Below, in pieces: positions 1 through 63,663 of a stretch of DNA of 63,663 nt (position 1 is the first letter of the stretch; each line of letters starts with the position of its first letter). The notes below the pieces were generated by a model that worked only from the letters and a program-made list of their open reading frames with translations, was not told where the DNA came from and made no database searches. The translations under genes were made by a program, and so were the position numbers. This DNA comes from Syntrophobacter sp. SbD2 (GTDB lineage: Bacteria > Desulfobacterota > Binatia > UBA9968): contig CAMDBU010000011.1 of NCBI GenBank assembly GCA_945889495.1, forward strand, positions 1 through 63,663. The letters run 5' to 3'.

Positions 1-147
1 CGACGCACACACTTGGCCTATACCGAACGCCAGCTAAGAAGCAGGGGTTCCGCTACGGTCCGATTTCTACCTTGGAGGCTGCTACCAACAAACCGACCTG
101 ACATTTTCGCCTTGCCGTTAACATGACAGATTGACGTTGCTACGACA
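1..147. repeat. left copy of a perfect 147-bp terminal inverted repeat
   Basis: These bases are the exact reverse complement of 63516-63662, with no mismatch over 147 bp. The inner edge ends in CA, and the same edge in the other copy begins TG, as many insertion-sequence tips do. Two frames reading toward the inner edge stay open from the window edge, to stops at 99-101 and 124-126, so the repeat may carry the 3' end of a transposase or other mobile gene; I cannot name the family. The simplest reading is two opposite copies of a dispersed element at which the contig ended. Confidence 0.9.
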
Positions 148-236
148 CAATGTGACTCCATCGTTCTTCCGTAAGACGAATCGGAACTCCGTTGACGGAA
201 ATAGCCGTATCCACGCTTTTCCCAATGGTTTGGCTG

Positions 237-1568
237 TTAGCTTGTTGTCGACCTTGTCTGTTGTTCCAGATCGATCTTATTGACGATCAACCCCGAGCTT
301 AGCTTGGGATAAAAGTAGGTCGACTTTTGCGGCATGGTTTCGTTGGCGGCGACGATCGCTTGGATCTCTTCTTTCTTGGTCGCGGCGAGGATGAACGCTG
401 CCTGATAATCTTCCTTTTCAAGCGCCTGCAAGACCAGCTCGTCGTCCTGCGAGTAGCGGATGGTTTGGCCGTTTACTTGCTGCTCGGGCGGCATGGCGAG
501 GATATGTTCGAGAATTAACAAGTGCAGCGTGCTGACGTCGAGTTCTCTCAACGGCGCGCTCAAGTCCTTGGCCAGGCGCTGCATGATCCGTTTGTTCTTT
601 AGCCGCAGGATCAAATAGCGCGGGTCGCGTTTGAAGCTGGCGCCGATGACCCGATGTTTTTTGGCGGCGTTCTTGAGCGCTTTCAAAAACGAACTCTTGC
701 CTTCCGGCGTCTTTGGGTGCTGCTCGACGTAAAAATAGGTTTGCAGCGCTTCCTCCAGCTCCAAAAACGGCTTGTGGGTGAAGCCGCGCACCAATCTATG
801 AGTCGGCAGGATGACCACGTTGTCGTCGTCGATGTTGGCGAAGTAGGTCAGGATGAAATTATACGGTTCATCACCCGTCGCTGGATCGCGCTCGCTACGC
901 AGCTGGTCGCGGTAACGCAGCGTCGCTTCGTAGCGGTGGTGGCCGTCGGCGATCAGCAGCGTCTGCTCGGCCATTTCCCGCTGGACTTTTTCGATCACCG
1001 CGGGGTCGGTGACGCGCCACAGTTTGACCGCGTCGCCGTTGTCCAGTTCGGTATCGATAAACGGCGTCATGCCCTCGACGGCGACGCTGAGAATGATGTG
1101 GACGGTCTGCTTGGGCTGGGAGTACAGAACAAAGATCGGGCTCAGCTGGGCGTTGCAGGCGAGCATGAGCTTCAGCCGGTCTTCCTTGGGCGCGGCGAGG
1201 GTTTTTTCGTGCGGCCGGATGGCGCCGGCGGAGAAATCTTGCAACTCGGTTAGGGCGAAGAAGCCCAAGCGAGTCTTCTGCTCGCCGGTTTTTAGTTTAA
1301 AGCGGTGCGACGAGAAGTAAATCGCCGGCGTTTCATCCCGTTCCAAAATTCCCTGGCTCTGCCATTCGGCCAACAACCGCGGCACGGCTTCGTAGGAGTC
1401 CGCTTCTTGACTCAAGTCGAGACGGACGAAGTTGTAGGCCGATTTCTTATAGAGCTTGTCCTGTTCGTCCTTGGAGATCACGTCGTAGGGCGGCGCAATC
1501 ACCTTGCTCAGGTCTTTGATTTTTTTTGGGCTGTAACAGAGCGCTCGGAACGGTGCGATGCGTATCAT
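237..1568 (-). CDS. DUF1015 family protein
   Basis: This 443-residue protein matches the DUF1015 family along its whole length. It has the N-terminal motif APPYDVIS near residue 26, a central IRPHEKT segment and the conserved ADGHHRYE motif near residue 208. Family members occur in deltaproteobacteria, Thermotogae and archaea, often near serine or one-carbon metabolism genes, and no reaction is firmly established. It is soluble, with no signal peptide or membrane segment. The ATG start gives MIRIAPF, the usual N terminus of the family. The FAH gene lies 24 bp upstream on the same strand, so the two are probably cotranscribed. Confidence 0.85.
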   Translation of the reverse strand: MIRIAPFRALCYSPKKIKDLSKVIAPPYDVISKDEQDKLYKKSAYNFVRLDLSQEADSYEAVPRLLAEWQSQGILERDETPAIYFSSHRFKLKTGEQKTRLGFFALTELQDFSAGAIRPHEKTLAAPKEDRLKLMLACNAQLSPIFVLYSQPKQTVHIILSVAVEGMTPFIDTELDNGDAVKLWRVTDPAVIEKVQREMAEQTLLIADGHHRYEATLRYRDQLRSERDPATGDEPYNFILTYFANIDDDNVVILPTHRLVRGFTHKPFLELEEALQTYFYVEQHPKTPEGKSSFLKALKNAAKKHRVIGASFKRDPRYLILRLKNKRIMQRLAKDLSAPLRELDVSTLHLLILEHILAMPPEQQVNGQTIRYSQDDELVLQALEKEDYQAAFILAATKKEEIQAIVAANETMPQKSTYFYPKLSSGLIVNKIDLEQQTRSTTS

Positions 1569-1592
1569 TATGGTCGTGAACTCGCTGGTTAA

Positions 1593-2465
1593 CTAACTTT
1601 CCTTGGCGACGCCTTGGTTCATGGCGCCGATGCCTTCGATCTCGGATTTTAGCACGTCGCCGGGTTTCAGCTTGGCCTGGAACTCGGGGGAATCGGGATT
1701 ACCGGTGGTGAGCAGGTCGCCGGGGTAGAGGGTCGTCACCGAAGATAGGAAGCTAAGCTGCGTCGGAATGTCGTTGATCATGGCATCGGTCTTGGCCGAC
1801 TGCGCCAGCTCACCGTTGATCCACAGCTTCATCCAAAGGTTATGCGGATCGGCGATCTCGTCTGCGGTGGCGATCCAAGGTCCGATGGGGGCGAAGGTTT
1901 CAAAGCCTTTGCGCACGCTGCGGGTACCACCCATGTTTTTGCTCTTGCCGAAGCCGCGCGCGGTGACGTCTTGCATGATGGTGTAGCCGAACACCGCGCT
2001 CATGGCATTGTCTTTGGTCAGGTGGCGGGATCGCTTGCCGATGACGACGCAGAGTTCGAGCTCGGGAAAGATCGACTCGGCGTTTTTCGGGATGACGATG
2101 TTGTCTTCCGGACCGCAGATGGCGGAAGACGGCTTCAGGAAAATATTTTCCAGCAATTCATCCGGCGACACGGTGGAGGCGCTGCCGCGGCCGACAGCGG
2201 CGTCTAGGCCGCCCGTGCCGCGTTTGTAATTTCCCGCCGCGGCGTAAATTTTCGATGGCCGCTCCACCGGCGGTTTGAGCTCTTTGGCGTCGAGCTTGAT
2301 ACCGCCGCCTTTGGCCGCCAGATCAGCGAGCTTACCTTTGATGTCCTGGTAGCGCTCGATCAGGTCGATCATGGTCGAGCCGCTGGGCAAGAGCCCGCCG
2401 ATCGGGATCAGTAAGTCGTTCTGGACGATGGCGAGGCCATGGGATTTGGTGGTGGCGAGTTTCAT
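1593..2465 (-). CDS. fumarylacetoacetate hydrolase family protein
   Basis: This is a 290-residue FAH-fold enzyme. The C-terminal catalytic domain (about residues 85-285) shows the metal-binding pattern ELELCVVIGK followed by GYTIMQDVTARGF, which supplies the acidic ligands of the divalent metal site. Such enzymes hydrolyse or decarboxylate beta-diketo acids, as in meta-cleavage or homoprotocatechuate catabolism. The substrate cannot be read from sequence. A purine-rich GGAAGCCCCG precedes the ATG. It lies just upstream of the DUF1015 gene on the same strand. A second FAH protein (49534-50478) is clearly divergent, so this is not a recent duplicate. Confidence 0.88.
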   Translation of the reverse strand: MKLATTKSHGLAIVQNDLLIPIGGLLPSGSTMIDLIERYQDIKGKLADLAAKGGGIKLDAKELKPPVERPSKIYAAAGNYKRGTGGLDAAVGRGSASTVSPDELLENIFLKPSSAICGPEDNIVIPKNAESIFPELELCVVIGKRSRHLTKDNAMSAVFGYTIMQDVTARGFGKSKNMGGTRSVRKGFETFAPIGPWIATADEIADPHNLWMKLWINGELAQSAKTDAMINDIPTQLSFLSSVTTLYPGDLLTTGNPDSPEFQAKLKPGDVLKSEIEGIGAMNQGVAKES

Positions 2466-2554
2466 CGGGGCTTCCTTTCACTTCAGCCATTTTAAATATC
2501 TGGTAGCGGCGATTTTGACAAGCTGGCGGGGCTAAAAGCATTGAATGCGGAAGT

Positions 2555-2640
2555 CGGAGTATCTCCCGCAAAGACGCAAAGGCGCAAAGTTCGGAGTGGA
2601 AGGATGGCGAGATTTATCGCGGCGCTCGAAATGACAGATG
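2555..2640. repeat. dispersed intergenic repeat (Cys/Gly-poor word type, copy 1)
   Basis: The stretch begins CGGAGTATCTCCCGCAAAG, continues with AAGACGCAAAGGCGCAAAG and ends with a GAGATTTATC...TCGAAATGACA half-palindrome. The first part is nearly identical to the outer arm of the nested element at 44564-44720, and the second part belongs to the same family as the inner arm there. It occupies most of the 235-bp gap between the FAH gene and prmA. No coding potential is seen. Confidence 0.7.
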
Positions 2641-2700
2641 ATCCGCGCTGAAAGCGCGATTTTCAATTGCTCCATCGCTATCGCTGTGGCATAAAAAACC

Positions 2701-3567
2701 GTGATCGAATCTTGGTTGCATCTGACGGTTCACACCAGCGCGGCTTGTCTCGACGCGGTGGCCAACTTCTTGATGGAGTGCGGCTCGGCGGGCGTGGTCT
2801 TCAAGCGCCGGGCGGTGGAGGCGTACTTTCCCAACGACCGCGACGCGCCGGCGTTAAAGCGGGTGATTCACGGTTTCGTCGTCAATGTTGTCAAGCTGCA
2901 GGGACGTCGCAGCAAACCGCGCTTGTCTTGGCGCGTCGCCCGACCGGAGAATTGGCAAAACGGTTGGAAGCGCTTCATCCGGCCGAGCCGGGTCGGCAAG
3001 CAGTTCTGGGTGACGCCGCCGTGGTTAACCGCGCCCAAATTTCGCACCCGCCAGGTGATCACCATCGAGCCCGGCATGGCCTTTGGCACCGGCACCCACG
3101 CGACCACGCGCGGCTGTTTGGAATTTATCGAACAGGCGGCGGCGTTGTTGCCGGCGGCGAAGTTTACCGCGCTGGACATCGGCACCGGCTCGGCGATCCT
3201 GGCCATCGCCCTGGCCAAGTTGGGCGCCAAACGGGTGTGGGCCGTCGACAACGATCCGGTGGCGATCGAGGTCGCGCGGGATAATTTGCTAATTAACGGC
3301 GTCGCCGACCAAGTGGCACTATCAGGCGCGCCGCTCAGCCGGCTTAAAAAAAACTTTCCACTGGTGGTCGGCAATCTCACCGCCGAGACCATCGTCGAAC
3401 TCGCCAGCGCCATCGAACCGCGAGTGGCGCCGGACGGTTATTTGATACTCTCCGGGATTCTTTACGACAAGGCGGCGTTAGTGCTGCGCAGTTTCGCGCC
3501 GCGCTTTCAGGTGGTCAAACGCAAACGCGCCCGCGAGTGGGTGACTTTGCTGTTGCAGCGGCGGTAG
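2701..3567 (+). CDS. prmA: ribosomal protein L11 methyltransferase
   Basis: PrmA uses S-adenosylmethionine to methylate ribosomal protein L11. The 288-residue product has an N-terminal substrate-recognition domain (about 1-100) and a C-terminal Rossmann methyltransferase domain. The family signature GMAFGTGTHATT lies near residue 125, followed by the SAM-binding LDIGTGSAILAIA and the acidic loop AVDNDPVA. Length is normal for the family. The start is a GTG, because no upstream in-frame ATG fits the family N terminus. rsmE follows after 5 bp, so the two rRNA/ribosome-modifying genes form an operon. Confidence 0.93.
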   Translation: MIESWLHLTVHTSAACLDAVANFLMECGSAGVVFKRRAVEAYFPNDRDAPALKRVIHGFVVNVVKLQGRRSKPRLSWRVARPENWQNGWKRFIRPSRVGKQFWVTPPWLTAPKFRTRQVITIEPGMAFGTGTHATTRGCLEFIEQAAALLPAAKFTALDIGTGSAILAIALAKLGAKRVWAVDNDPVAIEVARDNLLINGVADQVALSGAPLSRLKKNFPLVVGNLTAETIVELASAIEPRVAPDGYLILSGILYDKAALVLRSFAPRFQVVKRKRAREWVTLLLQRR

Positions 3568-3572
3568 CACCG

Positions 3573-4313
3573 ATGGCGCGATTCTTCGTCAAGCGAGAAG
3601 CGATTCAAGCCGGCCGCGCCACCATCGTCGGCCAGGAGTTGGAGCATTTGCGCCGGGTGCTGCGCTTGTCCGTCGGCGACGCGGTGATTTTGTTCGATGA
3701 TAGCGGCTTTGAACATGAGGCGGTGATAATCCACCTGCAGGCCGACCGCGGCGAGCTGGAAGTTAGCCGTTCTTACCAAGCCGGTCGCGAATCGCCGCTA
3801 GCGCTAACCCTGGCGCTGGCACTGACCAAAGGCGAGAAAATGGATTTTGTTATCGAGAAGGCCAGCGAACTCGGCGTCCAGCGGATCCAACCGTTCACGT
3901 CGAGCTTTACCGTGCCCAAGTTGGACGGCAAGAAAATCTTGAGCCGCACCGAGCGCTGGCAAAAGATCGCGCTCAGCGCGGCGAAACAGTCCGGCCGCAC
4001 CCAGGTGCCGGAGATTTTGCCACTGTGCGATTTCGCCCAGATGGTTGCCGGCGCCGGCGCGGAAAAGCTCAAGCTGCTGTTCTGGGAGAAAGAGACCGCG
4101 CGCACGTTGCGCCAGGTGCATGCCGATAGCAGCAGCGCCAACGCGATTCTTGTCGTGGTTGGCGCCGAGGGTGGACTGAGCGATGGGGAAGCGCAGTTGG
4201 CCATGGAGCGGGGATTTTACACCGTTCACCTCGGCAAGCGGATCCTACGCGCTGAAACCGCGGCCGTCGCGGCGTTAGCGTTGGTGCAATATCTTTGGGG
4301 TGATTTGAGCTAA
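3573..4313 (+). CDS. rsmE: 16S rRNA (uracil(1498)-N(3))-methyltransferase
   Basis: RsmE methylates N3 of U1498 in 16S rRNA. The ATG at 3573 gives MARFFVKREAI, the usual start of the family, and 246 residues in all. The N-terminal PUA-like domain contains GQELEHLRRVLRL, and the C-terminal SPOUT domain carries VGAEGGLSDGE and LGKRILRAETAA, which form the knotted SAM site. The open frame extends upstream to 3537 inside prmA, but that start would add residues foreign to the family. The 5-bp gap to prmA indicates cotranscription. Confidence 0.94.
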   Translation: MARFFVKREAIQAGRATIVGQELEHLRRVLRLSVGDAVILFDDSGFEHEAVIIHLQADRGELEVSRSYQAGRESPLALTLALALTKGEKMDFVIEKASELGVQRIQPFTSSFTVPKLDGKKILSRTERWQKIALSAAKQSGRTQVPEILPLCDFAQMVAGAGAEKLKLLFWEKETARTLRQVHADSSSANAILVVVGAEGGLSDGEAQLAMERGFYTVHLGKRILRAETAAVAALALVQYLWGDLS

Positions 4314-4360
4314 TTAGACTTGCCTTGGTGGCGCGCAACTTTTAGCATGCGGTAAACAAA

Positions 4361-5077
4361 ATGTTCGCTGAACAAATTTTGAAATGCCAGAACTGTGAGA
4401 CCCCGGTCGTCGCCTCCGATGAGATCTGCGGCAAGTGCGGCGCCAAGCTGCTGCACCGCCGGGTGCTTTTTGGTGTGGCCAAGGCGGAAAATTTCGCGCT
4501 CATGGCCCAGGACAACAAGCCTGACGTCGACAGCGAAGCGGAGGTCACGGGCGCAGAAGCAAACGAGCCGCAGTTTCCCAGTCGCGCCGCGTTGGCCGCT
4601 ATCAGTGCGCCGCTTGCCGCGCCGGTGGAGCCGGTGGCGGAAGTCCGCTGGGGCGGTTTTTTTCGCCGTGCCAATGCCTTGTCCATCGACCTGTTCGTGA
4701 TCTCTTTGCTATCGACAATCATGGGTGTTATGGCCTACGTCGGTTACAAAGTCGGTCTCGGCGCCCATGGTTTGGTCATCGGCGGCGACAACACATCGGC
4801 GCTATTCGCCATCCTCACCCTCGGTTGGATCGGCTTGAGCGCCGCTTATTTCATCGTGCTCCATGGATCGGGCGGCCAGACCATCGGCAAAAAGATTTTG
4901 GGCCTGCGCGTGGTCGACGCCGATCGTAAACCGCCGAGCCTGCGCCAAGCGGCGCTCCGTTGGTTCGCGGTTGTCGGTTTCGCGCCGGTTGGTTTGGGTT
5001 TTCTCTGGGTCATCTGGCAGGCGGAAAAACGCGGCTGGCATGACATCGTCGCGCATACCTGGGTGGTGCGCGAATAA
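4361..5077 (+). CDS. RDD family membrane protein with N-terminal zinc ribbon
   Basis: The first 30 residues carry a zinc ribbon with Cys at about 9, 12, 23 and 26. A proline/alanine-rich linker follows (about 50-90), then an RDD domain opening with RRANALSIDLFVISLL. Three hydrophobic helices are visible near residues 105-130, 147-167 and 200-215. The GGQTIGKKILGLRVV stretch and the final WHDIVAHTWV are typical of RDD proteins. Function of the family is poorly defined; some members are ion antiporters. It sits between rsmE and gshB, 15 bp from gshB, and is probably part of that transcript. Confidence 0.85.
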   Translation: MFAEQILKCQNCETPVVASDEICGKCGAKLLHRRVLFGVAKAENFALMAQDNKPDVDSEAEVTGAEANEPQFPSRAALAAISAPLAAPVEPVAEVRWGGFFRRANALSIDLFVISLLSTIMGVMAYVGYKVGLGAHGLVIGGDNTSALFAILTLGWIGLSAAYFIVLHGSGGQTIGKKILGLRVVDADRKPPSLRQAALRWFAVVGFAPVGLGFLWVIWQAEKRGWHDIVAHTWVVRE

Positions 5078-5092
5078 AAAATTTAGGATGCT

Positions 5093-6067
5093 ATGGTCAT
5101 GAGTAAACTGCGCATCGGGGTCGTCATGGACCCGGTCGAATCGATCAACATCGACAAGGACACGACTTTTGTGCTCATGCTCGAAGCGCAGCGGCGCGGC
5201 CATGAGCTTTATTTCATGGAAGTCGATGACCTGTTCGTCCGCGCCGGCGCCACCCATGGCCGCTACCGCCGCCTGGAACTGGCGCGGGCCACGCCGCATT
5301 CCAAGCTTGGCGAGTCGGCCACTGGCGCCTTGGCCGACTTCGACACGGTCTGGATGCGCAAGGACCCGCCCTTCGACATGAAGTTTTTCTTCGCGACGCA
5401 TTTGCTGAGCTTGATCGACCAAAGCAAATGCTTCGTCATGAACAATCCCAAGGGGCTGCGCGAGGCCAATGAAAAATTATACGCCATGCGCTTCCCCGAG
5501 CAGATCCCGCAGACGCTGGTGACCAGCAACATGGAGCGCTTGCGCGGCTTCATGGATGAGTTGGGCGGCGAGTTGATCGTCAAGCCGCTCGACGGCTGCG
5601 GCGGCAGTGGGGTGTTTTATCTCAACAGCCAGGACCGCAACACCAACTCGATTCTCGAAGCCGCCACCGATAACGGCCGGCGACTGGTGATGGGCCAACG
5701 CTACTTGCCGGAAATCCGCCAGGGCGACAAGCGGATTATCGTTCTCAACGGCGAGCCGCTGGGCGCGGTCTTGCGCGTGCCGCTGGAGTCCGAGACCCGC
5801 GGCAACATCCATGTCGGCGGCCAGTGCGTCAAGACCGCGGTGACCGCGCGCGATCAAGAGATCTGCGCCGCCTTGGCGCCGCTCCTGCGCGCCGATGGAC
5901 TTTACTTCGTCGGCCTCGACGTCATCGGCAGTTTTCTTACCGAGGTCAACGTCACCAGCCCCACCGGTATTCAAGAGATCAATGCGCTCAACGGCGTGCG
6001 GCTCGAAAGCCAGGTGATCGATTTCGTCGAAAGCCAAGTCGAAAAGCTCGGCGGCGCGGCGCGCTGA
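5093..6067 (+). CDS. gshB: glutathione synthetase
   Basis: GshB joins gamma-glutamylcysteine and glycine using ATP. The 324-residue protein has the normal length and layout. The N-terminal domain starts KLRIGVVMDPVESINIDKDT, with WMRKDPPFDMKF near 85, and the ATP-grasp core contains LIVKPLDGCGGSGVF near residue 165, PEIRQGDKRIIVLNGEP and the metal-binding end FLTEVNVTSPTGIQEI. An AGGA lies about 8 bases before the first ATG; the alternative ATG two codons later would lose only two residues. gshA is not in the window. Confidence 0.95.
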   Translation: MVMSKLRIGVVMDPVESINIDKDTTFVLMLEAQRRGHELYFMEVDDLFVRAGATHGRYRRLELARATPHSKLGESATGALADFDTVWMRKDPPFDMKFFFATHLLSLIDQSKCFVMNNPKGLREANEKLYAMRFPEQIPQTLVTSNMERLRGFMDELGGELIVKPLDGCGGSGVFYLNSQDRNTNSILEAATDNGRRLVMGQRYLPEIRQGDKRIIVLNGEPLGAVLRVPLESETRGNIHVGGQCVKTAVTARDQEICAALAPLLRADGLYFVGLDVIGSFLTEVNVTSPTGIQEINALNGVRLESQVIDFVESQVEKLGGAAR

Positions 6068-6168
6068 TCCTGGCGCGCAACCAAACCGGTTATACAAATT
6101 TATCGCTAGTCTGAGCGCGTCCGCCGCACTTCTCCTTGGGGAATTTTCTCGATGGGTGGGAGAGCAAC

Positions 6169-7017
6169 ATGAATAATAAGTTATCGGCGGCGCAGGATGA
6201 CCCGCTGGTGCCGCAACCGATCCCAGAACAGGTCGCGGCGCGCGAAGGCATGGCCAAGCTCGGCGACTTTTCGGTTGGCTATTGGGATACCGGCGGCACT
6301 GGCGAGCCGCTGGTGCTACTCCATCCAGCGTCGGGCAGCGCGCTGGTTTGGTTGTATCAGCAGCCAGTGTTCGCGAAGGCTGGCTACCGGGTGATCGCCC
6401 ATTCGCGGCGCAACTATTACAACTCGGACTCGGCGCCGGCGGACAATCCCGGCAGCGGCTCAGCCGACCTGCAACGATTGGTCGACTATTTGAAGCTCGA
6501 TAAGTTCCACCTGCTCGGCTCGGCGGCGGGCGGCAGTGTCGCGGCGGACTACGCTTTGTCCTATCCGGAGCGGTTGTTGAGCTTGACGATTTCCAGCAAC
6601 AACCTGGCGGCGGCGCAAGGCTATATCGCGGAAGCCGCCGCCAGCATTAAACTCGCCGAGTGGGACGAGCTGCCGCGCTGGTTTCGCGAGATCGGTCCAT
6701 CCTACCGCGCGGCCAATCCCGCCGGCGTCGCTAAATGGGACGAACTCAATCGCATCTCGGAGACCGGCCGCGGCGCGCGGCAGAAATTTGTTAATGTGGT
6801 CACGCCGGCAAAGTTGGCATCGCTGCGCGTGCCGACGCTGCTGATCACCGGGGCGGCGGATATGTTTACGCCGCCGTCGATCATGCGGCTGATCGCGCGC
6901 CACATTCCTAATGCTGAGATGATCGTCGTGCCGGAGTGCGGCCATTCGCCCTATTGGGAAGAGCCCGAGCTGTTTAACCGCGTCGTGCTCGATTTCCTCG
7001 GCCGAAATTCGAAATAG
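6169..7017 (+). CDS. alpha/beta hydrolase with degenerate nucleophile elbow
   Basis: This 282-residue protein has an alpha/beta-hydrolase fold: the oxyanion strand LVLLHPASGSA, the elbow LLGSAAGGSVA near residue 118, a lid region, the acid loop LLITGAADMFTPP and the histidine loop VPECGHSPYWEEP. The elbow aligns to Gly-X-Nuc-X-Gly with Ala where the Ser, Asp or Cys nucleophile should be. The Asp and His remain. The ATG at 6169 is chosen because GGGAG lies 6-10 bases before it; a TTG at 6136 is possible but unlikely. The next gene is an SBP 36 bp downstream, so a shared transcript is likely. Substrate unknown. Confidence 0.85.
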   Translation: MNNKLSAAQDDPLVPQPIPEQVAAREGMAKLGDFSVGYWDTGGTGEPLVLLHPASGSALVWLYQQPVFAKAGYRVIAHSRRNYYNSDSAPADNPGSGSADLQRLVDYLKLDKFHLLGSAAGGSVAADYALSYPERLLSLTISSNNLAAAQGYIAEAAASIKLAEWDELPRWFREIGPSYRAANPAGVAKWDELNRISETGRGARQKFVNVVTPAKLASLRVPTLLITGAADMFTPPSIMRLIARHIPNAEMIVVPECGHSPYWEEPELFNRVVLDFLGRNSK

Positions 7018-7053
7018 ACCGTTAAAATTACGGTGGTTCCACGGGAGATGGTT

Positions 7054-8127
7054 GTGAACAAGGCGCTAGCGACGTTCCTGACGGGATTTGCGATTTTCAC
7101 ATCTCCGTTGACAACGACCCCAATAGCGGCTCAAGAGACTTCCGGACAAATTCTCACCCGACTGGGAAAATTATCGGCCGAGAGCCGGCAAAAAATTCTC
7201 GTCGAGCGCGCCCGGAGCGAGAAGGAGGTGACCTTTTACAGCTCGCTGCAGGCGGTGGATGCCGATGGCTACGTCAAGGCGTTTAACAAGCGCTACCCGT
7301 TCATCAAGGTCAACGTTTTTCGCATCTCGGGACAGAAGCAGGTGTTGATGATCCAGTCGGAGTTCAACGCCGGCAAGCATGGCTTCGACATCACCAACGC
7401 CTCGGCGGCGCAGGCGTTCGGGATCAAAAAAACCGGCGCCTTGGATCCCTACCAGAGTCCGGAGCGGCAGTCTTTTGCGGCCGCGCACAAAGATAAAGAA
7501 GGCTACTTCACGCCGACCTACATCGTCCCGGTGGTGCTGGGCTACAACACCAACATGGTCAAGCGCGGTGAGGTGCCCAAGCGCTATGAAGATCTGCTCG
7601 AGCCCAAATGGAAAGCCAATATGATTTTGGACGTCGAGGAGTTTCCCTGGTTCGCCGTGCTGCTCAAACATTACGGCCGGGAGAAAGGTTTGGACTACAT
7701 GAAGCGGCTGGCGCGCCAGGAGATTCTCATGGGCCGGGGCCGCACCACCCAGGCGCAACTGATCAGCGCCGGCGAGCGCGCCATCGGCATCGCGCTCAAC
7801 AGTTCGTCAGTGCTGGAGTTCAAAAACCGCGGCGCGCCGCTCGACTGGACGGTGCTCGATCCCTACTACGCCAAACCTAACATGCTCATGCTGGCGCGCC
7901 ACGCGCCCCATCCCCACGCCGCCGCGCTGTTGATCGACTGGACGCTGTCGGAGGAAGGCCAGTCGCTATTGGCGAGCCTGGGTTACGTGGTGGCGCGCCG
8001 GGGCGTCAAGCAAAGCGTTCCGGCGCTATTGGAAAAGGACAGCTTTCTTGCCGATCCCGACTTCATCGGTCCGATCCTCGAAGAGACCGGCAAAGATTTT
8101 CGCAATGTATTTACCGGCGGGCGGTGA
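7054..8127 (+). CDS. extracellular solute-binding protein, Fe(III)/AfuA-like family
   Basis: This periplasmic protein resembles the ferric-iron/putrescine/thiamine class of binding proteins, with KEVTFYSSLQAVDADGYVKAF near residue 50, a central ALDPYQSPE loop and C-terminal APHPHAAALLIDW. A signal peptide precedes IAAQE near residue 28. GGGAG lies 6 bases before the GTG at 7054; an ATG at 7048 touches that site directly and is less plausible. There is no permease or ATPase gene nearby. It follows the alpha/beta hydrolase on the same strand. A related protein is encoded at 41531-42628. The ligand is unknown and need not be iron. Confidence 0.85.
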   Translation: MNKALATFLTGFAIFTSPLTTTPIAAQETSGQILTRLGKLSAESRQKILVERARSEKEVTFYSSLQAVDADGYVKAFNKRYPFIKVNVFRISGQKQVLMIQSEFNAGKHGFDITNASAAQAFGIKKTGALDPYQSPERQSFAAAHKDKEGYFTPTYIVPVVLGYNTNMVKRGEVPKRYEDLLEPKWKANMILDVEEFPWFAVLLKHYGREKGLDYMKRLARQEILMGRGRTTQAQLISAGERAIGIALNSSSVLEFKNRGAPLDWTVLDPYYAKPNMLMLARHAPHPHAAALLIDWTLSEEGQSLLASLGYVVARRGVKQSVPALLEKDSFLADPDFIGPILEETGKDFRNVFTGGR

Positions 8128-8148
8128 ACTCGCGTATCACCGCGCCAT

Positions 8149-8679
8149 TCACACCAAACCCAGCACACCGGCCATGGCGCCGGCGGCGAGCAGCCAGAGC
8201 GGATTCCACGATGTGCGCATGACCACTGCCAGTGTAATCAGTGTCAGCAGGTAGGCGCGCCAGTTGTGATTGACCGCGCGCATCAGGATCGTCGAGCTGG
8301 CGCACATCAAACCCATGGTGATCGGTATCAGGGCGCGATTGAAGAGCCGGCCGATGGCGCCGTTGGGATAGCGTTGGTTCAGGTGGCTGACCAGCAGTGA
8401 CAGGGTGGTCGCTGGGATCAACACCGGAATCGTCATCGTCAACGCACCGGCCCAGCCGGCTAGATGCCAACCCATCAATGTGACGTACATGAAGTTGGGG
8501 CCCGGTGCGGCTTGCGCCAAAGTGTAGAGCTCGGCGAAATCGGTGCTGGTCATGAGCTGATTGGCTTCGACCAGATAGCGGTGAAATTCCGGCAGCACCG
8601 TCGACGGTCCGCCGATGGCGACGAACCACAGTGCCAGCGAATGGAGAAACAGCGCGGTCAGGTCAACGCGGTGCATCAC
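8149..8679 (-). CDS. chrA: ChrA-type chromate transporter, second half-protein
   Basis: The 176-residue product is a single CHR domain, as found in short-chain ChrA transporters that work as pairs. It shows the family pattern GGPSTVLPEFHR near residue 23 and AQAAPGPNFMYVTLMGW near 55, and about five hydrophobic helices. Its ATG overlaps the stop of the upstream half-gene by 4 bp (ATGA), which indicates translational coupling and a heterodimer. ChrA exports chromate, but short-chain pairs can move other anions, so the substrate is an assumption. It ends 22 bp from the convergent SBP gene. Confidence 0.85.
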   Translation of the reverse strand: MMHRVDLTALFLHSLALWFVAIGGPSTVLPEFHRYLVEANQLMTSTDFAELYTLAQAAPGPNFMYVTLMGWHLAGWAGALTMTIPVLIPATTLSLLVSHLNQRYPNGAIGRLFNRALIPITMGLMCASSTILMRAVNHNWRAYLLTLITLAVVMRTSWNPLWLLAAGAMAGVLGLV

Positions 8680-9230
8680 AGCTGCTCCTTCCAGGCGGCG
8701 AGTAACGCCAAGGGCGCGAGGACGCCCAACACCCAGAACAGCGGCCAGCGCAATACGCCGACGCCGACAAAGGCGAGGATGGCGAGTAGCCAGGGACGCC
8801 AGCTGAGCGGCAACACCTTGGCCATCTTGAGGAAGGTCGAAAAGATCAAGGCGGCGGCGACGATCAACATGCCGCCGAGCGCGCTACGCACCTGCGGCAG
8901 GGCGCCGTAGCGTTGATAAAGCACACCCATGCCGACCACCATTAGACAGGGCCAGAGCAAGAAGCCGCTCACCGCCGCGGCGGCGCCGGTCCAGCCGCCG
9001 AAGCGATGGCCGACCAACACCGTGAGATTGAATACCGGCGGCCCAGGGATGAGCTGGCCGAGAGAAAACAGTTCGACGTATTCTTTTTCCGTCAGCCAGC
9101 CGAGTCGTTCGACCAGTACGCGCCGCGCCCAGAAACCCACGCCACCAAAACCGCAAAGGGTGATACGGGAGAAGGTTAGGAACAGTTGCAGGGCGCTGAT
9201 CCTGGTTGCGGGTGCTGGGGATTGTTCCAT
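8676..9230 (-). CDS. chrA: ChrA-type chromate transporter, first half-protein
   Basis: The 184-residue product is the first CHR domain of a two-gene transporter. It has TFSRITLCGFGGVGFWARR near residue 19 and the signature SLGQLIPGPPVFNLTVLVG near 55, with several hydrophobic helices after it. The stop overlaps the start of the second half by 4 bp. Together the two genes equal the length of a fused long-chain ChrA. Family knowledge says the two halves insert with opposite topology. No ChrB-like regulator lies nearby. Confidence 0.85.
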   Translation of the reverse strand: MEQSPAPATRISALQLFLTFSRITLCGFGGVGFWARRVLVERLGWLTEKEYVELFSLGQLIPGPPVFNLTVLVGHRFGGWTGAAAAVSGFLLWPCLMVVGMGVLYQRYGALPQVRSALGGMLIVAAALIFSTFLKMAKVLPLSWRPWLLAILAFVGVGVLRWPLFWVLGVLAPLALLAAWKEQL

Positions 9231-9343
9231 GCTTGACGAGTCGATCGGTCGAGGACTTTTTATCTCGCTGGTGGTCGCGCATCAATCAGCCAGCGCAACG
9301 CGATGGGCGTACCATTCCGCTTAGGTACATAGCTGCGGCAAGG

Positions 9344-10468
9344 TCATTTTCTGGTTTCCAGGTTCAAATGGTAGCGCGTGCTTTTGAGTGCGCCGGTGCG
9401 CAGGAGGGCGCCTTTGTCGACCAGGTCCTGAAGGTCGCGGGTGGCGGTGGCGCGGGCGGCGCCGGTGATGGCAATATAATTCTCGGCGCTGAGTCCGCCT
9501 TTAAAACCCTCAATGCCTTCACGGAAGATTCTCGCGAGAGCTTTCTCTTGGCGCTGGTTGAGCTGTCCTTTGACCCGGTCGTAGAGCCTGGTCTTTTGGA
9601 TCAGGAAGTCGATCATGCGCTGAGTCGCCTCCCGAGCCTGCAAAATAGTGTCGGCGAAGTAGACTAGCCACGCGGTGATTTCGTTGTCACGGCTGCTCCG
9701 ATGTAGTGCTTCGTAGTAACTATTCTTATTTTTCTCGATGGTCTGCGACAGCGCGATCAGGGTTGGCCGGCCGAGCGCCTGCGACAGCGCCTTTTCGGCG
9801 AGGCCGCGCGCGATCCGGCCATTGCCATCCTCAAACGGATGGATGGTGACAAAGTAAAGGTGAGCGATCCCGGCGCGGGTCAGAGCTGGCAGCGCCAGGT
9901 TACCTTGGGGGGCCGTGGCATTGAACCAATCGACGAAGGCGACCATTTCTTTTTCCATGGCGGCGGATGGCGGCGCTTCGAAGTGAACCTTCGGGTTGCC
10001 AATTGGTCCGGAGATCACCTGCATGGGCTCATTGTCGGTTCGGTAGCCGCCAATGATTTTTAGATCCCGGCGACCGGCGCTGAGCATACCATGCCAGCGG
10101 AACATGGCTTGGTGGCTGAGCGGTTCGGCGAAGCCGCGATAGAGGTCCATGGTCATGTCGGCGATGCCTTGCTCGGCGGGCGGGATTCGGCGCGCGTCGG
10201 TGGCCAGGCCAAAGTTGCGGCGGATCGACGATTGGACGCTTTCACGATTGAGGTACTCGCCTTCAATCTCGGAAGTCTTGAGCGCCTCGTTGCTAATCAG
10301 CTCCACCGTCAGTTCGCTTTTTTCGGCATCTGGGAGATGAAGCAGGGCGCCTAGTAACTGGCCCGCGCCAACGAGAAACGTCGCCTCCGATTCCGCCATG
10401 GCTGAACGATCGAAGCGGAAGCTGGGCCAGTCGTCCTGTTGCCAATTCCAGCGTGTTTCTAGGTTCAT
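9344..10468 (-). CDS. Fic family protein with N-terminal DUF4172-like region and C-terminal winged helix
   Basis: Fic domains usually transfer AMP to a Ser, Thr or Tyr of a target. The 374-residue protein has the active-site motif HPFEDGNGRIAR near residue 209 and, in the N-terminal helical region, TSEIEG near residue 64, which matches the inhibitory S/TxxxE(G/N) motif, so it is a class II self-inhibited Fic. The last 75 residues, with ARATATRDLQDLVDKGALL, look like a winged helix-turn-helix. The start codon lies inside a palindrome that continues upstream, which suggests autoregulation. No antitoxin gene flanks it. The target is unknown. Confidence 0.9.
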   Translation of the reverse strand: MNLETRWNWQQDDWPSFRFDRSAMAESEATFLVGAGQLLGALLHLPDAEKSELTVELISNEALKTSEIEGEYLNRESVQSSIRRNFGLATDARRIPPAEQGIADMTMDLYRGFAEPLSHQAMFRWHGMLSAGRRDLKIIGGYRTDNEPMQVISGPIGNPKVHFEAPPSAAMEKEMVAFVDWFNATAPQGNLALPALTRAGIAHLYFVTIHPFEDGNGRIARGLAEKALSQALGRPTLIALSQTIEKNKNSYYEALHRSSRDNEITAWLVYFADTILQAREATQRMIDFLIQKTRLYDRVKGQLNQRQEKALARIFREGIEGFKGGLSAENYIAITGAARATATRDLQDLVDKGALLRTGALKSTRYHLNLETRK

Positions 10469-10542
10469 GAGTTATAAAACCACCGTTTATAGCTCATAGT
10501 TTGCCATTTTGTGATTAATAACTCTAGTTTTTATTGCTCATC
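10467..10542 (-). promoter_or_regulatory. palindromic operator candidate overlapping the fic start codon
   Basis: ATGAGTTATAAA (10467-10478) and TTTATAGCTCAT (10486-10497) form 12-bp arms with one mismatch around a 7-bp spacer, and the left arm includes the fic ATG. A further near-identical copy, TTTATTGCTCAT, lies at about 10530-10541. The cluster of AT-rich words stands out in this GC-rich sequence and is well placed for a repressor binding promoter and start. The winged helix of the Fic protein itself is the obvious candidate ligand; that is an inference. Confidence 0.7.
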
Positions 10543-10592
10543 GCCATCGCCTTCTCGTCAAAGGTGTCAGCTTGGAGCTTCCCGGTTTCATG

Positions 10593-10621
10593 TTGACAGC
10601 CAACGGTTCATCGAATACTTT
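10593..10621 (+). promoter_or_regulatory. sigma70-type promoter for the amidohydrolase gene
   Basis: TTGACA at 10593-10598 is followed after exactly 17 bp by TACTTT at 10616-10621. It lies about 70 bp before the ATG of the downstream D-aminoacylase-like gene and is the best consensus-type promoter I noticed in the window. Confidence 0.55.
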
Positions 10622-10689
10622 CGCAGCATGACAACTCTATAAGCGCACTGATCGGCTGCGCTTGCTCGGCCAACCACTCAGGAGGAACC

Positions 10690-12366
10690 ATGGCATACGA
10701 TCTAGTGATCAAGAACGGCAAAGTAATCGACGGCTCCGGGCTGCCGGGGTTTCACGGCGATGTCGCGGTGAGCGGTGGGCGCATCGTCGAGATCGGCAAA
10801 GTTTCCGGCGCGGCGCGCCAGACGATCAACGCCGAGGGCTTGGTGGTGTCGCCGGGCATCATCGACAACCACACTCACTACGACGCCCAGGTCACCTGGG
10901 ATCCGCTGTGCACTTACTCCTGCTATCACGGCATCACCACGGTGGTGATGGGTAACTGCTCACTCGCCATGGCGCCGGCGCACAAGGAAGACCGCGCCAA
11001 TCTGGCCGGCGTCTTGTCCCATGTCGAGGCGATTCCGCTGGAAGCCATCGAAGCCGGTGTCAAATGGAACTGGGAAACCATTCCCGAATATTTAAACGCT
11101 TTGGAAAACAATCTGGGCATCAACGTCGCCGCGCTGATCGGTCATTCGGCGGTGCGCCGCTACGTCATGGGCGATGACTCCCAGGAGCGCCACGCGACGG
11201 ACGAAGAAGTGACGGCGATGAAAGCGATCGTACGCGAGGGCTTGGAGGCCGGCGCCGTCGGGGTTTCCTTCGAGCGCAATCTGCGCCACTTCGATTGGGA
11301 TGGCCGCTTGGCGCCGACCAATCACGCATCCGAGGAAGAAATTTTCGCTGTCGCGGGCGTGGCCGACGAGATCGGCCGCGGCGTGATTCAATTCGGCGGC
11401 GACCGGGCGATCAGCACGCGGTTGGCCAAAGCCAGCCGGCGGCCGGTGTTCTACGGCAATATCACCCAGCAAGCCACCGCGCCGGACAAATGGCGCAAGC
11501 AACTCACCGAAGCGGAGAATCTCATGCGCCAGGGCCACCGCGGTTATCAGTTCGTCATGCCGCGGCCGGGCGATCTGCGTTACACGCTGAAAACCGCGCA
11601 GCACTTCGACGCCATGCCGACCTGGAAAAATGTCATGCTGCTGCCTCTGGAGCAACGCAAACAAGTGTTCCGCGATCCGGCGACTCGCGCCAAGCTCCAT
11701 TTCGAAGCGGTCGAGACGCCGCTCAATCCCGATCTCGCCGGCGATTTCACGCGACGCTGGGATTTGCAGTTCCTGTTCAAGCCGGCGCTGGCGAAGAACG
11801 AACATCTCACTGGCAAGAGTGTTGCTGACATCGCCCGCGAGCAAAACAAAGACGTGCTCGACGCCTTCCTCGATTTGGCGCTGGAAGAAAACTTGGAGAC
11901 TGAGTTCGAACGGCGTGAGGTCAATAGCGACCAGGCGGCGATGTCCGCGCTGCTCACCAGCCCCTACACGGTCATCGGCCAGTCCGACGGCGGCGCCCAT
12001 GTGGTGTTCCGCACCGACTACAGCTACTCGACTTATTTATTTTCGCACTGGGTGCGCGAGAAACAGATTATGTCCCTGGAAGATGCGATCCGTAAGCTCA
12101 CGTTCATCCCGGCGTCGCTGTTCGGCTTCGCCGACCGCGGCTTAGTGCGCCAGGGCATGGCGGCGGACTTGATGATCTTCGATCCGACCACCATCGCGCC
12201 CTTGGAACCCGGCGTGGCCCAGGATCTCCCCGGCGGCGCCAAGCGGCGCAAGCAGCTGGCCACCGGCATCGAGTGGACCGTGGTCAACGGCCAAGTGTTG
12301 ATAGAACATGGCCAGCACACCGGCGCTTTACCCGGCAAAGTGGCGCGCCCCGGCGCGGCGCTGTAG
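10690..12366 (+). CDS. N-acyl-D-amino-acid deacylase-like amidohydrolase
   Basis: The 558-residue protein belongs to the amidohydrolase superfamily, D-aminoacylase branch. It opens with DLVIKNGKVIDGSG, the first metal motif is GIIDNHTHYDAQ near residue 57, GNCSLAMAP near 93 holds the conserved cysteine region, and QSDGGAHV near 430 supplies the aspartate. The C-terminal beta-sandwich returns with GMAADLMIFDP. It is cytoplasmic, with no signal peptide. AGGAGG stands 6 bases before the ATG. Such enzymes cleave N-acyl or cyclic amide bonds, and the substrate is open. The next gene is another amidohydrolase, separated by a strong hairpin. Confidence 0.88.
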   Translation: MAYDLVIKNGKVIDGSGLPGFHGDVAVSGGRIVEIGKVSGAARQTINAEGLVVSPGIIDNHTHYDAQVTWDPLCTYSCYHGITTVVMGNCSLAMAPAHKEDRANLAGVLSHVEAIPLEAIEAGVKWNWETIPEYLNALENNLGINVAALIGHSAVRRYVMGDDSQERHATDEEVTAMKAIVREGLEAGAVGVSFERNLRHFDWDGRLAPTNHASEEEIFAVAGVADEIGRGVIQFGGDRAISTRLAKASRRPVFYGNITQQATAPDKWRKQLTEAENLMRQGHRGYQFVMPRPGDLRYTLKTAQHFDAMPTWKNVMLLPLEQRKQVFRDPATRAKLHFEAVETPLNPDLAGDFTRRWDLQFLFKPALAKNEHLTGKSVADIAREQNKDVLDAFLDLALEENLETEFERREVNSDQAAMSALLTSPYTVIGQSDGGAHVVFRTDYSYSTYLFSHWVREKQIMSLEDAIRKLTFIPASLFGFADRGLVRQGMAADLMIFDPTTIAPLEPGVAQDLPGGAKRRKQLATGIEWTVVNGQVLIEHGQHTGALPGKVARPGAAL

Positions 12367-12377
12367 TACGATTGATC

Positions 12378-12442
12378 TGTTGGCTAGACGGAATCGACGG
12401 TTAAACTTATCGAGTTCCAACCGCGCGTCCGTCTAGCCAACA
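12378..12442. terminator. 15-bp perfect inverted repeat with 35-base loop
   Basis: TGTTGGCTAGACGGA (12378-12392) is the exact reverse complement of 12428-12442. It begins 12 bp after the stop of the first amidohydrolase. There is no T run on either side, so it is not a standard intrinsic terminator; it may stabilise or end the first transcript, or be a small mobile palindrome. Confidence 0.5.
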
Positions 12443-12524
12443 TCATGAATAGTTCCCTTCCTTCTCGATCTCGGTCTGTCGCTCGCCAAGTTACAAGCGC
12501 CGAAAAAATTCTTCCCGGTGAACC

Positions 12525-13961
12525 ATGGCTAACAAAAATGCCGATGTGGTTTTCAAAAATGGCTTGATCGTCACGCCGTCCGGCGTCATCGAAGGCGGCG
12601 TCGCGGTGGTCGACGGCAAGATCGGCGCGGTCGGCGCCGATGCGTTCTTGCCGGAGGCCGAGCGGGTCATCGATTTGGCCGGCAGATATCTGCTGCCGGG
12701 CGCTATCGATCCCGAATGTCATCTGGGCGGTCATCGCGAGCTCGCCGCCGATTTCCAGAGCGAGACCCGCGCGGCGGCGGCTGTCGGCGTGACGACTTGG
12801 GGCTTGCAGCTGGTCAGTCTGGCGATCACCGGCGGCGCCGATAAAGTGAAGGGGCCGGCGGATATTCCCAGCTTCACCAAGGCGATGCCGATTTTTTACG
12901 AGGCGGCCAAAGCGGCGGCGATCGATTATTTTCTCACGCCGATCGTCAGCACCGACGAGCATGTCCAAGAGATTCCTTATTTGGCGAAAGAACATGGCGT
13001 CAGCTCGTTCAAACTGCATTTGCAGATGCAGGGGCCGTGGAAGTCGTCATGGCCGGCGTACTTTTTCGACGACGGCAGTATCTACTCGGTGTTTCAAGCG
13101 GTGGCCAAGCTCGGCGCGCCGGCGATCGCGCTGCTCCACTGCGAGAATTGGGAGATCGCCCAGGTCTTGCAGAAACAGCTCATGGCCGCCGGCCGCACCG
13201 ACATGGGCGCCTGGGACGATCGCTCGCCGGCCTTCACCGAGGCCGGCCACGCGCGGACTTATCTTTACTACGCGCGCATCGCCGGCTGTCCGATTTACGT
13301 CGTGCATTGCACCACCACCGACACCGTCGCGGAAATCGAGCGCGCCAAAGCCGAGGGGTTGACGGTCTACAGTGAGATCGGCACGCACTATCTGGTGCTG
13401 CACAAGGACGCTTGGAAGATCAACGTGCCGCTGCGCGACCGCTCGACCCATCAGGCGCTCTGGCAAGCGCTGGCGTCGGGCGCCATCGATTGCATCGGCA
13501 GCGATCATGTCGCGCACACGCGCACGCGCGAGTCGATGGAGACCGGCAATGTCTGGACGACCATCAGCGGTTTTCCCTCACGGGTCGAAGGCATGTTGCC
13601 GATGATGTTGAGCGAGGGCGTGAATAAAGGGCGCATCTCCATCGAACGGCTGGCCCAAGTCGCCAGCGAAAACCCGGCGCGGATCTTCGGGCTCTATCCG
13701 AAAAAAGGCGCGATCCTGCCGGGCGCCGACGCTGACTTGATCGTCGTCGATCTAAAACGGCGCGCGACGATTACGAAAGAGCTCATACAAACCATCACTC
13801 CCTGGTCGGTTTACGAGGGCTGGGAGGTCACCGGCTGGCCGGTCATGACCATGGTGCGCGGCAACATCGTCATGGAATGGCCCGAGGGCGCGCCGCGCGC
13901 CAAGGTCACCGAGGCTTCGTTGGGACGATATGTTAGGCGCACGATCGGCGGCGCGGTGTAA
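12525..13961 (+). CDS. dihydropyrimidinase/dihydroorotase-like amidohydrolase
   Basis: The 478-residue product is a cyclic amidohydrolase of the hydantoinase/dihydroorotase type. Visible elements are ADVVFKNGLIVTPSGV at the start, the metal loop PGAIDPECHLGG near residue 63, FKLHLQMQG near 165 with the lysine expected to be carboxylated, histidines in LLHCENWE and YVVHCTTT, and CIGSDHVAHT near 325. In the first loop the usual His-X-His reads Glu-Cys-His, so one metal ligand is changed. The ATG at 12525 follows a weak GGTGAACC. It probably opens a ring amide, but the substrate is unknown. Confidence 0.85.
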   Translation: MANKNADVVFKNGLIVTPSGVIEGGVAVVDGKIGAVGADAFLPEAERVIDLAGRYLLPGAIDPECHLGGHRELAADFQSETRAAAAVGVTTWGLQLVSLAITGGADKVKGPADIPSFTKAMPIFYEAAKAAAIDYFLTPIVSTDEHVQEIPYLAKEHGVSSFKLHLQMQGPWKSSWPAYFFDDGSIYSVFQAVAKLGAPAIALLHCENWEIAQVLQKQLMAAGRTDMGAWDDRSPAFTEAGHARTYLYYARIAGCPIYVVHCTTTDTVAEIERAKAEGLTVYSEIGTHYLVLHKDAWKINVPLRDRSTHQALWQALASGAIDCIGSDHVAHTRTRESMETGNVWTTISGFPSRVEGMLPMMLSEGVNKGRISIERLAQVASENPARIFGLYPKKGAILPGADADLIVVDLKRRATITKELIQTITPWSVYEGWEVTGWPVMTMVRGNIVMEWPEGAPRAKVTEASLGRYVRRTIGGAV

Positions 13962-13977
13962 AGTCGGCTCGCGGAGT

Positions 13978-14034
13978 CTACTTTTTCGCGCCGCGAGCTT
14001 CCAAGGCTTTCTTCACCTCCGCCACCAGACTCAA
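13978..14034 (-). pseudogene. relic C terminus of a substrate-binding protein gene
   Basis: Read on the minus strand this encodes LSLVAEVKKALEARGAKK and a stop. That matches the last 18 residues of the intact SBP at 16663-17646 except for one residue (GASK there), and the DNA is close to identical. Nothing related continues upstream, so only the tail of a second copy remains. The helicase gene now sits between the relic and the intact copy, pointing to a duplication or rearrangement. Confidence 0.8.
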
Positions 14035-14164
14035 GCACTTAGGATGGTTAGAGGCGTTAGACGGTGAAACCGATTAACCAGGGGATTTATTCTTGCCGGC
14101 GGCACGGAAAATTAGTAGGGATAGGCGGTCGCGCTATTTTTTATGCCACTGACAGGATGCCGCC

Positions 14165-16582
14165 ATGCTCGTTGAAGAACAAATCGCCGAGCGCCAACAA
14201 CGCGCTCGCAAAGAAGCTTTTCGCATCCAGGGTCGCGGACGCGGCGTGTTCGGCGACTACCAGGTGTTTTCTCCGGCGAGTAAGCGCCACTATCGAGTCG
14301 CCCTGCGCGGCGTCGGCCTATTCGACAACTACTGCGCGTGCCCCGACTACGCCGTCAACACACTCGGCACCTGCAAACATATCGAAGCGGTTTTATTGCA
14401 TCTGCGCGCGCGCGTGGGCGGTAAACTAGAAAAGCTCCGCTACCGGCGCCGCCATAGCACGATCTTTTTAGACTACCGGGACGAGCCGCGAGTGCGCATC
14501 GCGCTGCCGGCCGAGGCTTCCGCCGAGCTGCTCGCCCTGAGAGATGAATTCTTCGACCGCGAAGGTTATCTCAAAACCGAGCTGATGACGCGTGTCGCCA
14601 GCGCTCTCGCCCGATTGCGCGGGATCGATGAGAAGGTTGTCATCTACGGCGACGCGATCGAGTGGATCGAGCGCGAAACCGCGACGGCCGAGGGGCTTGC
14701 CGACGAAGCCCGCGATCTGCGGCTGCTGGATCGCGGCAAGCTACCGCTCGACGACCTGCTCAAGGTGCCTTTATATCCATTTCAAATGCGTGGTGTGCTG
14801 TTCGCCGCGTCCCGGGGCCGAACGATACTCGCCGACGACATGGGACTGGGAAAAACCATCCAGGCCATCGGCACGGCGGAAATGCTGGCGCGCCGCCGGG
14901 GCATCGGCCGGGTGCTGGTTATTTGTCCAGCGTCGGTAAAGCATCAATGGCTCACCGAGATCGAACGTTTCAGCACGCGCAGCGCGGTGGTGATCGACGG
15001 CGCGCCGGAGCAACGCCGCGCGCTGTATCAAAGCGACGCGTTTATCAAAATCGTCAACTACGAGCTGGTGCGCCGCGATCTCCAACAGGTCTCGGCGCTG
15101 CTGCCCGAACTGATCGTGCTCGACGAAGCGCAGCGGATTCGCAATTGGGAGTCCGCGACGGCGCGGACGATCAAACTCTTGCGCAGCCGCTACGCTCTGG
15201 TGCTCACTGGCACGCCGCTGGAAAACAAACTGGAGGAGCTCTATTCCGTCGTGCAGTTTGTCGATGGCCGGCGGCTTGGGCCGGCATTTCGTTTTCTAAG
15301 CGAGCACCGTCAAATCAATGAGAAAGGCAAGCTCGTCGGCTACCGTAATCTCGATCGGGTGCGGCAGAAACTCGCGCCGATCTTGTTGCGCCGCCGGCGC
15401 GACCAGGTATTGAAAGACCTGCCGCCGCGCACCGACAAGATTTACCGGGTGGCGCTGAGCGCCGCGCAAAGCGAATACTACGGCGATCAGCAGACAATCC
15501 TCGCCGCCCTGGTGCGCAAGCTCGAACGGCAGGGTTGGCTGTCGCCGCTCGATCAGCAGCGCTTGCTCTGCGCGATCCAGAATCTGCGCATGATCTGCGA
15601 CTCGACTTTTCTTTTCGATAAACAAACCCAGGTCTCGCCCAAGCTGGAGGAGCTCAAGGAGATTCTGCGCGAACTGGTCGTCGAAGAGGAGCGCAAAGTG
15701 GTGATCTTCAGCGAGTGGGAGAAAATGAATCAGCAGGTCGGCGCGCTGCTCGACAAGATGAAGATTGGCTATGTATCGCTCCACGGCGGCATTCCCACGC
15801 GCCGGCGCGGCCAGCTGATCGCCAAATTTCGCGACCAACCGGAGGTGAAGGTTTTTCTTTCCACCGACGCCGGCGGCGTCGGCATCAACTTGCAAGCCGC
15901 TTCGGCGGTCATCAACGTCGAGCCGCCGTGGAATCCGGCGCGTCTCGAACAACGCATCGCCCGGGTGCATCGCATGGGACAGGTGCGGCCGGTGCTGGCG
16001 ATTCACTTGCTGACGGAAAACAGCATCGAAGAACGGGTTTGGGAAACCATTCGGCTCAAGAAAGAGCTATTCAAGAATCTCTTCGACGGCGCCGGCTCCG
16101 AGGTGAACTTCGAGAGACTCGGCCGCAGATCGATGATCGAAATCTTGCACGAGATCGCGCCCGAACCTGGCTCCCCGGCATCCGAGCACGAGATTGAAGA
16201 GGTCGACGGCAAGGCTACCGGTCAACCTGGGCACGTTCCTGCCGCCTCCGCACCCACTAACGGCGCCGATGGCACCGGCGCGGCGTTGGCGACGCTGCTG
16301 GAGGCTGGGATGAAATTTCTCGAAACGCTCTCCCTGTCGCCTGCTGGTGAGACGACTCATAAACCCTCCGAGGTCGGCGAGAGCGCGGCGCATCGAAGCC
16401 ACTCGGATGCCGTTGGCTTCGGTAATATCGCCAGGAATATCGAAGCCGCGCTCTCGCCTCTTATCAAAAGAGACGCCGCAGTGGATCGAGCGGTTCTTCA
16501 GGTTCCGCTGCCGCCATCTTTGACGGCAACGCGAATCGCTCAGACCCTAGCCGCCGCGGTTAGCCGGCTGATGGGCGGGTAA
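14165..16582 (+). CDS. SWIM zinc-finger SNF2-family helicase
   Basis: This is an 805-residue DNA translocase. A SWIM finger, CACPDYAVNT followed by GTCKH, lies near residues 57-75. The ATPase core has Walker A DDMGLGKT near 223, a DEAQ motif II near 318, LTGTPLENK, and the C-terminal RecA lobe with STDAGGVGINLQ near 565 and RIARVHRMGQ near 596. Stand-alone bacterial SNF2 proteins of this type are thought to remodel protein-DNA or RNA polymerase complexes. From about residue 665 to the end is a low-complexity, Ala/Ser/Pro-rich tail ending in a predicted helix, which I do not recognise. Not linked to a nuclease or methylase gene, so no defence role is supported. Confidence 0.88.
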   Translation: MLVEEQIAERQQRARKEAFRIQGRGRGVFGDYQVFSPASKRHYRVALRGVGLFDNYCACPDYAVNTLGTCKHIEAVLLHLRARVGGKLEKLRYRRRHSTIFLDYRDEPRVRIALPAEASAELLALRDEFFDREGYLKTELMTRVASALARLRGIDEKVVIYGDAIEWIERETATAEGLADEARDLRLLDRGKLPLDDLLKVPLYPFQMRGVLFAASRGRTILADDMGLGKTIQAIGTAEMLARRRGIGRVLVICPASVKHQWLTEIERFSTRSAVVIDGAPEQRRALYQSDAFIKIVNYELVRRDLQQVSALLPELIVLDEAQRIRNWESATARTIKLLRSRYALVLTGTPLENKLEELYSVVQFVDGRRLGPAFRFLSEHRQINEKGKLVGYRNLDRVRQKLAPILLRRRRDQVLKDLPPRTDKIYRVALSAAQSEYYGDQQTILAALVRKLERQGWLSPLDQQRLLCAIQNLRMICDSTFLFDKQTQVSPKLEELKEILRELVVEEERKVVIFSEWEKMNQQVGALLDKMKIGYVSLHGGIPTRRRGQLIAKFRDQPEVKVFLSTDAGGVGINLQAASAVINVEPPWNPARLEQRIARVHRMGQVRPVLAIHLLTENSIEERVWETIRLKKELFKNLFDGAGSEVNFERLGRRSMIEILHEIAPEPGSPASEHEIEEVDGKATGQPGHVPAASAPTNGADGTGAALATLLEAGMKFLETLSLSPAGETTHKPSEVGESAAHRSHSDAVGFGNIARNIEAALSPLIKRDAAVDRAVLQVPLPPSLTATRIAQTLAAAVSRLMGG

Positions 16583-16662
16583 AAAAATCGCTGGGCGGAA
16601 ATATAGGGATGCGTAGGATCGTGATTTGTTCCTCTCCGCCGTCGCCGCGCGCGTCAGCTATG

Positions 16663-17646
16663 CTACTTGCTCGCACCGCGCGCTTCCAAGGCTTTCTTCA
16701 CTTCCGCTACCAGACTCAGGTCCAATAATTTTTCCGCCGCGATCGGCGTGTCGATCTGCATCGGGATGCGCACTTCGTATTCGATGACGTTTTTGATGCC
16801 TTCGGCTGTCGGTAAACCCGGGACGCCGTCGGGCATGGCGCGGACGAAGCGTTGCAGGCCGTTGATCACCATCGGTTTCGTGATGTTGCCCAACTGCAAG
16901 CGCTTCATGCTGATGTCGGCGGACTCGTCGGGCCGTTCGCGGAGAAACATCAGGCCGCGGATGATCGCGCGCATCCAACGCTTCACTTGATTGGGATTGT
17001 CGCTGAGTTTTTTATCGGTGACGCCCCAGCCTTGAAACGGCAGGGCGAACATATCGCCGAGAAAGCCCAAGACCTTCAATCCTTCGCGCTCGGCGATCAC
17101 GACTAGGCCCGGATCGGCCACCGCGGCGTGGATCGAGCCGCTCTTGATGCCGAGGATGCGCGCCGAGGCGTCGGTGGCCATGGCGACGCGGGTGATGTCC
17201 TTGGCGGCGACGCCGCCGCGCTCGAAAAATTGCGTCGCCAAGCGGTCCTGGCTGTCGCCCAGGGAACCGATGCCGAGCCGTTTGCCCTTGAGGTCGGCGA
17301 CCTTGGCGATGCTCGGATGGGCGATGATGTACCAGCTCACCCGTTCGGTCTGGAACATGACCGCTTTGAACGGCGCGCCTTTGACCGCCGCGCGCATGCC
17401 GCTGCCGCCGGCGCCGCTAAAGTCGACTTCGCCGCTAATCAGCGCCGCGATCGCCGGTGGCCCGGCGATGACGATGGTCTCGTTGTCCAACCCTTCGTCT
17501 TTGAAAAATCCCTTGGCCTCGGCGACGTAGACCGACGCGTAGTTCAACCCCGCGCGCGGGATCGCGCTGCGGACTTTTTCCGCGTGGGCTGGCAGCGCGG
17601 ACAGGAGCGTGAAAGCGGTTGTGATTAGAATTCGACTCAACAGCAT
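16663..17646 (-). CDS. NMT1/SsuA-like periplasmic substrate-binding protein
   Basis: This 327-residue protein has the orphan NMT1/SsuA-type fold. A signal peptide ends at PAHA near residue 22, AGLNYASVYVAEAKGFFKDEG follows, then DLKGKRLGIGSLGDSQD near 120. The ATG at 17646 is chosen because AGGAG lies 7-11 bases upstream; the open frame extends further but lacks a site. No permease or ATPase gene is adjacent. A relic of a second copy survives at 13978-14034. Family members bind small organic ligands such as sulfonates, pyrimidine precursors or aromatics. The ligand here is unknown. Confidence 0.87.
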   Translation of the reverse strand: MLLSRILITTAFTLLSALPAHAEKVRSAIPRAGLNYASVYVAEAKGFFKDEGLDNETIVIAGPPAIAALISGEVDFSGAGGSGMRAAVKGAPFKAVMFQTERVSWYIIAHPSIAKVADLKGKRLGIGSLGDSQDRLATQFFERGGVAAKDITRVAMATDASARILGIKSGSIHAAVADPGLVVIAEREGLKVLGFLGDMFALPFQGWGVTDKKLSDNPNQVKRWMRAIIRGLMFLRERPDESADISMKRLQLGNITKPMVINGLQRFVRAMPDGVPGLPTAEGIKNVIEYEVRIPMQIDTPIAAEKLLDLSLVAEVKKALEARGASK

Positions 17647-17732
17647 GGGTGTCTCCTGACGACGACAACAGAGCATTAGCACTGTACCGTTGCACGGGTC
17701 CAGCTGCATTTTGCTGGTGCGCGGTTGGGGAT

Positions 17733-17764
17733 GATGGGTATCGCTTCGCTCTACCCATCCTACG
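17733..17764. repeat. dispersed palindrome, GATGGGTATCGC type (copy 1)
   Basis: GATGGGTATCGCTTCGC runs into TCTACCCATCCTACG. The arms GATGGGTA and TACCCATC pair around CGCTTCGCTC. The same element, with additions, occurs at 32330-32426 and 45945-46020, so this is a dispersed intergenic palindrome family. Confidence 0.75.
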
Positions 17765-17797
17765 GGAAACGGAGTGAGGTCGTGATCGAGGTCGCTG

Positions 17798-17830
17798 CGC
17801 TGGCAGGAAGCTCCGCGCTTCCTGCCAGCG
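17798..17830 (-). terminator. 14-bp perfect hairpin downstream of the DEAD-box helicase gene
   Basis: CGCTGGCAGGAAGC (17798-17811) and its exact complement (17817-17830) enclose five bases, 6 bp past the helicase stop codon. The stem is GC-rich and very stable. No U tract follows on the minus strand, so it may act as a 3' stabiliser rather than a true intrinsic terminator. Confidence 0.6.
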
Positions 17831-17835
17831 ACGTT

Positions 17836-19542
17836 TTAGCCCAGGGAAACGATGACCGGCTGCTTGCGGATCTTATATTTGCCGACTTGCTTCATCACCA
17901 GCGGCACCAGGGCGCCGGGGACGTCGACGAAGGATTTTTGGCCTTCGATGTGGATCTTGCCGATGGCGTTGCCGGGGATGTCGGCGTGGTAGGCGATGGT
18001 GCCGACCAGGTCACTTGGGCCGATGCCATGTTCCTTGCCGACGTTGAGCGTCAGTCGGACCATGCCGCTTTCATGGGAATCTTTGCCGCCGCGGGTTGCC
18101 GCTGAGCGTTTGACGGTTTCGCGGACAAAGGTCGGCGCGGCCGGCTGGCGGCCGCGTTGCTCGCCGCGGTAGTTGCCGCGGCGCGGTTCGCGTTGATAGC
18201 GATCGCGCGGCATCTCGCGCTGTTCTTCGACGTCGGCGATGGGCGCGATGGTGCGTTGCTTCTCATCGCCGCGAGCGAGTTTCAACGCCGATGCCGCGAT
18301 GTCCAACGGATCGTGGCCCAGGGCGACTAACTCGTCGACGATGGTCCGTTCGCGGTTGATGCGGCCGCGCTTGAGCCAGAGCGTGACTTGTTCGGTCAAC
18401 TGGGCGCTGCGCCGTTGCATGATGTCTTCGACGCTCGGCAGCGTGCCGCGGACAAACTTTTGCCGGGTGAACGCTTCAATGCGGCGCAGGTGGGCGTGTT
18501 CGGCGGGCGCGATCAGCGAGATGGCGATGCCGGTCTTGCTGGCGCGGCCGGTGCGGCCGATGCGATGGACGTAGACTTCAGCTTCGGTCGGCAGATCGTA
18601 GTTGAACACATGGGAGATGTCGTCGATGTCGAGTCCGCGGGCGGCGACATCGGTGGCGACGAGTATCTGAATTTTATCGTTGCGAAAGCGGTTCAACACC
18701 CGCTCGCGCGCTTCCTGGGTGAGATCGCCATTCAACGTCTCCGCCGGAAAGCCTTGCTGAGTAAGCGCGTTGGCCAACTCGGCGGTGCCGATGCGCGTGC
18801 GCGCGAAGATCAACGCGCGCTTGACGTCTTCATGTTCCAAAATCCGCGTCAGCGCGGCGACTTTGTCGGAGTGGCGCACTAGATAATAGCGCTGCTCGAT
18901 GGCCAGCGCGGTGATCTGATTGCGCTGAATCGTCACCGACTGCGGCGCGCGCATGTATTTGTCGGCGAGATGGCGGATCGGCGGCGGCATGGTGGCGGAA
19001 AATAGCGCGGTCTGCCGGGTCGCCGGAGTCTTGGCTAAAATCGCTTCGACATCGTCGATGAAACCCATCTTGAGCATCTCATCGGCTTCGTCGAGGACGA
19101 CGGTCTGGATGGCGCTGAAATCGAGAACTTTACGGTCGAGCAAATCGAGCAGCCGGCCCGGCGTGCCGACGACGATGTCGACGCCGCGGCGCAGCTGCAT
19201 GACCTGTTGGCTGTAGCCTTGGCCGCCGTAGACGGCGAGCACTTTTGCCCCCGAGTAACGACCGTAGCCCTGCATCGCTTCGGCGACTTGCAGCGCCAGC
19301 TCGCGGGTCGGCGCCAGCACCAGCGCCTGGGGCGTCTTTTGCGGCTTGAAATTATGTAGGATCGGCAAAGCGAAGGCGGCAGTCTTGCCGGTACCGGTTT
19401 GCGCCTGGCCTATGACATCGACGCCGGTGAGCATGAGTGGGATCATGCCCGATTGAATCGGCGTCGGCGTGGTGTAGCCGAGTTCGACTAGGGCTTTGAC
19501 TAACGGCTCACGTAAATTGAATTGAGAAAACTCCGCGGTCAT
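17836..19542 (-). CDS. deaD: DEAD-box ATP-dependent RNA helicase, DeaD/CsdA type
   Basis: The 568-residue helicase starts with the Q motif region FNLREPLVKALVELGY and TPTPIQ. It has AQTGTGKTAAFALP (Walker A) near 48, VLDEADEM near 155, SATMPP near 187 and HRIGRTGRASK near 325. After an Arg/Gln-rich linker (about 440-480), residues 490-565 form the DbpA/CsdA RNA-binding domain with LNVGKEHGIGPSDLVG. These proteins remodel RNA in ribosome assembly and cold response. The ATG at 19542 is selected for the AAGGAG upstream. The long structured leader and a short overlapping upstream frame suggest post-transcriptional control. Confidence 0.93.
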   Translation of the reverse strand: MTAEFSQFNLREPLVKALVELGYTTPTPIQSGMIPLMLTGVDVIGQAQTGTGKTAAFALPILHNFKPQKTPQALVLAPTRELALQVAEAMQGYGRYSGAKVLAVYGGQGYSQQVMQLRRGVDIVVGTPGRLLDLLDRKVLDFSAIQTVVLDEADEMLKMGFIDDVEAILAKTPATRQTALFSATMPPPIRHLADKYMRAPQSVTIQRNQITALAIEQRYYLVRHSDKVAALTRILEHEDVKRALIFARTRIGTAELANALTQQGFPAETLNGDLTQEARERVLNRFRNDKIQILVATDVAARGLDIDDISHVFNYDLPTEAEVYVHRIGRTGRASKTGIAISLIAPAEHAHLRRIEAFTRQKFVRGTLPSVEDIMQRRSAQLTEQVTLWLKRGRINRERTIVDELVALGHDPLDIAASALKLARGDEKQRTIAPIADVEEQREMPRDRYQREPRRGNYRGEQRGRQPAAPTFVRETVKRSAATRGGKDSHESGMVRLTLNVGKEHGIGPSDLVGTIAYHADIPGNAIGKIHIEGQKSFVDVPGALVPLVMKQVGKYKIRKQPVIVSLG

Positions 19543-19574
19543 GGGGGCTCCTTCAGAAATAGGTAGACGTTCAT
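19539..19574 (-). CDS. possible 11-codon leader peptide overlapping the helicase start
   Basis: An ATG at 19574 opens a frame of 11 codons (MNVYLFLKEPP) that ends in TGA, sharing ATGA with the helicase start codon. The Shine-Dalgarno sequence of the helicase lies inside it. It could couple translation to the helicase gene. No strong ribosome site precedes it, and length alone makes chance possible. Confidence 0.3.
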   Translation of the reverse strand: MNVYLFLKEPP

Positions 19575-19740
19575 TTTGCTGCAACGTCTTTGCAGATACC
19601 GGTCCTGTTGTGGTTCAACAATCGGACCCAGCACCTACGCGCGAGCCACTCTGTTGCCTTTAAACGCCTGACCCTTGAGGGGGAAGTGCCTTGCGGCACC
19701 ACCGAGACGAATTGCCACTAACTGTTGGAAGGTACGGACA
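19543..19740 (-). promoter_or_regulatory. structured 5' leader of the DEAD-box helicase gene
   Basis: About 200 bases before the helicase hold several hairpins in a row and no gene. Read on the minus strand they include GTGCC-GCAA-GGCAC at 19686-19699 with a GNRA loop, a two-part stem at 19601-19628 (GGTCC outside, TGTTG inside), and CTGCAA-AGACG-TTGCAG at 19579-19595. Long cold-responsive leaders are known for RNA helicase genes in other bacteria. I do not recognise this one as a named Rfam family. Confidence 0.55.
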
Positions 19741-19834
19741 ACCTAGCATATTAAATCACCGACTTCGACTGGGGTGGGTTCGGGGGCGTAATTGGCATGG
19801 TTAACGCCGCCGACGGCGAAGTCATTCCACTGTG

Positions 19835-20452
19835 TCAGTCATGGCCCGGCGCCAGTTGGGCGAGTTTGGCTTTCAAGGCGCGATTTTCTTCTACCAACGG
19901 CGCGATTATCGCCTCGACTTCAGCCTGGGAAAAGCGCGGCGTGATGTGCTGAGGGCAATTCCAGTCGAAGGCTTCGATGGTGAGGACGACGGCGCGCTCG
20001 ACGCGGGCGTCATAGCTCGAATCGTGCAGCTTGGCGATCAGCTCGGGATTTTCATCGCCCTCGACAAGGCGCGCCCGCGCCCACAGCTTCAAGCGCTGTT
20101 GGTTGGGGTAGTCCATGAGAAACAGCGCGACGCGGTCGTCGGTCTGTAAGTTGCCGGCGCTGATATACTGCTTGTTGCCGCGAAAGTCTGCGAAGGCGAG
20201 TGTCCGGTCGTCGAGTACTTTTAGAAATCCTTTGGGGCCGCCGCGATGTTGCACGTAAGGCCAGCCGCTTTGGTTGACCGTACCCATGTAGAAGCTGTCG
20301 CGTTGGGCGATAAAATCAATCTCCCGTGCGCTCAGGCGGTCGCCACGCTCTGGATCGAGCTCGAATTTTCGGTAAGCCTTGCGGCTACCATGGCGAGTTT
20401 GCAGTTCCTTGACCGAATCGGTAAATGCGATCTCCGCGAATGCTTTGGCCAT
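19835..20452 (-). CDS. pyridoxamine 5'-phosphate oxidase family protein
   Basis: The 205-residue protein has the split-barrel flavin-binding fold of PPOX-like proteins. Residues 45-75 read DFIAQRDSFYMGTVNQSGWP and are followed by HRGGPKGFLKVLD and FADFRGNKQYISAGNL, which form the flavin pocket. C-terminal IEAFDWNCPQHI is typical of the general stress subfamily, and the end is a short coiled coil (EENRALKAKLAQL). Cofactor could be FMN, FAD or F420, and the substrate is unknown. It is on the same strand as the upstream hydrolase, 44 bp apart. Confidence 0.85.
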   Translation of the reverse strand: MAKAFAEIAFTDSVKELQTRHGSRKAYRKFELDPERGDRLSAREIDFIAQRDSFYMGTVNQSGWPYVQHRGGPKGFLKVLDDRTLAFADFRGNKQYISAGNLQTDDRVALFLMDYPNQQRLKLWARARLVEGDENPELIAKLHDSSYDARVERAVVLTIEAFDWNCPQHITPRFSQAEVEAIIAPLVEENRALKAKLAQLAPGHD

Positions 20453-20496
20453 TTATTTTTCCTCCAGCTAATTGACTGCGTCGCTGTGGTCGTAAA

Positions 20497-21408
20497 TTAC
20501 TTGATATGCCCGCTAAGAAAGTCGCGCATCAGATTGGCGATCTCCTCGTTATGGGTCTCCAGGGCGAAGTGGCCGGTGTCCAATAGGTGGACTTGAGCGT
20601 GCGGCAGGTCGCGCTGATAGGGCGCCGCGCCGGCTGCGACAAAGATCGCATCGTTCTTGCCCCAGAGCACGAGGGTCGGTGGCTTGTGTTCGCGGAAGTA
20701 GGCCTGCCATTGCGGATACAAGGGAATGTTGGTGCGGTAGTCGTAGAACAGATCGAGTTGGATCTCGGCATTGCCCGGCCGGTCGAGCCGCGCTTGGTCC
20801 AAGGTCCAAGTGTCGGGGCTAACCAAGGAAAGGTCCTTGACGCCATTGGTGTACTGCCACTGGGTGGCCTTGATCGAGGTCAACCAACGGATCGCTTCGC
20901 GTTCAGTCGACCCGCCGGTGCGCCAATAGGCTTTGATCGGATCCCAGAACTGTTCGATGCCTTCGTTGTAAGCGTTGCCATTTTGGACGATCAGCGCGGT
21001 TACCTTTTCCGGATTCTTTGCCGCCAAGCGAAAGCCGACCGGCGCTCCGTAATCCATCACATACAGGGCATAGCGGTTCACACCGAGTTGCGCCAACAGT
21101 TTGTCGATCACCTGGGTGTAGTTCTCGAAAGTGTAGGTAAACTCGGAGCGCTCGGGCATGGCACTCTGGCCAAAGCCCGGATAGTCGGGCGCGATGACGT
21201 GATAGTTGTCGGCCAACTGCGGTATCAGATCGCGAAACATATGCGACGATGTGGGAAAACCGTGCAGCAGTAGCAAGGTCGGCGCATCCGTCGGTCCGGC
21301 TTCGCGGTAGAAGACTTCAATGCCGTCGACCACCATGGTGCGGTAGTTTGTCCGCGTAGCCAGACCGGGCGATGAACTATTATTGGGAAAAGAGACAATT
21401 GGGTTCAT
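20497..21408 (-). CDS. alpha/beta hydrolase, haloalkane dehalogenase/epoxide hydrolase type
   Basis: The 303-residue protein has [18 protein letters not shown] near residue 46, the elbow [14 protein letters not shown] near 116 with Asp in the nucleophile position, and a C-terminal [12 protein letters not shown] carrying the histidine. Asp nucleophiles are typical of haloalkane dehalogenases and epoxide hydrolases, so an alkyl-enzyme ester mechanism is likely. The halide-binding residues cannot be judged by eye. It is transcribed away from the LysR gene 131 bp upstream, a standard regulator-target arrangement. Confidence 0.87.
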
Positions 21409-21539
21409 GGGTTTCTCCTCTTCTTTGGTTAGAACCGCCGTTAAATAATGCGTTGCTAGTGACGCGACTATGCTTTATTGCTCGTGCTGGCAGAATAACC
21501 TTTATGCGCAATTCACTGTTGCGCGCGGTGGAACGATCG

Positions 21540-22439
21540 ATGGACCGATTGCACTTGATGACCGTATTCGTGGCGGTGGCGGAGACCGAGAGCTTCGCCG
21601 CGGCGTCGCGCCGTTTGGGCCTGTCGCCGGCCGCGGTAACCCGGGCGGTCGCGGCGTTGGAAAAGCGCTTGGGCGTGAAGCTCTTCAATCGGACGACGCG
21701 ATTGGTGCGCGCCACCGAGGCGGGACAACGCTACTTGGAGGACTCGCGCCGGATCATCGCCGCGGCCGATGCCGCTGATGAAGCGGTGGTCGGGATCAAT
21801 GCCGCGCCGCGTGGCCAGTTGGCGGTCACCGCGCCGGTGTTGTTCGGCCGGATGTTCGTTTTGCCGGCGATCGTGGAATACTTGCGGCGCTACCCGGCGA
21901 TGGAGGTGTCGGCGCTGTTTGTTGACCGGGTGGTCAATTTACTGGAGGAGGGGTTGGATGTCGGCATCCGCATCGGCGCGTTGCCCGATTCCACCATGAA
22001 AGCCACCCGGGTCGGCTCGGTGCGCCAGGTGTTATGCGCGGCGCCGACGTACTTGAAAAAACATGGCGTGCCGGAGCAGCCGGCGGCGTTGGCGCAACAC
22101 ACGATCATCGCCGCCAGCGGCGTGACGCCGACCAACGATTGGAAATTTCGCCAGGGAACCAAATCGCTGACGGTCCGACTCACTCCGCGGCTCACGGTCA
22201 ACAGCAACGACGCGGCCATCGAGGCGGCGCTGCAAGGCTTTGGCATCGCGCGGCTGCTGTCCTATCAGATCGCGCCACCAGTGGCGGCCGGGCGGCTGAA
22301 GATTCTTCTCCAAGACTTCGAACCGGCGCCGCTGCCGATCCATGTGATCCATCGCGAAGGGCGCTACGGTTCGGTGCGCATCCGCGCCTTTGTCGATCTG
22401 ATCGCCGAGCGCCTGCGCAAAGATCGCGCGCTGTCGTAA
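21540..22439 (+). CDS. LysR-family transcriptional regulator
   Basis: The 299-residue regulator begins MDRLHLMTVFVAVAETESF. The helix-turn-helix is AAASRRLGLSPAAVTRAVAA with LEKRLGVKLFNRTTR after it, followed by a type-2 periplasmic-like effector domain. The ATG at 21540 gives the normal N terminus; the open frame extends upstream to 21372 but those residues are foreign to the family. It is divergent from the hydrolase gene and probably controls it through the shared 131-bp region, where GCGT-N8-ACGC is a weak T-N11-A type candidate site. Confidence 0.92.
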   Translation: MDRLHLMTVFVAVAETESFAAASRRLGLSPAAVTRAVAALEKRLGVKLFNRTTRLVRATEAGQRYLEDSRRIIAAADAADEAVVGINAAPRGQLAVTAPVLFGRMFVLPAIVEYLRRYPAMEVSALFVDRVVNLLEEGLDVGIRIGALPDSTMKATRVGSVRQVLCAAPTYLKKHGVPEQPAALAQHTIIAASGVTPTNDWKFRQGTKSLTVRLTPRLTVNSNDAAIEAALQGFGIARLLSYQIAPPVAAGRLKILLQDFEPAPLPIHVIHREGRYGSVRIRAFVDLIAERLRKDRALS

Positions 22440-22495
22440 CCTGGCCGTCGCCGAGCTTGCCTTGTGTTGTTCAACCTGGGGGACTACAGTGATCC

Positions 22496-22690
22496 ATGGC
22501 AAGAATCACTGTCGAAGATTGTTTAGATAAATTCCCCAGTCGCTTCATTCTCGTCCAGCTCGCCTCGAAACGAGCCCGGCAGCTGCTCAAGGGCGCCAAA
22601 CCGATGATCGAATCGGACAATCGCGACATCGTCATCGCGCTGCGCGAGATCGCCGCCGGCAAAGTCCGCTGGGCGCCGCCCAAAGTCTGA
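22496..22690 (+). CDS. rpoZ: DNA-directed RNA polymerase omega subunit
   Basis: The 64-residue product begins [20 protein letters not shown], followed by ASKRARQL, the core of the omega family that clamps the beta-prime subunit. The length is near the lower end for the family. It lies alone, 56 bp after the LysR gene, not beside gmk or spoT as in many bacteria. The ATG overlaps no other gene. Confidence 0.92.
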
Positions 22691-22903
22691 CGGTTGGCGC
22701 GTTAGGCTAACTTTCGCGTTCATTAAACCAGCTTAGGAATTTAGCTTTGACGTGCGGAAGCCGCGCTCCCCACAACCTCGTCCCGGCTAAGCTTGGTTCC
22801 GTCAGTATCCCGCCACCATCGGTTGGCCTACTTTCGCAGGTCGTTAGTTGCAAAATTCGCCGTTAGCGGAGTACAACAACAGCCAGTCGACTTCGGAGGA
22901 GCC
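22691..22903. other. 213-bp gap with no recognised feature
   Basis: The gap between rpoZ and the next SBP gene holds no gene, hairpin or repeat that I can recognise, apart from the GGAGGAG ribosome site at its end. It presumably contains the SBP promoter. Confidence 0.4.
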
Positions 22904-23902
22904 ATGAAATTGCAACTCTGTCACTGGCGCCTCGGCGCGTTACTGCTGTTCGCCCTCGCCATCCCGATACCGCTTTGCGCCGCCACCACGCCGCTCAAAG
23001 CGGTGTTCACCTTCGGCGGACTCAATGAGCGCAGCGGCATCCTCTGGGTGGCGCGGGATGCCGGGATTTTTAACAAGCATGGTATCGATCCGACCATCGT
23101 CAATGTGCGTAATGCGCAGGTCGGCATGTCGGCGCTGGCCGGCGGCGAGACGCAATTTCATGTCGGCTCGGCCACTGGCACTTCCATCGGCGCCATGGCC
23201 GGCGGCTTGGACTTGGCTTACATCGCCGGACTGATCAACAAGCTCGACGGCGCCTTCATGGTCAACCCGAGCATCAAGACGCCGGCGGATTTGAAGGGCA
23301 AGAAGATTGGCGTGCAGAGCATCGGCGGCGGCGTCTGGATGTTTTCCATGTTGGCCTTCGAACATTGGGGCTTGAACATCGAGCGCGATAACATTCAGTT
23401 CCGCGTCATCGGCGATCAATCGGTGTTGGTGCAGGCGATCACGCAAAATATCATCGACGGCGGTTATCTCGGCTACGCCTATGGCGCGCAATTGGAGCGC
23501 CAGGGCTACCGCATGCTCGGCGATCTGATGAAGATGGGCATTCCCTACCAGGGGCTCGGCATGATCGCCAAGCGCAGCCTAATCGATCGCACGCCGGAAG
23601 TGCCTGAGCGCACGCTGCGCGCCATGGTGGAGACGATCAACTACATCAACAACCCAAACAACAGATCCGCGGTGGTGAAAACCTTGGCCAAAGAGCTGAG
23701 ATTGACCAAGGTCGAAGACGCCCAGGCGGGCTACGAAATGATGCGCACGCTGTACGACAAAAAGATCTATCCCAACCGCGAGGGACTGCAAAACGTCGTG
23801 CGTTTGCTCGGCCGCACCAGCGAAGCGATCCGCAAGATCAAAGTCGAGGACATCATCGACGACCGGGTGGTGCGCAAGTTGGAGAAGGAAGGGTTGTTCT
23901 GA
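22904..23902 (+). CDS. NMT1-like periplasmic substrate-binding protein
   Basis: The 332-residue orphan SBP has a signal peptide ending at LCAA near residue 26. It continues with FTFGGLNERSGILWVARDAG and DLKGKKIGVQSIGGGVWMFS, the usual binding-cleft strands. GGAGGAG lies 4-10 bases before the ATG at 22904; the frame extends further upstream without support. It is followed by an amidohydrolase and a second SBP on the same strand, with no permease or ATPase. It is similar to the 25218-26216 protein in layout but clearly divergent. Ligand unknown. Confidence 0.87.
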   Translation: MKLQLCHWRLGALLLFALAIPIPLCAATTPLKAVFTFGGLNERSGILWVARDAGIFNKHGIDPTIVNVRNAQVGMSALAGGETQFHVGSATGTSIGAMAGGLDLAYIAGLINKLDGAFMVNPSIKTPADLKGKKIGVQSIGGGVWMFSMLAFEHWGLNIERDNIQFRVIGDQSVLVQAITQNIIDGGYLGYAYGAQLERQGYRMLGDLMKMGIPYQGLGMIAKRSLIDRTPEVPERTLRAMVETINYINNPNNRSAVVKTLAKELRLTKVEDAQAGYEMMRTLYDKKIYPNREGLQNVVRLLGRTSEAIRKIKVEDIIDDRVVRKLEKEGLF

Positions 23903-23905
23903 ACT

Positions 23906-23968
23906 GTTTCGGGTTAAGAGTTTTGGGTTTCGGGTTGAACCCGGAACCCGGAACGCCAAACTCGAAAC
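23906..23968. repeat. word-built palindrome, GTTTCGGGTT type
   Basis: The stretch starts GTTTCGGGTT, repeats GGGTTTCGGGTT, turns into AACCCGGAACCCGGAAC and ends AAACTCGAAAC. The two halves are complementary and each is made of degenerate copies of one word. It begins 4 bp after the SBP stop and may act as a 3' hairpin. Confidence 0.65.
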
Positions 23969-24069
23969 TAGCGCCGCGCCATTCTTGACGCTTCAATACC
24001 GATGGTGGTAGACCATCGGATATAGGCAAGAGCCGAAATTCGCAGATGCAGCCCTAAGGAGGACAATTT

Positions 24070-25131
24070 ATGGCTGGTAACGGTAGCGATGCAGGTTTCG
24101 AAGTCATTATCTCGTCTGACTCTCATGTCATGGAGCCGCCGGACATTATCGCCGAGCGGGCGCCTAAAGCGTTCAGGGACCAGGTGCCGCGTTTCCCCGC
24201 GCTCTCGGTGGGCAGCAGCTTTCAGACTCACCCAGGTGGCTCGGACCCGACCCAGCGGATCAAAGAGATGGAGACCGATGGTCTCTCCGCCGAGGTGCTC
24301 TATCCGACGTATCTGCTACCGCAGTACGCCATGGACGACGCCAAGCTCCAGGAGGTCACGTTCCAAGCCTACAACGATTGGCTGATCGAATATTGCAACA
24401 GCTCACCCAAGCGGTTGTTGGGCATCGCCGCCATCTCGATTTACGATGTCGACGTGGCGGTGAAAGAATTGGAACGCTGCGCCAAGGCCGGCATGCGCGG
24501 CTCATTGATCTGGCAGGCGCCCCATCCCGATCTGCCGCTCTATTCCGATCACTACAATAAATTTTGGGCCGCGTCGCAGGATCTCAACATGCCGGTGCAT
24601 CTGCATATCTTGACCGGCCACGGTTATCACAAGACCACCGTGTTCGGGAACAAACGCACTGGCGTGGAAGCTTACCGCGGCAGCGTGAACTTGAAACTCA
24701 AGGAAGTCATCGACGACGTCTTCGAACTGATTTTCTACGGCGTGCTTGAACGTTATCCGGGAATGAAGATCGTCAGCGTGGAAAACGAGATCGGCTGGAT
24801 GCCGTTCATGATGCAGCAGTGGGATTACTATTATAACCGTTTCAAGAAAGTGAACCCGCCGCCGTTCTCGAAAAATCCCAGCGAATATTTCAAGACGCAG
24901 ATCTTCGGCACGTTTTTCCGCGACACCGTGGCCGGCCACAACTTTGAGTGGTGGGGCCAGGACAATTGCATGTGGTCCAACGACTATCCGCATGGCAATT
25001 CCACTTGGCCGGAATCGAAGAAGTACATCGACCGCGACCTGGGCCATCTGCCGGCGGACATTCGCAAGAAGCTGGTCTATACCAACGTCAAACAGATCTA
25101 CAACATCGACATCCCGCATCCCGTGCAATAA
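24070..25131 (+). CDS. amidohydrolase family protein (amidohydrolase 2, ACMSD-like branch)
   Basis: The 353-residue protein carries the short metal motif SSDSHVMEPP near residue 15, a typical variant of the N-terminal loop. It continues with LLGIAAISIYDVD, HLHILTGHGYHK near 175 and NDYPHGNSTWPESK near 310, the last supplying the active-site aspartate region. Relatives in uncultured soil bacteria are annotated as metal-dependent hydrolases or decarboxylases, and the substrate is unknown. AAGGAGG stands 7-13 bases before the ATG. It is sandwiched between two SBP genes and followed by a strong intrinsic terminator. Confidence 0.87.
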   Translation: MAGNGSDAGFEVIISSDSHVMEPPDIIAERAPKAFRDQVPRFPALSVGSSFQTHPGGSDPTQRIKEMETDGLSAEVLYPTYLLPQYAMDDAKLQEVTFQAYNDWLIEYCNSSPKRLLGIAAISIYDVDVAVKELERCAKAGMRGSLIWQAPHPDLPLYSDHYNKFWAASQDLNMPVHLHILTGHGYHKTTVFGNKRTGVEAYRGSVNLKLKEVIDDVFELIFYGVLERYPGMKIVSVENEIGWMPFMMQQWDYYYNRFKKVNPPPFSKNPSEYFKTQIFGTFFRDTVAGHNFEWWGQDNCMWSNDYPHGNSTWPESKKYIDRDLGHLPADIRKKLVYTNVKQIYNIDIPHPVQ

Positions 25132-25154
25132 CGTCGACTGGTTGTGAGCTTACC

Positions 25155-25202
25155 TGGCGCGCTAACGGACCCAACTAAAGTCTGTTAGCGCGCCATTTTT
25201 TT
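25155..25202 (+). terminator. intrinsic terminator after the amidohydrolase gene
   Basis: Arms at 25155-25169 and 25181-25195 pair over 15 positions with a single G-U, enclosing 11 bases, and are followed by seven T residues at 25196-25202. This is the clearest Rho-independent terminator in the window. It ends only 15 bp before the ATG of the next SBP gene, leaving no room for a promoter after it. Confidence 0.88.
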
Positions 25203-25217
25203 ATGAGGAGTTTGGCC

Positions 25218-26216
25218 ATGATTAAGATCGTCGGTTCTCTCGCATTAGCTCTGTGTTTCGCATTGGTGACGGCCCCAGCGCTGAGCCAATCCAAGCCCCT
25301 GAAGAAAGTCCGCGTCGGTATCCCATCGGTCGGTATGGGTAACATCATTCCTTACATTACCCGCGAAGCGAAGCTCTATGAAAAGTATGGCCTCGATCCC
25401 GAAGTGATCACCGTGATGGGATCGGGGATCGGTTCCAAGGCGCTGATCAGCGGCAATATCGATATCATCCCGATCGCCACGCCGACGGTGATCGCGGCCA
25501 ATCTGGCCGGCGCCGACATGGCGATCCTGGCCCACACCATGCCCGCGGTGGTGCACGCCATGATGGTGCGCCCCGAGATCAAGCGGCCCGAGGATTTGAA
25601 AGGCAAGAAGATCGGCGTGTCGAGCTTGGGCTCGTTGACCGATTTCCTGGTGCGCTCCATCGCCCGGAAGAAAGGGCTCAATCCCGACCGCGATTTTACT
25701 TTGATCAGCACGGGCGCCAGTGACACTGAGCGGGTGATGGCGCTTAAGGCGGGCGCCGTCGACGCGACGGCGATCTCCCACCCCGGTTACGGTCTGGCGC
25801 GCAAGATGGGCTACACCATGCTGTGGGATTCCGCCAAGGAACTCGACTACCCCTGGATGGAAATCACCACCCGCCGCGCCGCGATCAAAAGCGACCGCGA
25901 GCTGATCCTGCAATACATGAAAGCGCACTTGGAAGGCATCGCGCTGTTTAAAACCAACAAAGACTTCAGCGTCAAGGTGATCAAAAAAGTCCTGCGCGTC
26001 ACCGACGACGAGCTAGCCAACGAATCCTACGAGATCTTTTCCAAGATGTTCTTGCCGACACCCTATCCCAATCATCCCGGCATGAAGGTCAGCTTCGAGT
26101 ACGTCGCCGAAACCCGCCCCGATGTCTGGAAACACAAACCGGAAGAATTTACCGATTCGAGCTTCGTCGCCGAGCTGGATAAAAGTGGGTTTATCAAGGC
26201 GTTGTATGCCAAATAG
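25218..26216 (+). CDS. NMT1-like periplasmic substrate-binding protein
   Basis: The 332-residue orphan SBP has a signal peptide ending at ALSQ near residue 24, then VRVGIPSVGMGNIIPYITRE and DLKGKKIGVSSLGSLTDF near 130. GAGGAG, 8-13 bases before the ATG at 25218, selects that start over an ATG 15 bp upstream. A full terminator hairpin lies immediately before its ribosome site, so it depends on read-through, on a promoter upstream of or inside the hairpin, or on attenuation. No transporter partner genes are adjacent. Ligand unknown. Confidence 0.87.
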   Translation: MIKIVGSLALALCFALVTAPALSQSKPLKKVRVGIPSVGMGNIIPYITREAKLYEKYGLDPEVITVMGSGIGSKALISGNIDIIPIATPTVIAANLAGADMAILAHTMPAVVHAMMVRPEIKRPEDLKGKKIGVSSLGSLTDFLVRSIARKKGLNPDRDFTLISTGASDTERVMALKAGAVDATAISHPGYGLARKMGYTMLWDSAKELDYPWMEITTRRAAIKSDRELILQYMKAHLEGIALFKTNKDFSVKVIKKVLRVTDDELANESYEIFSKMFLPTPYPNHPGMKVSFEYVAETRPDVWKHKPEEFTDSSFVAELDKSGFIKALYAK

Positions 26217-26238
26217 CAATATGTCCTGATTGTCGGCT

Positions 26239-26856
26239 ATGACTCTCGCAAACATCGCAGGTAGTGAGCAAAACTATCCGTGGATCAAGCATGAACGACG
26301 AGTGCAGCGAGTCATAAATTCAGCTCGCGCATGCGCTCGGAAAAATCGCTTCAACCAATTCCACAAACTCCTCAAGCCACTCATAAGACAAGGTAATCCG
26401 GAAGCAATCTTTCTCGCTGCGGGATTCTCACGACGACGTGAAAGCGAGGCTCAATATGAACGGCGCTATCTTGAGTATATTCAAAGAGCGGCGGTGGCGG
26501 AGTATCCGCCGGCTTTGTATGTGCTTGGAGTTTTTTACGACACGGGCGACGCTGTGCCGGTAATTCCCCGCGATAAAATCAAAGCAGCAGAGATCTTCAA
26601 ACGAGGAGCCGAACTCAAACACGCCCAATGCCAATACTTCCACGCGGCAGGTTTACTTTACGGCGTGAATGGAATCGAAAAAGACATTCCGGCAGGTCTC
26701 GCGGTGTTGCAGGAATCTGTAAACGCGAGATACGCAGGGTCACTGAGGTTTCTGGCTTATCTCTATGAGAAGGGAGAGTTTGGACTGCCTGTCGATCCTG
26801 TGAAAGCGGTAGAGCTTCGCGCCGCTGCGGAGGCCGACGATGTTATTGGCTACTGA
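26239..26856 (+). CDS. Sel1-repeat (TPR-like) protein
   Basis: The 205-residue protein contains two to three Sel1-like helical repeats in its C-terminal half: PPALYVLGVFYDTGD, AAEIFKRGAELKHAQCQYF and GSLRFLAYLYEKGEFG with DPVKAVELRAAA. The N-terminal 70 residues are basic and helical. No signal peptide is visible. Base composition and codon use are visibly less GC-rich than the neighbours, a sign of transfer. Such proteins are scaffolds for protein-protein contacts; the role is unknown. A TTG nine bases upstream is an alternative start. Confidence 0.75.
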   Translation: MTLANIAGSEQNYPWIKHERRVQRVINSARACARKNRFNQFHKLLKPLIRQGNPEAIFLAAGFSRRRESEAQYERRYLEYIQRAAVAEYPPALYVLGVFYDTGDAVPVIPRDKIKAAEIFKRGAELKHAQCQYFHAAGLLYGVNGIEKDIPAGLAVLQESVNARYAGSLRFLAYLYEKGEFGLPVDPVKAVELRAAAEADDVIGY

Positions 26857-26883
26857 TCGGCACGGTTCACGGTGAAACCCATC

Positions 26884-26969
26884 CGTCATGCCGGCGCAGG
26901 CCGGCATCCATCTTCGATTTCATTCCAAAGCGAAAGAAAACCTGGATGCCGGCCTCCGCCGGCATGACG
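26884..26969. repeat. REP-like palindrome pair, CCGGCNNNGGCCGG type (copy 1)
   Basis: CGTCATGCCGGCGCAGGCCG opens one hairpin and CCTGGATGCCGGCCTCC opens the second, which ends GGCATGACG. The outer parts are complementary to each other, so the whole 86 bp can fold as one cruciform. A second copy with the same order lies at 45855-45940. The arrangement is like the paired REP/BIME elements of other bacteria. Confidence 0.82.
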
Positions 26970-27032
26970 AAACGAGGAGTCGGCAATCTTTCGATCACGT
27001 TCTTTAAAAACCAAACTAAGCGAGGAAATTTC

Positions 27033-28208
27033 TTAGCGCCACACCTGCTTCGCTGCCTCGACAATCGTATCCAACTTCTTCCACATCTCCGCTTCGCTTA
27101 AAACTTTCGAGTCGATGCCGCCGAAGCCGCATTGCGGGCTTAGGGCGAGTTGATCGAGGGGCAGGTATTTGCTCGCTTGGTCGATTCGCCGCTTCAAGTC
27201 GTCGACGGTTTCCATGTCGGAGTTTTTGGTCGAGACTAGGCCGAGGACGACGACTTTGTCTTTGGGCACCAGGCGTAGCGGTTCGAAACCGCCGGCGCGT
27301 TCGCTGTCGTATTCCAAGAGCAAGCGTTGATGTTTGAGGGTGTTGAAGAGTTTTTCGGCGATGGCGTCGTAGCTGCCTTCGCGATGCCATTGGGGCACCA
27401 GTTTGCCGGTCTGCGGATCGATGGTGCGGGCGTTGCCGCGGCAGACATGGATGCCAAACGTTACGCCGGGGAAGCCTTCGATGAGCGCGTTGTCGGCGGC
27501 GATGGAGCGCTGGAAGTTTCTCTCCGGATCTTCGCCGCGGGAGCGCATTCTTTCCAGCGACACCTTGTCGACGTAGGCGGTGTAGCCGGGGGCGTCGATC
27601 TGGATATATTGGCAGCCGGCTTCCACTAATTCCGCGATCATCTGCCGTTCGATGGCGACGATATGGTCGACGAAGTCGTCGAGGCCTTTGTAGACGTTCA
27701 ACGACGATTCCCACTTGAAGCGCTGGGCGATGCGGTCGGGGCCCAGGATGGTGACTTTGGCGGGCACTTTGCTGACGCTTTGAGCGTAGCGGTATTCTTC
27801 CAGCGGCAGGTTGCGAATGGTTTTCAAGCGCTCCGCCGCGCCGCGCCGGGTGATGATCGCCGGGCCGGCTTCATCGAAATTCTGCTCGGCGCGCTCCAGC
27901 GGCGTCTCGTTCAAGTCGCGCTTCTCATAATACAGATTGATGTTCTTAGGCACGTCGAAGCCAGTGACGCACTCGGAGAAACTTTCCTGAAAGCTATGGC
28001 GGCGAAACTCGCCGTCGGTGACCACCGGATAACCGTGGCTCGCCTGCTGGTCGACGACGTCGGCGATCGCCTGGTCCTGGGCTTGGCGCAATTCTTCTTT
28101 GCTCGCTTGGCCGCGATCGAAGCGGGCGAAGACTTCTTTCAACTTTGCCGGCCGCACTAGGCTGCCGATATGGTCGATGCGGATGTTGTTCAAATTATTG
28201 GTGGTCAT
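27033..28208 (-). CDS. MetE C-terminal-like (cobalamin-independent methionine synthase family) protein
   Basis: The 391-residue protein corresponds to the catalytic TIM barrel of cobalamin-independent methionine synthase only. It starts with RIDHIGSLVRPAKLKEVF, carries TDGEFRRHSF near 65, and shows the zinc-site pieces IHVCRGN near 258 and LSPQCGFGG near 360. Stand-alone barrels of this type transfer methyl groups or act on epoxide-coenzyme M and related substrates, so methionine synthesis is not assured. GGAGG stands before the second ATG (28208), which is used here instead of the ATG 21 bp upstream. Confidence 0.85.
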   Translation of the reverse strand: MTTNNLNNIRIDHIGSLVRPAKLKEVFARFDRGQASKEELRQAQDQAIADVVDQQASHGYPVVTDGEFRRHSFQESFSECVTGFDVPKNINLYYEKRDLNETPLERAEQNFDEAGPAIITRRGAAERLKTIRNLPLEEYRYAQSVSKVPAKVTILGPDRIAQRFKWESSLNVYKGLDDFVDHIVAIERQMIAELVEAGCQYIQIDAPGYTAYVDKVSLERMRSRGEDPERNFQRSIAADNALIEGFPGVTFGIHVCRGNARTIDPQTGKLVPQWHREGSYDAIAEKLFNTLKHQRLLLEYDSERAGGFEPLRLVPKDKVVVLGLVSTKNSDMETVDDLKRRIDQASKYLPLDQLALSPQCGFGGIDSKVLSEAEMWKKLDTIVEAAKQVWR

Positions 28209-28259
28209 GGTATCCTCCAGGTTTTTCAATTTGTCGGGCAGGGCGACCGCCGGTCGCCG

Positions 28260-29420
28260 CTACATGAAATGCACGAAGATTGAGTTGGCGAGCATAAGCC
28301 CTTTGGCGGTGAAGCGTAAAAATCGCGCTTGTTCGATCAACAGCTCGCCGTCGATCCAGCCATCGATCTGCGGATAAAACTCGCGCGGCGTCTGGCCGAA
28401 GCGCTGGCGAAATGTTTCCACGCGAATGCCCTCGGTCATGCGCAGGCCCAGGAACATGAACTCGGCGGCGGCTTTATGGGCGTCGATGATTTCGCGCTCG
28501 ACTTCGGCCTGCTGGGTTGCAGCAACCTGCGCCATGTATTTGGCGGGACTCTTCTCATTGTTCCAGCGCAGTCCGGCGACGCCGTCGGCCTCGCGCCGGT
28601 AGCTATGGGCGCCAGCGCCGAGGCCCAGGTAATCGCCGCTATGCCAGTAGTTGACGTTATGGAGCGAGTGGAACCAGGGGCGGGCATAGTTGGAGATCTC
28701 ATAGCGCTTCAAACCGGCGGCGCCGAGTTTGGCGTCGATCAATTCGGCCATGGCGATCTCGGTGTCTTCGTCGAGATTGGCCATCCTGCCGGCGCGGTAC
28801 TCATGATGAAACGGCGTGCCCTCTTCGAAAGTAAGATTGTAAGCCGACAGATGGGGCGGCTGAAACTCCAGCGCGCTGTCGAGATCGGCGTCAAGATCGG
28901 CAAGCGATTGGCCGGGATTGGCGAAGATCAGATCGAAACTAAAATTGTCGAAGCCCGATTGTTTGACGATGTTCAAAGCCGTTTTGGCTTCTTCCGCCGA
29001 GTGCACCCGCCCCAAAAATTTCAGCAGCTTGGGCTGGAACGATTGCACGCCGACGCTGATGCGGTTGACACCGGCGTCGCGGTAGCCGGGAAAGTATGCG
29101 GCGTCCACCGTGCCGGGATTGGCTTCCATGGTGATCTCGCAATCGTTGGCGATGGGAAAGGTCGCCGCCGCCCAGGCGAGCAGTTTGCCGATGCTCGCCG
29201 GTTTGAACGTCGACGGCGTGCCGCCGCCGAAAAAGATGCTCTGCAGCGTACGGCCGCGCCAGCCGTCTTTCCCACCGTAAAGTTCCAGTTCGCGTAATAG
29301 TGCATCGGTATACCCGTCTTCCGGGATCTGCGCGACGACGTGGGAATTGAAATCGCAGTAGGGACACTTGCTGATGCAGTAGGGAATATGAATGTAGAGA
29401 GAAAACGGCTCGCTCTTCAT
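28260..29420 (-). CDS. hemW: radical SAM heme chaperone HemW-like
   Basis: The 386-residue protein has the radical-SAM cluster motif CISKCPYC at residues 15-22, IFFGGGTPSTFKP near 65 and NRISVGVQSFQPKLLKFLGR near 120, as in HemW. HemW differs from true coproporphyrinogen dehydrogenase HemN by lacking the extra N-terminal cysteine, and this protein has HIPYCISKC with no preceding Cys. It therefore probably delivers heme rather than oxidising coproporphyrinogen. The ATG is preceded by a weak GGAG about 10 bases upstream. Confidence 0.88.
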   Translation of the reverse strand: MKSEPFSLYIHIPYCISKCPYCDFNSHVVAQIPEDGYTDALLRELELYGGKDGWRGRTLQSIFFGGGTPSTFKPASIGKLLAWAAATFPIANDCEITMEANPGTVDAAYFPGYRDAGVNRISVGVQSFQPKLLKFLGRVHSAEEAKTALNIVKQSGFDNFSFDLIFANPGQSLADLDADLDSALEFQPPHLSAYNLTFEEGTPFHHEYRAGRMANLDEDTEIAMAELIDAKLGAAGLKRYEISNYARPWFHSLHNVNYWHSGDYLGLGAGAHSYRREADGVAGLRWNNEKSPAKYMAQVAATQQAEVEREIIDAHKAAAEFMFLGLRMTEGIRVETFRQRFGQTPREFYPQIDGWIDGELLIEQARFLRFTAKGLMLANSIFVHFM

Positions 29421-29542
29421 GCCAGCTCCATCCTAGAGGTCGAGACCGGGGAGTGCAATCAGTTCGCTGCCAACGCGCCGGTTGCGCGTTTTCACCGGAA
29501 AGATTATGAATCGGATTAACACCGCAACCTACCGAACTCATC

Positions 29543-30322
29543 ATGGCCGATCTAGCTGACACGATTCGCAACATCCCGCTGTTCTCCGGCCTGTCGCGTG
29601 AGGATGTCGCCAAGATCATGGGCCACTTGGTGGAGGTGAGCTTTGGCGCCGGCGAGAAGATTTTTTCCCAGGGCGACCAGGGCGACGCGCTTTATTTGAT
29701 TCAATCGGGCGCGCTCCATGTCCAGGTGGACAGCGGCGGCGGTCACGCCGAGACCATCGCCGTGTTGGGCGCCCAGGAATATTTTGGCGAGATGGCGCTA
29801 CTATCGTCGGCGGTGCGCTCGGCCACGGTGATCGCGGTGAAGGATGCGATTCTGTGGAAACTCAGCCGGGAGTCTTGGGATGATTTGATCGCCAAACATT
29901 CGACTTGGCTGAAGCACTTCTGCGCCGTATTAAGCCAGCGGCTGTCGGAAATGGACCGGCAGTATTCTCAAGGCCGCCAAGCCTTCGATTCCCTGGCGGA
30001 AGAATTTTACGGCAAACGGCCGGCCGAAGAGCAACAGTTCTACCGCCATGCCGCGCTACTCGCGACCATCGATCCGGCTAGCGCCGACAGATTGCTGCAA
30101 TGCGATGGCGCCGGGCGATATCTCGCCACACTGGAAGCGAGCCAGCTGCCGCTCTTGCGCCGGGTGGATGGCGGTTACCAGCTCCATGGTTTTTTCCGCG
30201 AGTTCTTGACCGAGCGGTTGATTGATAGTGAAGGCCGGGAAAACCGCGCCAACTGCATGGTCAGTTCGCCGCGCGCTATGAAACTCTGGGCGATTGGCCG
30301 GCGGCTATCGAACAGAGTTTAG
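29543..30322 (+). CDS. cyclic-nucleotide-binding N-terminal part of a frameshifted SLC13 transporter
   Basis: Residues 10-130 form a cyclic-nucleotide-binding domain with EKIFSQGDQGDALYLIQSG and the phosphate cassette YFGEMALLSSAVRSATV. Residues 150-230 resemble the winged-helix segment of MalT-like regulators (YQLHGFFREFLTERL). The frame runs out at 30322 after about 27 non-homologous residues. One base appears to be missing in the A run at 30240-30243: shifting frame there continues into a TPR-like stretch and then a transporter. So the real gene probably spans 29543-32190. The ATG follows no clear ribosome site. Confidence 0.8.
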   Translation: MADLADTIRNIPLFSGLSREDVAKIMGHLVEVSFGAGEKIFSQGDQGDALYLIQSGALHVQVDSGGGHAETIAVLGAQEYFGEMALLSSAVRSATVIAVKDAILWKLSRESWDDLIAKHSTWLKHFCAVLSQRLSEMDRQYSQGRQAFDSLAEEFYGKRPAEEQQFYRHAALLATIDPASADRLLQCDGAGRYLATLEASQLPLLRRVDGGYQLHGFFREFLTERLIDSEGRENRANCMVSSPRAMKLWAIGRRLSNRV

Positions 30323-30333
30323 CGGCGCAGGAT

Positions 30334-32190
30334 TTGGCCAACGCCAGCCGCTTGTTAAGCGCGCATAAGGATCAGCTGCTGGCGGACCTGCCGCTCTTGG
30401 TCAAGAATTCAGTCAGCGCCATTCCTGCTGAAATCGTGCACCAAGATGTCGCCTTGGTGTTGCTGCAAGTGGACGCATTGTGCGCGCTGAACGACCAAGC
30501 GGCGGCGCTGCGTTGCCTGAAGGACGCGTTGACCCGGCGCGCTGTGGCCATCGGCGCGGCGACGCTGGCGCGCTATTTTGCCGACGCCGATCGGATGGCT
30601 GGCGCCGGCGAGCCGCGCCAGGCGCTCACTTACCTGCGTAACGCTTTGAGTCTGGCGGCGCAGCAGGAAAACGCCCAGTCGAGCACTGGCGACAGCGATG
30701 GCGCGGCGCTGCGCAGCGCCATGAGCGCCAGCAAGCGCGATGCGACGACGCTGCCGGGGCGCAAATGGTTCGCCGCGTTTACCGGCGGCGAAAATTTCCC
30801 CCTCGGCACTTGGTTCGGCGCGGCTCTTGGTATCGGTCTGTGGGGCTATCTGTGGTTCTTCACGCCGGCCATCGGTTTGTCGCCCAACGCGACCAAGCAG
30901 TTGGCGATTTTGCTTTTCACTTTGATCTTCTGGGTGTTTCGCATCCTGCCCGATTACGGCGTCGCGCTGATTTTCGCCTTGGGCTTTATCATCTCCGGCA
31001 TGGCCAAGCCGGAGGTGGTGCTGGGCGGCTTCGCCAGCACTACCTGGTTCATGACTCTCGGCGTTTTGGGTCTCGGCGCGGCGATCACCAGCACCGGCTT
31101 GTTCTACCGTTTCTCGCTTCAACTAGTCCGCTACTTTCCGCTCAAGTATAACTGGCAAATCTTCGCCTTGGGCATCATGGGCATCGTCGTCATGGCGCTG
31201 ATCCCGCAGCAGAGCGCGCGCACGGCGATCATTAGTCAAATGCTGCTCAATCTGTCTGAAAGCTTGGGTTACAAAAATCCCTCGCGAGCGTCCACCGGAC
31301 TCTTCGTCGCGAGCTTTCTCGGCCTCGGCCAGTTGGGTTTTCTCTTCCTCACCGGTTCGACCACCAGTTTGATCGCCTGGGGTCTGTTGGCGCCCGAGGT
31401 GCGCGCGCAGTTTACCTGGGGTTATTGGTTTGTCGCCGCGCTGCCGCCGACTTTGATCGTCACCGCGATCATCGTCGGCGCCACCATGTGGTTGTACCAG
31501 CCTGAGTCGCAGTCGCAGGTGTCCTACAAGATGGTCCAGACGCAGCTGGAAATTCTTGGCCCGCTGTCGAAGTATGAATGGATCACCCTCGCCGTGTTGT
31601 GCGCCACCGTCACCGGCTGGCTCACCGGCTCCATGCACAAAATCGATGGCGCCTGGGTTTCTCTGCTCGCCATTTGCGTCTTGATCAACACCGGCGTGCT
31701 CGGTTTTGGCATGCTGAAAAAAAGCATCGACTGGGAGATGCTGATCTACATGGGCGCGACCCTGAGCATTCCGGCGCTGCTCACCGAGGCCAAGATCGAT
31801 CAATGGCTGGTCAGCCTGCTGGCGCCGCTGGTGGTGCCATTCAAATCGACCCCGGCGCTGGCGTTCATCGTCATCGCGCTGATCACCTACTTGGTCAAGC
31901 TGGCGTTCACCAGCTTTCTCACCGTGGTGACCCTGGCGATCGCGCTGTTGCCGCTGGCGGCGGATTTACAGATCAATCCCTGGATCATGATCATGATCGT
32001 TCTGATGGCGTCGGAAGTGTGGTTTTTTCAGTTCCAAGTCGACTGGCACACGCTGGCGTTCGCCACCACCGAGGGTAGAGGCTTTCGCTATAGCGATATG
32101 AACCGCATCCACCTGTTCTACGCCGCGGCCTATCTGATCGCCCTGGTCGCGGCGATTCCCTACTGGCGCTATCTTGGCTTGATCGGCTGA
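30334..32190 (+). CDS. SLC13/DASS-family transporter, C-terminal part of the frameshifted gene
   Basis: Read from about 30241 in this frame, the sequence gives HGQFAARYETLGDWPAAIEQ, a MalT-like helical repeat that continues the upstream protein; a linker and about eleven membrane helices follow from about residue 150 of this frame. The SLC13 features are GLWGYLWFFTPAIGLSPNATKQ and IPQQSARTAIISQML, with the second half repeating this topology. The family moves sodium with dicarboxylates, sulfate or similar anions. Fusion to a cyclic-nucleotide-binding domain suggests ligand-gated activity; this is inference. The TTG at 30334 is only the first start codon available after the frameshift. Confidence 0.82.
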   Translation: MANASRLLSAHKDQLLADLPLLVKNSVSAIPAEIVHQDVALVLLQVDALCALNDQAAALRCLKDALTRRAVAIGAATLARYFADADRMAGAGEPRQALTYLRNALSLAAQQENAQSSTGDSDGAALRSAMSASKRDATTLPGRKWFAAFTGGENFPLGTWFGAALGIGLWGYLWFFTPAIGLSPNATKQLAILLFTLIFWVFRILPDYGVALIFALGFIISGMAKPEVVLGGFASTTWFMTLGVLGLGAAITSTGLFYRFSLQLVRYFPLKYNWQIFALGIMGIVVMALIPQQSARTAIISQMLLNLSESLGYKNPSRASTGLFVASFLGLGQLGFLFLTGSTTSLIAWGLLAPEVRAQFTWGYWFVAALPPTLIVTAIIVGATMWLYQPESQSQVSYKMVQTQLEILGPLSKYEWITLAVLCATVTGWLTGSMHKIDGAWVSLLAICVLINTGVLGFGMLKKSIDWEMLIYMGATLSIPALLTEAKIDQWLVSLLAPLVVPFKSTPALAFIVIALITYLVKLAFTSFLTVVTLAIALLPLAADLQINPWIMIMIVLMASEVWFFQFQVDWHTLAFATTEGRGFRYSDMNRIHLFYAAAYLIALVAAIPYWRYLGLIG

Positions 32191-32219
32191 GCGGTGCGGC
32201 AGCGGTGGTTCGATTCATT

Positions 32220-32290
32220 AGAGATCTCTCACTCCGTTCGAGATGACAGCTGGTTTTTTCAGTTGTCATTTAGAGCGTAGCGAGAAATCT
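32220..32290. repeat. dispersed palindrome, GAGAAATCT...GTCATT type
   Basis: GAGATCTCTCACTCCGTTCG and AGATGACA face TGTCATTTAGAGCG and AGCGAGAAATCTT across a short T-rich spacer. The same two words appear at 2608-2640, within 44605-44680 and at 54890-54957. The family is common in uncultured bacterial genomes in my experience, but that is not tested here. Confidence 0.65.
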
Positions 32291-32329
32291 TTCCCAGCGT
32301 GGCGCTGCGGTGACATTTCGAACCAAGCT

Positions 32330-32426
32330 GTAGGCTGGAGGCGCGTAGCGCCGATACCCACCAATCCCAATGATGGGTATCGCGGAGCCTGTCCTGAGCG
32401 TAGTCGAAGGGCTCCACCCATCCTAC
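32330..32426. repeat. composite palindrome: GTAGGATGGGT-type element holding a second repeat
   Basis: The outer arms are GTAGGCTGGAGGCG at the left and CCACCCATCCTAC at the right, with GATACCCACC and GATGGGTATCGC between. A different dispersed word, CCTGTCCTGAGCGTAGTCGA, is inserted in the right half; it is the same family as 43745-43819. The gap between the transporter and the DUF898 gene consists largely of this and the preceding repeat. Confidence 0.68.
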
Positions 32427-32580
32427 GGCGGAGTCGCGGCGCGGCGAGCGCCGGCGAATTGACATAGGTAGCAGCGCTGGCGGCGCGGCGATTCGTTTGC
32501 CGGCGCGCCGGGCGATTGTGTATCATCGCGGTGTTGCGTATCATCGCGGTTGAGACACTCGGGAGGCATGGGAGGTGGCG

Positions 32581-33567
32581 ATGGCGGCGGACCTGGACAG
32601 TTCAGCTCAACTAACGACCGCGGTGGATTCGACCTATGCGGTCGATTTTCATGGCCGCGGCGGATCGCTGTTCGGCATTCAGATCGTCAATTTATTTCTC
32701 GGCTTGATCACGCTGGGGATTTATTCCTTCTGGGGCCGGGTCAAGGTGCGCGCTTATTTGGCGAGCCTGACCGAGTTTGCCGGCTACCGCTTCGCCTATC
32801 ATGGCACCGGCAAGGAGTTGTTCATCGGCTGGTTGAAGGCGCTGGTGCTGTTCGGCATTCCGCTGTTCGTTCTGGCGCTGTTGCAGGTGATCGTCGGCAT
32901 CGAGTCGGGACTGTTCAATATTTTCCAAGTGCTGATTTATCTCGTCGTCGGTGTTTTCATTCCAGTCGCCATGGTCAATGCCCGGCGCTATCGTTTGAGC
33001 CGGATATCGTGGCGCGGCGTGCGCTTTTCCTTTCGCGGCGGCGTGCGCGAGTTCATGGCGATTTATGTCAAAGGTTGGCTGCTGACGGTTTTGACCTTGG
33101 GCTTTTACTATCCGTTTTGGCAGAACCGGCGGCAGAGTTTCATGATCGGCGATTCCTACTTCGGCAATCAGAAATTCGCCTTCGACGGCCGTGGCGGCGA
33201 TCTGTTCTGGAGCTTCGTGTTGCATGTCGCGCTGACGATTCCAACGTTTTTCCTGTGCTGGCTGTGGTACGCGGCGCGGGTGCAGCGTTACTACGCCGAG
33301 CATACTTCTTTTCAAGCCGCGCGCTTGCGCTCGACGGTGACTGGCGGCGGCATGTTGGGACTGATGATCGGCAACGCGGTGCTGTTCGTTTTGACCTTGG
33401 GCTTGGGCTGGTCATGGATCACGGTGCGTAACCTACGCTACTATGCCAGTCATCTAACCATGGTCGGCGCCCTCGACGTGGCCGGCGTCATGCAAGAAGT
33501 TCAAAGCGCGACGGCCACCGGCGAGGGGTTGTCGGGCTTTCTCGATCTCGACTTCGATCTCGGTTGA
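32581..33567 (+). CDS. DUF898 (YjgN-like) membrane protein
   Basis: The 328-residue protein carries two copies of the DUF898 pattern, FHGRGGSLFGIQIVNLFLG near residue 25 and FDGRGGDLFWSFVLHVALT near 205. About six hydrophobic helices and basic loops such as WGRVKVRAYLASLT follow each. GGAGGT stands 4-10 bases before the ATG at 32581; a GTG six bases upstream is possible. It is 21 bp from the M48 protease gene. DUF898 and M48 genes are often paired; the function of DUF898 is not established. Confidence 0.85.
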   Translation: MAADLDSSAQLTTAVDSTYAVDFHGRGGSLFGIQIVNLFLGLITLGIYSFWGRVKVRAYLASLTEFAGYRFAYHGTGKELFIGWLKALVLFGIPLFVLALLQVIVGIESGLFNIFQVLIYLVVGVFIPVAMVNARRYRLSRISWRGVRFSFRGGVREFMAIYVKGWLLTVLTLGFYYPFWQNRRQSFMIGDSYFGNQKFAFDGRGGDLFWSFVLHVALTIPTFFLCWLWYAARVQRYYAEHTSFQAARLRSTVTGGGMLGLMIGNAVLFVLTLGLGWSWITVRNLRYYASHLTMVGALDVAGVMQEVQSATATGEGLSGFLDLDFDLG

Positions 33568-33588
33568 GCGGATTGGCGGGCGTCGATC

Positions 33589-34722
33589 ATGCAACTACAA
33601 TGGTTCGGTTATTATCTCGACGGTCAAAGCGCCAACCGGCGCAGCGCCAAGATTTATCTCGAGGCCGGCCATCTGCGCATCGATCTCGATGATGGCGCGC
33701 TGCTCAACTGGCCCTACGGCACGATCCGGCAAACCCAAGGCGCCTATGCCGGCGAGCAGGTGCGGCTCGAATACGGCGCCGAACCGGCGCAGGTGTTGTT
33801 GATCGAAGACCTGAGCTTTCTCACGTCATTCCATCAGGTGTTGCCCAATCGCGCCGGAGGCTTTCATAATCCGGCCAAGCGCCTGCAGCGCTTCCAGCTC
33901 ACCATCGTCGCCGGCTGTGCGTCGGTGGCGTTGCTGCTGGGTACTTATTTTTGGGGCATTCCGACTTTCGCCATGCTCGCCGCGCCCTGGGTGCCGGTGT
34001 CCTGGGAGGAAAAACTCGGCGACAGCATGATCGAGCAGGTGGCGCCGGCGGAGCTGCGCTGTAGCGATCCACAGCGTTTGGCGAAGATCGAGGAGCTGGT
34101 CAAGGCGATGTTGGCGACCCAGGGCGAGACCGAGTACCGCTTCAAAATTCATGTGGTCAATCAGCCGATCTTCAACGCCTTGGCCGCGCCCGGCGGCCAC
34201 ATCGTGATTTTCCGCGGCCTACTCGACCGCACGGAGAATGCCGAAGAGCTGGCCGGCGTGTTGGCCCATGAGCTGCAACATATTCTCAAGCGCCATGTGA
34301 CCCGCTCGCTGCTCGAGTACGCTTCCACCAGCTTTCTCGTCGCCGCGGTGATCGGCGATGTCAGCGGCATTGTCTCCTTCGGCGTCGAGGCGGCGCAGAT
34401 GCTGGCGCAGATGCGCTTTAGCCGGCAGCATGAATCGGAAGCCGACGAAGCCGGTCTGCAAATGCTCTTGGCCAGTCAAATCGACCCGGCCGGCATGATC
34501 GCTTTCTTCGAGGCGGTGCGCAAAGAAGAGGGCCAGGGATCGTCGGCGCTGTCTTTCATCGCCAGCCACCCGCAGACCGAGGTGCGCATCGCGCGGCTCA
34601 AAAGCTTGATCGCGGCGAGCCCGAGCGGTTCGCAAAAGCTGCTGCCAGATTACTCCTGGGAAGACATAAAAAAGATCTGTCCCGCCGTCGAAAAGCCGGC
34701 GAAATCGTTGAAAATCCGCTAG
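33589..34722 (+). CDS. M48 family membrane-associated metalloprotease
   Basis: The 377-residue protein has the zinc motif LAHELQHILKRHV (HExxH) near residue 225 and a downstream glutamate in HESEADEAGLQML near 282. An N-terminal 110-residue domain precedes a transmembrane segment near 105-125, so the protease domain is probably periplasmic. It resembles Oma1/BepA-like M48 proteins involved in envelope quality control. It follows the DUF898 gene closely, a recurrent pairing, so the two likely work together at the membrane. Confidence 0.88.
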   Translation: MQLQWFGYYLDGQSANRRSAKIYLEAGHLRIDLDDGALLNWPYGTIRQTQGAYAGEQVRLEYGAEPAQVLLIEDLSFLTSFHQVLPNRAGGFHNPAKRLQRFQLTIVAGCASVALLLGTYFWGIPTFAMLAAPWVPVSWEEKLGDSMIEQVAPAELRCSDPQRLAKIEELVKAMLATQGETEYRFKIHVVNQPIFNALAAPGGHIVIFRGLLDRTENAEELAGVLAHELQHILKRHVTRSLLEYASTSFLVAAVIGDVSGIVSFGVEAAQMLAQMRFSRQHESEADEAGLQMLLASQIDPAGMIAFFEAVRKEEGQGSSALSFIASHPQTEVRIARLKSLIAASPSGSQKLLPDYSWEDIKKICPAVEKPAKSLKIR

Positions 34723-34781
34723 TTTGAATTCACCAGGGTCGGTTGTTATAGTCGCCAGTGAAAATTCCCGGCGAGGCGTCC

Positions 34782-35285
34782 ATGGCGGTCCACGAACATA
34801 AAGAAAAAGCTAAAAAGAGTGTCCGTTGTTTCGTCATCACGGTGAGCGACACGCGCGATGAGACGACCGACACCAGCGGCCAAACCATCAAGCAGTTTCT
34901 CGCCGACGAAGGCCATCACGCGGCCGGCTACCGGATCGTCAAAGACGAGCCGGTGGAGATCGAGGCGCTGCTCAATGAAGCGCTCGGCAAGAGCGAGGTC
35001 GACGCGGTGATCGTCAACGGCGGCACCGGCATCGCGCCGCGCGACGGTACCTACGAAGTGGTCAGCCGCTTTCTGGAAAAGAAACTCGACGGTTTCGGCG
35101 AGATCTTTCGCTATCTAAGCTATCTCGACATCGGTTCGGCGGCGATCATGAGCCGGGCCGCCGCCGGCACGGCGCGCGGCAAAGTTTTGATCTCGCTGCC
35201 GGGGTCCAAGGGCGCGGTGACCCTGGCGATGGAAAAATTGGTCCTGCCGGAAATCCGCCACATGGTTTCCCAGCTCCAAGGCTAA
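34782..35285 (+). CDS. moaB: molybdenum cofactor biosynthesis protein MoaB
   Basis: MoaB-type proteins adenylylate molybdopterin before metal insertion, or assist that step. The 167-residue protein contains CFVITVSDTRDETTDTSG, AVIVNGGTGIAPRDGTYE near 90 and the final ISLPGSKGAVTLAMEKLVL. The ATG at 34782 is preceded by GGCGAGG; the GTG at 34758 is possible but adds eight residues. Its TAA overlaps the moaD ATG by one base (TAATG), so the two are translationally coupled. Confidence 0.92.
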   Translation: MAVHEHKEKAKKSVRCFVITVSDTRDETTDTSGQTIKQFLADEGHHAAGYRIVKDEPVEIEALLNEALGKSEVDAVIVNGGTGIAPRDGTYEVVSRFLEKKLDGFGEIFRYLSYLDIGSAAIMSRAAAGTARGKVLISLPGSKGAVTLAMEKLVLPEIRHMVSQLQG

Positions 35286-35539
35286 TGAAAGTCCGGGTGA
35301 AATTCTTCGCCATCCTGCGCGAGCGCGCCGGCACCGGCGAAGTTATGCAAGAACTCAGCGAGGGCGCCACGGTCAACGAGCTTTGGCAGGCTCTGCAGAA
35401 AGCCTTTCCCAAGCTCAATGTTCCCGGCATTCGCATGCTCTACGCGGTCAACCAGAATTATGTCGGCGCCAACGATACTTTGCATGACGGCGACGAAGTG
35501 GTGTTCATTCCGCCGGTGAGCGGCGGGTGTCCTCGCTGA
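35285..35539 (+). CDS. moaD: molybdopterin synthase sulfur carrier subunit MoaD, with extended C terminus
   Basis: MoaD donates sulfur through a thiocarboxylate on its C-terminal Gly-Gly. The 84-residue protein has the ubiquitin-like fold, with VKFFAILRERAGTGE near the start and FIPPVSGG at the end. The Gly-Gly is followed by Cys-Pro-Arg and then TGA. A terminal TGA would be restored if the TGT after Gly-Gly were TGA, a single-base change. As written the thiocarboxylate cannot form without cleavage. It is coupled to moaB upstream and moaE lies 54 bp downstream. Confidence 0.9.
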   Translation: MKVRVKFFAILRERAGTGEVMQELSEGATVNELWQALQKAFPKLNVPGIRMLYAVNQNYVGANDTLHDGDEVVFIPPVSGGCPR

Positions 35540-35544
35540 CGCTC

Positions 35545-35585
35545 GGAATTACAAATTACAGATTTCAGATTTCACAATTCGGATA
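35545..35585. repeat. short word-built palindrome in the moaD-moaE gap
   Basis: The segment reads CGGAATTACAAATTACAG, then ATTTCAGATTTCACAATTCG. Its ends CGGAATT and AATTCGG are complementary and the interior is a degenerate ATTTCAG word. It is AT-rich compared with the flanks and resembles a dispersed intergenic element. Confidence 0.5.
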
Positions 35586-35593
35586 GGATATTG

Positions 35594-36025
35594 ATGTTTC
35601 GCGTACAGAACGATCCCATCGATTTGAACGAGCTGGTGCGTTACGTGACCGACGCCGAGGCCGGCGCCATCGCGACCTTCATCGGCACCACGCGCAACAA
35701 CAACGAAGGGCGCAACGTCATTGCGCTCGACTACGAAGCTTATCCCGAGATGGCCGAGAAAGAGCTGGCGCGCATCGGCGCCGAGGCGGCGCAAAAATGG
35801 CAGATTCAGCGCATGGCGATCGTTCACCGGCTGGGGCCGGTGCAGATCGGCGAAGCGAGCGTGATCATCGCCGTGTCCTCGGCGCATCGCGAAGCGGCCT
35901 TCGCCGCCAGCCGGTTCGCCATCGAAGAAATCAAAAAGACCGTGCCGATCTGGAAGAAAGAAGTATTCGAGGGCGGCGAAGTGTGGATCGGCACGCAGAC
36001 CGGCCAGCCGTTAACGCAGAGATAG
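35594..36025 (+). CDS. moaE: molybdopterin synthase catalytic subunit MoaE
   Basis: MoaE and MoaD together convert precursor Z to molybdopterin. The 143-residue protein carries GAIATFIGTTRNNNEGRNV near residue 28, ALDYEAYPEMAEKELARI and the catalytic lysine region KKTVPIWKKEVFEGG. The ATG at 35594 is used; the open frame begins one codon earlier at a TTG. GGATA precedes it. It completes a moaB-moaD-moaE group. moaA, moaC and moeA are not in the window. Confidence 0.93.
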   Translation: MFRVQNDPIDLNELVRYVTDAEAGAIATFIGTTRNNNEGRNVIALDYEAYPEMAEKELARIGAEAAQKWQIQRMAIVHRLGPVQIGEASVIIAVSSAHREAAFAASRFAIEEIKKTVPIWKKEVFEGGEVWIGTQTGQPLTQR

Positions 36026-36032
36026 AGAGTTG

Positions 36033-36096
36033 AGACAGAGACCGAAACCGGGACGAAGGGAAGCGGTCTCAAGCTCAGGTCTCTGTCTATTCGACA
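36033..36096. repeat. palindrome, GACAGAGACC type
   Basis: GAGACAGAGACCG on the left pairs with CAGGTCTCTGTCT on the right across about 38 bases that contain a second GGTCTC copy. It fills the gap between moaE and the NiCoT-type gene and may also end the moa transcript. Confidence 0.6.
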
Positions 36097-36100
36097 CATC

Positions 36101-36811
36101 ATGGACACGTCGCTATTCGCCGCTTTCAGTTTGGGGCTCCTGCTGGGCATCCAGCATGCGCTCGATCCCGATCATTTGATCGCGGTATCGACCATCGTCA
36201 GCGAGCATAAGAATTTCAAATGGGCGTCGTTGATCGGCGCCTTCTGGGGTCTGGGCCACACCACGACTTTGTTTATCGTCGGCCTGATTGTCATCGGCCT
36301 GCGCGTCACGATTTCCGAGCCGGTGGCGGCGGGGTTGGAATTTCTCGTCGCGATCATGCTGGTGCTGTTGGGCTTGAACGTCCTACGACGCACCTTCGGT
36401 CCGGCGCAGGTGCATCTGCACACCCACAGCCACAATCCCGAAACCCACACCCACTTTCACGTCCATGAACAGCCGCAGCAGGACCATGGCCATAACCATC
36501 CGTTCAAAGCCATGCGCCGGCCGTTCTTCGTCGGCATGGTTCATGGCCTGGCCGGCAGCGCGGCGTTGATGCTGCTGGTGCTCGGCACCATCACCTCGCC
36601 GCTGGCCGGGCTCGCTTACATCCTCATCTTCGGCCTCGGTTCGGTGGGCGGCATGCTGCTCTTGAGCGGCATCATCAGTCTACCATTCATCCTCACCGCC
36701 CAGCGTTTCTCGGCGATGAACCGTTGGATCCGTGTGGTTGCCGGAGTTGCCAGCATCGCCTTCGGACTATTTCTTGGCTGGGAGATCGGCTCCGGGCAGC
36801 ATTGGTTTTAA
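36101..36811 (+). CDS. NiCoT/UreH-type nickel or cobalt transporter
   Basis: The 236-residue membrane protein has six helices and the signature HALDPDH at residues 19-25, which matches the metal-binding HX4DH of NiCoT transporters. A cytoplasmic or periplasmic loop at about 105-135 is strikingly histidine-rich (HLHTHSHNPETHTHFHVHE), consistent with metal capture. Several UreH-like relatives lie beside urease or hydrogenase genes; neither occurs here. The metal is not certain (Ni or Co most likely). The ATG is immediately preceded by a palindrome and a weak site. Confidence 0.85.
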   Translation: MDTSLFAAFSLGLLLGIQHALDPDHLIAVSTIVSEHKNFKWASLIGAFWGLGHTTTLFIVGLIVIGLRVTISEPVAAGLEFLVAIMLVLLGLNVLRRTFGPAQVHLHTHSHNPETHTHFHVHEQPQQDHGHNHPFKAMRRPFFVGMVHGLAGSAALMLLVLGTITSPLAGLAYILIFGLGSVGGMLLLSGIISLPFILTAQRFSAMNRWIRVVAGVASIAFGLFLGWEIGSGQHWF

Positions 36812-36845
36812 CGCAGGTTTTCTTCGCTGAATGTGAAATACGTTC

Positions 36846-36910
36846 TCACCACGAAGGTTCGGATAATATTAATTCCGAACTTCGTGCTCTTCGTGTCTTC
36901 GTGGTGAAAG
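36846..36910. repeat. palindrome, CACCACGAAG type
   Basis: TCACCACGAAGGTTCGGA faces TTCCGAACTTCGTG and then CTTCGTGTCTTCGTGGTGA. The arms pair through TTCGGA/TCCGAA and CACCACGAAG/CTTCGTGGTG around TAATATTAA. It sits between two convergent genes and can serve as a hairpin for both. Confidence 0.7.
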
Positions 36911-36928
36911 GAATCCCGCACCCGGCAA

Positions 36929-38149
36929 TCAACCGCCCGACACCGCCAAATCATGGGGCCGTTTGCCGAGCCGTTTGCCGCCGTTGGCGGTGACCACGAT
37001 GGTATCGCCCCAGGTGCTGAGCGATTGGCCGTCGGCGGTGATGGCGGATGGTTTGAAAATGTAGACCATGTTCTCTTGCAACGTGACGCCCAGCTGGCGC
37101 GGGCTTTTGGCGTGGGCGGTGATGATCGGGCCGTCGTCGCCGGCGCCGCGGCCATGCATGTTCAAATCGCCGCGCGCGCCCGCCGCGGGGCCGGACTTGG
37201 GTGCGGCGCTTTCGGCGGTTTTGATGGTTAGCTCGGCCAGCTCTTTCACCGTCACGCCGGGCTTCAACCGCTCCATCAAGCGATTGAAAATCTCGCGCTG
37301 GACTTTGATCAGCTCCTGATGCACCGGATTGGCCGTGCCGACGAAAACCGGCTGGACGCCCTGGGCGCGGTAGCCGACCCAGTTGGCTTCCAGTTCATTG
37401 ATGATCAGATCGCCGTATTCGAGTAAGCGCATGCTCGGCCGGGTTAACGTCCGCACCGGGTTCTTTCCAGAGATCCAGTTGCAGTGTACCGGCATCTCCG
37501 AGCCGTTGCGCATCATGCCGTACTGCGCCGCCGCCCAGACATCCCAATCGCGGGCGCCGGGTTTGGCGGCGGCGATCTCGGCTTTGTAACCTTCCTCGAC
37601 GATCTCCATGGACTTCGTCAGCACGTCGATTTCTTCCTGGCTCTTGGTGTAGCGCACGTCGACCAGGATCGGCGTGGCGTCGACCAGCGTCGCGTTGGGA
37701 AAAGCGTCGCGGATGCGCTGCCAGGTGCCGTGGAGAATCGTTCCCTCCGGCGTGCGCGTACCTTCGACCTCACCGAGACCGGTGATGCCGATGCGGCCGT
37801 TGTCGACTTTCAATTCTTTTAATCTGTCGACGATTCGTGCGCCGTATTCGCGGCGCGCTTCGCGCACGTCGGTGGTCCACTCTTGCGTAGTGGTCCAACG
37901 CGGATTAGCGGAAGTTGCGATGGCGGTGACCGCGCCGCTTAACGGAAACACCGCGGCGATGTCGGCGTCGCCGCCGCCGCCGCAGTGGGTCAAGTAGCGG
38001 GTGTTGGCCTGAAAGTCCATGGAGTGGCCGGTGTTCTGCGGCGTAACGATGACGTCGAGGTTTTGCTCAGCCATCTTGGCGCGCACGGCGGCCCAGCGGC
38101 GGTCGCGCTCGGCGAGGGAGAAGCGGGGGTATTGATGTAGTTCTGCCAT
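36929..38149 (-). CDS. M24-family (creatinase/aminopeptidase-fold) protein, metal ligands altered
   Basis: The 406-residue protein has a creatinase-like N-terminal domain (1-150) and a pita-bread C-terminal domain. At the M24 metal positions it reads GDLIINELEANWVGYRAQG, MHGRGAGDD, QENMVYIFKP and ADGQSLSTWGDTIVV. Typical ligands are Asp, Asp, His, Glu, Glu; only the histidine remains. It is therefore unlikely to be a metallopeptidase and may act like metal-independent creatinase. The ATG at 38149 follows AGGAA. The protein at 39232-40422 is a paralogue with the same changes. Confidence 0.85.
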   Translation of the reverse strand: MAELHQYPRFSLAERDRRWAAVRAKMAEQNLDVIVTPQNTGHSMDFQANTRYLTHCGGGGDADIAAVFPLSGAVTAIATSANPRWTTTQEWTTDVREARREYGARIVDRLKELKVDNGRIGITGLGEVEGTRTPEGTILHGTWQRIRDAFPNATLVDATPILVDVRYTKSQEEIDVLTKSMEIVEEGYKAEIAAAKPGARDWDVWAAAQYGMMRNGSEMPVHCNWISGKNPVRTLTRPSMRLLEYGDLIINELEANWVGYRAQGVQPVFVGTANPVHQELIKVQREIFNRLMERLKPGVTVKELAELTIKTAESAAPKSGPAAGARGDLNMHGRGAGDDGPIITAHAKSPRQLGVTLQENMVYIFKPSAITADGQSLSTWGDTIVVTANGGKRLGKRPHDLAVSGG

Positions 38150-38173
38150 AGAAAATTCCTTAAGATTCGGATT

Positions 38174-38273
38174 ACTCACCACAGAGGGCACAGAGATCAC
38201 AGAGAGAAGAAAGGAGGATGTTTTTAAAAAATCTCTATGCTTTCCCCTCTGTGTTCTCTGTGCCCTCTGTGGT
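38174..38273. repeat. 100-bp palindrome, CACAGAG type
   Basis: TCACCACAGAGGGCACAGAG at the left is complementary to CTCTGTGCCCTCTGTGGTGA at the right end, with ATCACAGAG and CCTCTGTGTT just inside. Between the arms are about 40 bases rich in A and T. A half copy (AACTCTGTGATCTCTGTGTG) lies at 41488-41519. It fills the gap between the M24 and VOC genes. Confidence 0.82.
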
Positions 38274-38286
38274 GATGGTTCTGTTA

Positions 38287-38874
38287 TCAGTGCGGTTTGC
38301 GGCGGCTGCGCATGCGCGCGACCGAGGCTTGGAAAAGTTTTTCCGCGTCGTCGGCTAGTTCTTTAGGAGGCCATTCTTGTTTGTGCACGCATAAGCTCTT
38401 GTCGTAGGGGCCGACGGCGTACTTGCTGCGCTGGGCCTCGGGAATATCGGAACAATGCACTTCGAGGTGATTGCCGTCTGGGTCGTTGAAATAAATCTCC
38501 GCGCCCTTGGTGCCGGCGCGAGTCATGGGGCCGACGAAGGGAATCCGCCATTTCTTGAAATGCTCGATCCACTTCTCCATGTCCTCAGCGGAGGTGTCGA
38601 GAGCAAGATGGGGGTGCGATTGATTCCAATCGGGCTGGCCGTATTCCTGCTCGAATAGATCGATTTCGAAATTGGCCGCCATGCGGATGCCGAATTGAAG
38701 CGAGCGCGCCAAACCTTTGGCGACGCGGTCCGGCGCCGACTCGTGGTGCGCTTCGGCGCCCAAGGCGACGATGTAAAAGCGCGCCGCGCGGTAGCGGTCC
38801 TTGACCGGGATCGTCAGATGGTTCAAGCCGCGGATATGCAGCGGCGCGTCGGGGTTGATGTTTTCGTTGCTCAT
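38287..38874 (-). CDS. VOC family protein (glyoxalase/extradiol dioxygenase fold)
   Basis: The 195-residue protein begins LHIRGLNHLTIPVKDRYRA, the first beta-alpha module of the vicinal oxygen chelate fold. The second module includes AEIYFNDPDGNHLEVH, with the glutamate of the metal site. The histidines in LNHLTI and LALDTSAE-proximal HPHL can complete it. A C-terminal basic tail (RMRSRRKPH) follows. Such proteins act as dioxygenases, isomerases or lyases; the substrate is unknown. It is one of two VOC genes interleaved with two M24 genes. Confidence 0.85.
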   Translation of the reverse strand: MSNENINPDAPLHIRGLNHLTIPVKDRYRAARFYIVALGAEAHHESAPDRVAKGLARSLQFGIRMAANFEIDLFEQEYGQPDWNQSHPHLALDTSAEDMEKWIEHFKKWRIPFVGPMTRAGTKGAEIYFNDPDGNHLEVHCSDIPEAQRSKYAVGPYDKSLCVHKQEWPPKELADDAEKLFQASVARMRSRRKPH

Positions 38875-38995
38875 GGCATTTCCTCCGTGTGAAAGTGCAG
38901 GTTGTAGTTATAGTACAGCGGTGAAGCTGGGGGCAAGATGGGCGTCTTCTCGTTGACTGTGGATTGCTTTTAGCGCTCTTACTTCCTTCCCCTTG

Positions 38996-39127
38996 CAGAC
39001 TGTGTCGCAATCCCGTTCATGGTTCGAGAACCTCACCACGAACGGTATTGCTGCGTCGCGAATTCAAGTACTTATCCGTTCGCCCTGAGCTTTGTCGAAG
39101 GGCTCCGAGCAGTTGCGACACAGTCTG
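38996..39127. repeat. nested palindrome with 15-bp perfect outer arms
   Basis: CAGACTGTGTCGCAA (38996-39010) is the exact complement of 39113-39127. Inside are the words CGAACGG and GCCCTGAGCTTTGTCGAAGG, which belong to the family at 43745-43819 and 54752-54878. One dispersed element therefore appears to sit inside another. A further C-rich repeat with CCCCGTCAAGGGGAAAGGG follows to about 39210, so the whole 357-bp gap is repeat DNA. Confidence 0.75.
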
Positions 39128-39231
39128 TTGATGGGGAAGGATTGAGGAAGGGGTGATCTTAGATATTTCCCAGCACCCCTATCCTAACCCCCCGTCAAGG
39201 GGAAAGGGATCGGATGTCGCGGATGAACTTA

Positions 39232-40422
39232 TCAGACTGTGACGAACGTCAGTTCGCGCTTGCCCAATCGTCTGGCGCCATTGGCTTCCACTGCGACGGT
39301 GTCGCCAGCGCGGATGGAGTCGCGCATGAAGCCTTGTTTGCAGGCGGGCTTCAAGATGAAAACATGGCCTTCTTTTATTAACTGGTCTTTCTCGGGGAAG
39401 TCTTTGCGCGCGCCCCAGAGCATGGGCGCGTCTTCGCCGAGGCCGCGGCCATGCATGAGCGCGCCGTCGGGCTCGTAGCCGGCAGCGGCGACTTCGTCTT
39501 GGTAAAATTTCGCCACCGCGCCGAAGCTGATACCGGGTTTTACGAATTTGATCATGCGGTCGAAAATTACTTTCGTCGCGTCGAAGATTTTTTCTAAGTC
39601 CTTCGGTTTCGGTCCCAGCGAGATGGGTTGTAGAGCCTGGGCGATGTAGCCGGCGTATTTGCCTTCGACTTCGGTGTTGATCAGGTCGCCGGCTTTGAGT
39701 TTTCTAGTCGTGAACACGCGCTGGGCCCAGGGGACTTCGGGGCCGCCGGTGCCAAACAGCATCATGGTGATGGGTTCGCCGCCGCGCCGGACCACTTCGC
39801 GGAGCATTTCGGCGATCAATTCGTTTTCACCGACGCCGACCTTGGCATGTTGGATCAAGACTTCGTTGGCATGGCCGATGATCTCGGCGGCTTTCTCGAT
39901 GAAGGCGACTTCTTCAGCGCTCTTCACCGAGCGCACTTCTTGCATCACATCGGTGGCGTTGGCGAATTTCACGTTGGGCAGCGCCGTGCGAATTTTTTCA
40001 AACGTTCCCCAGGGCACGACGCCTTCGGGGGCGCGCACCATGCCAGACAACGCGATGACGCCGACGCGCTCGGCGCGGACCTCTTTCAAGCGATCGATCA
40101 CCGGCTCGCCGTAGGAGCGGCGCGATGGGCGGATGTCTTTGACCCAATCTTGCGCCAGGCCCCACCACTCGATTTCGTTTTCACCGCGCACCACCGCGGT
40201 GACATCGGCTTCCAGTGGTATCACGCAGCCGACTTCGGTCTGAGTGCCGCCGATCTGAGTAATATACCGAGTGTCGCAGCCGAACTGATCCCAATGCCCT
40301 TCGTGGGGCAGGGCGATCAGCGCGTCGAAGTTGGCCTTTTTCATGGCGGCGCGCAGCGCCGACCAGCGGCGGTCGCGTTCTTTCATGGAGAAGGTTGGGA
40401 TGATCGGCTTTTCTAGTGCCAT
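39232..40422 (-). CDS. M24-family (creatinase/aminopeptidase-fold) protein, metal ligands altered
   Basis: The 396-residue protein is a paralogue of the 36929-38149 product. It starts FSMKERDRRWSALRAAMKK, has the two-domain creatinase-like layout and reads GDLINTEVEGKYAGYIAQA, MHGRGLGEDAP, EGHVFILKPACKQ and GDTVAVEANGA at the M24 sites. The two aspartates are replaced and the last two glutamates are missing, so a binuclear metal site is not expected. It may be a hydrolase of guanidino or amide compounds like creatinase. A VOC gene lies on each side. Confidence 0.85.
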   Translation of the reverse strand: MALEKPIIPTFSMKERDRRWSALRAAMKKANFDALIALPHEGHWDQFGCDTRYITQIGGTQTEVGCVIPLEADVTAVVRGENEIEWWGLAQDWVKDIRPSRRSYGEPVIDRLKEVRAERVGVIALSGMVRAPEGVVPWGTFEKIRTALPNVKFANATDVMQEVRSVKSAEEVAFIEKAAEIIGHANEVLIQHAKVGVGENELIAEMLREVVRRGGEPITMMLFGTGGPEVPWAQRVFTTRKLKAGDLINTEVEGKYAGYIAQALQPISLGPKPKDLEKIFDATKVIFDRMIKFVKPGISFGAVAKFYQDEVAAAGYEPDGALMHGRGLGEDAPMLWGARKDFPEKDQLIKEGHVFILKPACKQGFMRDSIRAGDTVAVEANGARRLGKRELTFVTV

Positions 40423-40445
40423 GATGGGTAATCCTTTTGATTGAA

Positions 40446-40504
40446 TGGAGTAATGGAGTAGTGGAGTGATGGGTTAACCAATACTCCATGACTCCAACAC
40501 TCCC
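40446..40504. repeat. palindrome, GGAGTAATGGAGTAGTGGAG type
   Basis: Left arm words GGAGTAATGGAGTAGTGGAG are complementary to ACTCCATGACTCCAACACTCC on the right. The centre is GATGGGTTAACCAAT. Each arm is itself two or three degenerate copies of an 8-base word. It lies in the gap between the M24 and VOC genes. Confidence 0.75.
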
Positions 40505-40523
40505 GTTGGCTTTCGCAAAGAGA

Positions 40524-41420
40524 TTATTTCTGAATCTTTACGCCCTTGTCGAAACTGGAAATGCCGCGGCCGGCTTTTTGGCGGTTTTCCTGGGTGAGTT
40601 TCCATTTCTCTTCGTCGGAAATCATGCCGCCGCTTTTGTCGCCCAGGGCGGTGATTTGCAGATAGTTGGTGTCGGGGTCGAAGAAGTAAATACTCCGCTC
40701 GCCATCCGGGCGCAGGCCGTCGGTGGCGCGGAAGTCGCCAAGTGACTTGCCTTCCAATTTGGGAATGCGCTCCAACATCACGTCGTAATCTTCCTGGCTG
40801 ACGTTGAAGGCGACATGGCAGGCGCGGCCTTTTTTCCTGGTGCGTTCGGCCAACTCTTTGACTTCCTTGACGCCGAGCATTTGGCCGTTTTGAAATTCAA
40901 AGAGCGTCTCGCCGCGCACTTCGCCGACTAGCTTTAGCCCCAAACCTTCAGTGTAGAATTTAATCGATCGAGCAAGATTGCCGGTCTCGAATATCACATG
41001 GCTGACGCCATCGGTTTCAGCCAGGGGCTGGCGGCGCACGCACAGCTCGATCTGATTGTCGTCGGGGTCGATGAACTGGAAGGCGGTGACGAAGGGAGAG
41101 TCGGCGCCATGGCTCTCGACGTCGAAACATTTGACGCCGCTGGCTTGGATCCGCTTGACCGCGGCATCGAACTGGTCGACGTTCGGCAAGCCGATGGCGT
41201 AGCGCGGCGCGCCGCTCGCCGATGCCGGCACGGCGACTCCGGGCAAGGTCAAGCCGACGATATTCTCGCCGGCTTTCATATAAGTATGGCGCGGCGAGCC
41301 GTCGGCGTTCTTGCGCTGGGTCATGAAGGTCAGACCGACGGTTTCCAGATAAAACCTCTCCGAGCGTGGCAAATCGCGCACCGGAAAGGCGACATGGTCG
41401 AGGGTTTCAGCTTGAAACAT
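40524..41420 (-). CDS. two-domain VOC family protein (ring-cleavage dioxygenase-like)
   Basis: The 298-residue protein repeats the VOC fold twice. The first starts LDHVAFPVRDLPRSERFYLE and the second GVSHVIFETGNLARSIKFYTE near residue 133. Possible metal ligands are His in LDHVAF, His in ELCVR-adjacent loops and the glutamate of FDPDTNYLQITA. The arrangement matches extradiol-type or bleomycin-like VOC proteins. With the flavin reductase in the same block, an aromatic-degradation role is plausible but inferred. The ATG follows GGAGAAGCCA. Confidence 0.85.
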   Translation of the reverse strand: MFQAETLDHVAFPVRDLPRSERFYLETVGLTFMTQRKNADGSPRHTYMKAGENIVGLTLPGVAVPASASGAPRYAIGLPNVDQFDAAVKRIQASGVKCFDVESHGADSPFVTAFQFIDPDDNQIELCVRRQPLAETDGVSHVIFETGNLARSIKFYTEGLGLKLVGEVRGETLFEFQNGQMLGVKEVKELAERTRKKGRACHVAFNVSQEDYDVMLERIPKLEGKSLGDFRATDGLRPDGERSIYFFDPDTNYLQITALGDKSGGMISDEEKWKLTQENRQKAGRGISSFDKGVKIQK

Positions 41421-41445
41421 TGGCTTCTCCGTTTGCGTTAGCGGA

Positions 41446-41472
41446 AGAGGGCGGGTTTAAAACCCGCCTCTA
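41446..41472 (-). terminator. compact palindrome at the SBP-VOC boundary
   Basis: GCGGGTTTAAAACCCGC is an almost loopless palindrome with outer GAGG...CCTC. It lies downstream of the SBP at 41531 and upstream of the VOC gene start on the minus strand. The CACAGAG half repeat at 41488-41519 lies beside it. It may end the SBP transcript, but there is no clear U run. Confidence 0.5.
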
Positions 41473-41487
41473 CCTTTCGGAATTTTA

Positions 41488-41519
41488 ACTCTGTGATCTC
41501 TGTGTGCTCTGTGGTGAAC
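41488..41519. repeat. half copy of the CACAGAG palindrome
   Basis: AACTCTGTGATCTCTGTG followed by TGCTCTGTGGTGA repeats the right arm of the 38174-38273 element. The matching left arm is absent here, so this may be a degraded or one-sided copy. Confidence 0.6.
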
Positions 41520-41530
41520 AATCATTTTCT

Positions 41531-42628
41531 CTAATGGCTCGATGATTTTCGCTTCAAGACCACTTCGTCGAGGATCTGCACGCCGTCTTTGAGGAGCTTG
41601 GCGTTTTGTTCCAGGGTGTTGAGCTGGATGCGCGGCGTGCCGAGTAAATTTTGCAGCTCCTTCATGCGCGGGTAGATCGGTTCGACTTTGGGATGGGCGA
41701 CCACCCGGCCTTCCCTGGCGATCAAGCGCTGGCCTTCTTCCGAGATCATGAAGTCGTAGAACAGCGCCGCGGCGTAAGGATGGGGCGCGTTGCGCGCCAT
41801 GGTGAGCGGATAGATCAGCGTCGGGATCAGATCTTCCGCCACCCAATCCACTGGCGCGCCGGCGGCTTTGAGGCTTTCGTTGTTGTACGCATAGGTGGTG
41901 ACCGCCAGGTTACCTTCGCCGGCCATCATCATTTGCGTGGTGGTATCGCGGCCGACCCGGATCAAAAGATTTTGCTGGGTCAGCTTGTTCAAATAATTGA
42001 CCGTGCGATCACGCCCCCAGGCGCCGAGCAGCGCCATCACTTCTTCCAGTGACGACTCGTCAAAGAGAATCTCGTTTTTCCATTTCGCTTGGAGCAAATC
42101 CTCCCAGCTCCTGGGCGCGTCTTTGGCGTTGACCTTGCGTGGGTTGAAGGCGAAAACTCTGAAGGCGTAATTGATGCTGGTGTAAAAGGGCGATTTGGCG
42201 ACGGCCGGATAGATCGCCCGGCCCGGGGTTTCGTATTTGCCGATGAGATTTTTGTCGAGCATCACCGGCAATAGATCGGTGGACGGTTTGATGATGTCGA
42301 CAAAATGTTTGCCGGCGGCCGCTTCCGAGATTGCCCGCTGGGTTACTTGCCGGGTCTTGGCGCGCCACACCTGGGCGTTGATGAACGGATAGTTTTTCTT
42401 GAACGCTTGGGTGTAGCGGGTCGCGTTCTCGATGCCCGAGTTGGTGTACCAGAGCATCTCGCCTTCTTTTTTCGCGCCTTCAATCAACTTCTTCTCGCGC
42501 TCGGCCGGCGGCAGTTTCTCCAACGACTTCCAGATCTCCTCGGGCGTCGGCGCGCTGGCACTGTGGCCAACCGCCACTAGAAACGGCAAAGCCAATGTCG
42601 CAAGTAGTAACTGGTAAATTCGTTTCAT
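41531..42628 (-). CDS. extracellular solute-binding protein, Fe(III)/AfuA-like family
   Basis: The 365-residue protein has a signal peptide ending near GHSASA (residue 24) and the family layout KKEGEMLWYTNSG, KHFVDIIKPSTDLL, APRSWEDLLQAKW and NAPHPYAAALFYDFM. It is a distant relative of the 7054-8127 SBP. The ATG at 42628 is chosen because the earlier ATG adds 21 residues before the signal peptide. It stands in the seven-gene minus-strand block directly after a second SBP of a different family. There is no permease or ATPase gene in the block. Confidence 0.86.
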   Translation of the reverse strand: MKRIYQLLLATLALPFLVAVGHSASAPTPEEIWKSLEKLPPAEREKKLIEGAKKEGEMLWYTNSGIENATRYTQAFKKNYPFINAQVWRAKTRQVTQRAISEAAAGKHFVDIIKPSTDLLPVMLDKNLIGKYETPGRAIYPAVAKSPFYTSINYAFRVFAFNPRKVNAKDAPRSWEDLLQAKWKNEILFDESSLEEVMALLGAWGRDRTVNYLNKLTQQNLLIRVGRDTTTQMMMAGEGNLAVTTYAYNNESLKAAGAPVDWVAEDLIPTLIYPLTMARNAPHPYAAALFYDFMISEEGQRLIAREGRVVAHPKVEPIYPRMKELQNLLGTPRIQLNTLEQNAKLLKDGVQILDEVVLKRKSSSH

Positions 42629-42711
42629 AGGTCTATCGCTCTCCCTGGTCTCCAATGGCCGGAGTTTATTGAGCTTGAGAATAACTTGCAACGTAGTCCG
42701 CTCGCGCCTAG

Positions 42712-43692
42712 CTAGGGCTTGTTCCCGCCGGGCCGGTTGATCTCGTCCAAGATGCCGTGATCGATCACCTGCTTGTAAGTGAGCTGCACCGGCTGATCCA
42801 TGCTTTTTTCCAACAGCTCCAGAGATATCTTGAATTGGCGCTCGGTGAAATAGGGATAGCTGAGCGTGACGCCGTCTTCGTAAGCGGCCTCGACGACCTC
42901 TGGATTCTGAATCCGCAGGTGTTTACGGATCAGCTTCAACGACAGCTCTTTGTTGCCTTTCTGCCGTTCCGACGCTTCCATCATGCCGGTGAGCAGGGCT
43001 TTGAAGGCACGCCGCTTGTTTTGCAGCGTGTCTTTCTTGGCGACGAAGATCGACGGCGGAAACGGATAGTCCGGCCGTTCCAATTTGGCCAGATCGCGAA
43101 AGCCTTTGCGCTTGAGCTGGAGCGTGTAATAGCGGTTGAAGGAGCTGCCCATGGTGGTGCCGGCTTCCACCGCGGTGGCGCGCTGGCCCTGGCCGCCGGT
43201 GGATAGAAAGGTAATCTTCTTCGGATCGACGCCCATTCTCTCTAAAATCACCGTAGTGTAGCCATGGTCCGCCGAGCGCGGCCGGCTGACGCCGATGGTT
43301 TTGCCTTCCAATTCCTTGCCGGATTTGATCGCCGGATTGACCACCAGCCAATGTTCCGACGCTGATCCCCATGCCGCGATGGTGGTGAGCGGCGGCGGAT
43401 TCTTCGCCGTCAGCACGGCGAACAGCGACTGCGGCGTGCCGAAGGCGCTGTCGACCTCGCCGGCGAGCAGCGCGGCGGTGGAGAGATTGGACTGCATCCA
43501 AATCAGTTCCACGTCGATGCCGTATTTAGCGAAGATGCCTTGTTCCTGGCCGATCCAGAACGGCACCAGCGATGAGCCAATAAATAGTGTGCTGACGCGC
43601 AGCTTTTCCCGCTCCTGGGCGTGAACAGTGGGAGAAGCCAGGCAAATAAGTGCGAGCACAAGGTAAGTTAGAAAGATGTATCGTCGATTCAT
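42712..43692 (-). CDS. NMT1/SsuA-like periplasmic substrate-binding protein
   Basis: The 326-residue protein has a signal peptide ending at VHAQ near residue 26, followed by LRVSTLFIGSSLVPFWIGQE and LEGKTIGVSRPRSADHGYTT near 128. The C-terminal part contains KVIDHGILDEI-like helices (YKQVIDHGILDEIN). It is an orphan SBP, followed 83 bp downstream on the minus strand by another SBP of the AfuA-like class. Two binding proteins of different families without any transporter genes is unusual. Ligand unknown. Confidence 0.87.
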   Translation of the reverse strand: MNRRYIFLTYLVLALICLASPTVHAQEREKLRVSTLFIGSSLVPFWIGQEQGIFAKYGIDVELIWMQSNLSTAALLAGEVDSAFGTPQSLFAVLTAKNPPPLTTIAAWGSASEHWLVVNPAIKSGKELEGKTIGVSRPRSADHGYTTVILERMGVDPKKITFLSTGGQGQRATAVEAGTTMGSSFNRYYTLQLKRKGFRDLAKLERPDYPFPPSIFVAKKDTLQNKRRAFKALLTGMMEASERQKGNKELSLKLIRKHLRIQNPEVVEAAYEDGVTLSYPYFTERQFKISLELLEKSMDQPVQLTYKQVIDHGILDEINRPGGNKP

Positions 43693-43744
43693 GGTTCGAT
43701 GGTTATCGCTAGGTTAGTAACTGCACAAGCCCCCACTAGGAGTC

Positions 43745-43819
43745 CTTCGACAAGCTCAGGACGAACGGAAAGTACTTGAACCAAATAAAATGACTCCGTT
43801 CATGCTGAGCTTGTCGAAG
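43745..43819. repeat. palindrome, CTTCGACAAGCTCAGG type
   Basis: The 25-base arms at 43745-43769 and 43795-43819 match at 23 positions (CTTCGACAAGCTCAGGACGA against its complement). They enclose 25 AT-rich bases. Degenerate copies occur at 32330-32426, 38996-39127 and 54752-54878. The element fills the gap between the SBP and flavin reductase genes. Confidence 0.85.
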
Positions 43820-43833
43820 CATGTTCATTTGCT

Positions 43834-44490
43834 TCAATCCTTCTTCTCCGGCCGCCGTTTTGGCTTGGCCAGATATTCTTGCAACAGCGGCGACTGGTAG
43901 TCGGCTTTGCCGACGCCCTTGAGCTTGGCGTAGTACTTGCCCATGGATTTACCCTGGTCGTCGTACTTGGTACCCATGTAGAGCAGCGGGTTGGAGTCCT
44001 CGCGATAGAGCTCGCCTTCCATGACGCCTTTGCGAATGTGGGTGGCGAGCACTTCGCCGACGAACAGGTCCATGTTGTCGTCGAAGGGCATCCGGTTGAC
44101 GATTTTGTATTCGACGTTGCCGATCGCTTCGCCGATCAGCGGCACGGAAATTTTTGACGGTTGGACGGCGGTCAATTTCGCGGCTTCCCACTTATCGACA
44201 TCATGGCCGGAGATGTAGCCGGCGAACACCACCACGTCCATCATTTTGTCGGTCGGCGCGCTCATGACGAACTCGCCGCGTTCGAGCAAGTAATCGTAGG
44301 TCAAAGTCTTCTTCTGAATCGCCACGATCATGCGCGAGGGCTCGGCGCCGGTGGGGGTGAACCACATGGCGGTCAAAAAATTCAACCGGTCGTTCTTGCC
44401 GCGGGTGACGACCAAAGATGGAATGCGAATCGAGAAAGGTTTGTTGCCGTGGTTACCGGCTTCGAAGTCAATTGGGTCTTGCCAGTTCAT
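43834..44490 (-). CDS. flavin reductase family protein
   Basis: The 218-residue protein has the flavin-reductase-like split barrel. It reads LNFLTAMWFTPTGAEPSRM near residue 36, followed by DYLLERGEFVMSAP and VFAGYISGHDVDKWEAA, as in members that bind FMN. In two-component systems such proteins supply reduced flavin to a monooxygenase, and others are oxygenases in their own right. No monooxygenase partner is seen in the block. The gene is the first of the seven-gene minus-strand block. Confidence 0.85.
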   Translation of the reverse strand: MNWQDPIDFEAGNHGNKPFSIRIPSLVVTRGKNDRLNFLTAMWFTPTGAEPSRMIVAIQKKTLTYDYLLERGEFVMSAPTDKMMDVVVFAGYISGHDVDKWEAAKLTAVQPSKISVPLIGEAIGNVEYKIVNRMPFDDNMDLFVGEVLATHIRKGVMEGELYREDSNPLLYMGTKYDDQGKSMGKYYAKLKGVGKADYQSPLLQEYLAKPKRRPEKKD

Positions 44491-44563
44491 ATTCGGTCTT
44501 TTCTATACAATCTTTTCGCTAAAGCAAACTTCGTGGCGCGAAGGTGTCAGTGGGGTAGAGGAT

Positions 44564-44720
44564 CGGAGTATCTCTCGCAAAGGCGCAAAGGCGCTAAGTT
44601 CGGAGTTGTTGTCATTTCGACCATAGGGAGAAATCTCGTTTAGATCCCTCGTGTTCCCTCGGGATGACGGGCATCGCCCGTCACCTTGGCGTCTTTGCGC
44701 CTTTGCGAGAGCAATCTCCG
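44564..44720. repeat. nested palindrome: CGCAAAGG element containing GTCATTTCGA element
   Basis: The outer arm 44564-44598 (CGGAGTATCTCTCGCAAAGG start) is complementary to 44685-44720 except for a one-base shift and a few mismatches. Inside it, GTCATTTCGACC and GGGAGAAATCTC face TTCCCTCGGGATGACGGG, a separate inverted pair. The outer element also occurs at 2555-2640. The simplest history is that one dispersed element jumped into the other. The gap (44491-44786) contains no gene. Confidence 0.82.
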
Positions 44721-44786
44721 ATTCCGAATTCCAATGGCCAACCACGGGGGTTGCCCCTGCGGCGGATTACATCGTAGAAAAGAACC

Positions 44787-45779
44787 ATGCTTTATCTCTC
44801 TCAAGCCGATACTGAAAAGCTCGATATCCGCATGACCGATGTCGTGCCGGCTATTGAAGAAGCGTTTCGTCGCGTCGGCAACGGCCAGGCGGTGGTCGCG
44901 CCGCGGGTGCGCGTGCTCCATCCGCCGCTAGATAAAAACAGCATGGGGCAAGGACGTCCTTGGACGCGCGACCTGCGGATTATTCCCGGCGCGATTGAAG
45001 AGCTGGGCTACGGCGTGCGTTTGGGCGCGTCGCTGCGGCGCCAAGCCGGCGGCGTCATGCTAGTGCTGTTCGACTGGCAGACCATGCAGCTCAAGGCGCT
45101 AATCTCCGATCACATCGTCCATGCCGTGCGCAGCACCGCGCCCTGCGGCGTGATGGCGAAGTATCTTGCGCTTGAAAACGCTTCGACACTGGCGCTGATC
45201 GGTTCCGGCCGTCTGGCGCGCTGGGCTGCCGAAGCGGTGTGCGCGGTGCGGCCGATCCGCGATTTGAGAGTTTGGAGTCCGACGCCGGCACATCGCGCCG
45301 AAGTGGTCGGCTATCTTCAATCGCGTCTGGGCAACGGCGTCCGGGTTCGCGAAGTCGCCAACAGCGAAGAAGCGATCCGTGGCGCGCAGATCGTCACCAC
45401 CGGCACCAAAGCGCTGGCACCGGTGATGCGTGGCGAATGGATTTCACCCGGCTGCACGATTTTGGCGAACTCGCCGGAGGAAATAGACCAGGCGACCTAT
45501 TTGAAAAGCAAAATCATCACGACCTACAACGACGGCATTCTCACCCATGTGCCGCCCTATCAGGATTTGGTGGCGCTAGTGCAGTCGGGGAGGATGAGAG
45601 AAGCGGATTTTTCGACGGAGCTAGGCGATGTCGTCACTGGCAAAGTGAAAGCGCGGACCAGCAATGACGAAATCTGGATCGGGATGAACCCGGCGTATGG
45701 CATCCTCGATGTCGCGACGGCGGCGTGGGTGAATGAGCGGGCGGAGAAGCTCGGTGTGGGGACGGAGTTGGAAGTGTGA
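44787..45779 (+). CDS. ornithine cyclodeaminase/mu-crystallin family protein
   Basis: The 330-residue protein has the dimerisation N terminus with SQADTEKLDIRMTDVVPAIE, a central VRSTAPCGVMAKYL region and a Rossmann dinucleotide site LALIGSGRLARWAAEAV near residue 135, followed by RVWSPTPAHR. The family includes ornithine cyclodeaminases, alanine dehydrogenases and ketimine reductases. Substrate is not assignable. It is divergent from the flavin-reductase block and separated from it by the nested palindrome. Start ATG; no strong ribosome site. Confidence 0.85.
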   Translation: MLYLSQADTEKLDIRMTDVVPAIEEAFRRVGNGQAVVAPRVRVLHPPLDKNSMGQGRPWTRDLRIIPGAIEELGYGVRLGASLRRQAGGVMLVLFDWQTMQLKALISDHIVHAVRSTAPCGVMAKYLALENASTLALIGSGRLARWAAEAVCAVRPIRDLRVWSPTPAHRAEVVGYLQSRLGNGVRVREVANSEEAIRGAQIVTTGTKALAPVMRGEWISPGCTILANSPEEIDQATYLKSKIITTYNDGILTHVPPYQDLVALVQSGRMREADFSTELGDVVTGKVKARTSNDEIWIGMNPAYGILDVATAAWVNERAEKLGVGTELEV

Positions 45780-45854
45780 AGAGAAGGAGACGAGACAATT
45801 TAAGTCCGAGTCTAAGGATGGTCGATTTTTCTGGTCTATGGGCACACAGAAGGC

Positions 45855-45940
45855 TGTCATGCCGGCGCAGGCCGGCATCCATATTCGTTTTCACTGCAGC
45901 GTCGGAGAAAACCTGGATTCCGGCCTACGCCGGAATGACG
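45855..45940. repeat. REP-like palindrome pair, CCGGCNNNGGCCGG type (copy 2)
   Basis: TGTCATGCCGGCGCAGGCCG and ACCTGGATTCCGGCCTACGC with CGGAATGACGA repeat the order seen at 26884-26969. The spacer sequence differs, and the second hairpin contains TACG rather than TCCG. Two copies 19 kb apart show the element is dispersed. Confidence 0.82.
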
Positions 45941-45944
45941 AGTC

Positions 45945-46020
45945 CCGTAGGATGGGTGGAGCGCCGCGATACCCAACGTCATGCCGGCTGATGGGTTTCG
46001 CTTCGCTCTACCCATCCTAC
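45945..46020. repeat. palindrome, GTAGGATGGGT type (copy 3)
   Basis: GTAGGATGGGTGGAGCGCCG and GATACCC on the left pair with GATGGGTTTCGC and TCTACCCATCCTAC on the right around ACGTCATGCC. The family is shared with 17733-17764 and 32330-32426. It directly follows the REP-like pair, so two element families are side by side. Confidence 0.75.
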
Positions 46021-46024
46021 GAAA

Positions 46025-46960
46025 TTACGCTAGGCCGACTTTCGGTAACCCGGCGGCTTCTCGTGTGCCATTAATCTCGTCGACGACCATTTCTTCCACC
46101 GACTGAATTTTCCAGCCGAATTCTTGCACGGCTTTTGAGTTGTCGAAGTTCCAGGCTGGCACGCGGGCTTTTTCGTCGAAGGTGATTTCGGCTTTGGGCA
46201 GATATTTTTTCACCAGGGTGGCGAGTTCGGTGCCGGTTGGGCAGGGGCCGGTGCCCATGTAGGTGTCTTGCTTCACTTCATCGGCGAGCGCCATCTTGGT
46301 GTAGAGTTGGGCTATGTCGCCGACGCCGACGATGTTGCGTGGGCCGGCGGACGGCCAGTTGCCGAAGCCGGGTTTGCCCAACGTGGGATCTTGGATCATG
46401 CGCTTGGAAAAAGCGGTGTTGCCCGGTCCAATGACCGCGGCGGAGTGGACTTTGACCACTTGGGTTTCATACATCTTGGTATAGCGCTCGGCTAAGCCGT
46501 TGTTGACCAGTTTCATCAACCCGTAAAGGCTCTTGGTTCCACGCGGCTCGGTGTGCTCGTCGATTTTCTCTGCTCCATAGGTGTCCTGGTAGCCAAAGAT
46601 GCCCACCGTGCTGGCAAAAATGACCCGCTGGACTTTCGCCAAGCGAGCGGCTTCGAACAGATTGGTCACGCCGATGATGTTGACCCGTGCGGCGTTTAGC
46701 AGATCACGGCATTCTGGCTGGAGCAGTGGCGTCATGTAGTAGCCGAGCGCGACGATGCGCTGGATGCCGTTTTCGATCACCGCCGCCATGACCTCCTCCA
46801 AGTTGGTCATGTTGCCTTGAATGAACGGCACGCCGGGAGTTGCCCAGGGCTCGGGCGCGCGGACCAGGTCGAAGGCGACGACATCGGCGCCTTGGTTGGC
46901 CAAATTTTTCACCACATGGCGGCCAATATAGCCGCTGCTGCCGACGACTAAGATTTTCAT
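46025..46960 (-). CDS. NAD-dependent epimerase/dehydratase (extended SDR)
   Basis: The 311-residue protein is an extended short-chain dehydrogenase. It has the nucleotide-binding VGSSGYIGRHV near residue 6, the acidic DLVRAPE after beta-2 and the active-site YGLMK motif near residue 150. The ATG at 46960 gives MKILVVG and follows GGGAG; the frame extends five codons upstream. Substrate unknown: many such proteins act on nucleotide sugars or reduce ketones. It is separated from the small membrane-protein gene upstream on the same strand by 74 bp or so. Confidence 0.87.
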   Translation of the reverse strand: MKILVVGSSGYIGRHVVKNLANQGADVVAFDLVRAPEPWATPGVPFIQGNMTNLEEVMAAVIENGIQRIVALGYYMTPLLQPECRDLLNAARVNIIGVTNLFEAARLAKVQRVIFASTVGIFGYQDTYGAEKIDEHTEPRGTKSLYGLMKLVNNGLAERYTKMYETQVVKVHSAAVIGPGNTAFSKRMIQDPTLGKPGFGNWPSAGPRNIVGVGDIAQLYTKMALADEVKQDTYMGTGPCPTGTELATLVKKYLPKAEITFDEKARVPAWNFDNSKAVQEFGWKIQSVEEMVVDEINGTREAAGLPKVGLA

Positions 46961-47048
46961 GGTTGAGACTCCCAATTTGTCGAGTTCGCGCGGATTAATT
47001 CCGGAAGCCGGTCGCGGCGAGCTGCTCGTGCCAGCCAGCGCGAGTGGT

Positions 47049-47354
47049 TCAAGTAGGCTTGATGAAGTGTATTGCGCCAGCGATGGCGAATGAGCCGATA
47101 AAGGCGGCGATCATGTCGGCGAGGATACGCAGCTCAAGCAGGCTGTCCAGATACTCGGTGTATTCGTAGTAAGCGATCAAAAAATGGCCGAGGAACAAAC
47201 CGCACAGGCCGATGATGGTGAAACCAAGTGGGCCCGGCCGGCGTTCGGCGGCGACCATGCGGGTGGCGAGAAAACCTGTAATGAAAGCGATCACCAGAGT
47301 GAGCACCGGGTTAGATTGGATATAGATGAGAATATCCTGGGTGATTTGCTGCAA
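47049..47354 (-). CDS. small three-helix membrane protein (GlsB/YeaQ-like?)
   Basis: The 101-residue protein has three hydrophobic helices at about 17-35, 45-65 and 78-100, with a basic turn ATRMVAAERRPG between the first two. The pattern resembles GlsB/YeaQ/YmgE transglycosylase-associated proteins, but the match is not strong. The TTG start follows GAGG. It begins 3 bp after the thiE stop, so it is the last gene of the thiamine operon. A role in thiamine or intermediate transport is possible but not shown. Confidence 0.7.
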   Translation of the reverse strand: MQQITQDILIYIQSNPVLTLVIAFITGFLATRMVAAERRPGPLGFTIIGLCGLFLGHFLIAYYEYTEYLDSLLELRILADMIAAFIGSFAIAGAIHFIKPT

Positions 47355-47357
47355 GGG

Positions 47358-47984
47358 TTACCTCGTGAGAAGCGCTAGAATCTGTTGCGCGGCCTGCATG
47401 GGATCGTCGGCGCTCATGATTGCCGAAATCAAAGCCGCGCCGCGGCAACCGATGGTCTTGGTCTCGTGCAAGTTGGTCGCCTTGATGCCACCGATAGCAT
47501 AGACGGCTAGGGGAATATTTTCTACTATTATTCGTAGCGCTTGGAGTCCTTGCGGTTCGCCATAGTCGGCTTTGGAGGGAGTGAAATAGACCGGCCCAAA
47601 GACGATGAAATCGGCGCCATCCTGCGCCGCTCTACGTGCACCGGCCAGCGAATGGGTAGAAACGCCGATCATGCGGTCGTTACCGAGCAGCGCGCGCGCG
47701 GTGGTGACCGGCATGGAGGTTTCGCCCAGGTGGACGCCGGCGGCGCCGACCGCTAGGGCGACATCGACGCGGTCGTTAATAAATAGTTGGGCTTGATAGC
47801 GCTCGCAAAGCCGCGCAATCTGCTCGGCGAGCGTAAACAGTTCCTTGCCGCTCAGATCCTTTTCGCGTAGCTGAATTGCTCGGACGCCGCCGGCGAGAGC
47901 GCGCTCGAGGACCCAGAGCAGATCGCGCTCTCGAGTAAGCTTACGATCGGTGATTAAATAGAGATCGAAGTTGGGCTGGGGCAC
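47358..47984 (-). CDS. thiE: thiamine-phosphate synthase
   Basis: ThiE joins the thiazole and pyrimidine halves into thiamine monophosphate. The 208-residue TIM-barrel protein opens LYLITDRKLTRERDL, carries QLREKDLSGKEL, FINDRVDVALAVGAAGVHLG near 90 and VFGPVYFTPSKADYG near 133, the family signatures for substrate and phosphate binding. Nine bases separate it from thiG, so the genes are cotranscribed. The operon is headed by a TPP riboswitch. Confidence 0.93.
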   Translation of the reverse strand: MPQPNFDLYLITDRKLTRERDLLWVLERALAGGVRAIQLREKDLSGKELFTLAEQIARLCERYQAQLFINDRVDVALAVGAAGVHLGETSMPVTTARALLGNDRMIGVSTHSLAGARRAAQDGADFIVFGPVYFTPSKADYGEPQGLQALRIIVENIPLAVYAIGGIKATNLHETKTIGCRGAALISAIMSADDPMQAAQQILALLTR

Positions 47985-47993
47985 CGGCGTCGG

Positions 47994-48773
47994 CTAGCTC
48001 AGTAGCCCATCCAACGGGCTCGACGCGGTGGCGTAGAGTTTTTTCGGAATGCGGCCGGCGAGAAAGGCTTTGCGGCCGGCTTCGACGCCCTGGCGCATCG
48101 CTTCGGCCATCAGGATCGGATCTTTGGCGCTGGCGATGGCGGTGTTCATTAATACTCCAGCGCAGCCCATTTCCATGGCCACCGCGGCGTCCGACGCCGT
48201 GCCGACGCCGGCGTCGACGATCACCGGCACCTTGGCATGCTCTAGGATGATGCGAATGTTATAGGGATTTCTGATCCCCAGGCCTGAGCCGATGGGCGCC
48301 GCCAGCGGCATGACCGCGGCGCAGCCCATGTCTTCGAGCTTTTGCGCGGTGATCGGATCGTCGGTGATGTAGGGCAGGACGATAAAACCTTCTTTAACTA
48401 AAATCCTCGCCGCTTCGAGTGTCGCCGGCACATCGGGAAATAGCGTGCGATCGTCGCCGATCACTTCGAGCTTGACCAGTTTGCCCACTCCCGCCTCGCG
48501 GGCGAGCCGGCAGGTGCGCACGGCGTCGTCGGCGTTATAGCAGCCGGCGGTGTTGGGCAGGATGGTGTATTTTTTTGGATCGAGATAATCGAGCAAGTTC
48601 TCTTTGTTGGGATCGGTGATATTGACCCGGCGCACCGCGACGGTGACGATCTCGGCGCCGGAGACCTCGATGGCTTTCTTGGTTTCGGCGAAGTCTTTGT
48701 ATTTGCCCGTGCCGACGATCAACCGCGAGCGGAATTTCTGTCCGGCCAATTCAAAAAAATCTTCCATGGTCAT
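47994..48773 (-). CDS. thiG: thiazole synthase
   Basis: ThiG makes the thiazole phosphate from deoxyxylulose phosphate, dehydroglycine and ThiS thiocarboxylate. The 259-residue protein has [15 protein letters not shown] near the start, [19 protein letters not shown] near 130, and the C-terminal [15 protein letters not shown]. The start overlaps the thiS stop (GGATGA). GGAGG is 6 bases before the second ATG (48767), which may be the actual start. The product is the expected length. Confidence 0.94.
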
Positions 48774-48970
48774 CCTCCGCCCACGAAGTGGACGATTTCT
48801 AATATGTCGCCGTCGGCGATCGAGGTCGTGGCGTAGCTGTCGCGCGGCACGATGTCGCGGTTGCGTTCGACGACCACGCGGCCGGGCCGGATCTGCAACG
48901 ATTCCAACAGCCCGGTGAGGCTTAGGCCGTTGTCGAATTCTCGGTCTTCGCCGTTAATTTTCACTTTCAT
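48770..48970 (-). CDS. thiS: sulfur carrier protein ThiS
   Basis: ThiS is a ubiquitin-like sulfur carrier. The 66-residue protein starts [20 protein letters not shown] and ends IVHFVGGG, keeping the terminal Gly-Gly. The ATG at 48970 is used; the open frame extends back to 49069 but those residues cover the riboswitch terminator. There is no Shine-Dalgarno sequence just before this ATG, only the T run of the terminator. The stop overlaps the thiG start by 4 bp. Confidence 0.92.
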
Positions 48971-48976
48971 GGCAAT

Positions 48977-49025
48977 AAAAAAACCGCATTCGCTGAGACC
49001 AAATTGGTCAGGGAACACGGTTTCA
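48977..49025 (-). terminator. attenuator hairpin of the thi leader
   Basis: On the minus strand AAACCG (49025-49020) pairs with CGGTTT just before a run of seven U, enclosing a second stem around GACCAAATTGGTC at 48997-49009. It lies between the TPP aptamer and thiS and is the expected expression platform. Its U run ends only a few bases before the thiS ATG, so termination and loss of the start region coincide. Confidence 0.7.
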
Positions 49026-49070
49026 AGTGGGTTGCGGTGAAACGATTTCGCCGCGACTTTGACTTTCACG

Positions 49071-49157
49071 CTTCCCTACGCCGGTGCGACCCGGATCAGG
49101 TTCAAAGGGTTACCTGTTTTTCAGGCTCTCAGTCTGATTTTCGCAGACACCCCTAGC
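49071..49157 (-). ncRNA. TPP riboswitch (THI box)
   Basis: On the minus strand the sequence carries the aptamer landmarks in order: GGGGTGTCTGCG, the CTGAGA core, ACCCTTTGAACCTGATCC and GGGTCGCACCGGCGTAGGGA. These match the conserved THI-box positions of the P1-P5 aptamer. It precedes thiS by 100 bp and an attenuator follows, so thiamine pyrophosphate should stop transcription of thiSGE and the small membrane-protein gene. Confidence 0.95.
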
Positions 49158-49167
49158 AACGACAGCA

Positions 49168-49196
49168 CCCTTAACAAAGCACCGGGAGCAAGTCAA
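49168..49196 (-). promoter_or_regulatory. promoter candidate of the thi operon
   Basis: TTGACT (49196-49191 on the minus strand) is followed after 17 bp by TAAGGG (49173-49168). A start would fall next to the first base of the riboswitch. The -10 hexamer is poor, so only the position makes it credible. Confidence 0.45.
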
Positions 49197-49248
49197 ATTC
49201 GCTGCGGGTTGCATCGATTGCTGTGGTGGTTTTGGTTGGGTTATTGAT

Positions 49249-49428
49249 GCGGCGCGGCGCGAGCCCTGCGCAGTGAAGCCAAATGGGTCTCTGCCTCTGA
49301 GTAGTTTTTGGACTGAGCTGCGATTTGGGAATTTGGCGGGGAAGCGGTGATATGGCGCTTCGAATGAAATAGGGCTTTGCGGCTGTATAGCTCGGTGGCT
49401 TCACTGCTCCGGGCTCACGCCGCGCCGC
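49249..49428. repeat. 32-bp imperfect inverted repeat with 116-bp interior
   Basis: Arms at 49249-49280 and 49397-49428 match in 28 of 32 positions (GCGGCGCGGCG at one end, CAGTGAAGCC at the other). The interior is AT-rich and holds no open frame of interest. It is not similar in sequence to the other palindromes here. It could be a small mobile element or a long hairpin RNA. No matching second copy was noticed. Confidence 0.72.
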
Positions 49429-49470
49429 GCGGTCTGCCAATTCATTGTGGCGGGGATCTCGGATGGTGAC

Positions 49471-49499
49471 GGGAGCTGGCCGGTATCCGGCCAGCTCCC
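49471..49499 (-). terminator. 13-bp perfect hairpin downstream of the second FAH gene
   Basis: GGGAGCTGGCCGG (49471-49483) and its exact complement (49487-49499) enclose TAT. It lies 35 bp past the FAH stop. The stem is very stable. There is a T-rich stretch on the plus side but no clear U run on the minus strand. Confidence 0.6.
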
Positions 49500-49533
49500 G
49501 CTGGAGTGGGTTTTAATTCGAGTATCGAAGCCG

Positions 49534-50478
49534 CTACGGCGCGACGATGTCGACGTGCAGGCTGCCGATGCCTTCGACCTCGCCTTCGACTTTATCGCCG
49601 GGGTTCAAAAATACCGGCGGTGTGCGCGCAAAGCCGACGCCGGACGGCGTGCCGGTGCTGATGATGTCGCCTGGTTCTAACGTCATGCCGCCGGACAGCG
49701 ATTCGATAATCGTCGGAATATCGAAAATCATGTCGCGGGTGTTGCCATCTTGCATGACCTGGCCGTTGACGCGGCAGATGAGCCGCACCGCTTGTGGGTC
49801 GGGCATGGCGCTCTTATGAACGATCCAGGGACCGAGCGGGCATAGGGTATCGAGGGCTTTGCCTTTGAACCATTGGCCGTGAATTCTTTGCAGCTCGCGG
49901 GCGGTCATGTCGAGGCAGACGGTGTAGCCAAAGACGTAATCGTAAGCCTTGGCCTTGGGAATGTTGCGGCCTTTCTTACCGATGATCACCGCCAACTCGA
50001 CTTCCCAATCGAGCTTGTTGGTGACCGCGTGTTTGATCACTTTGCCATACTGACCGATGACCGAAGTGGCTGGCTTGGTGAAAAAAACCGGGTAGTCGGG
50101 ATATTTGATCTCCAACTCGCGCGCCCGGGCGCCCTCTTCGACATGCTCACGGTAGTTGATGCCCAACATGACGCAGTTTTTTCTTGGCGTCGGGATCGGC
50201 GAGATGATTTTCGCTTGGCTAGGCTTTACCAAGGCGCCGGCGGCGACGAGTTTTTTCTGCTCATCGGGATTTTTCCCGGCGACATATTTGGCCGCGTTGC
50301 GCGCCACCTGCACGGCCTTGCCGCCGGCGTCGATGAACGCCTGCATACTGGTTAGAAATGCTGGGCTGCCGCCTTTGAGATAACGTTTATTGATCTCGGC
50401 CAGATCGATGATTTGATCCTGCGGCCCCATCAGGCCGACCCGCTGCTGGTTTTTGCGCGTATAAGTTACTAGTCGCAT
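49534..50478 (-). CDS. fumarylacetoacetate hydrolase family protein
   Basis: The 314-residue protein is a second FAH-fold enzyme, divergent from the one at 1593-2465. It starts MRLVTYTRKNQQRVGLMGPQ, has INYREHVEEGARAREL near residue 102, the metal-site part DWEVELAVIIGKKGRN near 150 and GYTVCLDMTARELQ near 190. The C terminus, EPGDIISTGTPSGVGF, is typical of 2-hydroxyhepta-2,4-diene-1,7-dioate isomerase-like members. GGAGGAG precedes the ATG. It is 28 bp after the ACMSD-like gene on the same strand, so a two-gene catabolic operon is likely. Confidence 0.88.
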   Translation of the reverse strand: MRLVTYTRKNQQRVGLMGPQDQIIDLAEINKRYLKGGSPAFLTSMQAFIDAGGKAVQVARNAAKYVAGKNPDEQKKLVAAGALVKPSQAKIISPIPTPRKNCVMLGINYREHVEEGARARELEIKYPDYPVFFTKPATSVIGQYGKVIKHAVTNKLDWEVELAVIIGKKGRNIPKAKAYDYVFGYTVCLDMTARELQRIHGQWFKGKALDTLCPLGPWIVHKSAMPDPQAVRLICRVNGQVMQDGNTRDMIFDIPTIIESLSGGMTLEPGDIISTGTPSGVGFARTPPVFLNPGDKVEGEVEGIGSLHVDIVAP

Positions 50479-50505
50479 GGCTCCTCCGAATAAAAATTGA
50501 TCTAA

Positions 50506-51501
50506 CTAAATGCCGATTCCCAACAGTTTACAAGCATTGGCGCTGGCGATCTGTTCCCTGTCGGCGCCGTCGAAACGCGCGGCGTGCAAGGACGCCACCG
50601 GTTCGGGATCGCCCATGTCGTAGGGATAGTCGCTGCCCAACACCACATGATCGGCGCCGAAGTTGGCGACCAGGTATTCCAGCGCCGGGGTGCTATGGGC
50701 GACGGTGTCGAAGTTGAAGAGCTTCAAATACTCCGACGGCGGCTTGGAAATTTTCGACTTGGCTGAGTCTTGAATCCGATAGCCGCGATCGAGGCGGCCA
50801 AAAGTATAGGGCAAAAAGCCACCGGCGTGGGCCATCAAGAAGCGCAGCCGCGGATAACGTTCGAGCACGCCGCTAAAAATCAATTTCGCAAATGCCAGCG
50901 ACGTGTCCGTCGGGTTGCCGATCAGGTTGGCGAGATTGAACTCTTTCATGCGCTCGGCGCCGACCACTTGATTGGGGTGGACAAAGATCAACGCGCCCAG
51001 TGCCTGGGCGGCTTCCCAAAAGGGCTCGAAGCTCGGATCGTCGAAGTAGCGGCCGCCGATGTTGGTGGCGATCTCGACGCCGCGTAGTCCGAGTTTGTTG
51101 ACCGCCCGTTCGAGCTCGCCCACTGCCTTGGCGCTGTCATGCATCGGCACCGAGCCCAGGGCGACCAAGCGCTTCGGATGCTTCGCCACCGCTTCGGCCA
51201 GGCGATCGTTTAACCATTGGGCGTATTCCAGCGACGCTTCGGGCGCCATCCAGTAGAAAAAATAGGTGCTCGCCGGCGACAGCGCCTGCATGTCGACGCC
51301 TTGACTGTCCATGATCGACAGCCGCAGGTCCAGGTCGGAGAATTCCGCTTTGAGTTGGCTTAAAAACGGTTTGCCATCGCGGGTAACGATTTCCCGGCCG
51401 CGCTCGTTCTGGCCGAGCCGCATGCCTTGGCCTTTGCCGATCTCGCTAGCGACTTTCAAGCTGTCGGCGGGCACGAAGTGGGCGTGGATGTCGATGTTCA
51501 T
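50506..51501 (-). CDS. amidohydrolase family protein, ACMSD-like decarboxylase branch
   Basis: The 331-residue TIM-barrel protein has the metal motif DIHAHFVP at residues 4-11, HPNQVVGAERMKEF near 177, MAHAGGFLPYTFGRLDRG near 223 and LGSDYPYDMGDPEP near 288. This matches aminocarboxymuconate semialdehyde decarboxylase and related gamma-resorcylate decarboxylases, and several decarboxylate aromatic or cyclic acids. The final FAH gene follows 28 bp downstream, as in meta-cleavage operons. The substrate is not known. Confidence 0.87.
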   Translation of the reverse strand: MNIDIHAHFVPADSLKVASEIGKGQGMRLGQNERGREIVTRDGKPFLSQLKAEFSDLDLRLSIMDSQGVDMQALSPASTYFFYWMAPEASLEYAQWLNDRLAEAVAKHPKRLVALGSVPMHDSAKAVGELERAVNKLGLRGVEIATNIGGRYFDDPSFEPFWEAAQALGALIFVHPNQVVGAERMKEFNLANLIGNPTDTSLAFAKLIFSGVLERYPRLRFLMAHAGGFLPYTFGRLDRGYRIQDSAKSKISKPPSEYLKLFNFDTVAHSTPALEYLVANFGADHVVLGSDYPYDMGDPEPVASLHAARFDGADREQIASANACKLLGIGI

Positions 51502-51644
51502 AATTTAGCCGTGGGACGACACCCCGGACAGCTACCGGAGGGTCGGCGGATTGTCAAGTTAAACTGGTTTCTGGGCACGAACCTTCTCGGCTTTAACTGG
51601 CGAAATCATTGCCTGGAGAAATCGCCGGTGATAGCTTTGAGCCC

Positions 51645-51878
51645 ATGGCCACCAAGCGCAGAAAAGACAACCGGGTAGCGATGCGCGAGGGCGATCGAAT
51701 TCTGATCAACAAGGGCATCGCCAAAAATGTCATGATCATCGCGCGCACCGAGATCCCGCATTCAACGGAACGGATCTTCGTCACCAAATCGGGCGGCAAG
51801 TACACCATCGGCTTGAAAGTCTGGCGCTCGGATTATGCCTGGAGCGATAAAAACCAGATGTGGGTGCCGAAGCATTGA
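51645..51878 (+). CDS. hypothetical small basic protein
   Basis: The 77-residue protein starts MATKRRKDNRVAMREGDR and continues with ILINKGIAKNVMIIARTEI, RIFVTKSGGKYTIGLKVWRS and KNQMWVPKH. It is basic and likely all-beta, with no signal peptide. I do not recognise a family. The ATG at 51645 is used because the upstream residues look unrelated. It lies 62 bp before holA on the same strand. Confidence 0.65.
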   Translation: MATKRRKDNRVAMREGDRILINKGIAKNVMIIARTEIPHSTERIFVTKSGGKYTIGLKVWRSDYAWSDKNQMWVPKH

Positions 51879-51940
51879 GCCGGCGCTTGCAGCTGCGCGT
51901 CGAAATTTACCGAGCACTTCCAAACGTGAAATAACCCGCC

Positions 51941-53305
51941 GTGAAACGCGACCTCGCCACCGTCCTTAAAGATCTGCCGAGCGGCAAGGGGCCGCAGCTG
52001 TTGCTGCTGTTCGGCGACGATCTCCAAGTTCAAGAGACCTGCAAGCAAGTGGTCGACCTGTTGGTGCCCGAGGATCAGCGCGGTTTCAACTTCGAGCGCT
52101 TCGATGGCCGGACGGTGAGCTGGGATCAGCTCGAAGGCTCGCTCATGACGCCGCCGTTTTTCCCCGGCAAAAAAGTTCTCTGGGTGGACAACGCGCCGTA
52201 TTTTTTTTCCCGCGAGCAAAAGGGCGAACTGGGCGAAAAGATCCTCGATCTGTGGCGCGATGGGCGGCGCGACGATGCGGTGAAGCTGTTGGCCGATTTA
52301 CTGATCGTCGAAGGTTGGAACCAGGAGCGCTGGGAGCAGTTGGACGCCGGCGCGGCGCGCCAACTAGCCGAACTCTTCGATGTCGACGGCGGCTCGGGGC
52401 AGGAAGAAGTCGGCGCGCTGTTGGCGCTGGCCAAGAGCCGCGATCTCGATCTCAGCAAACGCAAAGGCGCCGACAGCCATCGCCTGGGCGATTTGCTCGA
52501 CGGCAAAATGCCCGACTGGGCGTTTCTGCTGCTCACCGCCGTGCAAGTGGACCGCCGGACCAAGTTGTTCAAGCGCTTCGAAGAGTTGGGCGCGGCGCTG
52601 TTTCTCGGTCTGGAGCGCGACCGTTACGGCAAGGTCGATCGCGAAAGTCTGGTCAATTTCATTTCCCAGCGGCTGCGCCAGTCCGGGAAAAATATCGAGC
52701 CGCGGGCGCGCGACATGATCGTCGCCCGCGCCGGCGACGATTTGCGCGGGCTGCAACAGGAGCTCGACAAGCTGCTCCTCTACGCCGACGAGCGGCCGGC
52801 GATTGGGCCGCAGGATGTCGAAGCGGTGGTCGCCGATCACGGCGAGGGCTGGATCTTCGATCTCACCCGCGCCATCGGCGATCGCGACGCCCTGGGCGCG
52901 TTGAGCCAGCTGGCGCGGCTCATGGGCCAAGGCGAACATCCGCTGAAAATCTTGGGCACCATCGCCCGCGAAGTGCGCCGCTTGCTGGCGGCGCGCCAGC
53001 TTTTGGACGGCGACCTGCGGAGCCATTGGAAACGCGGCATCAGCTACCAGCAGTTTCAACAGATCGCCGCCAAGCAGCCCGCCGCGGCGCTGACCCGTAG
53101 CCCCTACGCCGACTATATGGTTTTTCAACGCGCCGAACGGTTCGCCCTGCTGGAGCTGGTCGAGCATATGGAATCGCTATTCGACGCCGACCTGCGCTTG
53201 AAGTCGAGCGGCGGCCAACCGCGCTTGGTGATGGAAAAATTGATCCTCGGCATGTGTCTCTACGCCCGGCGCAATCAAGCGCCCAGCGATGTCGCCTTGA
53301 GATAG
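51941..53305 (+). CDS. holA: DNA polymerase III delta subunit with an inserted region
   Basis: HolA loads the sliding clamp in the replicase. The 454-residue protein has the delta start LLLLFGDDLQVQETCKQVVD, the FPGKKVLWVDNAPYFFS segment near 85 and the C-terminal EHPLKILGTIAREVRRLLAARQ domain. Typical delta subunits have about 330-345 residues; here about 90-100 extra residues lie between 100 and 200, containing DAVKLLADLLIVEGWNQ and a second acidic helix, followed by WAFLLLTAVQVDRRTKLFK. Start is a GTG. Confidence 0.88.
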   Translation: MKRDLATVLKDLPSGKGPQLLLLFGDDLQVQETCKQVVDLLVPEDQRGFNFERFDGRTVSWDQLEGSLMTPPFFPGKKVLWVDNAPYFFSREQKGELGEKILDLWRDGRRDDAVKLLADLLIVEGWNQERWEQLDAGAARQLAELFDVDGGSGQEEVGALLALAKSRDLDLSKRKGADSHRLGDLLDGKMPDWAFLLLTAVQVDRRTKLFKRFEELGAALFLGLERDRYGKVDRESLVNFISQRLRQSGKNIEPRARDMIVARAGDDLRGLQQELDKLLLYADERPAIGPQDVEAVVADHGEGWIFDLTRAIGDRDALGALSQLARLMGQGEHPLKILGTIAREVRRLLAARQLLDGDLRSHWKRGISYQQFQQIAAKQPAAALTRSPYADYMVFQRAERFALLELVEHMESLFDADLRLKSSGGQPRLVMEKLILGMCLYARRNQAPSDVALR

Positions 53306-53309
53306 TGAT

Positions 53310-53840
53310 ATGCCACGCCTGCTCGCCGCGCTATTCATGATGCTTCTGCCATCTCTGTGCGCGGCGGAAATGGTCGTCCAGGCCTGTTTCAGCCCCCAGG
53401 GCAAATGCTCAGTGCATATCCTGCGCGAGATCGAGCAAGCGAAAAAAGAATTGCTGGTGGCGGTCTATGCGTTTACCAACGATGAGCTGGCTAACGCGCT
53501 GGTCCAGGCGAAAAAACGCGGCTTGACCGTGCAAGTGATCATCGACCGCGACTTCGACGGGCGCGCGGACAACTCCAAGGGGAAATTTTTCGACGCCAAC
53601 AAGATTCCCCTGCGCCGGCTGTCCGGCAGCAAAGGCAAAAACCAGGAGCGCGACGCCGGCTTGATGCATCAAAAGTTCGCCGTCATCGACCGCAAGACGG
53701 TTTTCACCGGCTCCTACAACTGGACCCACTCGGCGGAAAACGCCAACGATGAAAATCTGCTACTGTTTCGCGATGCCGGTCCGCTGGCCGAGGAGTATCG
53801 CCAGGCGTTCCTGCGGCTGTGGGAGCGCAAGATTCAATGA
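53310..53840 (+). CDS. secreted phospholipase D-family nuclease
   Basis: The 176-residue protein has a signal peptide ending near SLCAAE (residue 19) and a single HKD motif in MHQKFAVIDRKTVFTGSYN near residue 115. One-HKD proteins of this size, like Salmonella Nuc, act as dimers on nucleic acid or phospholipid. The mature protein should be periplasmic or secreted. Its stop overlaps the start of the next gene by 4 bp (ATGA). It is 4 bp after holA. Confidence 0.87.
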   Translation: MPRLLAALFMMLLPSLCAAEMVVQACFSPQGKCSVHILREIEQAKKELLVAVYAFTNDELANALVQAKKRGLTVQVIIDRDFDGRADNSKGKFFDANKIPLRRLSGSKGKNQERDAGLMHQKFAVIDRKTVFTGSYNWTHSAENANDENLLLFRDAGPLAEEYRQAFLRLWERKIQ

Positions 53841-54376
53841 CCCGCGTTGCCACAATCATTGCGATCTTGTTGGCCTTTGCCGCCGGATTGTTCACCCAGG
53901 TTTTGTATCAGCGCTGGAACCCGCCGGCTGGTGAGACTGCGCCTAAAGTTGCGCTGTCGGATGTGCCGCGCGAGTCGGTTGTCACGCCCGGGCAGCCCCA
54001 TCGGGTGACTTACATGCCGCTGGCCGAGCCGGCGGCGGCTGCTGCTGAGCAAGCCGTTGCGGTGCCGGAATTACTGGCCCGCGATGTCGACAAGATTCGC
54101 GCACTGACCGGCAAGCAGGCGCGGGTGCGCGGCCGGGTATTTCGCGTCGGCCGTTCGGCCAAGAGTAATACCTATTTTCTCAATTGTGGCCCATCGCGGG
54201 AGGCGCTGACGGCGGTGATTTTTTCCTCCAGCGTCGAGCTGTTTGAAAAGAGCCGGTTAGCGCCAAAGAATTTTGAGAACAAAGATGTTGAACTCACCGG
54301 CCAGATCAAAGACCATCCGCAGTATGGTTTAGAGATGATCCTTGAGAATCCCCAGCAGGTGAAAATTCTCAACTAG
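53837..54376 (+). CDS. membrane-anchored protein with OB-like C-terminal domain
   Basis: The 179-residue protein has an N-terminal membrane anchor (ATIIAILLAFAAGLFTQVL), a proline/alanine-rich stretch at 35-75 and a C-terminal 100-residue beta domain, GKQARVRGRVFRVGRSAKSN onward, with KDVELTGQIKDHPQYGLEM. This resembles small OB-fold nucleic-acid-binding domains. The ATG overlaps the PLD stop (ATGA), so it is translationally coupled to the nuclease. It could tether or guide the nuclease. No family name is certain. Confidence 0.75.
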   Translation: MTRVATIIAILLAFAAGLFTQVLYQRWNPPAGETAPKVALSDVPRESVVTPGQPHRVTYMPLAEPAAAAAEQAVAVPELLARDVDKIRALTGKQARVRGRVFRVGRSAKSNTYFLNCGPSREALTAVIFSSSVELFEKSRLAPKNFENKDVELTGQIKDHPQYGLEMILENPQQVKILN

Positions 54377-54415
54377 TCGGCGAAGCGAAGCGCGAGCAAG
54401 GAAAGGCGAAAGTTT

Positions 54416-54592
54416 ATGAACGAAGCGGCCAAAAGATGCATGATCTGCGCAAAACCGACCGAAGTGTTGAAAGGCGGCATCTGCCAACCCTGCCAGGAGC
54501 GGATTCGACGCGAGGCGATGGGCGAGCAAGCCGGCGTCGCCGAGCAAGCCGAACGGGAAATTTCCCGCCATGGGATCGCGCCGAAAAAATGA
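54416..54592 (+). CDS. 58-residue zinc-ribbon protein
   Basis: The frame encodes MNEAAKRCMICAKPTEVLKG, then GICQPCQERIRREAMGE and a charged helix ending HGIAPKK. Cysteines at 8, 11, 23 and 26 match a four-Cys zinc ribbon. AAGG precedes the ATG at 54416 by 11-14 bases. The length and lack of a homologue known to me leave the role open; such proteins occur as regulators or RNA-binding partners. It lies 39 bp after the OB-domain gene on the same strand. Confidence 0.72.
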   Translation: MNEAAKRCMICAKPTEVLKGGICQPCQERIRREAMGEQAGVAEQAEREISRHGIAPKK

Positions 54593-54751
54593 CTTAGATG
54601 GCGAACGATATCGGCCTGAGCGCGATTTTATCGTCAACCCAATCGGCCAGCATGGCTGGCTAAGATTCGCCGCTGGTTCCGAACCTTCCCTTGCCAATTG
54701 CAGACTGTGCGGCAATGCGAAAAAATTCCAAGGATGTCACGCCGAGCAACC

Positions 54752-54878
54752 GACTGTGTAAAAACTCTTCAGAGCCCTTCGACTGGGCTCAGGGCGAACG
54801 GATAAGAAGTGATATTTGTTACGTGACGATTCCGTCCTTGCTGAGGCCCTCGAAGCATGAACGGAGTTTTCACTCAGT
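54752..54878. repeat. nested palindrome, CTTCGACTGGGCTCAGG type
   Basis: CCCTTCGACTGGGCTCAGGG on the left is nearly complementary to CTTGCTGAGGCCCTCGAAG on the right, with GAACGGAT and TCCGTCC inside. Outside it GTGTAAAAACTC faces GAGTTTTCAC. The flank GCAGACTGTGCGGCAAT upstream (about 54703) resembles the outer arm of the nested element at 38996-39127. Another palindrome, at about 54890-54957 (CATCTCGTCTCG against AAGACGAGATTC), follows. No gene lies in 54593-55094. Confidence 0.7.
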
Positions 54879-55094
54879 TTGACTATGCGAAGCATCTCGT
54901 CTCGTTAGCCACATAGGAAGACGAGATTCTTCGCCTTCGGCTCACAATGACAGTTGCGGCATATTCTACGTGATAGTCTGCTTGGGCGGTTGGCGGAAAA
55001 TTCTCGCTTTGGCTGTCCTGATTGAACAAGACATGTTATAAATCGAAATTATCGGCTAGCTATCGGAGTTCTATCATGGCTGGGCGTCTAACAA

Positions 55095-56324
55095 GTGTTT
55101 CGGAGGTTCAAGGTTCTGCGCTGCCGTCAACCATTTCCTGCCGCGATTAGCCTGGCTATCCTGCTTGTTCTCGTTTCGGTTGCGCCGCTTTGGTCGTTTT
55201 CCCCCGATGACGATTTAACGGCGAAGGCCGCTTTGTTGATGGACGCCGCCACCGGGCGGGTGCTCTATCAAAAGGACGCCGACCTGCGTCTGCCGCCGGC
55301 CAGCACCACCAAGGTGATGACGACGATTCTCGCTTTGGAGAGCGGCCGCAAGCTCAGTGAAAACCTGACCGTGTCCAAGGACGCCACCAGGGTGCCGCCG
55401 TCCAAATTGTATTTGCGTCCGGGGCAGACCGTGTCCATCGAAGAGTTGCTTTACGGTATCATGCTCGCCTCGGCCAACGACGCCAGCGTGGTGTTGGCCG
55501 AAGGCATCGCCGGTTCGGTGGAACGCTACACCGATCTAATGACTAAGAAAGCCCATAGCCTGGGCGCCACCAACAGCCACTTTACCAATCCCCATGGCCT
55601 GACCGCGCCGGATCATTACTCCACGGTGCGCGACCTGGCGACGATCTTTCGCTACGCCATGAAGATCCCGCTGTTCCGCGAAATCGTTCAGACCAAGTTC
55701 AGCTCGGTGAGCTCCACCGCGGTGGTGAAAAAGAAAGTCGTGCCGCGGCGCATCTCGGTGCGCAACCATAACCGGCTGTTGTGGGACTACGACGGCGCGC
55801 TCGGCGGCAAGACCGGCTACACCCACGCGGCGCAGCGCTGCTACGTCGGCGCGGTGCAGCGCGACGGCGTCACCCTGATCGTAGCGATCCTCGGCGCCAC
55901 CAACATGTGGGGCGATGCCAAGCATTTGTTTAGCTACGGCTTCGACAATTTCGACAACCTCAAGTCGGCGCCCCAGAGCGCGCAAAAACCGCCGTCGATT
56001 GAAGCCGCGCCGCGCCAACGAATTTCCACGGTCATATTGCCCGGCGACAACCAGCGGCCGAAAATGCTCGCCGGGTACGTCCTGCAAGTCGGTTCGTTCC
56101 GCGAACGGGAGCGCGCTGAGCTGGTGTCGCGGCAAATTTCTGAAATGGGCTTCGAACCGGTGATCGACGCCAGCAGCGCCGGCCGCGGCGACGCCGCCTA
56201 CCGCGTCCAAGTCGGACCCTACGGCGAACTCACCGCCGCCCAAGAAGTCGCCCAGGTCATCCTTGCCAAGAGCGGCCACAAGTCCATGATCCTGCAGCTG
56301 CCCACCGCGCGCGATGCTGGCTGA
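55095..56324 (+). CDS. dacA: D-alanyl-D-alanine carboxypeptidase (PBP5 type) with SPOR domain
   Basis: The enzyme trims the terminal D-alanine of peptidoglycan peptides. The 409-residue protein has a signal sequence (residues 12-35), the serine motif STTK at 70-73, SAN near 129 and KTG near 242, the three penicillin-binding motifs in order. The last 80 residues form a SPOR domain (MLAGYVLQVGSFRERERAEL), which directs proteins to septal glycan. The GTG at 55095 is the only start in frame that yields a full signal peptide. It is flanked by repeats upstream. Confidence 0.9.
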   Translation: MFRRFKVLRCRQPFPAAISLAILLVLVSVAPLWSFSPDDDLTAKAALLMDAATGRVLYQKDADLRLPPASTTKVMTTILALESGRKLSENLTVSKDATRVPPSKLYLRPGQTVSIEELLYGIMLASANDASVVLAEGIAGSVERYTDLMTKKAHSLGATNSHFTNPHGLTAPDHYSTVRDLATIFRYAMKIPLFREIVQTKFSSVSSTAVVKKKVVPRRISVRNHNRLLWDYDGALGGKTGYTHAAQRCYVGAVQRDGVTLIVAILGATNMWGDAKHLFSYGFDNFDNLKSAPQSAQKPPSIEAAPRQRISTVILPGDNQRPKMLAGYVLQVGSFRERERAELVSRQISEMGFEPVIDASSAGRGDAAYRVQVGPYGELTAAQEVAQVILAKSGHKSMILQLPTARDAG

Positions 56325-56747
56325 GCGCGCCGCGTTCTTTCGCTGCTAAACGTTTTCCCACATCGCCGGTGCCCTGCGGCAATTCGCTGCTACCGGAACG
56401 ACCGCTCGCTGGGAGTAGCAAATCGACTACTCGGTGTCGCCAATTTGCTACACTTGGCACCTCACTGCGGTTCGCTTTCGCTAATCCCGCCAGCCAGGTT
56501 TCTGGCGTAACTTCCGTAGCTTAACCGGTCGACATCGCCAATTATCCGTACTGGTACAACGATTGCGCTAGAGGTTTGAGAGGTTGGTCTTGGGATCTGA
56601 TGGTTGAGGCTCGCGAGCGTCATTGGCCAATCGCGAACTAACCGCTGGACAGCGGCCGATTTTCGGCGGTAGGCTGGTGGCCCAGGAGATTCGATAGGCG
56701 TGAGGCGTGAGCTCGAAGGCGTGAGTAAGATCATCGGAGCGAAAAAT
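56325..56747. other. 420-bp gap, no gene; lower GC
   Basis: This stretch before the broken SBP gene has no open frame I can support and looks less GC-rich than its neighbours. It contains CCGGTCGACATCGCC-like promoter-free sequence and no hairpin of note. It may be part of a transferred segment together with the SBP gene that follows. Confidence 0.4.
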
Positions 56748-57728
56748 ATGATCGGTAAATATTGTTTCTACTTGCTGACCACTATCTTGCTGAGCGCTGC
56801 GGTTCCTGTTCGGGCCCAGCAGCCAGTGAGAATTCCCCGGATTGGACTTCTGATCGCGGCCTCTGCGGCCTCTAATGCGGCCCGTGTCGAAGCCTTTCGC
56901 CAACGGCTGCGTGAGATTGGCTATGTCGAAGGGAAAAACCTTGTAGTTGAGTACCGATACGCGGATGGGAAACTTGAACGGCTGCCCGAGCTAGCAGGCG
57001 AGCTGGTTGGTCTCAAAGTTGACGTCCTTGTCGCCTCTGGGTCGGCTATTCTAGCTGCTAAGAAGGCGAGCGCGACGATTCCCATCGTATTCGCTGGTTC
57101 CGGCGATCCCGTAGGAACTGGGCTAGTCTCCAGTCTGGCGCGCCCAGGCGGGAATATCACCGGACTTTCCAACATGGCGCTGGATCTAGATGGCAAACGG
57201 TTGGAACTGCTCAAGGAAGCCTTCCCCAAGGTTGCCCGGGTGGCCTTCCTCTGGGGAGGGGGTGGCCCGAGGGGAAACCAGGCCCTCACAGAATTGGAAC
57301 CTGTGGGCCAGCAGTTGAGGGTCAAACTTCTATCGCTTGAGGTGCGAAGCCTTGACGATTTTGAGGGCGCATTCGCGCGAGCCAAAAAAGAACGCGCCTA
57401 GGCGCTCATTACGTCCACAGGTGGACTTGTCACTACTCAGCAACGCCAAGTGTTGGACTTCGCGGCCAAGAACCGCTTGCCGGCGATGTATCCGAACAAT
57501 GAGTTTGTTGAGGCCGGCGGCTTGATGAGCTACGCGGCGAACAATACGGATTTATTCCGGCGCGCCGCTGACTTTGTCGACAAGATCTTGAAAGGCACCA
57601 AGCCCGCCGACATTCCCGTCGAGCAGCCGACGAAGTTTGAGTTCGCGATCAATCTCAAGGCAGCCAAGCAGATCGGCGTGACGATCCCGCCGAATGTGCT
57701 GGCGCGGGCGTATCGGGTGATACGCTAA
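56748..57728 (+). pseudogene. ABC_sub_bind-type substrate-binding protein interrupted by an in-frame amber codon
   Basis: The first 218 codons give a signal peptide ending at VRAQQP, then RIPRIGLLIAASAASNAARV, VEYRYADGKLERLPELAGEL and NITGLSNMALDLDGKRLEL, typical of this tripartite-like SBP family. At 57399-57401 a TAG interrupts the frame; beyond it the same frame continues ALITSTGGLVTTQQRQVLDF, AMYPNNEFVEAGGLMSYAAN and FAINLKAAKQIGVTIPPNVL. One base change (GAG to TAG, for instance) explains it. Codon use is less GC-rich than the neighbours. The ATG at 56748 is used. Confidence 0.85.
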
Positions 57729-57836
57729 GGCGAAAGTAAAAGCCAAAAACGCGCAAGGTGAGGCATCGGCGCGAAATCTGTCATTGACAGGTCGCCGGGC
57801 GTTGGTAAACTGACTCGCGTTAACGGTACTACGCAG

Positions 57837-58160
57837 ATGAATCGAGCGTTTCATAGCGGTGAGATCGACGATGCCCGGCCGCGCGCTATCGCGGCCGAGG
57901 TGGCTCGGCTGGCGCGCTCGCTGCTTGGCGAAGCTATCCAGGTAATCTGGTTCGGCTCTTGGCCGCAAGGTAAAGCGCTGGCACACTCGGACATCGATGT
58001 GGCGGTTTGGACCGGCGCGCCGATTCCTTTGGAGCGCATGGCCTTGCTGCACGATGCCATCGACGAGATCGCGACATTATATGAAATCGATTTACTGGAC
58101 TTGAGCGCGACCGGTCCGCTGTTGCGCGCTGAAATCCTAAAACATGGGGAAAGGCTGTGA
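57837..58160 (+). CDS. MNT-type nucleotidyltransferase antitoxin
   Basis: The 107-residue protein is a minimal nucleotidyltransferase. It has the GS motif at residues 40-41 (FGSWPQGK) and DID at 52-54 (HSDIDVAV), the catalytic acidic pair. In the HEPN/MNT toxin-antitoxin type VII system this protein AMPylates and blocks the HEPN toxin. It directly precedes the HEPN gene with a 4-bp overlap. ATG start; weak ribosome site. Confidence 0.87.
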   Translation: MNRAFHSGEIDDARPRAIAAEVARLARSLLGEAIQVIWFGSWPQGKALAHSDIDVAVWTGAPIPLERMALLHDAIDEIATLYEIDLLDLSATGPLLRAEILKHGERL

Positions 58161-58522
58161 CCACCCGTCTTCAGGCGTTAACTGCGGCAATCGCGCGTTT
58201 GCATGAGGTGTTAGCGCAGCCGGAAACCGGCGTTAGCCGTGACGCCGCGATTCAGCGCTTTGAGTTCTGTTTCGAACTAGCTTGGAAGGCGATTCAAGAG
58301 CGGGCGCGCAACGATGGCATGGATTGTCAGTCGCCGAAGAGCTGCTTAAAACTCGCCTTCAAAAATTCCTGGATCGCCGATGAGCCGGCATGGCTGACGA
58401 TGTTGGTGGATCGCAATCAAACTTCCCATACCTATGACGAAGCCCTCGCCAAGGTGGTCTACAACCGCTTGCGCGGTTACTTGCCGCTATTCGAAGAGCT
58501 AGCTAGCAAGCTTGCGGTGTAG
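58157..58522 (+). CDS. HEPN-domain toxin (HI0074-like) of a HEPN/MNT system
   Basis: The 121-residue all-helical protein has the RX4HXY motif in DRNQTSHTYDE, with Arg86, His91 and Tyr93; the tyrosine is the expected AMPylation site. Family HEPN toxins cleave RNA. It starts at a GTG that overlaps the MNT stop (GTGA). The two genes lie between the broken SBP gene and a convergent DnaB-like ATPase gene. Confidence 0.87.
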   Translation: MTTRLQALTAAIARLHEVLAQPETGVSRDAAIQRFEFCFELAWKAIQERARNDGMDCQSPKSCLKLAFKNSWIADEPAWLTMLVDRNQTSHTYDEALAKVVYNRLRGYLPLFEELASKLAV

Positions 58523-58549
58523 CTGTGCTCCATCGTTCCGCCCCTCTCA

Positions 58550-59494
58550 TCAAGATTCAATGGCGACGAATTTGGCGAACGCGGGCTGAAATTCGAACGC
58601 CAGTTTGCCTCTATCGCCGCCGCGGTTTTTTACGATTTGGAGCGTGAGCGCTTGATTGGGTTCTGTAAGTTGCGCGGTTCGCACCGGATCTTTTGTCATA
58701 ACCATGATGACATCGGCGCTGGCGACTTTGTCGGCCCATATGTTTGGCGGGCGGTTCGGCTCAAGATCGGGCCAGACGGCGAGCATTGGCAGATTGAAAT
58801 TTTTCGCTAGCTCTTGTAGCTGTTCGACGACCATCGGCAAGCGCGCGTCGAGTGATAGATTCGCATCGCCCAAGCGTTGGCAGTCGTCGATGACGACCAG
58901 CGGTGCGCCCGCAATTTGCTGAATTTGAGTTGCGATTTCCTGCACCGTCGTTCTCGGCTCGCATTCGACCAAATAAACTCGATCCAGCCAAGCCTTGGCT
59001 TCTTCGGCGCAGCGTCGCAGTTTTTCCCAGCTCGGTTGCAGTTCGGCGGCGCCGGAGTGGTGCGCTTTGGGGACGCCGTACCAGTGCAGCAGGTAGGCGC
59101 TGCCGCGCCGGATTTCACGGTTTTCCATAGCGCTCAGGCGCGCCAGGGTTTTGATCCGCAGTTCGTCCAGGCTGTCGGTGAAGCTGAAAAAGATTGCCGG
59201 CTGATGATTCGCTTGCGCGACTTGGTCGAGCAGTTGTTTGGCGAAACTGGTTTTACCGCTGGCCGGCGGGCCGACGAGCAGGTACAGGCCGGGGCGGATG
59301 CCGTCGAGAGCGCGATTTAAATTTTCAAATCCGCTATTCCAGCCGGTGAATTCTTTCACTTGGCTTTGGCGCTCCAGGGCGTCGAGAATTTCTTCGAGCT
59401 GTTCGCCTTCGGAGCGAAGCAGTGATTTGTCTGCCATGAGATTGGGCCGGAGCTTAGCGATTTTAACTGGGGCGAGCAAGGCGCGAGTTTTCAT
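58550..59494 (-). CDS. DnaB/RadA-like AAA ATPase
   Basis: The 314-residue protein has a RecA-type ATPase core: Walker A VGPPASGKTS near residue 76, Walker B LVVIDDCQRL near 202, a sensor-like ADVIMVMTKDP near 266 and the DnaB-type KNRGGDRGKLAFEFQ near 290. This matches the C-terminal domain of replicative helicases, without the N-terminal primase-binding domain. It may be a stand-alone ATPase linked to DNA processing. It is convergent with the HEPN/MNT pair, 27 bp apart. A second ATG at 59437 is possible. Confidence 0.8.
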   Translation of the reverse strand: MKTRALLAPVKIAKLRPNLMADKSLLRSEGEQLEEILDALERQSQVKEFTGWNSGFENLNRALDGIRPGLYLLVGPPASGKTSFAKQLLDQVAQANHQPAIFFSFTDSLDELRIKTLARLSAMENREIRRGSAYLLHWYGVPKAHHSGAAELQPSWEKLRRCAEEAKAWLDRVYLVECEPRTTVQEIATQIQQIAGAPLVVIDDCQRLGDANLSLDARLPMVVEQLQELAKNFNLPMLAVWPDLEPNRPPNIWADKVASADVIMVMTKDPVRTAQLTEPNQALTLQIVKNRGGDRGKLAFEFQPAFAKFVAIES

Positions 59495-59570
59495 TGACAG
59501 TGTGAGCCTTTCCGTTTAACGCTTGGTGATTCTTGATTGGCTCGTTTCTGAGCCAAGGAGGTTCGCGCCC

Positions 59571-60188
59571 ATGAACGACGATAACAAAGGCAAAGTTTCG
59601 CGCCGGACATTTCTCAAAGGTCTCGGCGGCGGCGCCATCGGCACGGCGGTGATTTCCACCGGACTGGTTAAAAGCGATTCGGTGGAAGCCTATTCGCCGG
59701 AAAGTTCGGGCGGAGTCGGCACGCGCAAGACGCTCAACCTCAAGGTCAACGGCAAGAGCTACAAAGTCGAAGTCGAGCATCGCAGCACGTTGGCGGAAGT
59801 GCTGCGCGATCAGCTGGGGCTCACCGGCACCAAGATCGGTTGCGACCGCGGCGAGTGCGGCGCCTGCACGGTGATGATCGGCGGGCGCAACATGTATTCG
59901 TGCAGCCAACTCGCCGTCTGGATGGAAGGCAAAGAGATTCTCACCATTGAAGGCCTCGCCAAAGGCGACAAGCTCGATCCGCTGCAGGAGGCGTTCATCG
60001 AATATGACGGGCCGCAGTGCGGCTTTTGCACTTCAGGACAGATCATGTCGGGCAAGGCGCTCTTGCTGAAAAATCCTCAGGCCAACGAAGCGCAGGTGCG
60101 CCGCGGCTTGTCGGGCAATCTATGCCGCTGCGGCAACTACAATCGCGAGGTCGCGGCGGTGTTAGCCGTGGCGAACAAGGCGCGCTAG
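59571..60188 (+). CDS. (2Fe-2S) subunit of a Tat-exported molybdenum hydroxylase
   Basis: The 205-residue protein is the small iron-sulfur subunit. A Tat signal, SRRTFLKG at residues 10-17, precedes the domain. The plant-type ferredoxin cluster motif CDRGECGAC near 108 and the second cluster pair GPQCGFCTSG near 148 and GNLCRCGNYN near 188 are complete. It transfers electrons between the molybdenum site and the FAD subunit in the periplasm. The ATG at 59571 follows AAGGAGG. The operon order is small, large, FAD subunit. Confidence 0.93.
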   Translation: MNDDNKGKVSRRTFLKGLGGGAIGTAVISTGLVKSDSVEAYSPESSGGVGTRKTLNLKVNGKSYKVEVEHRSTLAEVLRDQLGLTGTKIGCDRGECGACTVMIGGRNMYSCSQLAVWMEGKEILTIEGLAKGDKLDPLQEAFIEYDGPQCGFCTSGQIMSGKALLLKNPQANEAQVRRGLSGNLCRCGNYNREVAAVLAVANKAR

Positions 60189-60200
60189 GAGGAGACGGCG

Positions 60201-62417
60201 ATGGCACAAGCACAAAAAGAATATTCCGTAGTCGGCAAAAGAATTCCCCGCGTCGATGGCTTCGAGCGGGTCACCGGCCAGGCGCAGTACACCGGCGACG
60301 TGCAGCTGCCCGGTATGCTCTACGCGCGCGTGCTGCGTAGCCCGCATCCGCATGCGAAGATTATAAGCATCGATACTTCGAAGGCGGAAAAGCTGCCGGG
60401 GGTCAAAGCGGTGATTCACCATGAGAACGCCAAGGTGCCCTGGGCCAGCGGCGGCCACACGCACCAGCGGTTTATTTTCAACAATCCGGTGCGCTTCGTC
60501 GGCGACGCCGTAGCTGCGGTGGCGGCCACCGACCGGCATACTGCCGAAGACGCCTTGAAGTTGATCGAGGTGAAATACGAGAAGCTTCCCTATGTGCTCG
60601 ACGCCAACGAAGCGTTGAAACCGGACGCGCCGAAGATCGCGCCGCAGGGTAATCTGTCGGTGGGCAAAGGCAGCTTCAGCGCACCGATCCAAGAAAGCTG
60701 GGGCGATCTCGACAAAGGTTTCAAAGACGCTGACCGGATTTTCGAAGACACTTACATCACCAAGCACCATAACAACGCGCAGATGGAGCGGCGCGTCAGC
60801 GTCGCCAAGTGGGACGCCGGCAAGCTGACGGTCTATGCTTCTACCCAGGGCATCTCCAACGCGCGCACCGACATCGCGCGGGATTTCAATCTGCCGCTGA
60901 GCCGAGTGCGGGTCATCTGCAAATACATGGGCGGCGGCTTCGGCAACAAGAACCAGGCGCAGGATTACGACTACATGGCGGCGATGCTGGCCAAGCAGTC
61001 GGGTCAGCCGGTGAAGCTGGAGTTCACCCGCGAAGACGATTTCATCGGAATGCATGGCCGCTGGGCCACCGAGCAGAAGTATAAGATCGGCGTGAAAAAA
61101 GATGGCATGATCACCGCGGTGCAGCTCGATGCGGTGGCCAACATGGGCGCCTATCGCAAGCAAAGCGGTAATCTCAGCGGCACGGATTTTTACAGCATCC
61201 CCAATTTCAAAAAGATCATTCTACCGGTGCATACCAACACGGTGGTGGCGGCCAACTTCCGCGCGCCGTCCTATCCGCAATCGGTTTATGCATTCGCCTC
61301 GTTCCTCGACAACATCGCCCATGAGATGGGCATCAATCCGCTCGACATGTTCATGAAGAACCGAGTGCAAAAGTACAAGGGCAAGTCGGCGTTCTCGTCG
61401 AACTACCTGGAAGAATGCATCGTCGAAGGCGCCAAACGGATCGCCTGGAATGACAAGTGGCATAAGCCGGGCGCCAGCACCGGTGTGATCAAACATGGCA
61501 TCGGCATGGCGCTGGGCGGTTATCAGTATGGACCAGGGTTGGGCGCGGCGGCGATTCGCATCAATCCCGACGGCACGGCCCATGTGCTGGTCGGGGTCAC
61601 CGATATCGGCACCGGCGCCAAGTCGACCATGGCGATCATCGCCGCCGAGGCGCTCGGTGTGCCATTGAAACAAGTTGAAGTCACCCACGGCGACACTGAT
61701 GTGACGCCTTACTCGGTCGGCGAGTCGAGTAGCCGGACCACTGGCTACACCGGCACCGCGGTGATCGCCGCGGCGGAAGATGCGCGCCGGCAGATTTTCA
61801 ACGTCGCCGCGCCGCAGTTGAAAGTGAAAGCGGAAGAGTTGGACTTGCGCGATGGCGAGGTTTTCGTCAAAGCCGATCCGACGCAGAAATTATCCCTCGG
61901 CCGGGCGGTCAGCCGCTCCGGCGAATTGATCGGCCGGGCGACCACCAATCCGCGCTTCAAAGACGATGTCCAAGGCAAAAGCTTCGCCGCCCATTTCGCC
62001 GAAGTCGCTGTCGACAGCGTCACCGGCCATGTGAAAGTCACCCGTTATGTTGCGGTGCACGACAGCGGCACGATCATCAACCGTTTGCCGGCGGAGAGCC
62101 AGGTCAAAGGCGGTGTCACCCAGGGTATCGGCATGGCGCTCACCGAGGAGCTGATCATCGACAAGCTGACCGGCATTCCGATCAACCCCAACTACCGCGA
62201 CGCCAAGGTGCCGACCCATTTGGAAACGCCGGAGATCGAAGTGATCTTCGTCGAACATCCCGATCCGTATGGACCATTCGGCGGCAAAGTCGTCGGCGAG
62301 CCGCCGATCACGCCAGCGGTGGGCACCATCGCCAACGCGATCTTCAACGCCACCGGTAAACGGATCAAAGAGCTGCCGATCACGCCGGACAAAATTTTAC
62401 AGGCGCGCCTGGTTTAA
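60201..62417 (+). CDS. molybdopterin-binding subunit of a xanthine-dehydrogenase-type oxidoreductase
   Basis: The 738-residue subunit holds the catalytic centre. It has LPGMLYARVLRSPHPHAKI near residue 36, the molybdopterin contact YMGGGFGNKNQAQDYD near 242, ANFRAPSYPQSV near 350 and the catalytic glutamate in GKVVGEPPITP near 700. Sequence pattern is that of the aldehyde oxidoreductase/xanthine dehydrogenase family. The substrate is open (aldehydes, N-heteroaromatics or phenylic acids). It sits 12 bp after the iron-sulfur subunit gene and uses molybdopterin, which the moa genes at 34.8-36 kb help make. Confidence 0.92.
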   Translation: MAQAQKEYSVVGKRIPRVDGFERVTGQAQYTGDVQLPGMLYARVLRSPHPHAKIISIDTSKAEKLPGVKAVIHHENAKVPWASGGHTHQRFIFNNPVRFVGDAVAAVAATDRHTAEDALKLIEVKYEKLPYVLDANEALKPDAPKIAPQGNLSVGKGSFSAPIQESWGDLDKGFKDADRIFEDTYITKHHNNAQMERRVSVAKWDAGKLTVYASTQGISNARTDIARDFNLPLSRVRVICKYMGGGFGNKNQAQDYDYMAAMLAKQSGQPVKLEFTREDDFIGMHGRWATEQKYKIGVKKDGMITAVQLDAVANMGAYRKQSGNLSGTDFYSIPNFKKIILPVHTNTVVAANFRAPSYPQSVYAFASFLDNIAHEMGINPLDMFMKNRVQKYKGKSAFSSNYLEECIVEGAKRIAWNDKWHKPGASTGVIKHGIGMALGGYQYGPGLGAAAIRINPDGTAHVLVGVTDIGTGAKSTMAIIAAEALGVPLKQVEVTHGDTDVTPYSVGESSSRTTGYTGTAVIAAAEDARRQIFNVAAPQLKVKAEELDLRDGEVFVKADPTQKLSLGRAVSRSGELIGRATTNPRFKDDVQGKSFAAHFAEVAVDSVTGHVKVTRYVAVHDSGTIINRLPAESQVKGGVTQGIGMALTEELIIDKLTGIPINPNYRDAKVPTHLETPEIEVIFVEHPDPYGPFGGKVVGEPPITPAVGTIANAIFNATGKRIKELPITPDKILQARLV

Positions 62418-62429
62418 GGGAGCTTCGCC

Positions 62430-63413
62430 ATGAAGTCATTTGAAAACATCGATGCCAAAAGCGTTAAAGAAGCGGTTGGGCTGTTAAGCAAATTTCACCA
62501 GCAGAAAAAACTCGCCGCGGTGGTCGGCGGTGGCAGCGAATTTTTGCAGCTGATGAAAGATCATGTCGTCGAGCCCGACTACGTGATCAACTTAAAAACC
62601 ATTCCCGGCCTCGACTACATTCGCGAGGAGCGCGGCGGCTTTCGCATCGGCGCGCTGGCGAAACTGGCCGACATCGAGGAACACGCCGCGATCCGCGACA
62701 AGCTCTTGATTCTCGCCGCCGCCGCCGGCGACGCGGCGTCGCCACAGATCCGCAACGCCGGCACCATCGCCGGCAATCTCTGTCAGCGGCCGTTCTGTTG
62801 GTATTTTCGCTCGTCGAATTTTACCTGCCTGCGCAAGGGCGGCCAGAGCTGCTTCACGGTCACCGGCGACGGCCGGTTTCACGCGATCCTCGGCGCCGGG
62901 CCGAGCTACATCGTCCATCCGTCCGATACCGCGCCGGCGTTGGTGGCGCTGGGCGCGCAGATCAAGATCGCCGGTCCGGCGGGCGAGAAGAACATTCCTT
63001 TAGAAAAGTTTTTCCTTCTTCCTTCAGTGGATTACCGGCGGGAAAATATTCTTAACCCCGGCGAGATCGTCACCGAGATTTTCGTGCCCATGCCCAAAGC
63101 TGGCAGCAAGGGCTTCCACCATAAACTGCGCGAGCGCCAGGCGTGGGACCATGCCATCGTTGCCGTCGATACCATCGTCGAAAGCAGCGGCGGCGTGGTG
63201 CGGAATGCCCATGTGGTCATGGGCGGGGTCGCGCCGATCCCTTGGCGCGCGACGAAGGCGGAAGAGTTTCTGCGCGGCAAAAAGTTGGACGAAGCCAGCG
63301 CCAAGCAGGCCGGCGAGCTCGCCCTCGAAGGCGCCAAGCCGCTCAAAGACAATGTCTACAAGATCAAACTCGCTCAGGAGCTGATTCAGCGCGGCTTGCT
63401 CGCTTCGGTGTAG
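62430..63413 (+). CDS. FAD-binding subunit with four-cysteine insertion
   Basis: The 327-residue protein binds FAD and passes electrons on from the small subunit. It has AAVVGGGSEFLQLMKDHV near residue 29, PQIRNAGTIAGNLCQRPFC near 107, and then four cysteines in CQRPFCW and CLRKGGQSC. This insertion is the [4Fe-4S] site found in PaoB/YagS-like and hydroxybenzoyl-CoA-reductase-type FAD subunits, absent from plain CoxM proteins. FAD contacts occur again in HPSDTAPALVALGAQ. It is 12 bp downstream of the large subunit. Confidence 0.92.
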   Translation: MKSFENIDAKSVKEAVGLLSKFHQQKKLAAVVGGGSEFLQLMKDHVVEPDYVINLKTIPGLDYIREERGGFRIGALAKLADIEEHAAIRDKLLILAAAAGDAASPQIRNAGTIAGNLCQRPFCWYFRSSNFTCLRKGGQSCFTVTGDGRFHAILGAGPSYIVHPSDTAPALVALGAQIKIAGPAGEKNIPLEKFFLLPSVDYRRENILNPGEIVTEIFVPMPKAGSKGFHHKLRERQAWDHAIVAVDTIVESSGGVVRNAHVVMGGVAPIPWRATKAEEFLRGKKLDEASAKQAGELALEGAKPLKDNVYKIKLAQELIQRGLLASV

Positions 63414-63515
63414 TGCGGTTTTCGCCGCTTGGGGAATTCACCGCCTTGGGCGCTGGTCGGAACCGGTTCTTTTTCGCCAATACTTGTAGAGGCGGGCCTA
63501 AGTGGCGCTTTTGTC

Positions 63516-63662
63516 TGTCGTAGCAACGTCAATCTGTCATGTTAACGGCAAGGCGAAAATGTCAGGTCGGTTTGTTGGTAGCAGCCTCCAAGGTAGAAAT
63601 CGGACCGTAGCGGAACCCCTGCTTCTTAGCTGGCGTTCGGTATAGGCCAAGTGTGTGCGTCG
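63516..63662. repeat. right copy of a perfect 147-bp terminal inverted repeat
   Basis: Exact reverse complement of 1-147. Its inner edge begins TGTCGTAGC, and within it TGTCATGTT and ATGTCAGGT are related words, a pattern seen at the tips of some insertion sequences. About 100 bp of unrelated sequence (63414-63515) separate it from the FAD subunit gene. Only one base (63663) lies beyond it. Confidence 0.9.
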
Positions 63663-63663
63663 T

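Follow-up and report, generated by a model that had tools for sequence, protein, structure and literature searches.

At positions 29,543 to 32,190 of the window (the whole 63,663-nucleotide stretch of DNA from Syntrophobacter sp. SbD2 that was analysed), two overlapping open reading frames raise the question of whether they are parts of one protein and, if so, what this protein does and why it is split. According to the original prediction, a shift of one base divides a protein of about 880 residues which joins a cyclic-nucleotide-binding (CNB) domain, a MalT-like region and an SLC13 permease. This is borne out by intact fused relatives, which occur as a single frame of 878-889 aa in 11 genomes of one bacterial family. 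In the window, the homology of the first frame (ORF1) to this family stops after codon 233 (..EGRE) and resumes at PRQLHG.. in the other frame, which is open from 30232 to 32190 and listed from TTG 30334 with 618 aa. The junction reads CGG GAA AAC CGC in the zero frame and GGA AAA CCG CGC CAA CTG CAT one base back, and exactly one residue separates the two homologous stretches when compared with 14 rows that read through, namely the 11 intact genes, a second copy in the same genome on contig C14, and pieces of G002:C50 and G003. On one 888-position profile built from 11 relatives (alignment A1), the matches of the two frames abut, covering positions 1-237 (E 3.7e-104) and 234-888 (E 2.0e-303), which excludes chance. 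Hence, reading one base back continues the same protein into the permease, as had been proposed, and the tail of ORF1 is indeed non-homologous, its length by alignment being 26 codons plus the stop instead of the 27 residues given before. A separate start of the second frame at TTG 30334 was considered and rejected, as AGGA sits just one base upstream (by eye). The features of the locus are collected in the table.

Features of the split fusion gene and its neighbours, in positions of the window
Feature	Position	Strand	Remark
ORF1, CNB domain and first part of MalT-like region	29543..30322	+	259 aa
Out-of-frame tail of ORF1, codons 234-259	30242-30319	+	stop 30320-30322
Cyclic-nucleotide-binding domain, PF00027, residues 32-119	29636..29899	+	Pfam; among solved structures, PKA/PKG regulatory domains and CRP-type proteins close to family profile
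Phosphate-binding cassette FGEMALLSSAVRSATV, Glu and Arg kept	29783..29830	+	family's Gly 89 is Ser in the window copy
MalT-type winged-helix region, first frame	29972..30241	+	boundaries transferred from relatives
Place of frame change	30238..30247	+	
Remaining winged helix and TPR-like superhelix, frame one base back	30244..30680	+	end approximate
SLC13/DASS permease (PF00939) and stop	30781..32190	+	predicted structure pLDDT 83, pTM 0.78
Neighbour: radical SAM / HemN_C protein (HemW-like), outside the system	28260..29420	-	
Neighbour: DUF898 protein	32575..33567	+	

That the fusion is real can be regarded as virtually certain. All or nearly all of the 888 profile positions are matched in one frame in 13 of the 25 family genomes, 11 of them without internal stop, and the fusion is also conserved in a single genome from a different family in the class (L022, G037). 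The C14 copy likewise reads through the junction; its homology ends within the permease, 143 bases before the contig runs out, and a search elsewhere did not recover the remainder, so this copy may itself be incomplete. Separate genes for the CNB protein and the permease, the arrangement named earlier as speaking against a fusion, have one possible example in G013, where a TGA in the linker separates two halves that are each complete, while intact fusions are found elsewhere.

The protein consists of a CNB domain, a MalT-type winged helix with the start of the superhelix, and a DASS permease. Pfam recognizes PF00027 (78.5 bits) and PF00939 (125.3 bits, gathering score 27) in the window protein, and the CNB domain fold was retrieved by structure search with Z about 11. 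In the phosphate-binding cassette, reading FGEMALLSSAVRSAT in the window copy, the residues F81, G82, E83, A85, R92, A94 and T95 are invariant in all 11 intact relatives. In the window, both halves of the protein fit the family profile of the MalT-like region, and relatives of the window protein match MalT itself by sequence (8bob, E 4.7e-6), by the NCBIfam MalT model (3.3e-11) and by fold (8bob_C, Z 10.8, 2.4 A, 154 residues, at model positions 144-300). The module had previously been described as transcription-factor-like; the resemblance to MalT stands, but what is matched is the winged helix and superhelix, which in MalT belong to the ATPase/sensor side of the STAND protein and not to its DNA-binding part, and thus the term should not be taken to imply DNA binding. 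While these two elements are common to the fusion and the regulator MalT, the fusion is devoid of MalT's ATPase and C-terminal HTH: no NTPase domain or LuxR-type HTH was found by Pfam scan at E up to 1, and a CNB domain takes the place of the ATPase, with the permease following. A full-length AlphaFold model calculated from 8 rows was of low quality (pLDDT 51.8, pTM 0.34), with blocks scoring 35-78 in its CNB region, 61-89 for residues 141-380 and below 41 over most of the permease, and a fold search with it was dominated by CNB rows, MalT being one among the best 50.

The permease part shares PF00939 and the fold over its entire length with known DASS/SLC13 transporters (VcINDY, LaINDY, NaCT/NaDC3, plant DiT1/DiT2.1), as seen from the structural matches to NaDC3 (Z 38.3), VcINDY (5ul7; Z 33.9, 3.1 A over 436 residues) and DiT2.1 (TM 0.87). 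LaINDY is found far down among the structural matches (Z 21.4, 7.1 A), as do other outward or asymmetric states, and TRAP permeases reach Z 17-25. In contrast to these transporters, the fusion carries additional N-terminal CNB and MalT-like parts, its relatives have an adjoining gene for a substrate-binding protein (SBP), and it stays below the curated cut-off of NCBIfam TIGR00785 dass (135.9 vs 198.6 bits). The permease is therefore a distant DASS relative outside this subfamily of sodium-coupled anion symporters. Of the Ser-Asn-Thr motifs, the substrate/Na+ motifs of DASS/SLC13, the first is QQS here (PQQSART, where LaINDY has PSNSART), and the second is not evident in that alignment. Among the 11 intact relatives, the permease is strongly conserved throughout.

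The usual gene neighbourhood of the intact copies points to a novel type of uptake system under signal control. Directly upstream of the fusion, a PF04392 SBP gene is located in 14 of 18 family loci (exceptions are the window copy, G002:C50, G012:C322 and G020), separated from it by 1-14 bases in 10 measured loci and by about 135 in G003; both upstream SBPs that were scanned belong to PF04392 by Pfam. In 11/18 family loci, a gene for a class III cyclase is found no more than about 3 kb from the fusion (PF00211 in 4/4 scanned), and the gene order is often response-regulator cyclase, MBL-fold protein, SBP and fusion. Three of these response-regulator cyclase sequences carry Arg at the position of the purine-selecting Lys of class III adenylate cyclases, which renders the nucleotide made uncertain. 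The long form from the other family (L022) gave no match to an SBP or a cyclase in the 1.5 kb available on its 5' side. Likewise, neither gene adjoins the window copy, and hence the pair is invisible from the window sequence alone.

This leads back to the cause of the frameshift, which is in itself of little importance. In the given sequence, the window gene is disabled by one missing base. Alignment of the A run in relatives, an earlier suggestion, revealed that the shift is private to the window copy, and it almost certainly reflects recent loss or error rather than programming. About an even chance is assigned to the possibility that a spare copy has genuinely decayed, and recently. A second copy is present on C14; the window copy groups with G002:C50 and G020 in a clade (97/83; window plus G020 99/90) whose members all lack an adjoining SBP gene; and three of the four SBP-less family copies (window, G002:C50 and G012:C322, not G020) are broken, compared with two of 14 having an SBP (G001, G013). 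Against decay, however, no second lesion is present and conserved residues are not lost in excess, dN/dS is well below 1 in both halves (with dS near saturation), the long end branches of 0.24-0.25 are not unique (G016 with SBP, 0.28), and replacement of the window copy is not certain given the possibly incomplete C14 copy. Just short of even is the chance of a sequencing or assembly error, in which case the gene would be intact in the cell and encode the 880 aa fusion. This would explain a single lesion in 2.65 kb of a draft assembly of 239 contigs, the retention of 248 of 262 family-invariant residues (0.947, within the range of 0.923-0.992 of intact rows), and the equal similarity of both halves to G015 (142/233 and 398/637). 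Yet, the site is merely an A4 run, and 23 other runs of at least four, up to A7, are unshifted in the gene; moreover, the sister copy G002:C50 is broken twice, making decay plausible in the window lineage. A programmed -1 frameshift yielding a CNB-MalT fragment besides the full transporter, as previously considered at GGGAAAAC, is scarcely credible: the direction needed is indeed -1 and the downstream structure is fairly stable (z -2.7, 3/200 shuffles as good; second run z -2.9), but 4 of 65 windows along the gene reach an equally good fold, the letters do not fall in phase with an X XXY YYZ heptamer (zero frame CGG GAA AAC), leaving no in-phase slippery site, and the shift is absent from all 14 rows covering the site. 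Altogether, five family copies are broken (window, G001, G002:C50, G012:C322 and G013), implying that the system is dispensable.

Outside the family, an SBP gene lies directly downstream in six of nine CNB-DASS loci without the MalT part and in 6/7 stand-alone permeases of one order. Related permease-SBP pairs are found repeatedly in other phyla, but some CNB-DASS genes lack an SBP neighbour: the flanks available for the other three short CNB-DASS loci (L045, L046, L073) and for all five further DASS loci (L074-L077, L100) contained no SBP. The six SBP-bearing short forms have Tyr at the cassette Arg, which makes cyclic-nucleotide control doubtful for them, and SBP pairing and an intact cassette coincide solely in the long form. 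Overall, the DASS-SBP pair is uncommon. In genomes drawn from a subset of phyla, the A1 profile at 1e-30 matched just 6 of 297 genomes from the phylum, namely the source genome of the window plus five that carry short or stand-alone forms, and alignment A4 at 1e-60 matched 3 of 294 from Planctomycetota. Separately, a plasmid search returned 16 records with distant SLC13 permeases.

Taken together, fusion and neighbours, as observed, probably constitute a cyclic-nucleotide-controlled, possibly SBP-fed DASS transporter, its gating, SBP delivery and substrate being presumed. Upon a signal, the response-regulator cyclase would raise cAMP or cGMP, and the CNB domain would bind the nucleotide and switch the permease via the MalT-like module, which has lost MalT's ATPase. 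In the periplasm, the SBP would capture the solute and pass it to the permease in the manner of TRAP systems. The window copy is part of a side lineage that has no SBP neighbour, and this copy is either lost, being lost or misread. Control of the permease by a cyclic nucleotide is favoured with reasonable, not high, confidence; feeding by the SBP is possible, if somewhat doubtful.

Alternatively, SBP and CNB-DASS protein could form a sensor (transceptor) reporting the solute to the cyclase, with the permease fold as signal relay. The deviation of the permease motif from that of LaINDY, a known transporter, and the adjoining response-regulator cyclase are in line with such a role; the full-length DASS fold close to working transporters and the strong conservation of the entire permease argue against it, and this reading is considered improbable. 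Even less probable is that the adjacency of SBP and fusion merely reflects the sheer abundance of PF04392 genes in these genomes. With 92 PF04392 matches in G000, the source genome of the window (about 90 genes), many in arrays, some adjacency is to be expected, and four of 18 family loci as well as L022 lack the pair. Nevertheless, the neighbouring SBPs form, as judged by sequence, a distinct subfamily: the G015 partner finds the SBP beside the C14 copy at 316 bits and the next of 94 at 205, and with a neighbour profile seeded by seven of the 14 neighbours, six uncut non-seed neighbours gave E 4e-132 to 4e-162 versus 2e-22 to 6e-77 for other family members. Additionally, PF04392 is rare in six genomes of other phyla (1, 1, 1, 4, 1 and 2 matches), the neighbour being among these matches in five of them and the sole match in three (G346, G347, G349); in G345, only one weak match was obtained, and on a different contig.

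The transporter reading can be compared with known SBP-dependent secondary transporters, of which only TRAP, TTT and TAXI-GltS are named in the text available of PMC12344293. According to the same portion, DASS and TRAP have a common fold, and these systems resemble the present one in having an SBP gene beside an elevator-type permease, up- or downstream, with some ends overlapping. Here, however, the SBP is of PF04392 instead of DctP, TAXI or TctC, the permease is DASS, and the long form bears a cyclic-nucleotide module. A CNB domain as plug-on domain of a secondary transporter likewise occurs in MFS-CNBD fusions (PMC10710835, in the part available) and SLC9C1 (9ydf); these belong to other transporter families, and a MalT-like adaptor, linked SBP or linked cyclase is not described in that part (PMC10710835). 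Within a literature search whose coverage leaves out many subscription papers and preprints, no paper joining a cyclic nucleotide-binding domain with SLC13 was found, nor did the titles and abstracts searched contain a DASS-CNB or DASS-SBP pair.

As stated in the accessible portion of Jaques et al. (2025; PMC12344293), the use of a soluble binding protein by secondary transporters was known solely from TRAP and TTT before TAXI-GltS, and additional classes would put to the test whether it is the elevator mechanism that permits SBP use. It is a tentative and, on present grounds, rather unlikely proposal that a new class of SBP-dependent secondary transporters exists in several phyla, in which PF04392 proteins deliver ligand to a DASS elevator permease that, in one family, would also be gated by the nucleotide of the cluster's cyclase through a CNB domain and MalT-derived switch. 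If true, the PF04392-DASS pair would be such a further class, within a structurally well studied elevator family. In the long fusions, signal maker, receiver, binding protein and transporter are assembled in a single gene cluster, and hence a few proteins would suffice to test whether a cyclic nucleotide directly controls a secondary transporter in bacteria.

The fusion of a cyclic-nucleotide-binding (CNB) domain, a MalT-like region and an SLC13-type (DASS) permease is real. The two open frames of the window copy (see table) had been predicted to encode one protein split by a single-base shift, and they indeed abut on one 888-position profile built from 11 intact relatives, the first frame covering positions 1-237 (E 3.7e-104) and the second positions 234-888 (E 2.0e-303). 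In an alignment made with the two halves kept apart, homology exits the first frame past ..EGRE and restarts at PRQLHG.. in the other frame with one residue between, which is the spacing also found in 14 read-through rows. Hence, apart from a single base that is missing or would have to be re-read, the protein is continuous. The intact fusions sought as homologues were found in the same taxonomic family: a single match across all or nearly all 888 positions occurs in 13 of 25 genomes, 11 of these without inner stop, giving single-frame proteins of 878-889 aa, ten of which show 60-70% identity to the first. The named records of this family are MAGs labelled 'Deltaproteobacteria', apart from one labelled 'Proteobacteria' and one labelled 'Candidatus Binatia'. 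Outside this family but within the same class, one genome (G037, locus L022) also has the long form, with a protein of about 800 aa that matches the CNB, MalT-like and permease parts. A second copy in the window's own genome (G000, contig C14; 58% identity in the N part) is uninterrupted at the junction; its homology stops within the permease, 143 bases short of the contig end, and the remainder was not found elsewhere in the G000 assembly.

Coordinates of the split gene and of further features
Feature	Location	Strand	Description
ORF1, 259 aa	window 29543-30322	+	PF00027 cyclic-nucleotide-binding domain, 78.5 bits
Second open frame	window 30232-32190	+	SLC13 permease PF00939, 125.3 bits
Split PF04392 gene	window 56673-57725		in-frame TAG; two frames match profile 8-183 and 189-292
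Sister of window gene (G002:C50)	L038 6157-8801		TAA in first membrane helices; late frameshift
Response-regulator cyclase without fusion	L117 (G000:C3) 1313-2398		orthologue of the cluster's cyclase

Residues 1-140 form the CNB domain, near PKA/PKG regulatory domains and CRP-type proteins, which occupies the position held by the ATPase in MalT. Residues 144-300 match MalT in a profile search (PDB chain 8bob_C, E 4.7e-6), by the NCBIfam MalT model (3.3e-11) and by structure (Z 10.8, 2.4 A, 154 residues), and all 10 rows of this region also match a TPR model, which in the one displayed falls near the end of the region. Modelled from 18 rows (pLDDT 83, pTM 0.78), the permease half of the window copy shows a complete DASS fold, with NaDC3 at Z 38.3, VcINDY at Z 33.9, plant DiT2.1 at TM 0.87 and TRAP transporters at Z 17-25. 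The permease scores under the cut-off of the NCBIfam dass model, and the family permease reads PQQSART where LaINDY has PSNSART.

Recent loss of the gene and an assembly error are about equally likely explanations of the shift in the window copy, judged by the shift itself, conservation, the tree and broken copies elsewhere. The A4 run at the junction is no longer than 23 other, intact runs of 4-7 in the gene. Of the 262 columns that never vary among the 11 intact proteins, the window copy holds 248 (0.947), and the intact proteins themselves give 0.923-0.992 in a leave-one-out comparison. Its dN/dS is about 0.11-0.33 against relatives where computable, and comparison of the C part with the C14 copy gives 0.48; dS is near saturation. 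In the tree, it joins the copy of genome G020 (99/90) and then that on contig C50 of G002 (97/83), the C14 copy standing apart; end branches of this group are long (0.24-0.25), as is that of the SBP-accompanied G016 copy (0.28). The G002:C50 copy carries its own stop and its own shift, the G001 copy is broken by a TAG in its last part, and the G012:C322 copy is also broken. In G013 (L043/L053), a TGA in the linker that joins the TPR part to the permease leaves two complete halves, possibly a natural separation of sensor and permease. The G002:C50 copy lies near HemW-like, DUF898-like, M48-like and MBL genes, some of these names being assigned by eye. A programmed -1 frameshift, also raised in the original prediction, is rejected because the zero-frame codons CGG GAA AAC are no -1 slippery heptamer and 14 aligned rows read through; folding downstream of the junction beats shuffles (z -2.7) and is equalled in 4 of the 65 windows folded along the gene.

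The long form appears to have a usable cyclic-nucleotide pocket, judging from residues F81 G82 E83 M84 A85 L86 ... R92 A94 T95, which are identical in all 11 intact proteins; the window copy retains the Gly-Glu and the Arg. Among nine short CNB-DASS proteins, devoid of the MalT part, this Arg is Tyr in six (L065-L070) and kept in three (L045, L046, L073).

Gene neighbourhoods were scanned in the fetched loci, with flanks of varying width, using profiles made from neighbouring genes. A PF04392-type substrate-binding protein (SBP) gene lies directly upstream on the same strand in 14 of 18 long-form loci with visible 5' side (G000:C14, G001, G002:C18, G003, G006, G007, G008, G010, G012:C276, G013, G015, G016, G017, G019). 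None was found directly upstream of the window copy, G002:C50, G012:C322 and G020, the upstream sequence of the latter spanning only 1.4 kb. Seven of the 14 neighbours seeded the SBP profile and match by construction, the other seven being non-seeds; Pfam agrees in both family neighbours scanned. The gap to the fusion is 1-14 bases in ten measured loci and about 135 in G003. As G000 contains 92 PF04392 matches, chance adjacency has to be weighed; the clear top match of the G015 partner SBP in G000, among 94 matches, is the SBP adjoining the C14 copy (316 bits; next 205). The PF04392 genes of G000 are thus very numerous, most encode binding proteins that look like orphans, and many stand in tandem arrays (C133, C62, C120, C18, C160); besides the split gene in the window, copies with inner stops occur on C160 and C193. 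PhnC/PhnD-like ABC transporter genes (names by eye) lie near the fusion in three genomes (L054, L059 and L060).

A class III cyclase gene is found within about 3 kb of the fusion in 11 of 18 long-form loci, as a response-regulator cyclase in eight and a CHASE2 cyclase in four, with both in G008; Pfam supports this identity in 4/4 scanned. L022 has neither SBP nor cyclase in the 1.5 kb of flank scanned. Three response-regulator cyclases inspected keep FLDLRGFT and FAGDG, whose Asp we take to be the metal Asp, and carry Arg at what is presumably the site of the adenine-selecting Lys. The response-regulator cyclase gene spans two overlapping frames in L049 (G008), L052 (G015) and L041 (G002:C18), and the cyclase in L117 adjoins an SBP gene and redoxin/CcdA-like genes, the latter identified by eye.

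SBP-permease pairs also occur in other phyla. In one short CNB-DASS set, an SBP-type gene is the next gene downstream in 6/6 loci (Thiotrichales, two Planctomycetota, a Pleurocapsales cyanobacterium, a 'Deltaproteobacteria' MAG placed in Myxococcota, and Thiohalocapsa), overlapping the permease gene by 4 bases in three loci and lying 235 bases apart in L067. Five of these neighbours are profile seeds and that of L069 is not; Pfam PF04392 is above cut-off in 3/3 scanned, two narrowly (26.7 and 29.2 vs 25.9). The six genomes hold 1, 1, 1, 4, 1 and 2 PF04392 matches, which include the neighbour in five and consist of it alone in three; in G345, the single weak match sits on another contig. L045, L046 and L073 have no SBP neighbour, so that six of nine short loci are paired. 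L045 (G017) and L046 (G012) are examples of another CNB-SLC13 fusion in the window's family, distantly related and about 650 aa long. Among 210 genomes of the order that includes Thiohalocapsa, eight match at 1e-60, seven with stand-alone permeases without CNB match; an SBP-like gene lies directly downstream in six of these, the seventh being cut by the contig end, and PF04392 gives E 8e-9 to 7e-5 in 5/5 scanned neighbours, two above cut-off. Five further DASS loci (L074-L077, L100) showed no SBP in the flanks scanned. In the permease tree, the nine SBP-paired rows used form one supported clade (100/100) to which the long forms do not belong; other joins are unsure on account of some long branches.

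CNB domains fused to transporters are already described for MFS proteins (PMC10710835), and SLC9C1 likewise carries a fused CNB domain on a transporter of another family. Among SBP-dependent secondary transporters, TRAP and TTT are known and TAXI-GltS is proposed (PMC12344293); neither a fusion of DASS with CNB nor a pairing of DASS with an SBP turned up in the parts of the literature searched. The parts of the present system, their gene order and their conservation are directly seen in these genomes. The activity of the DASS permease is most likely set by a cyclic nucleotide (cAMP or cGMP), whose binding the MalT-derived module would convert into a conformational signal, while the SBP may feed the permease.
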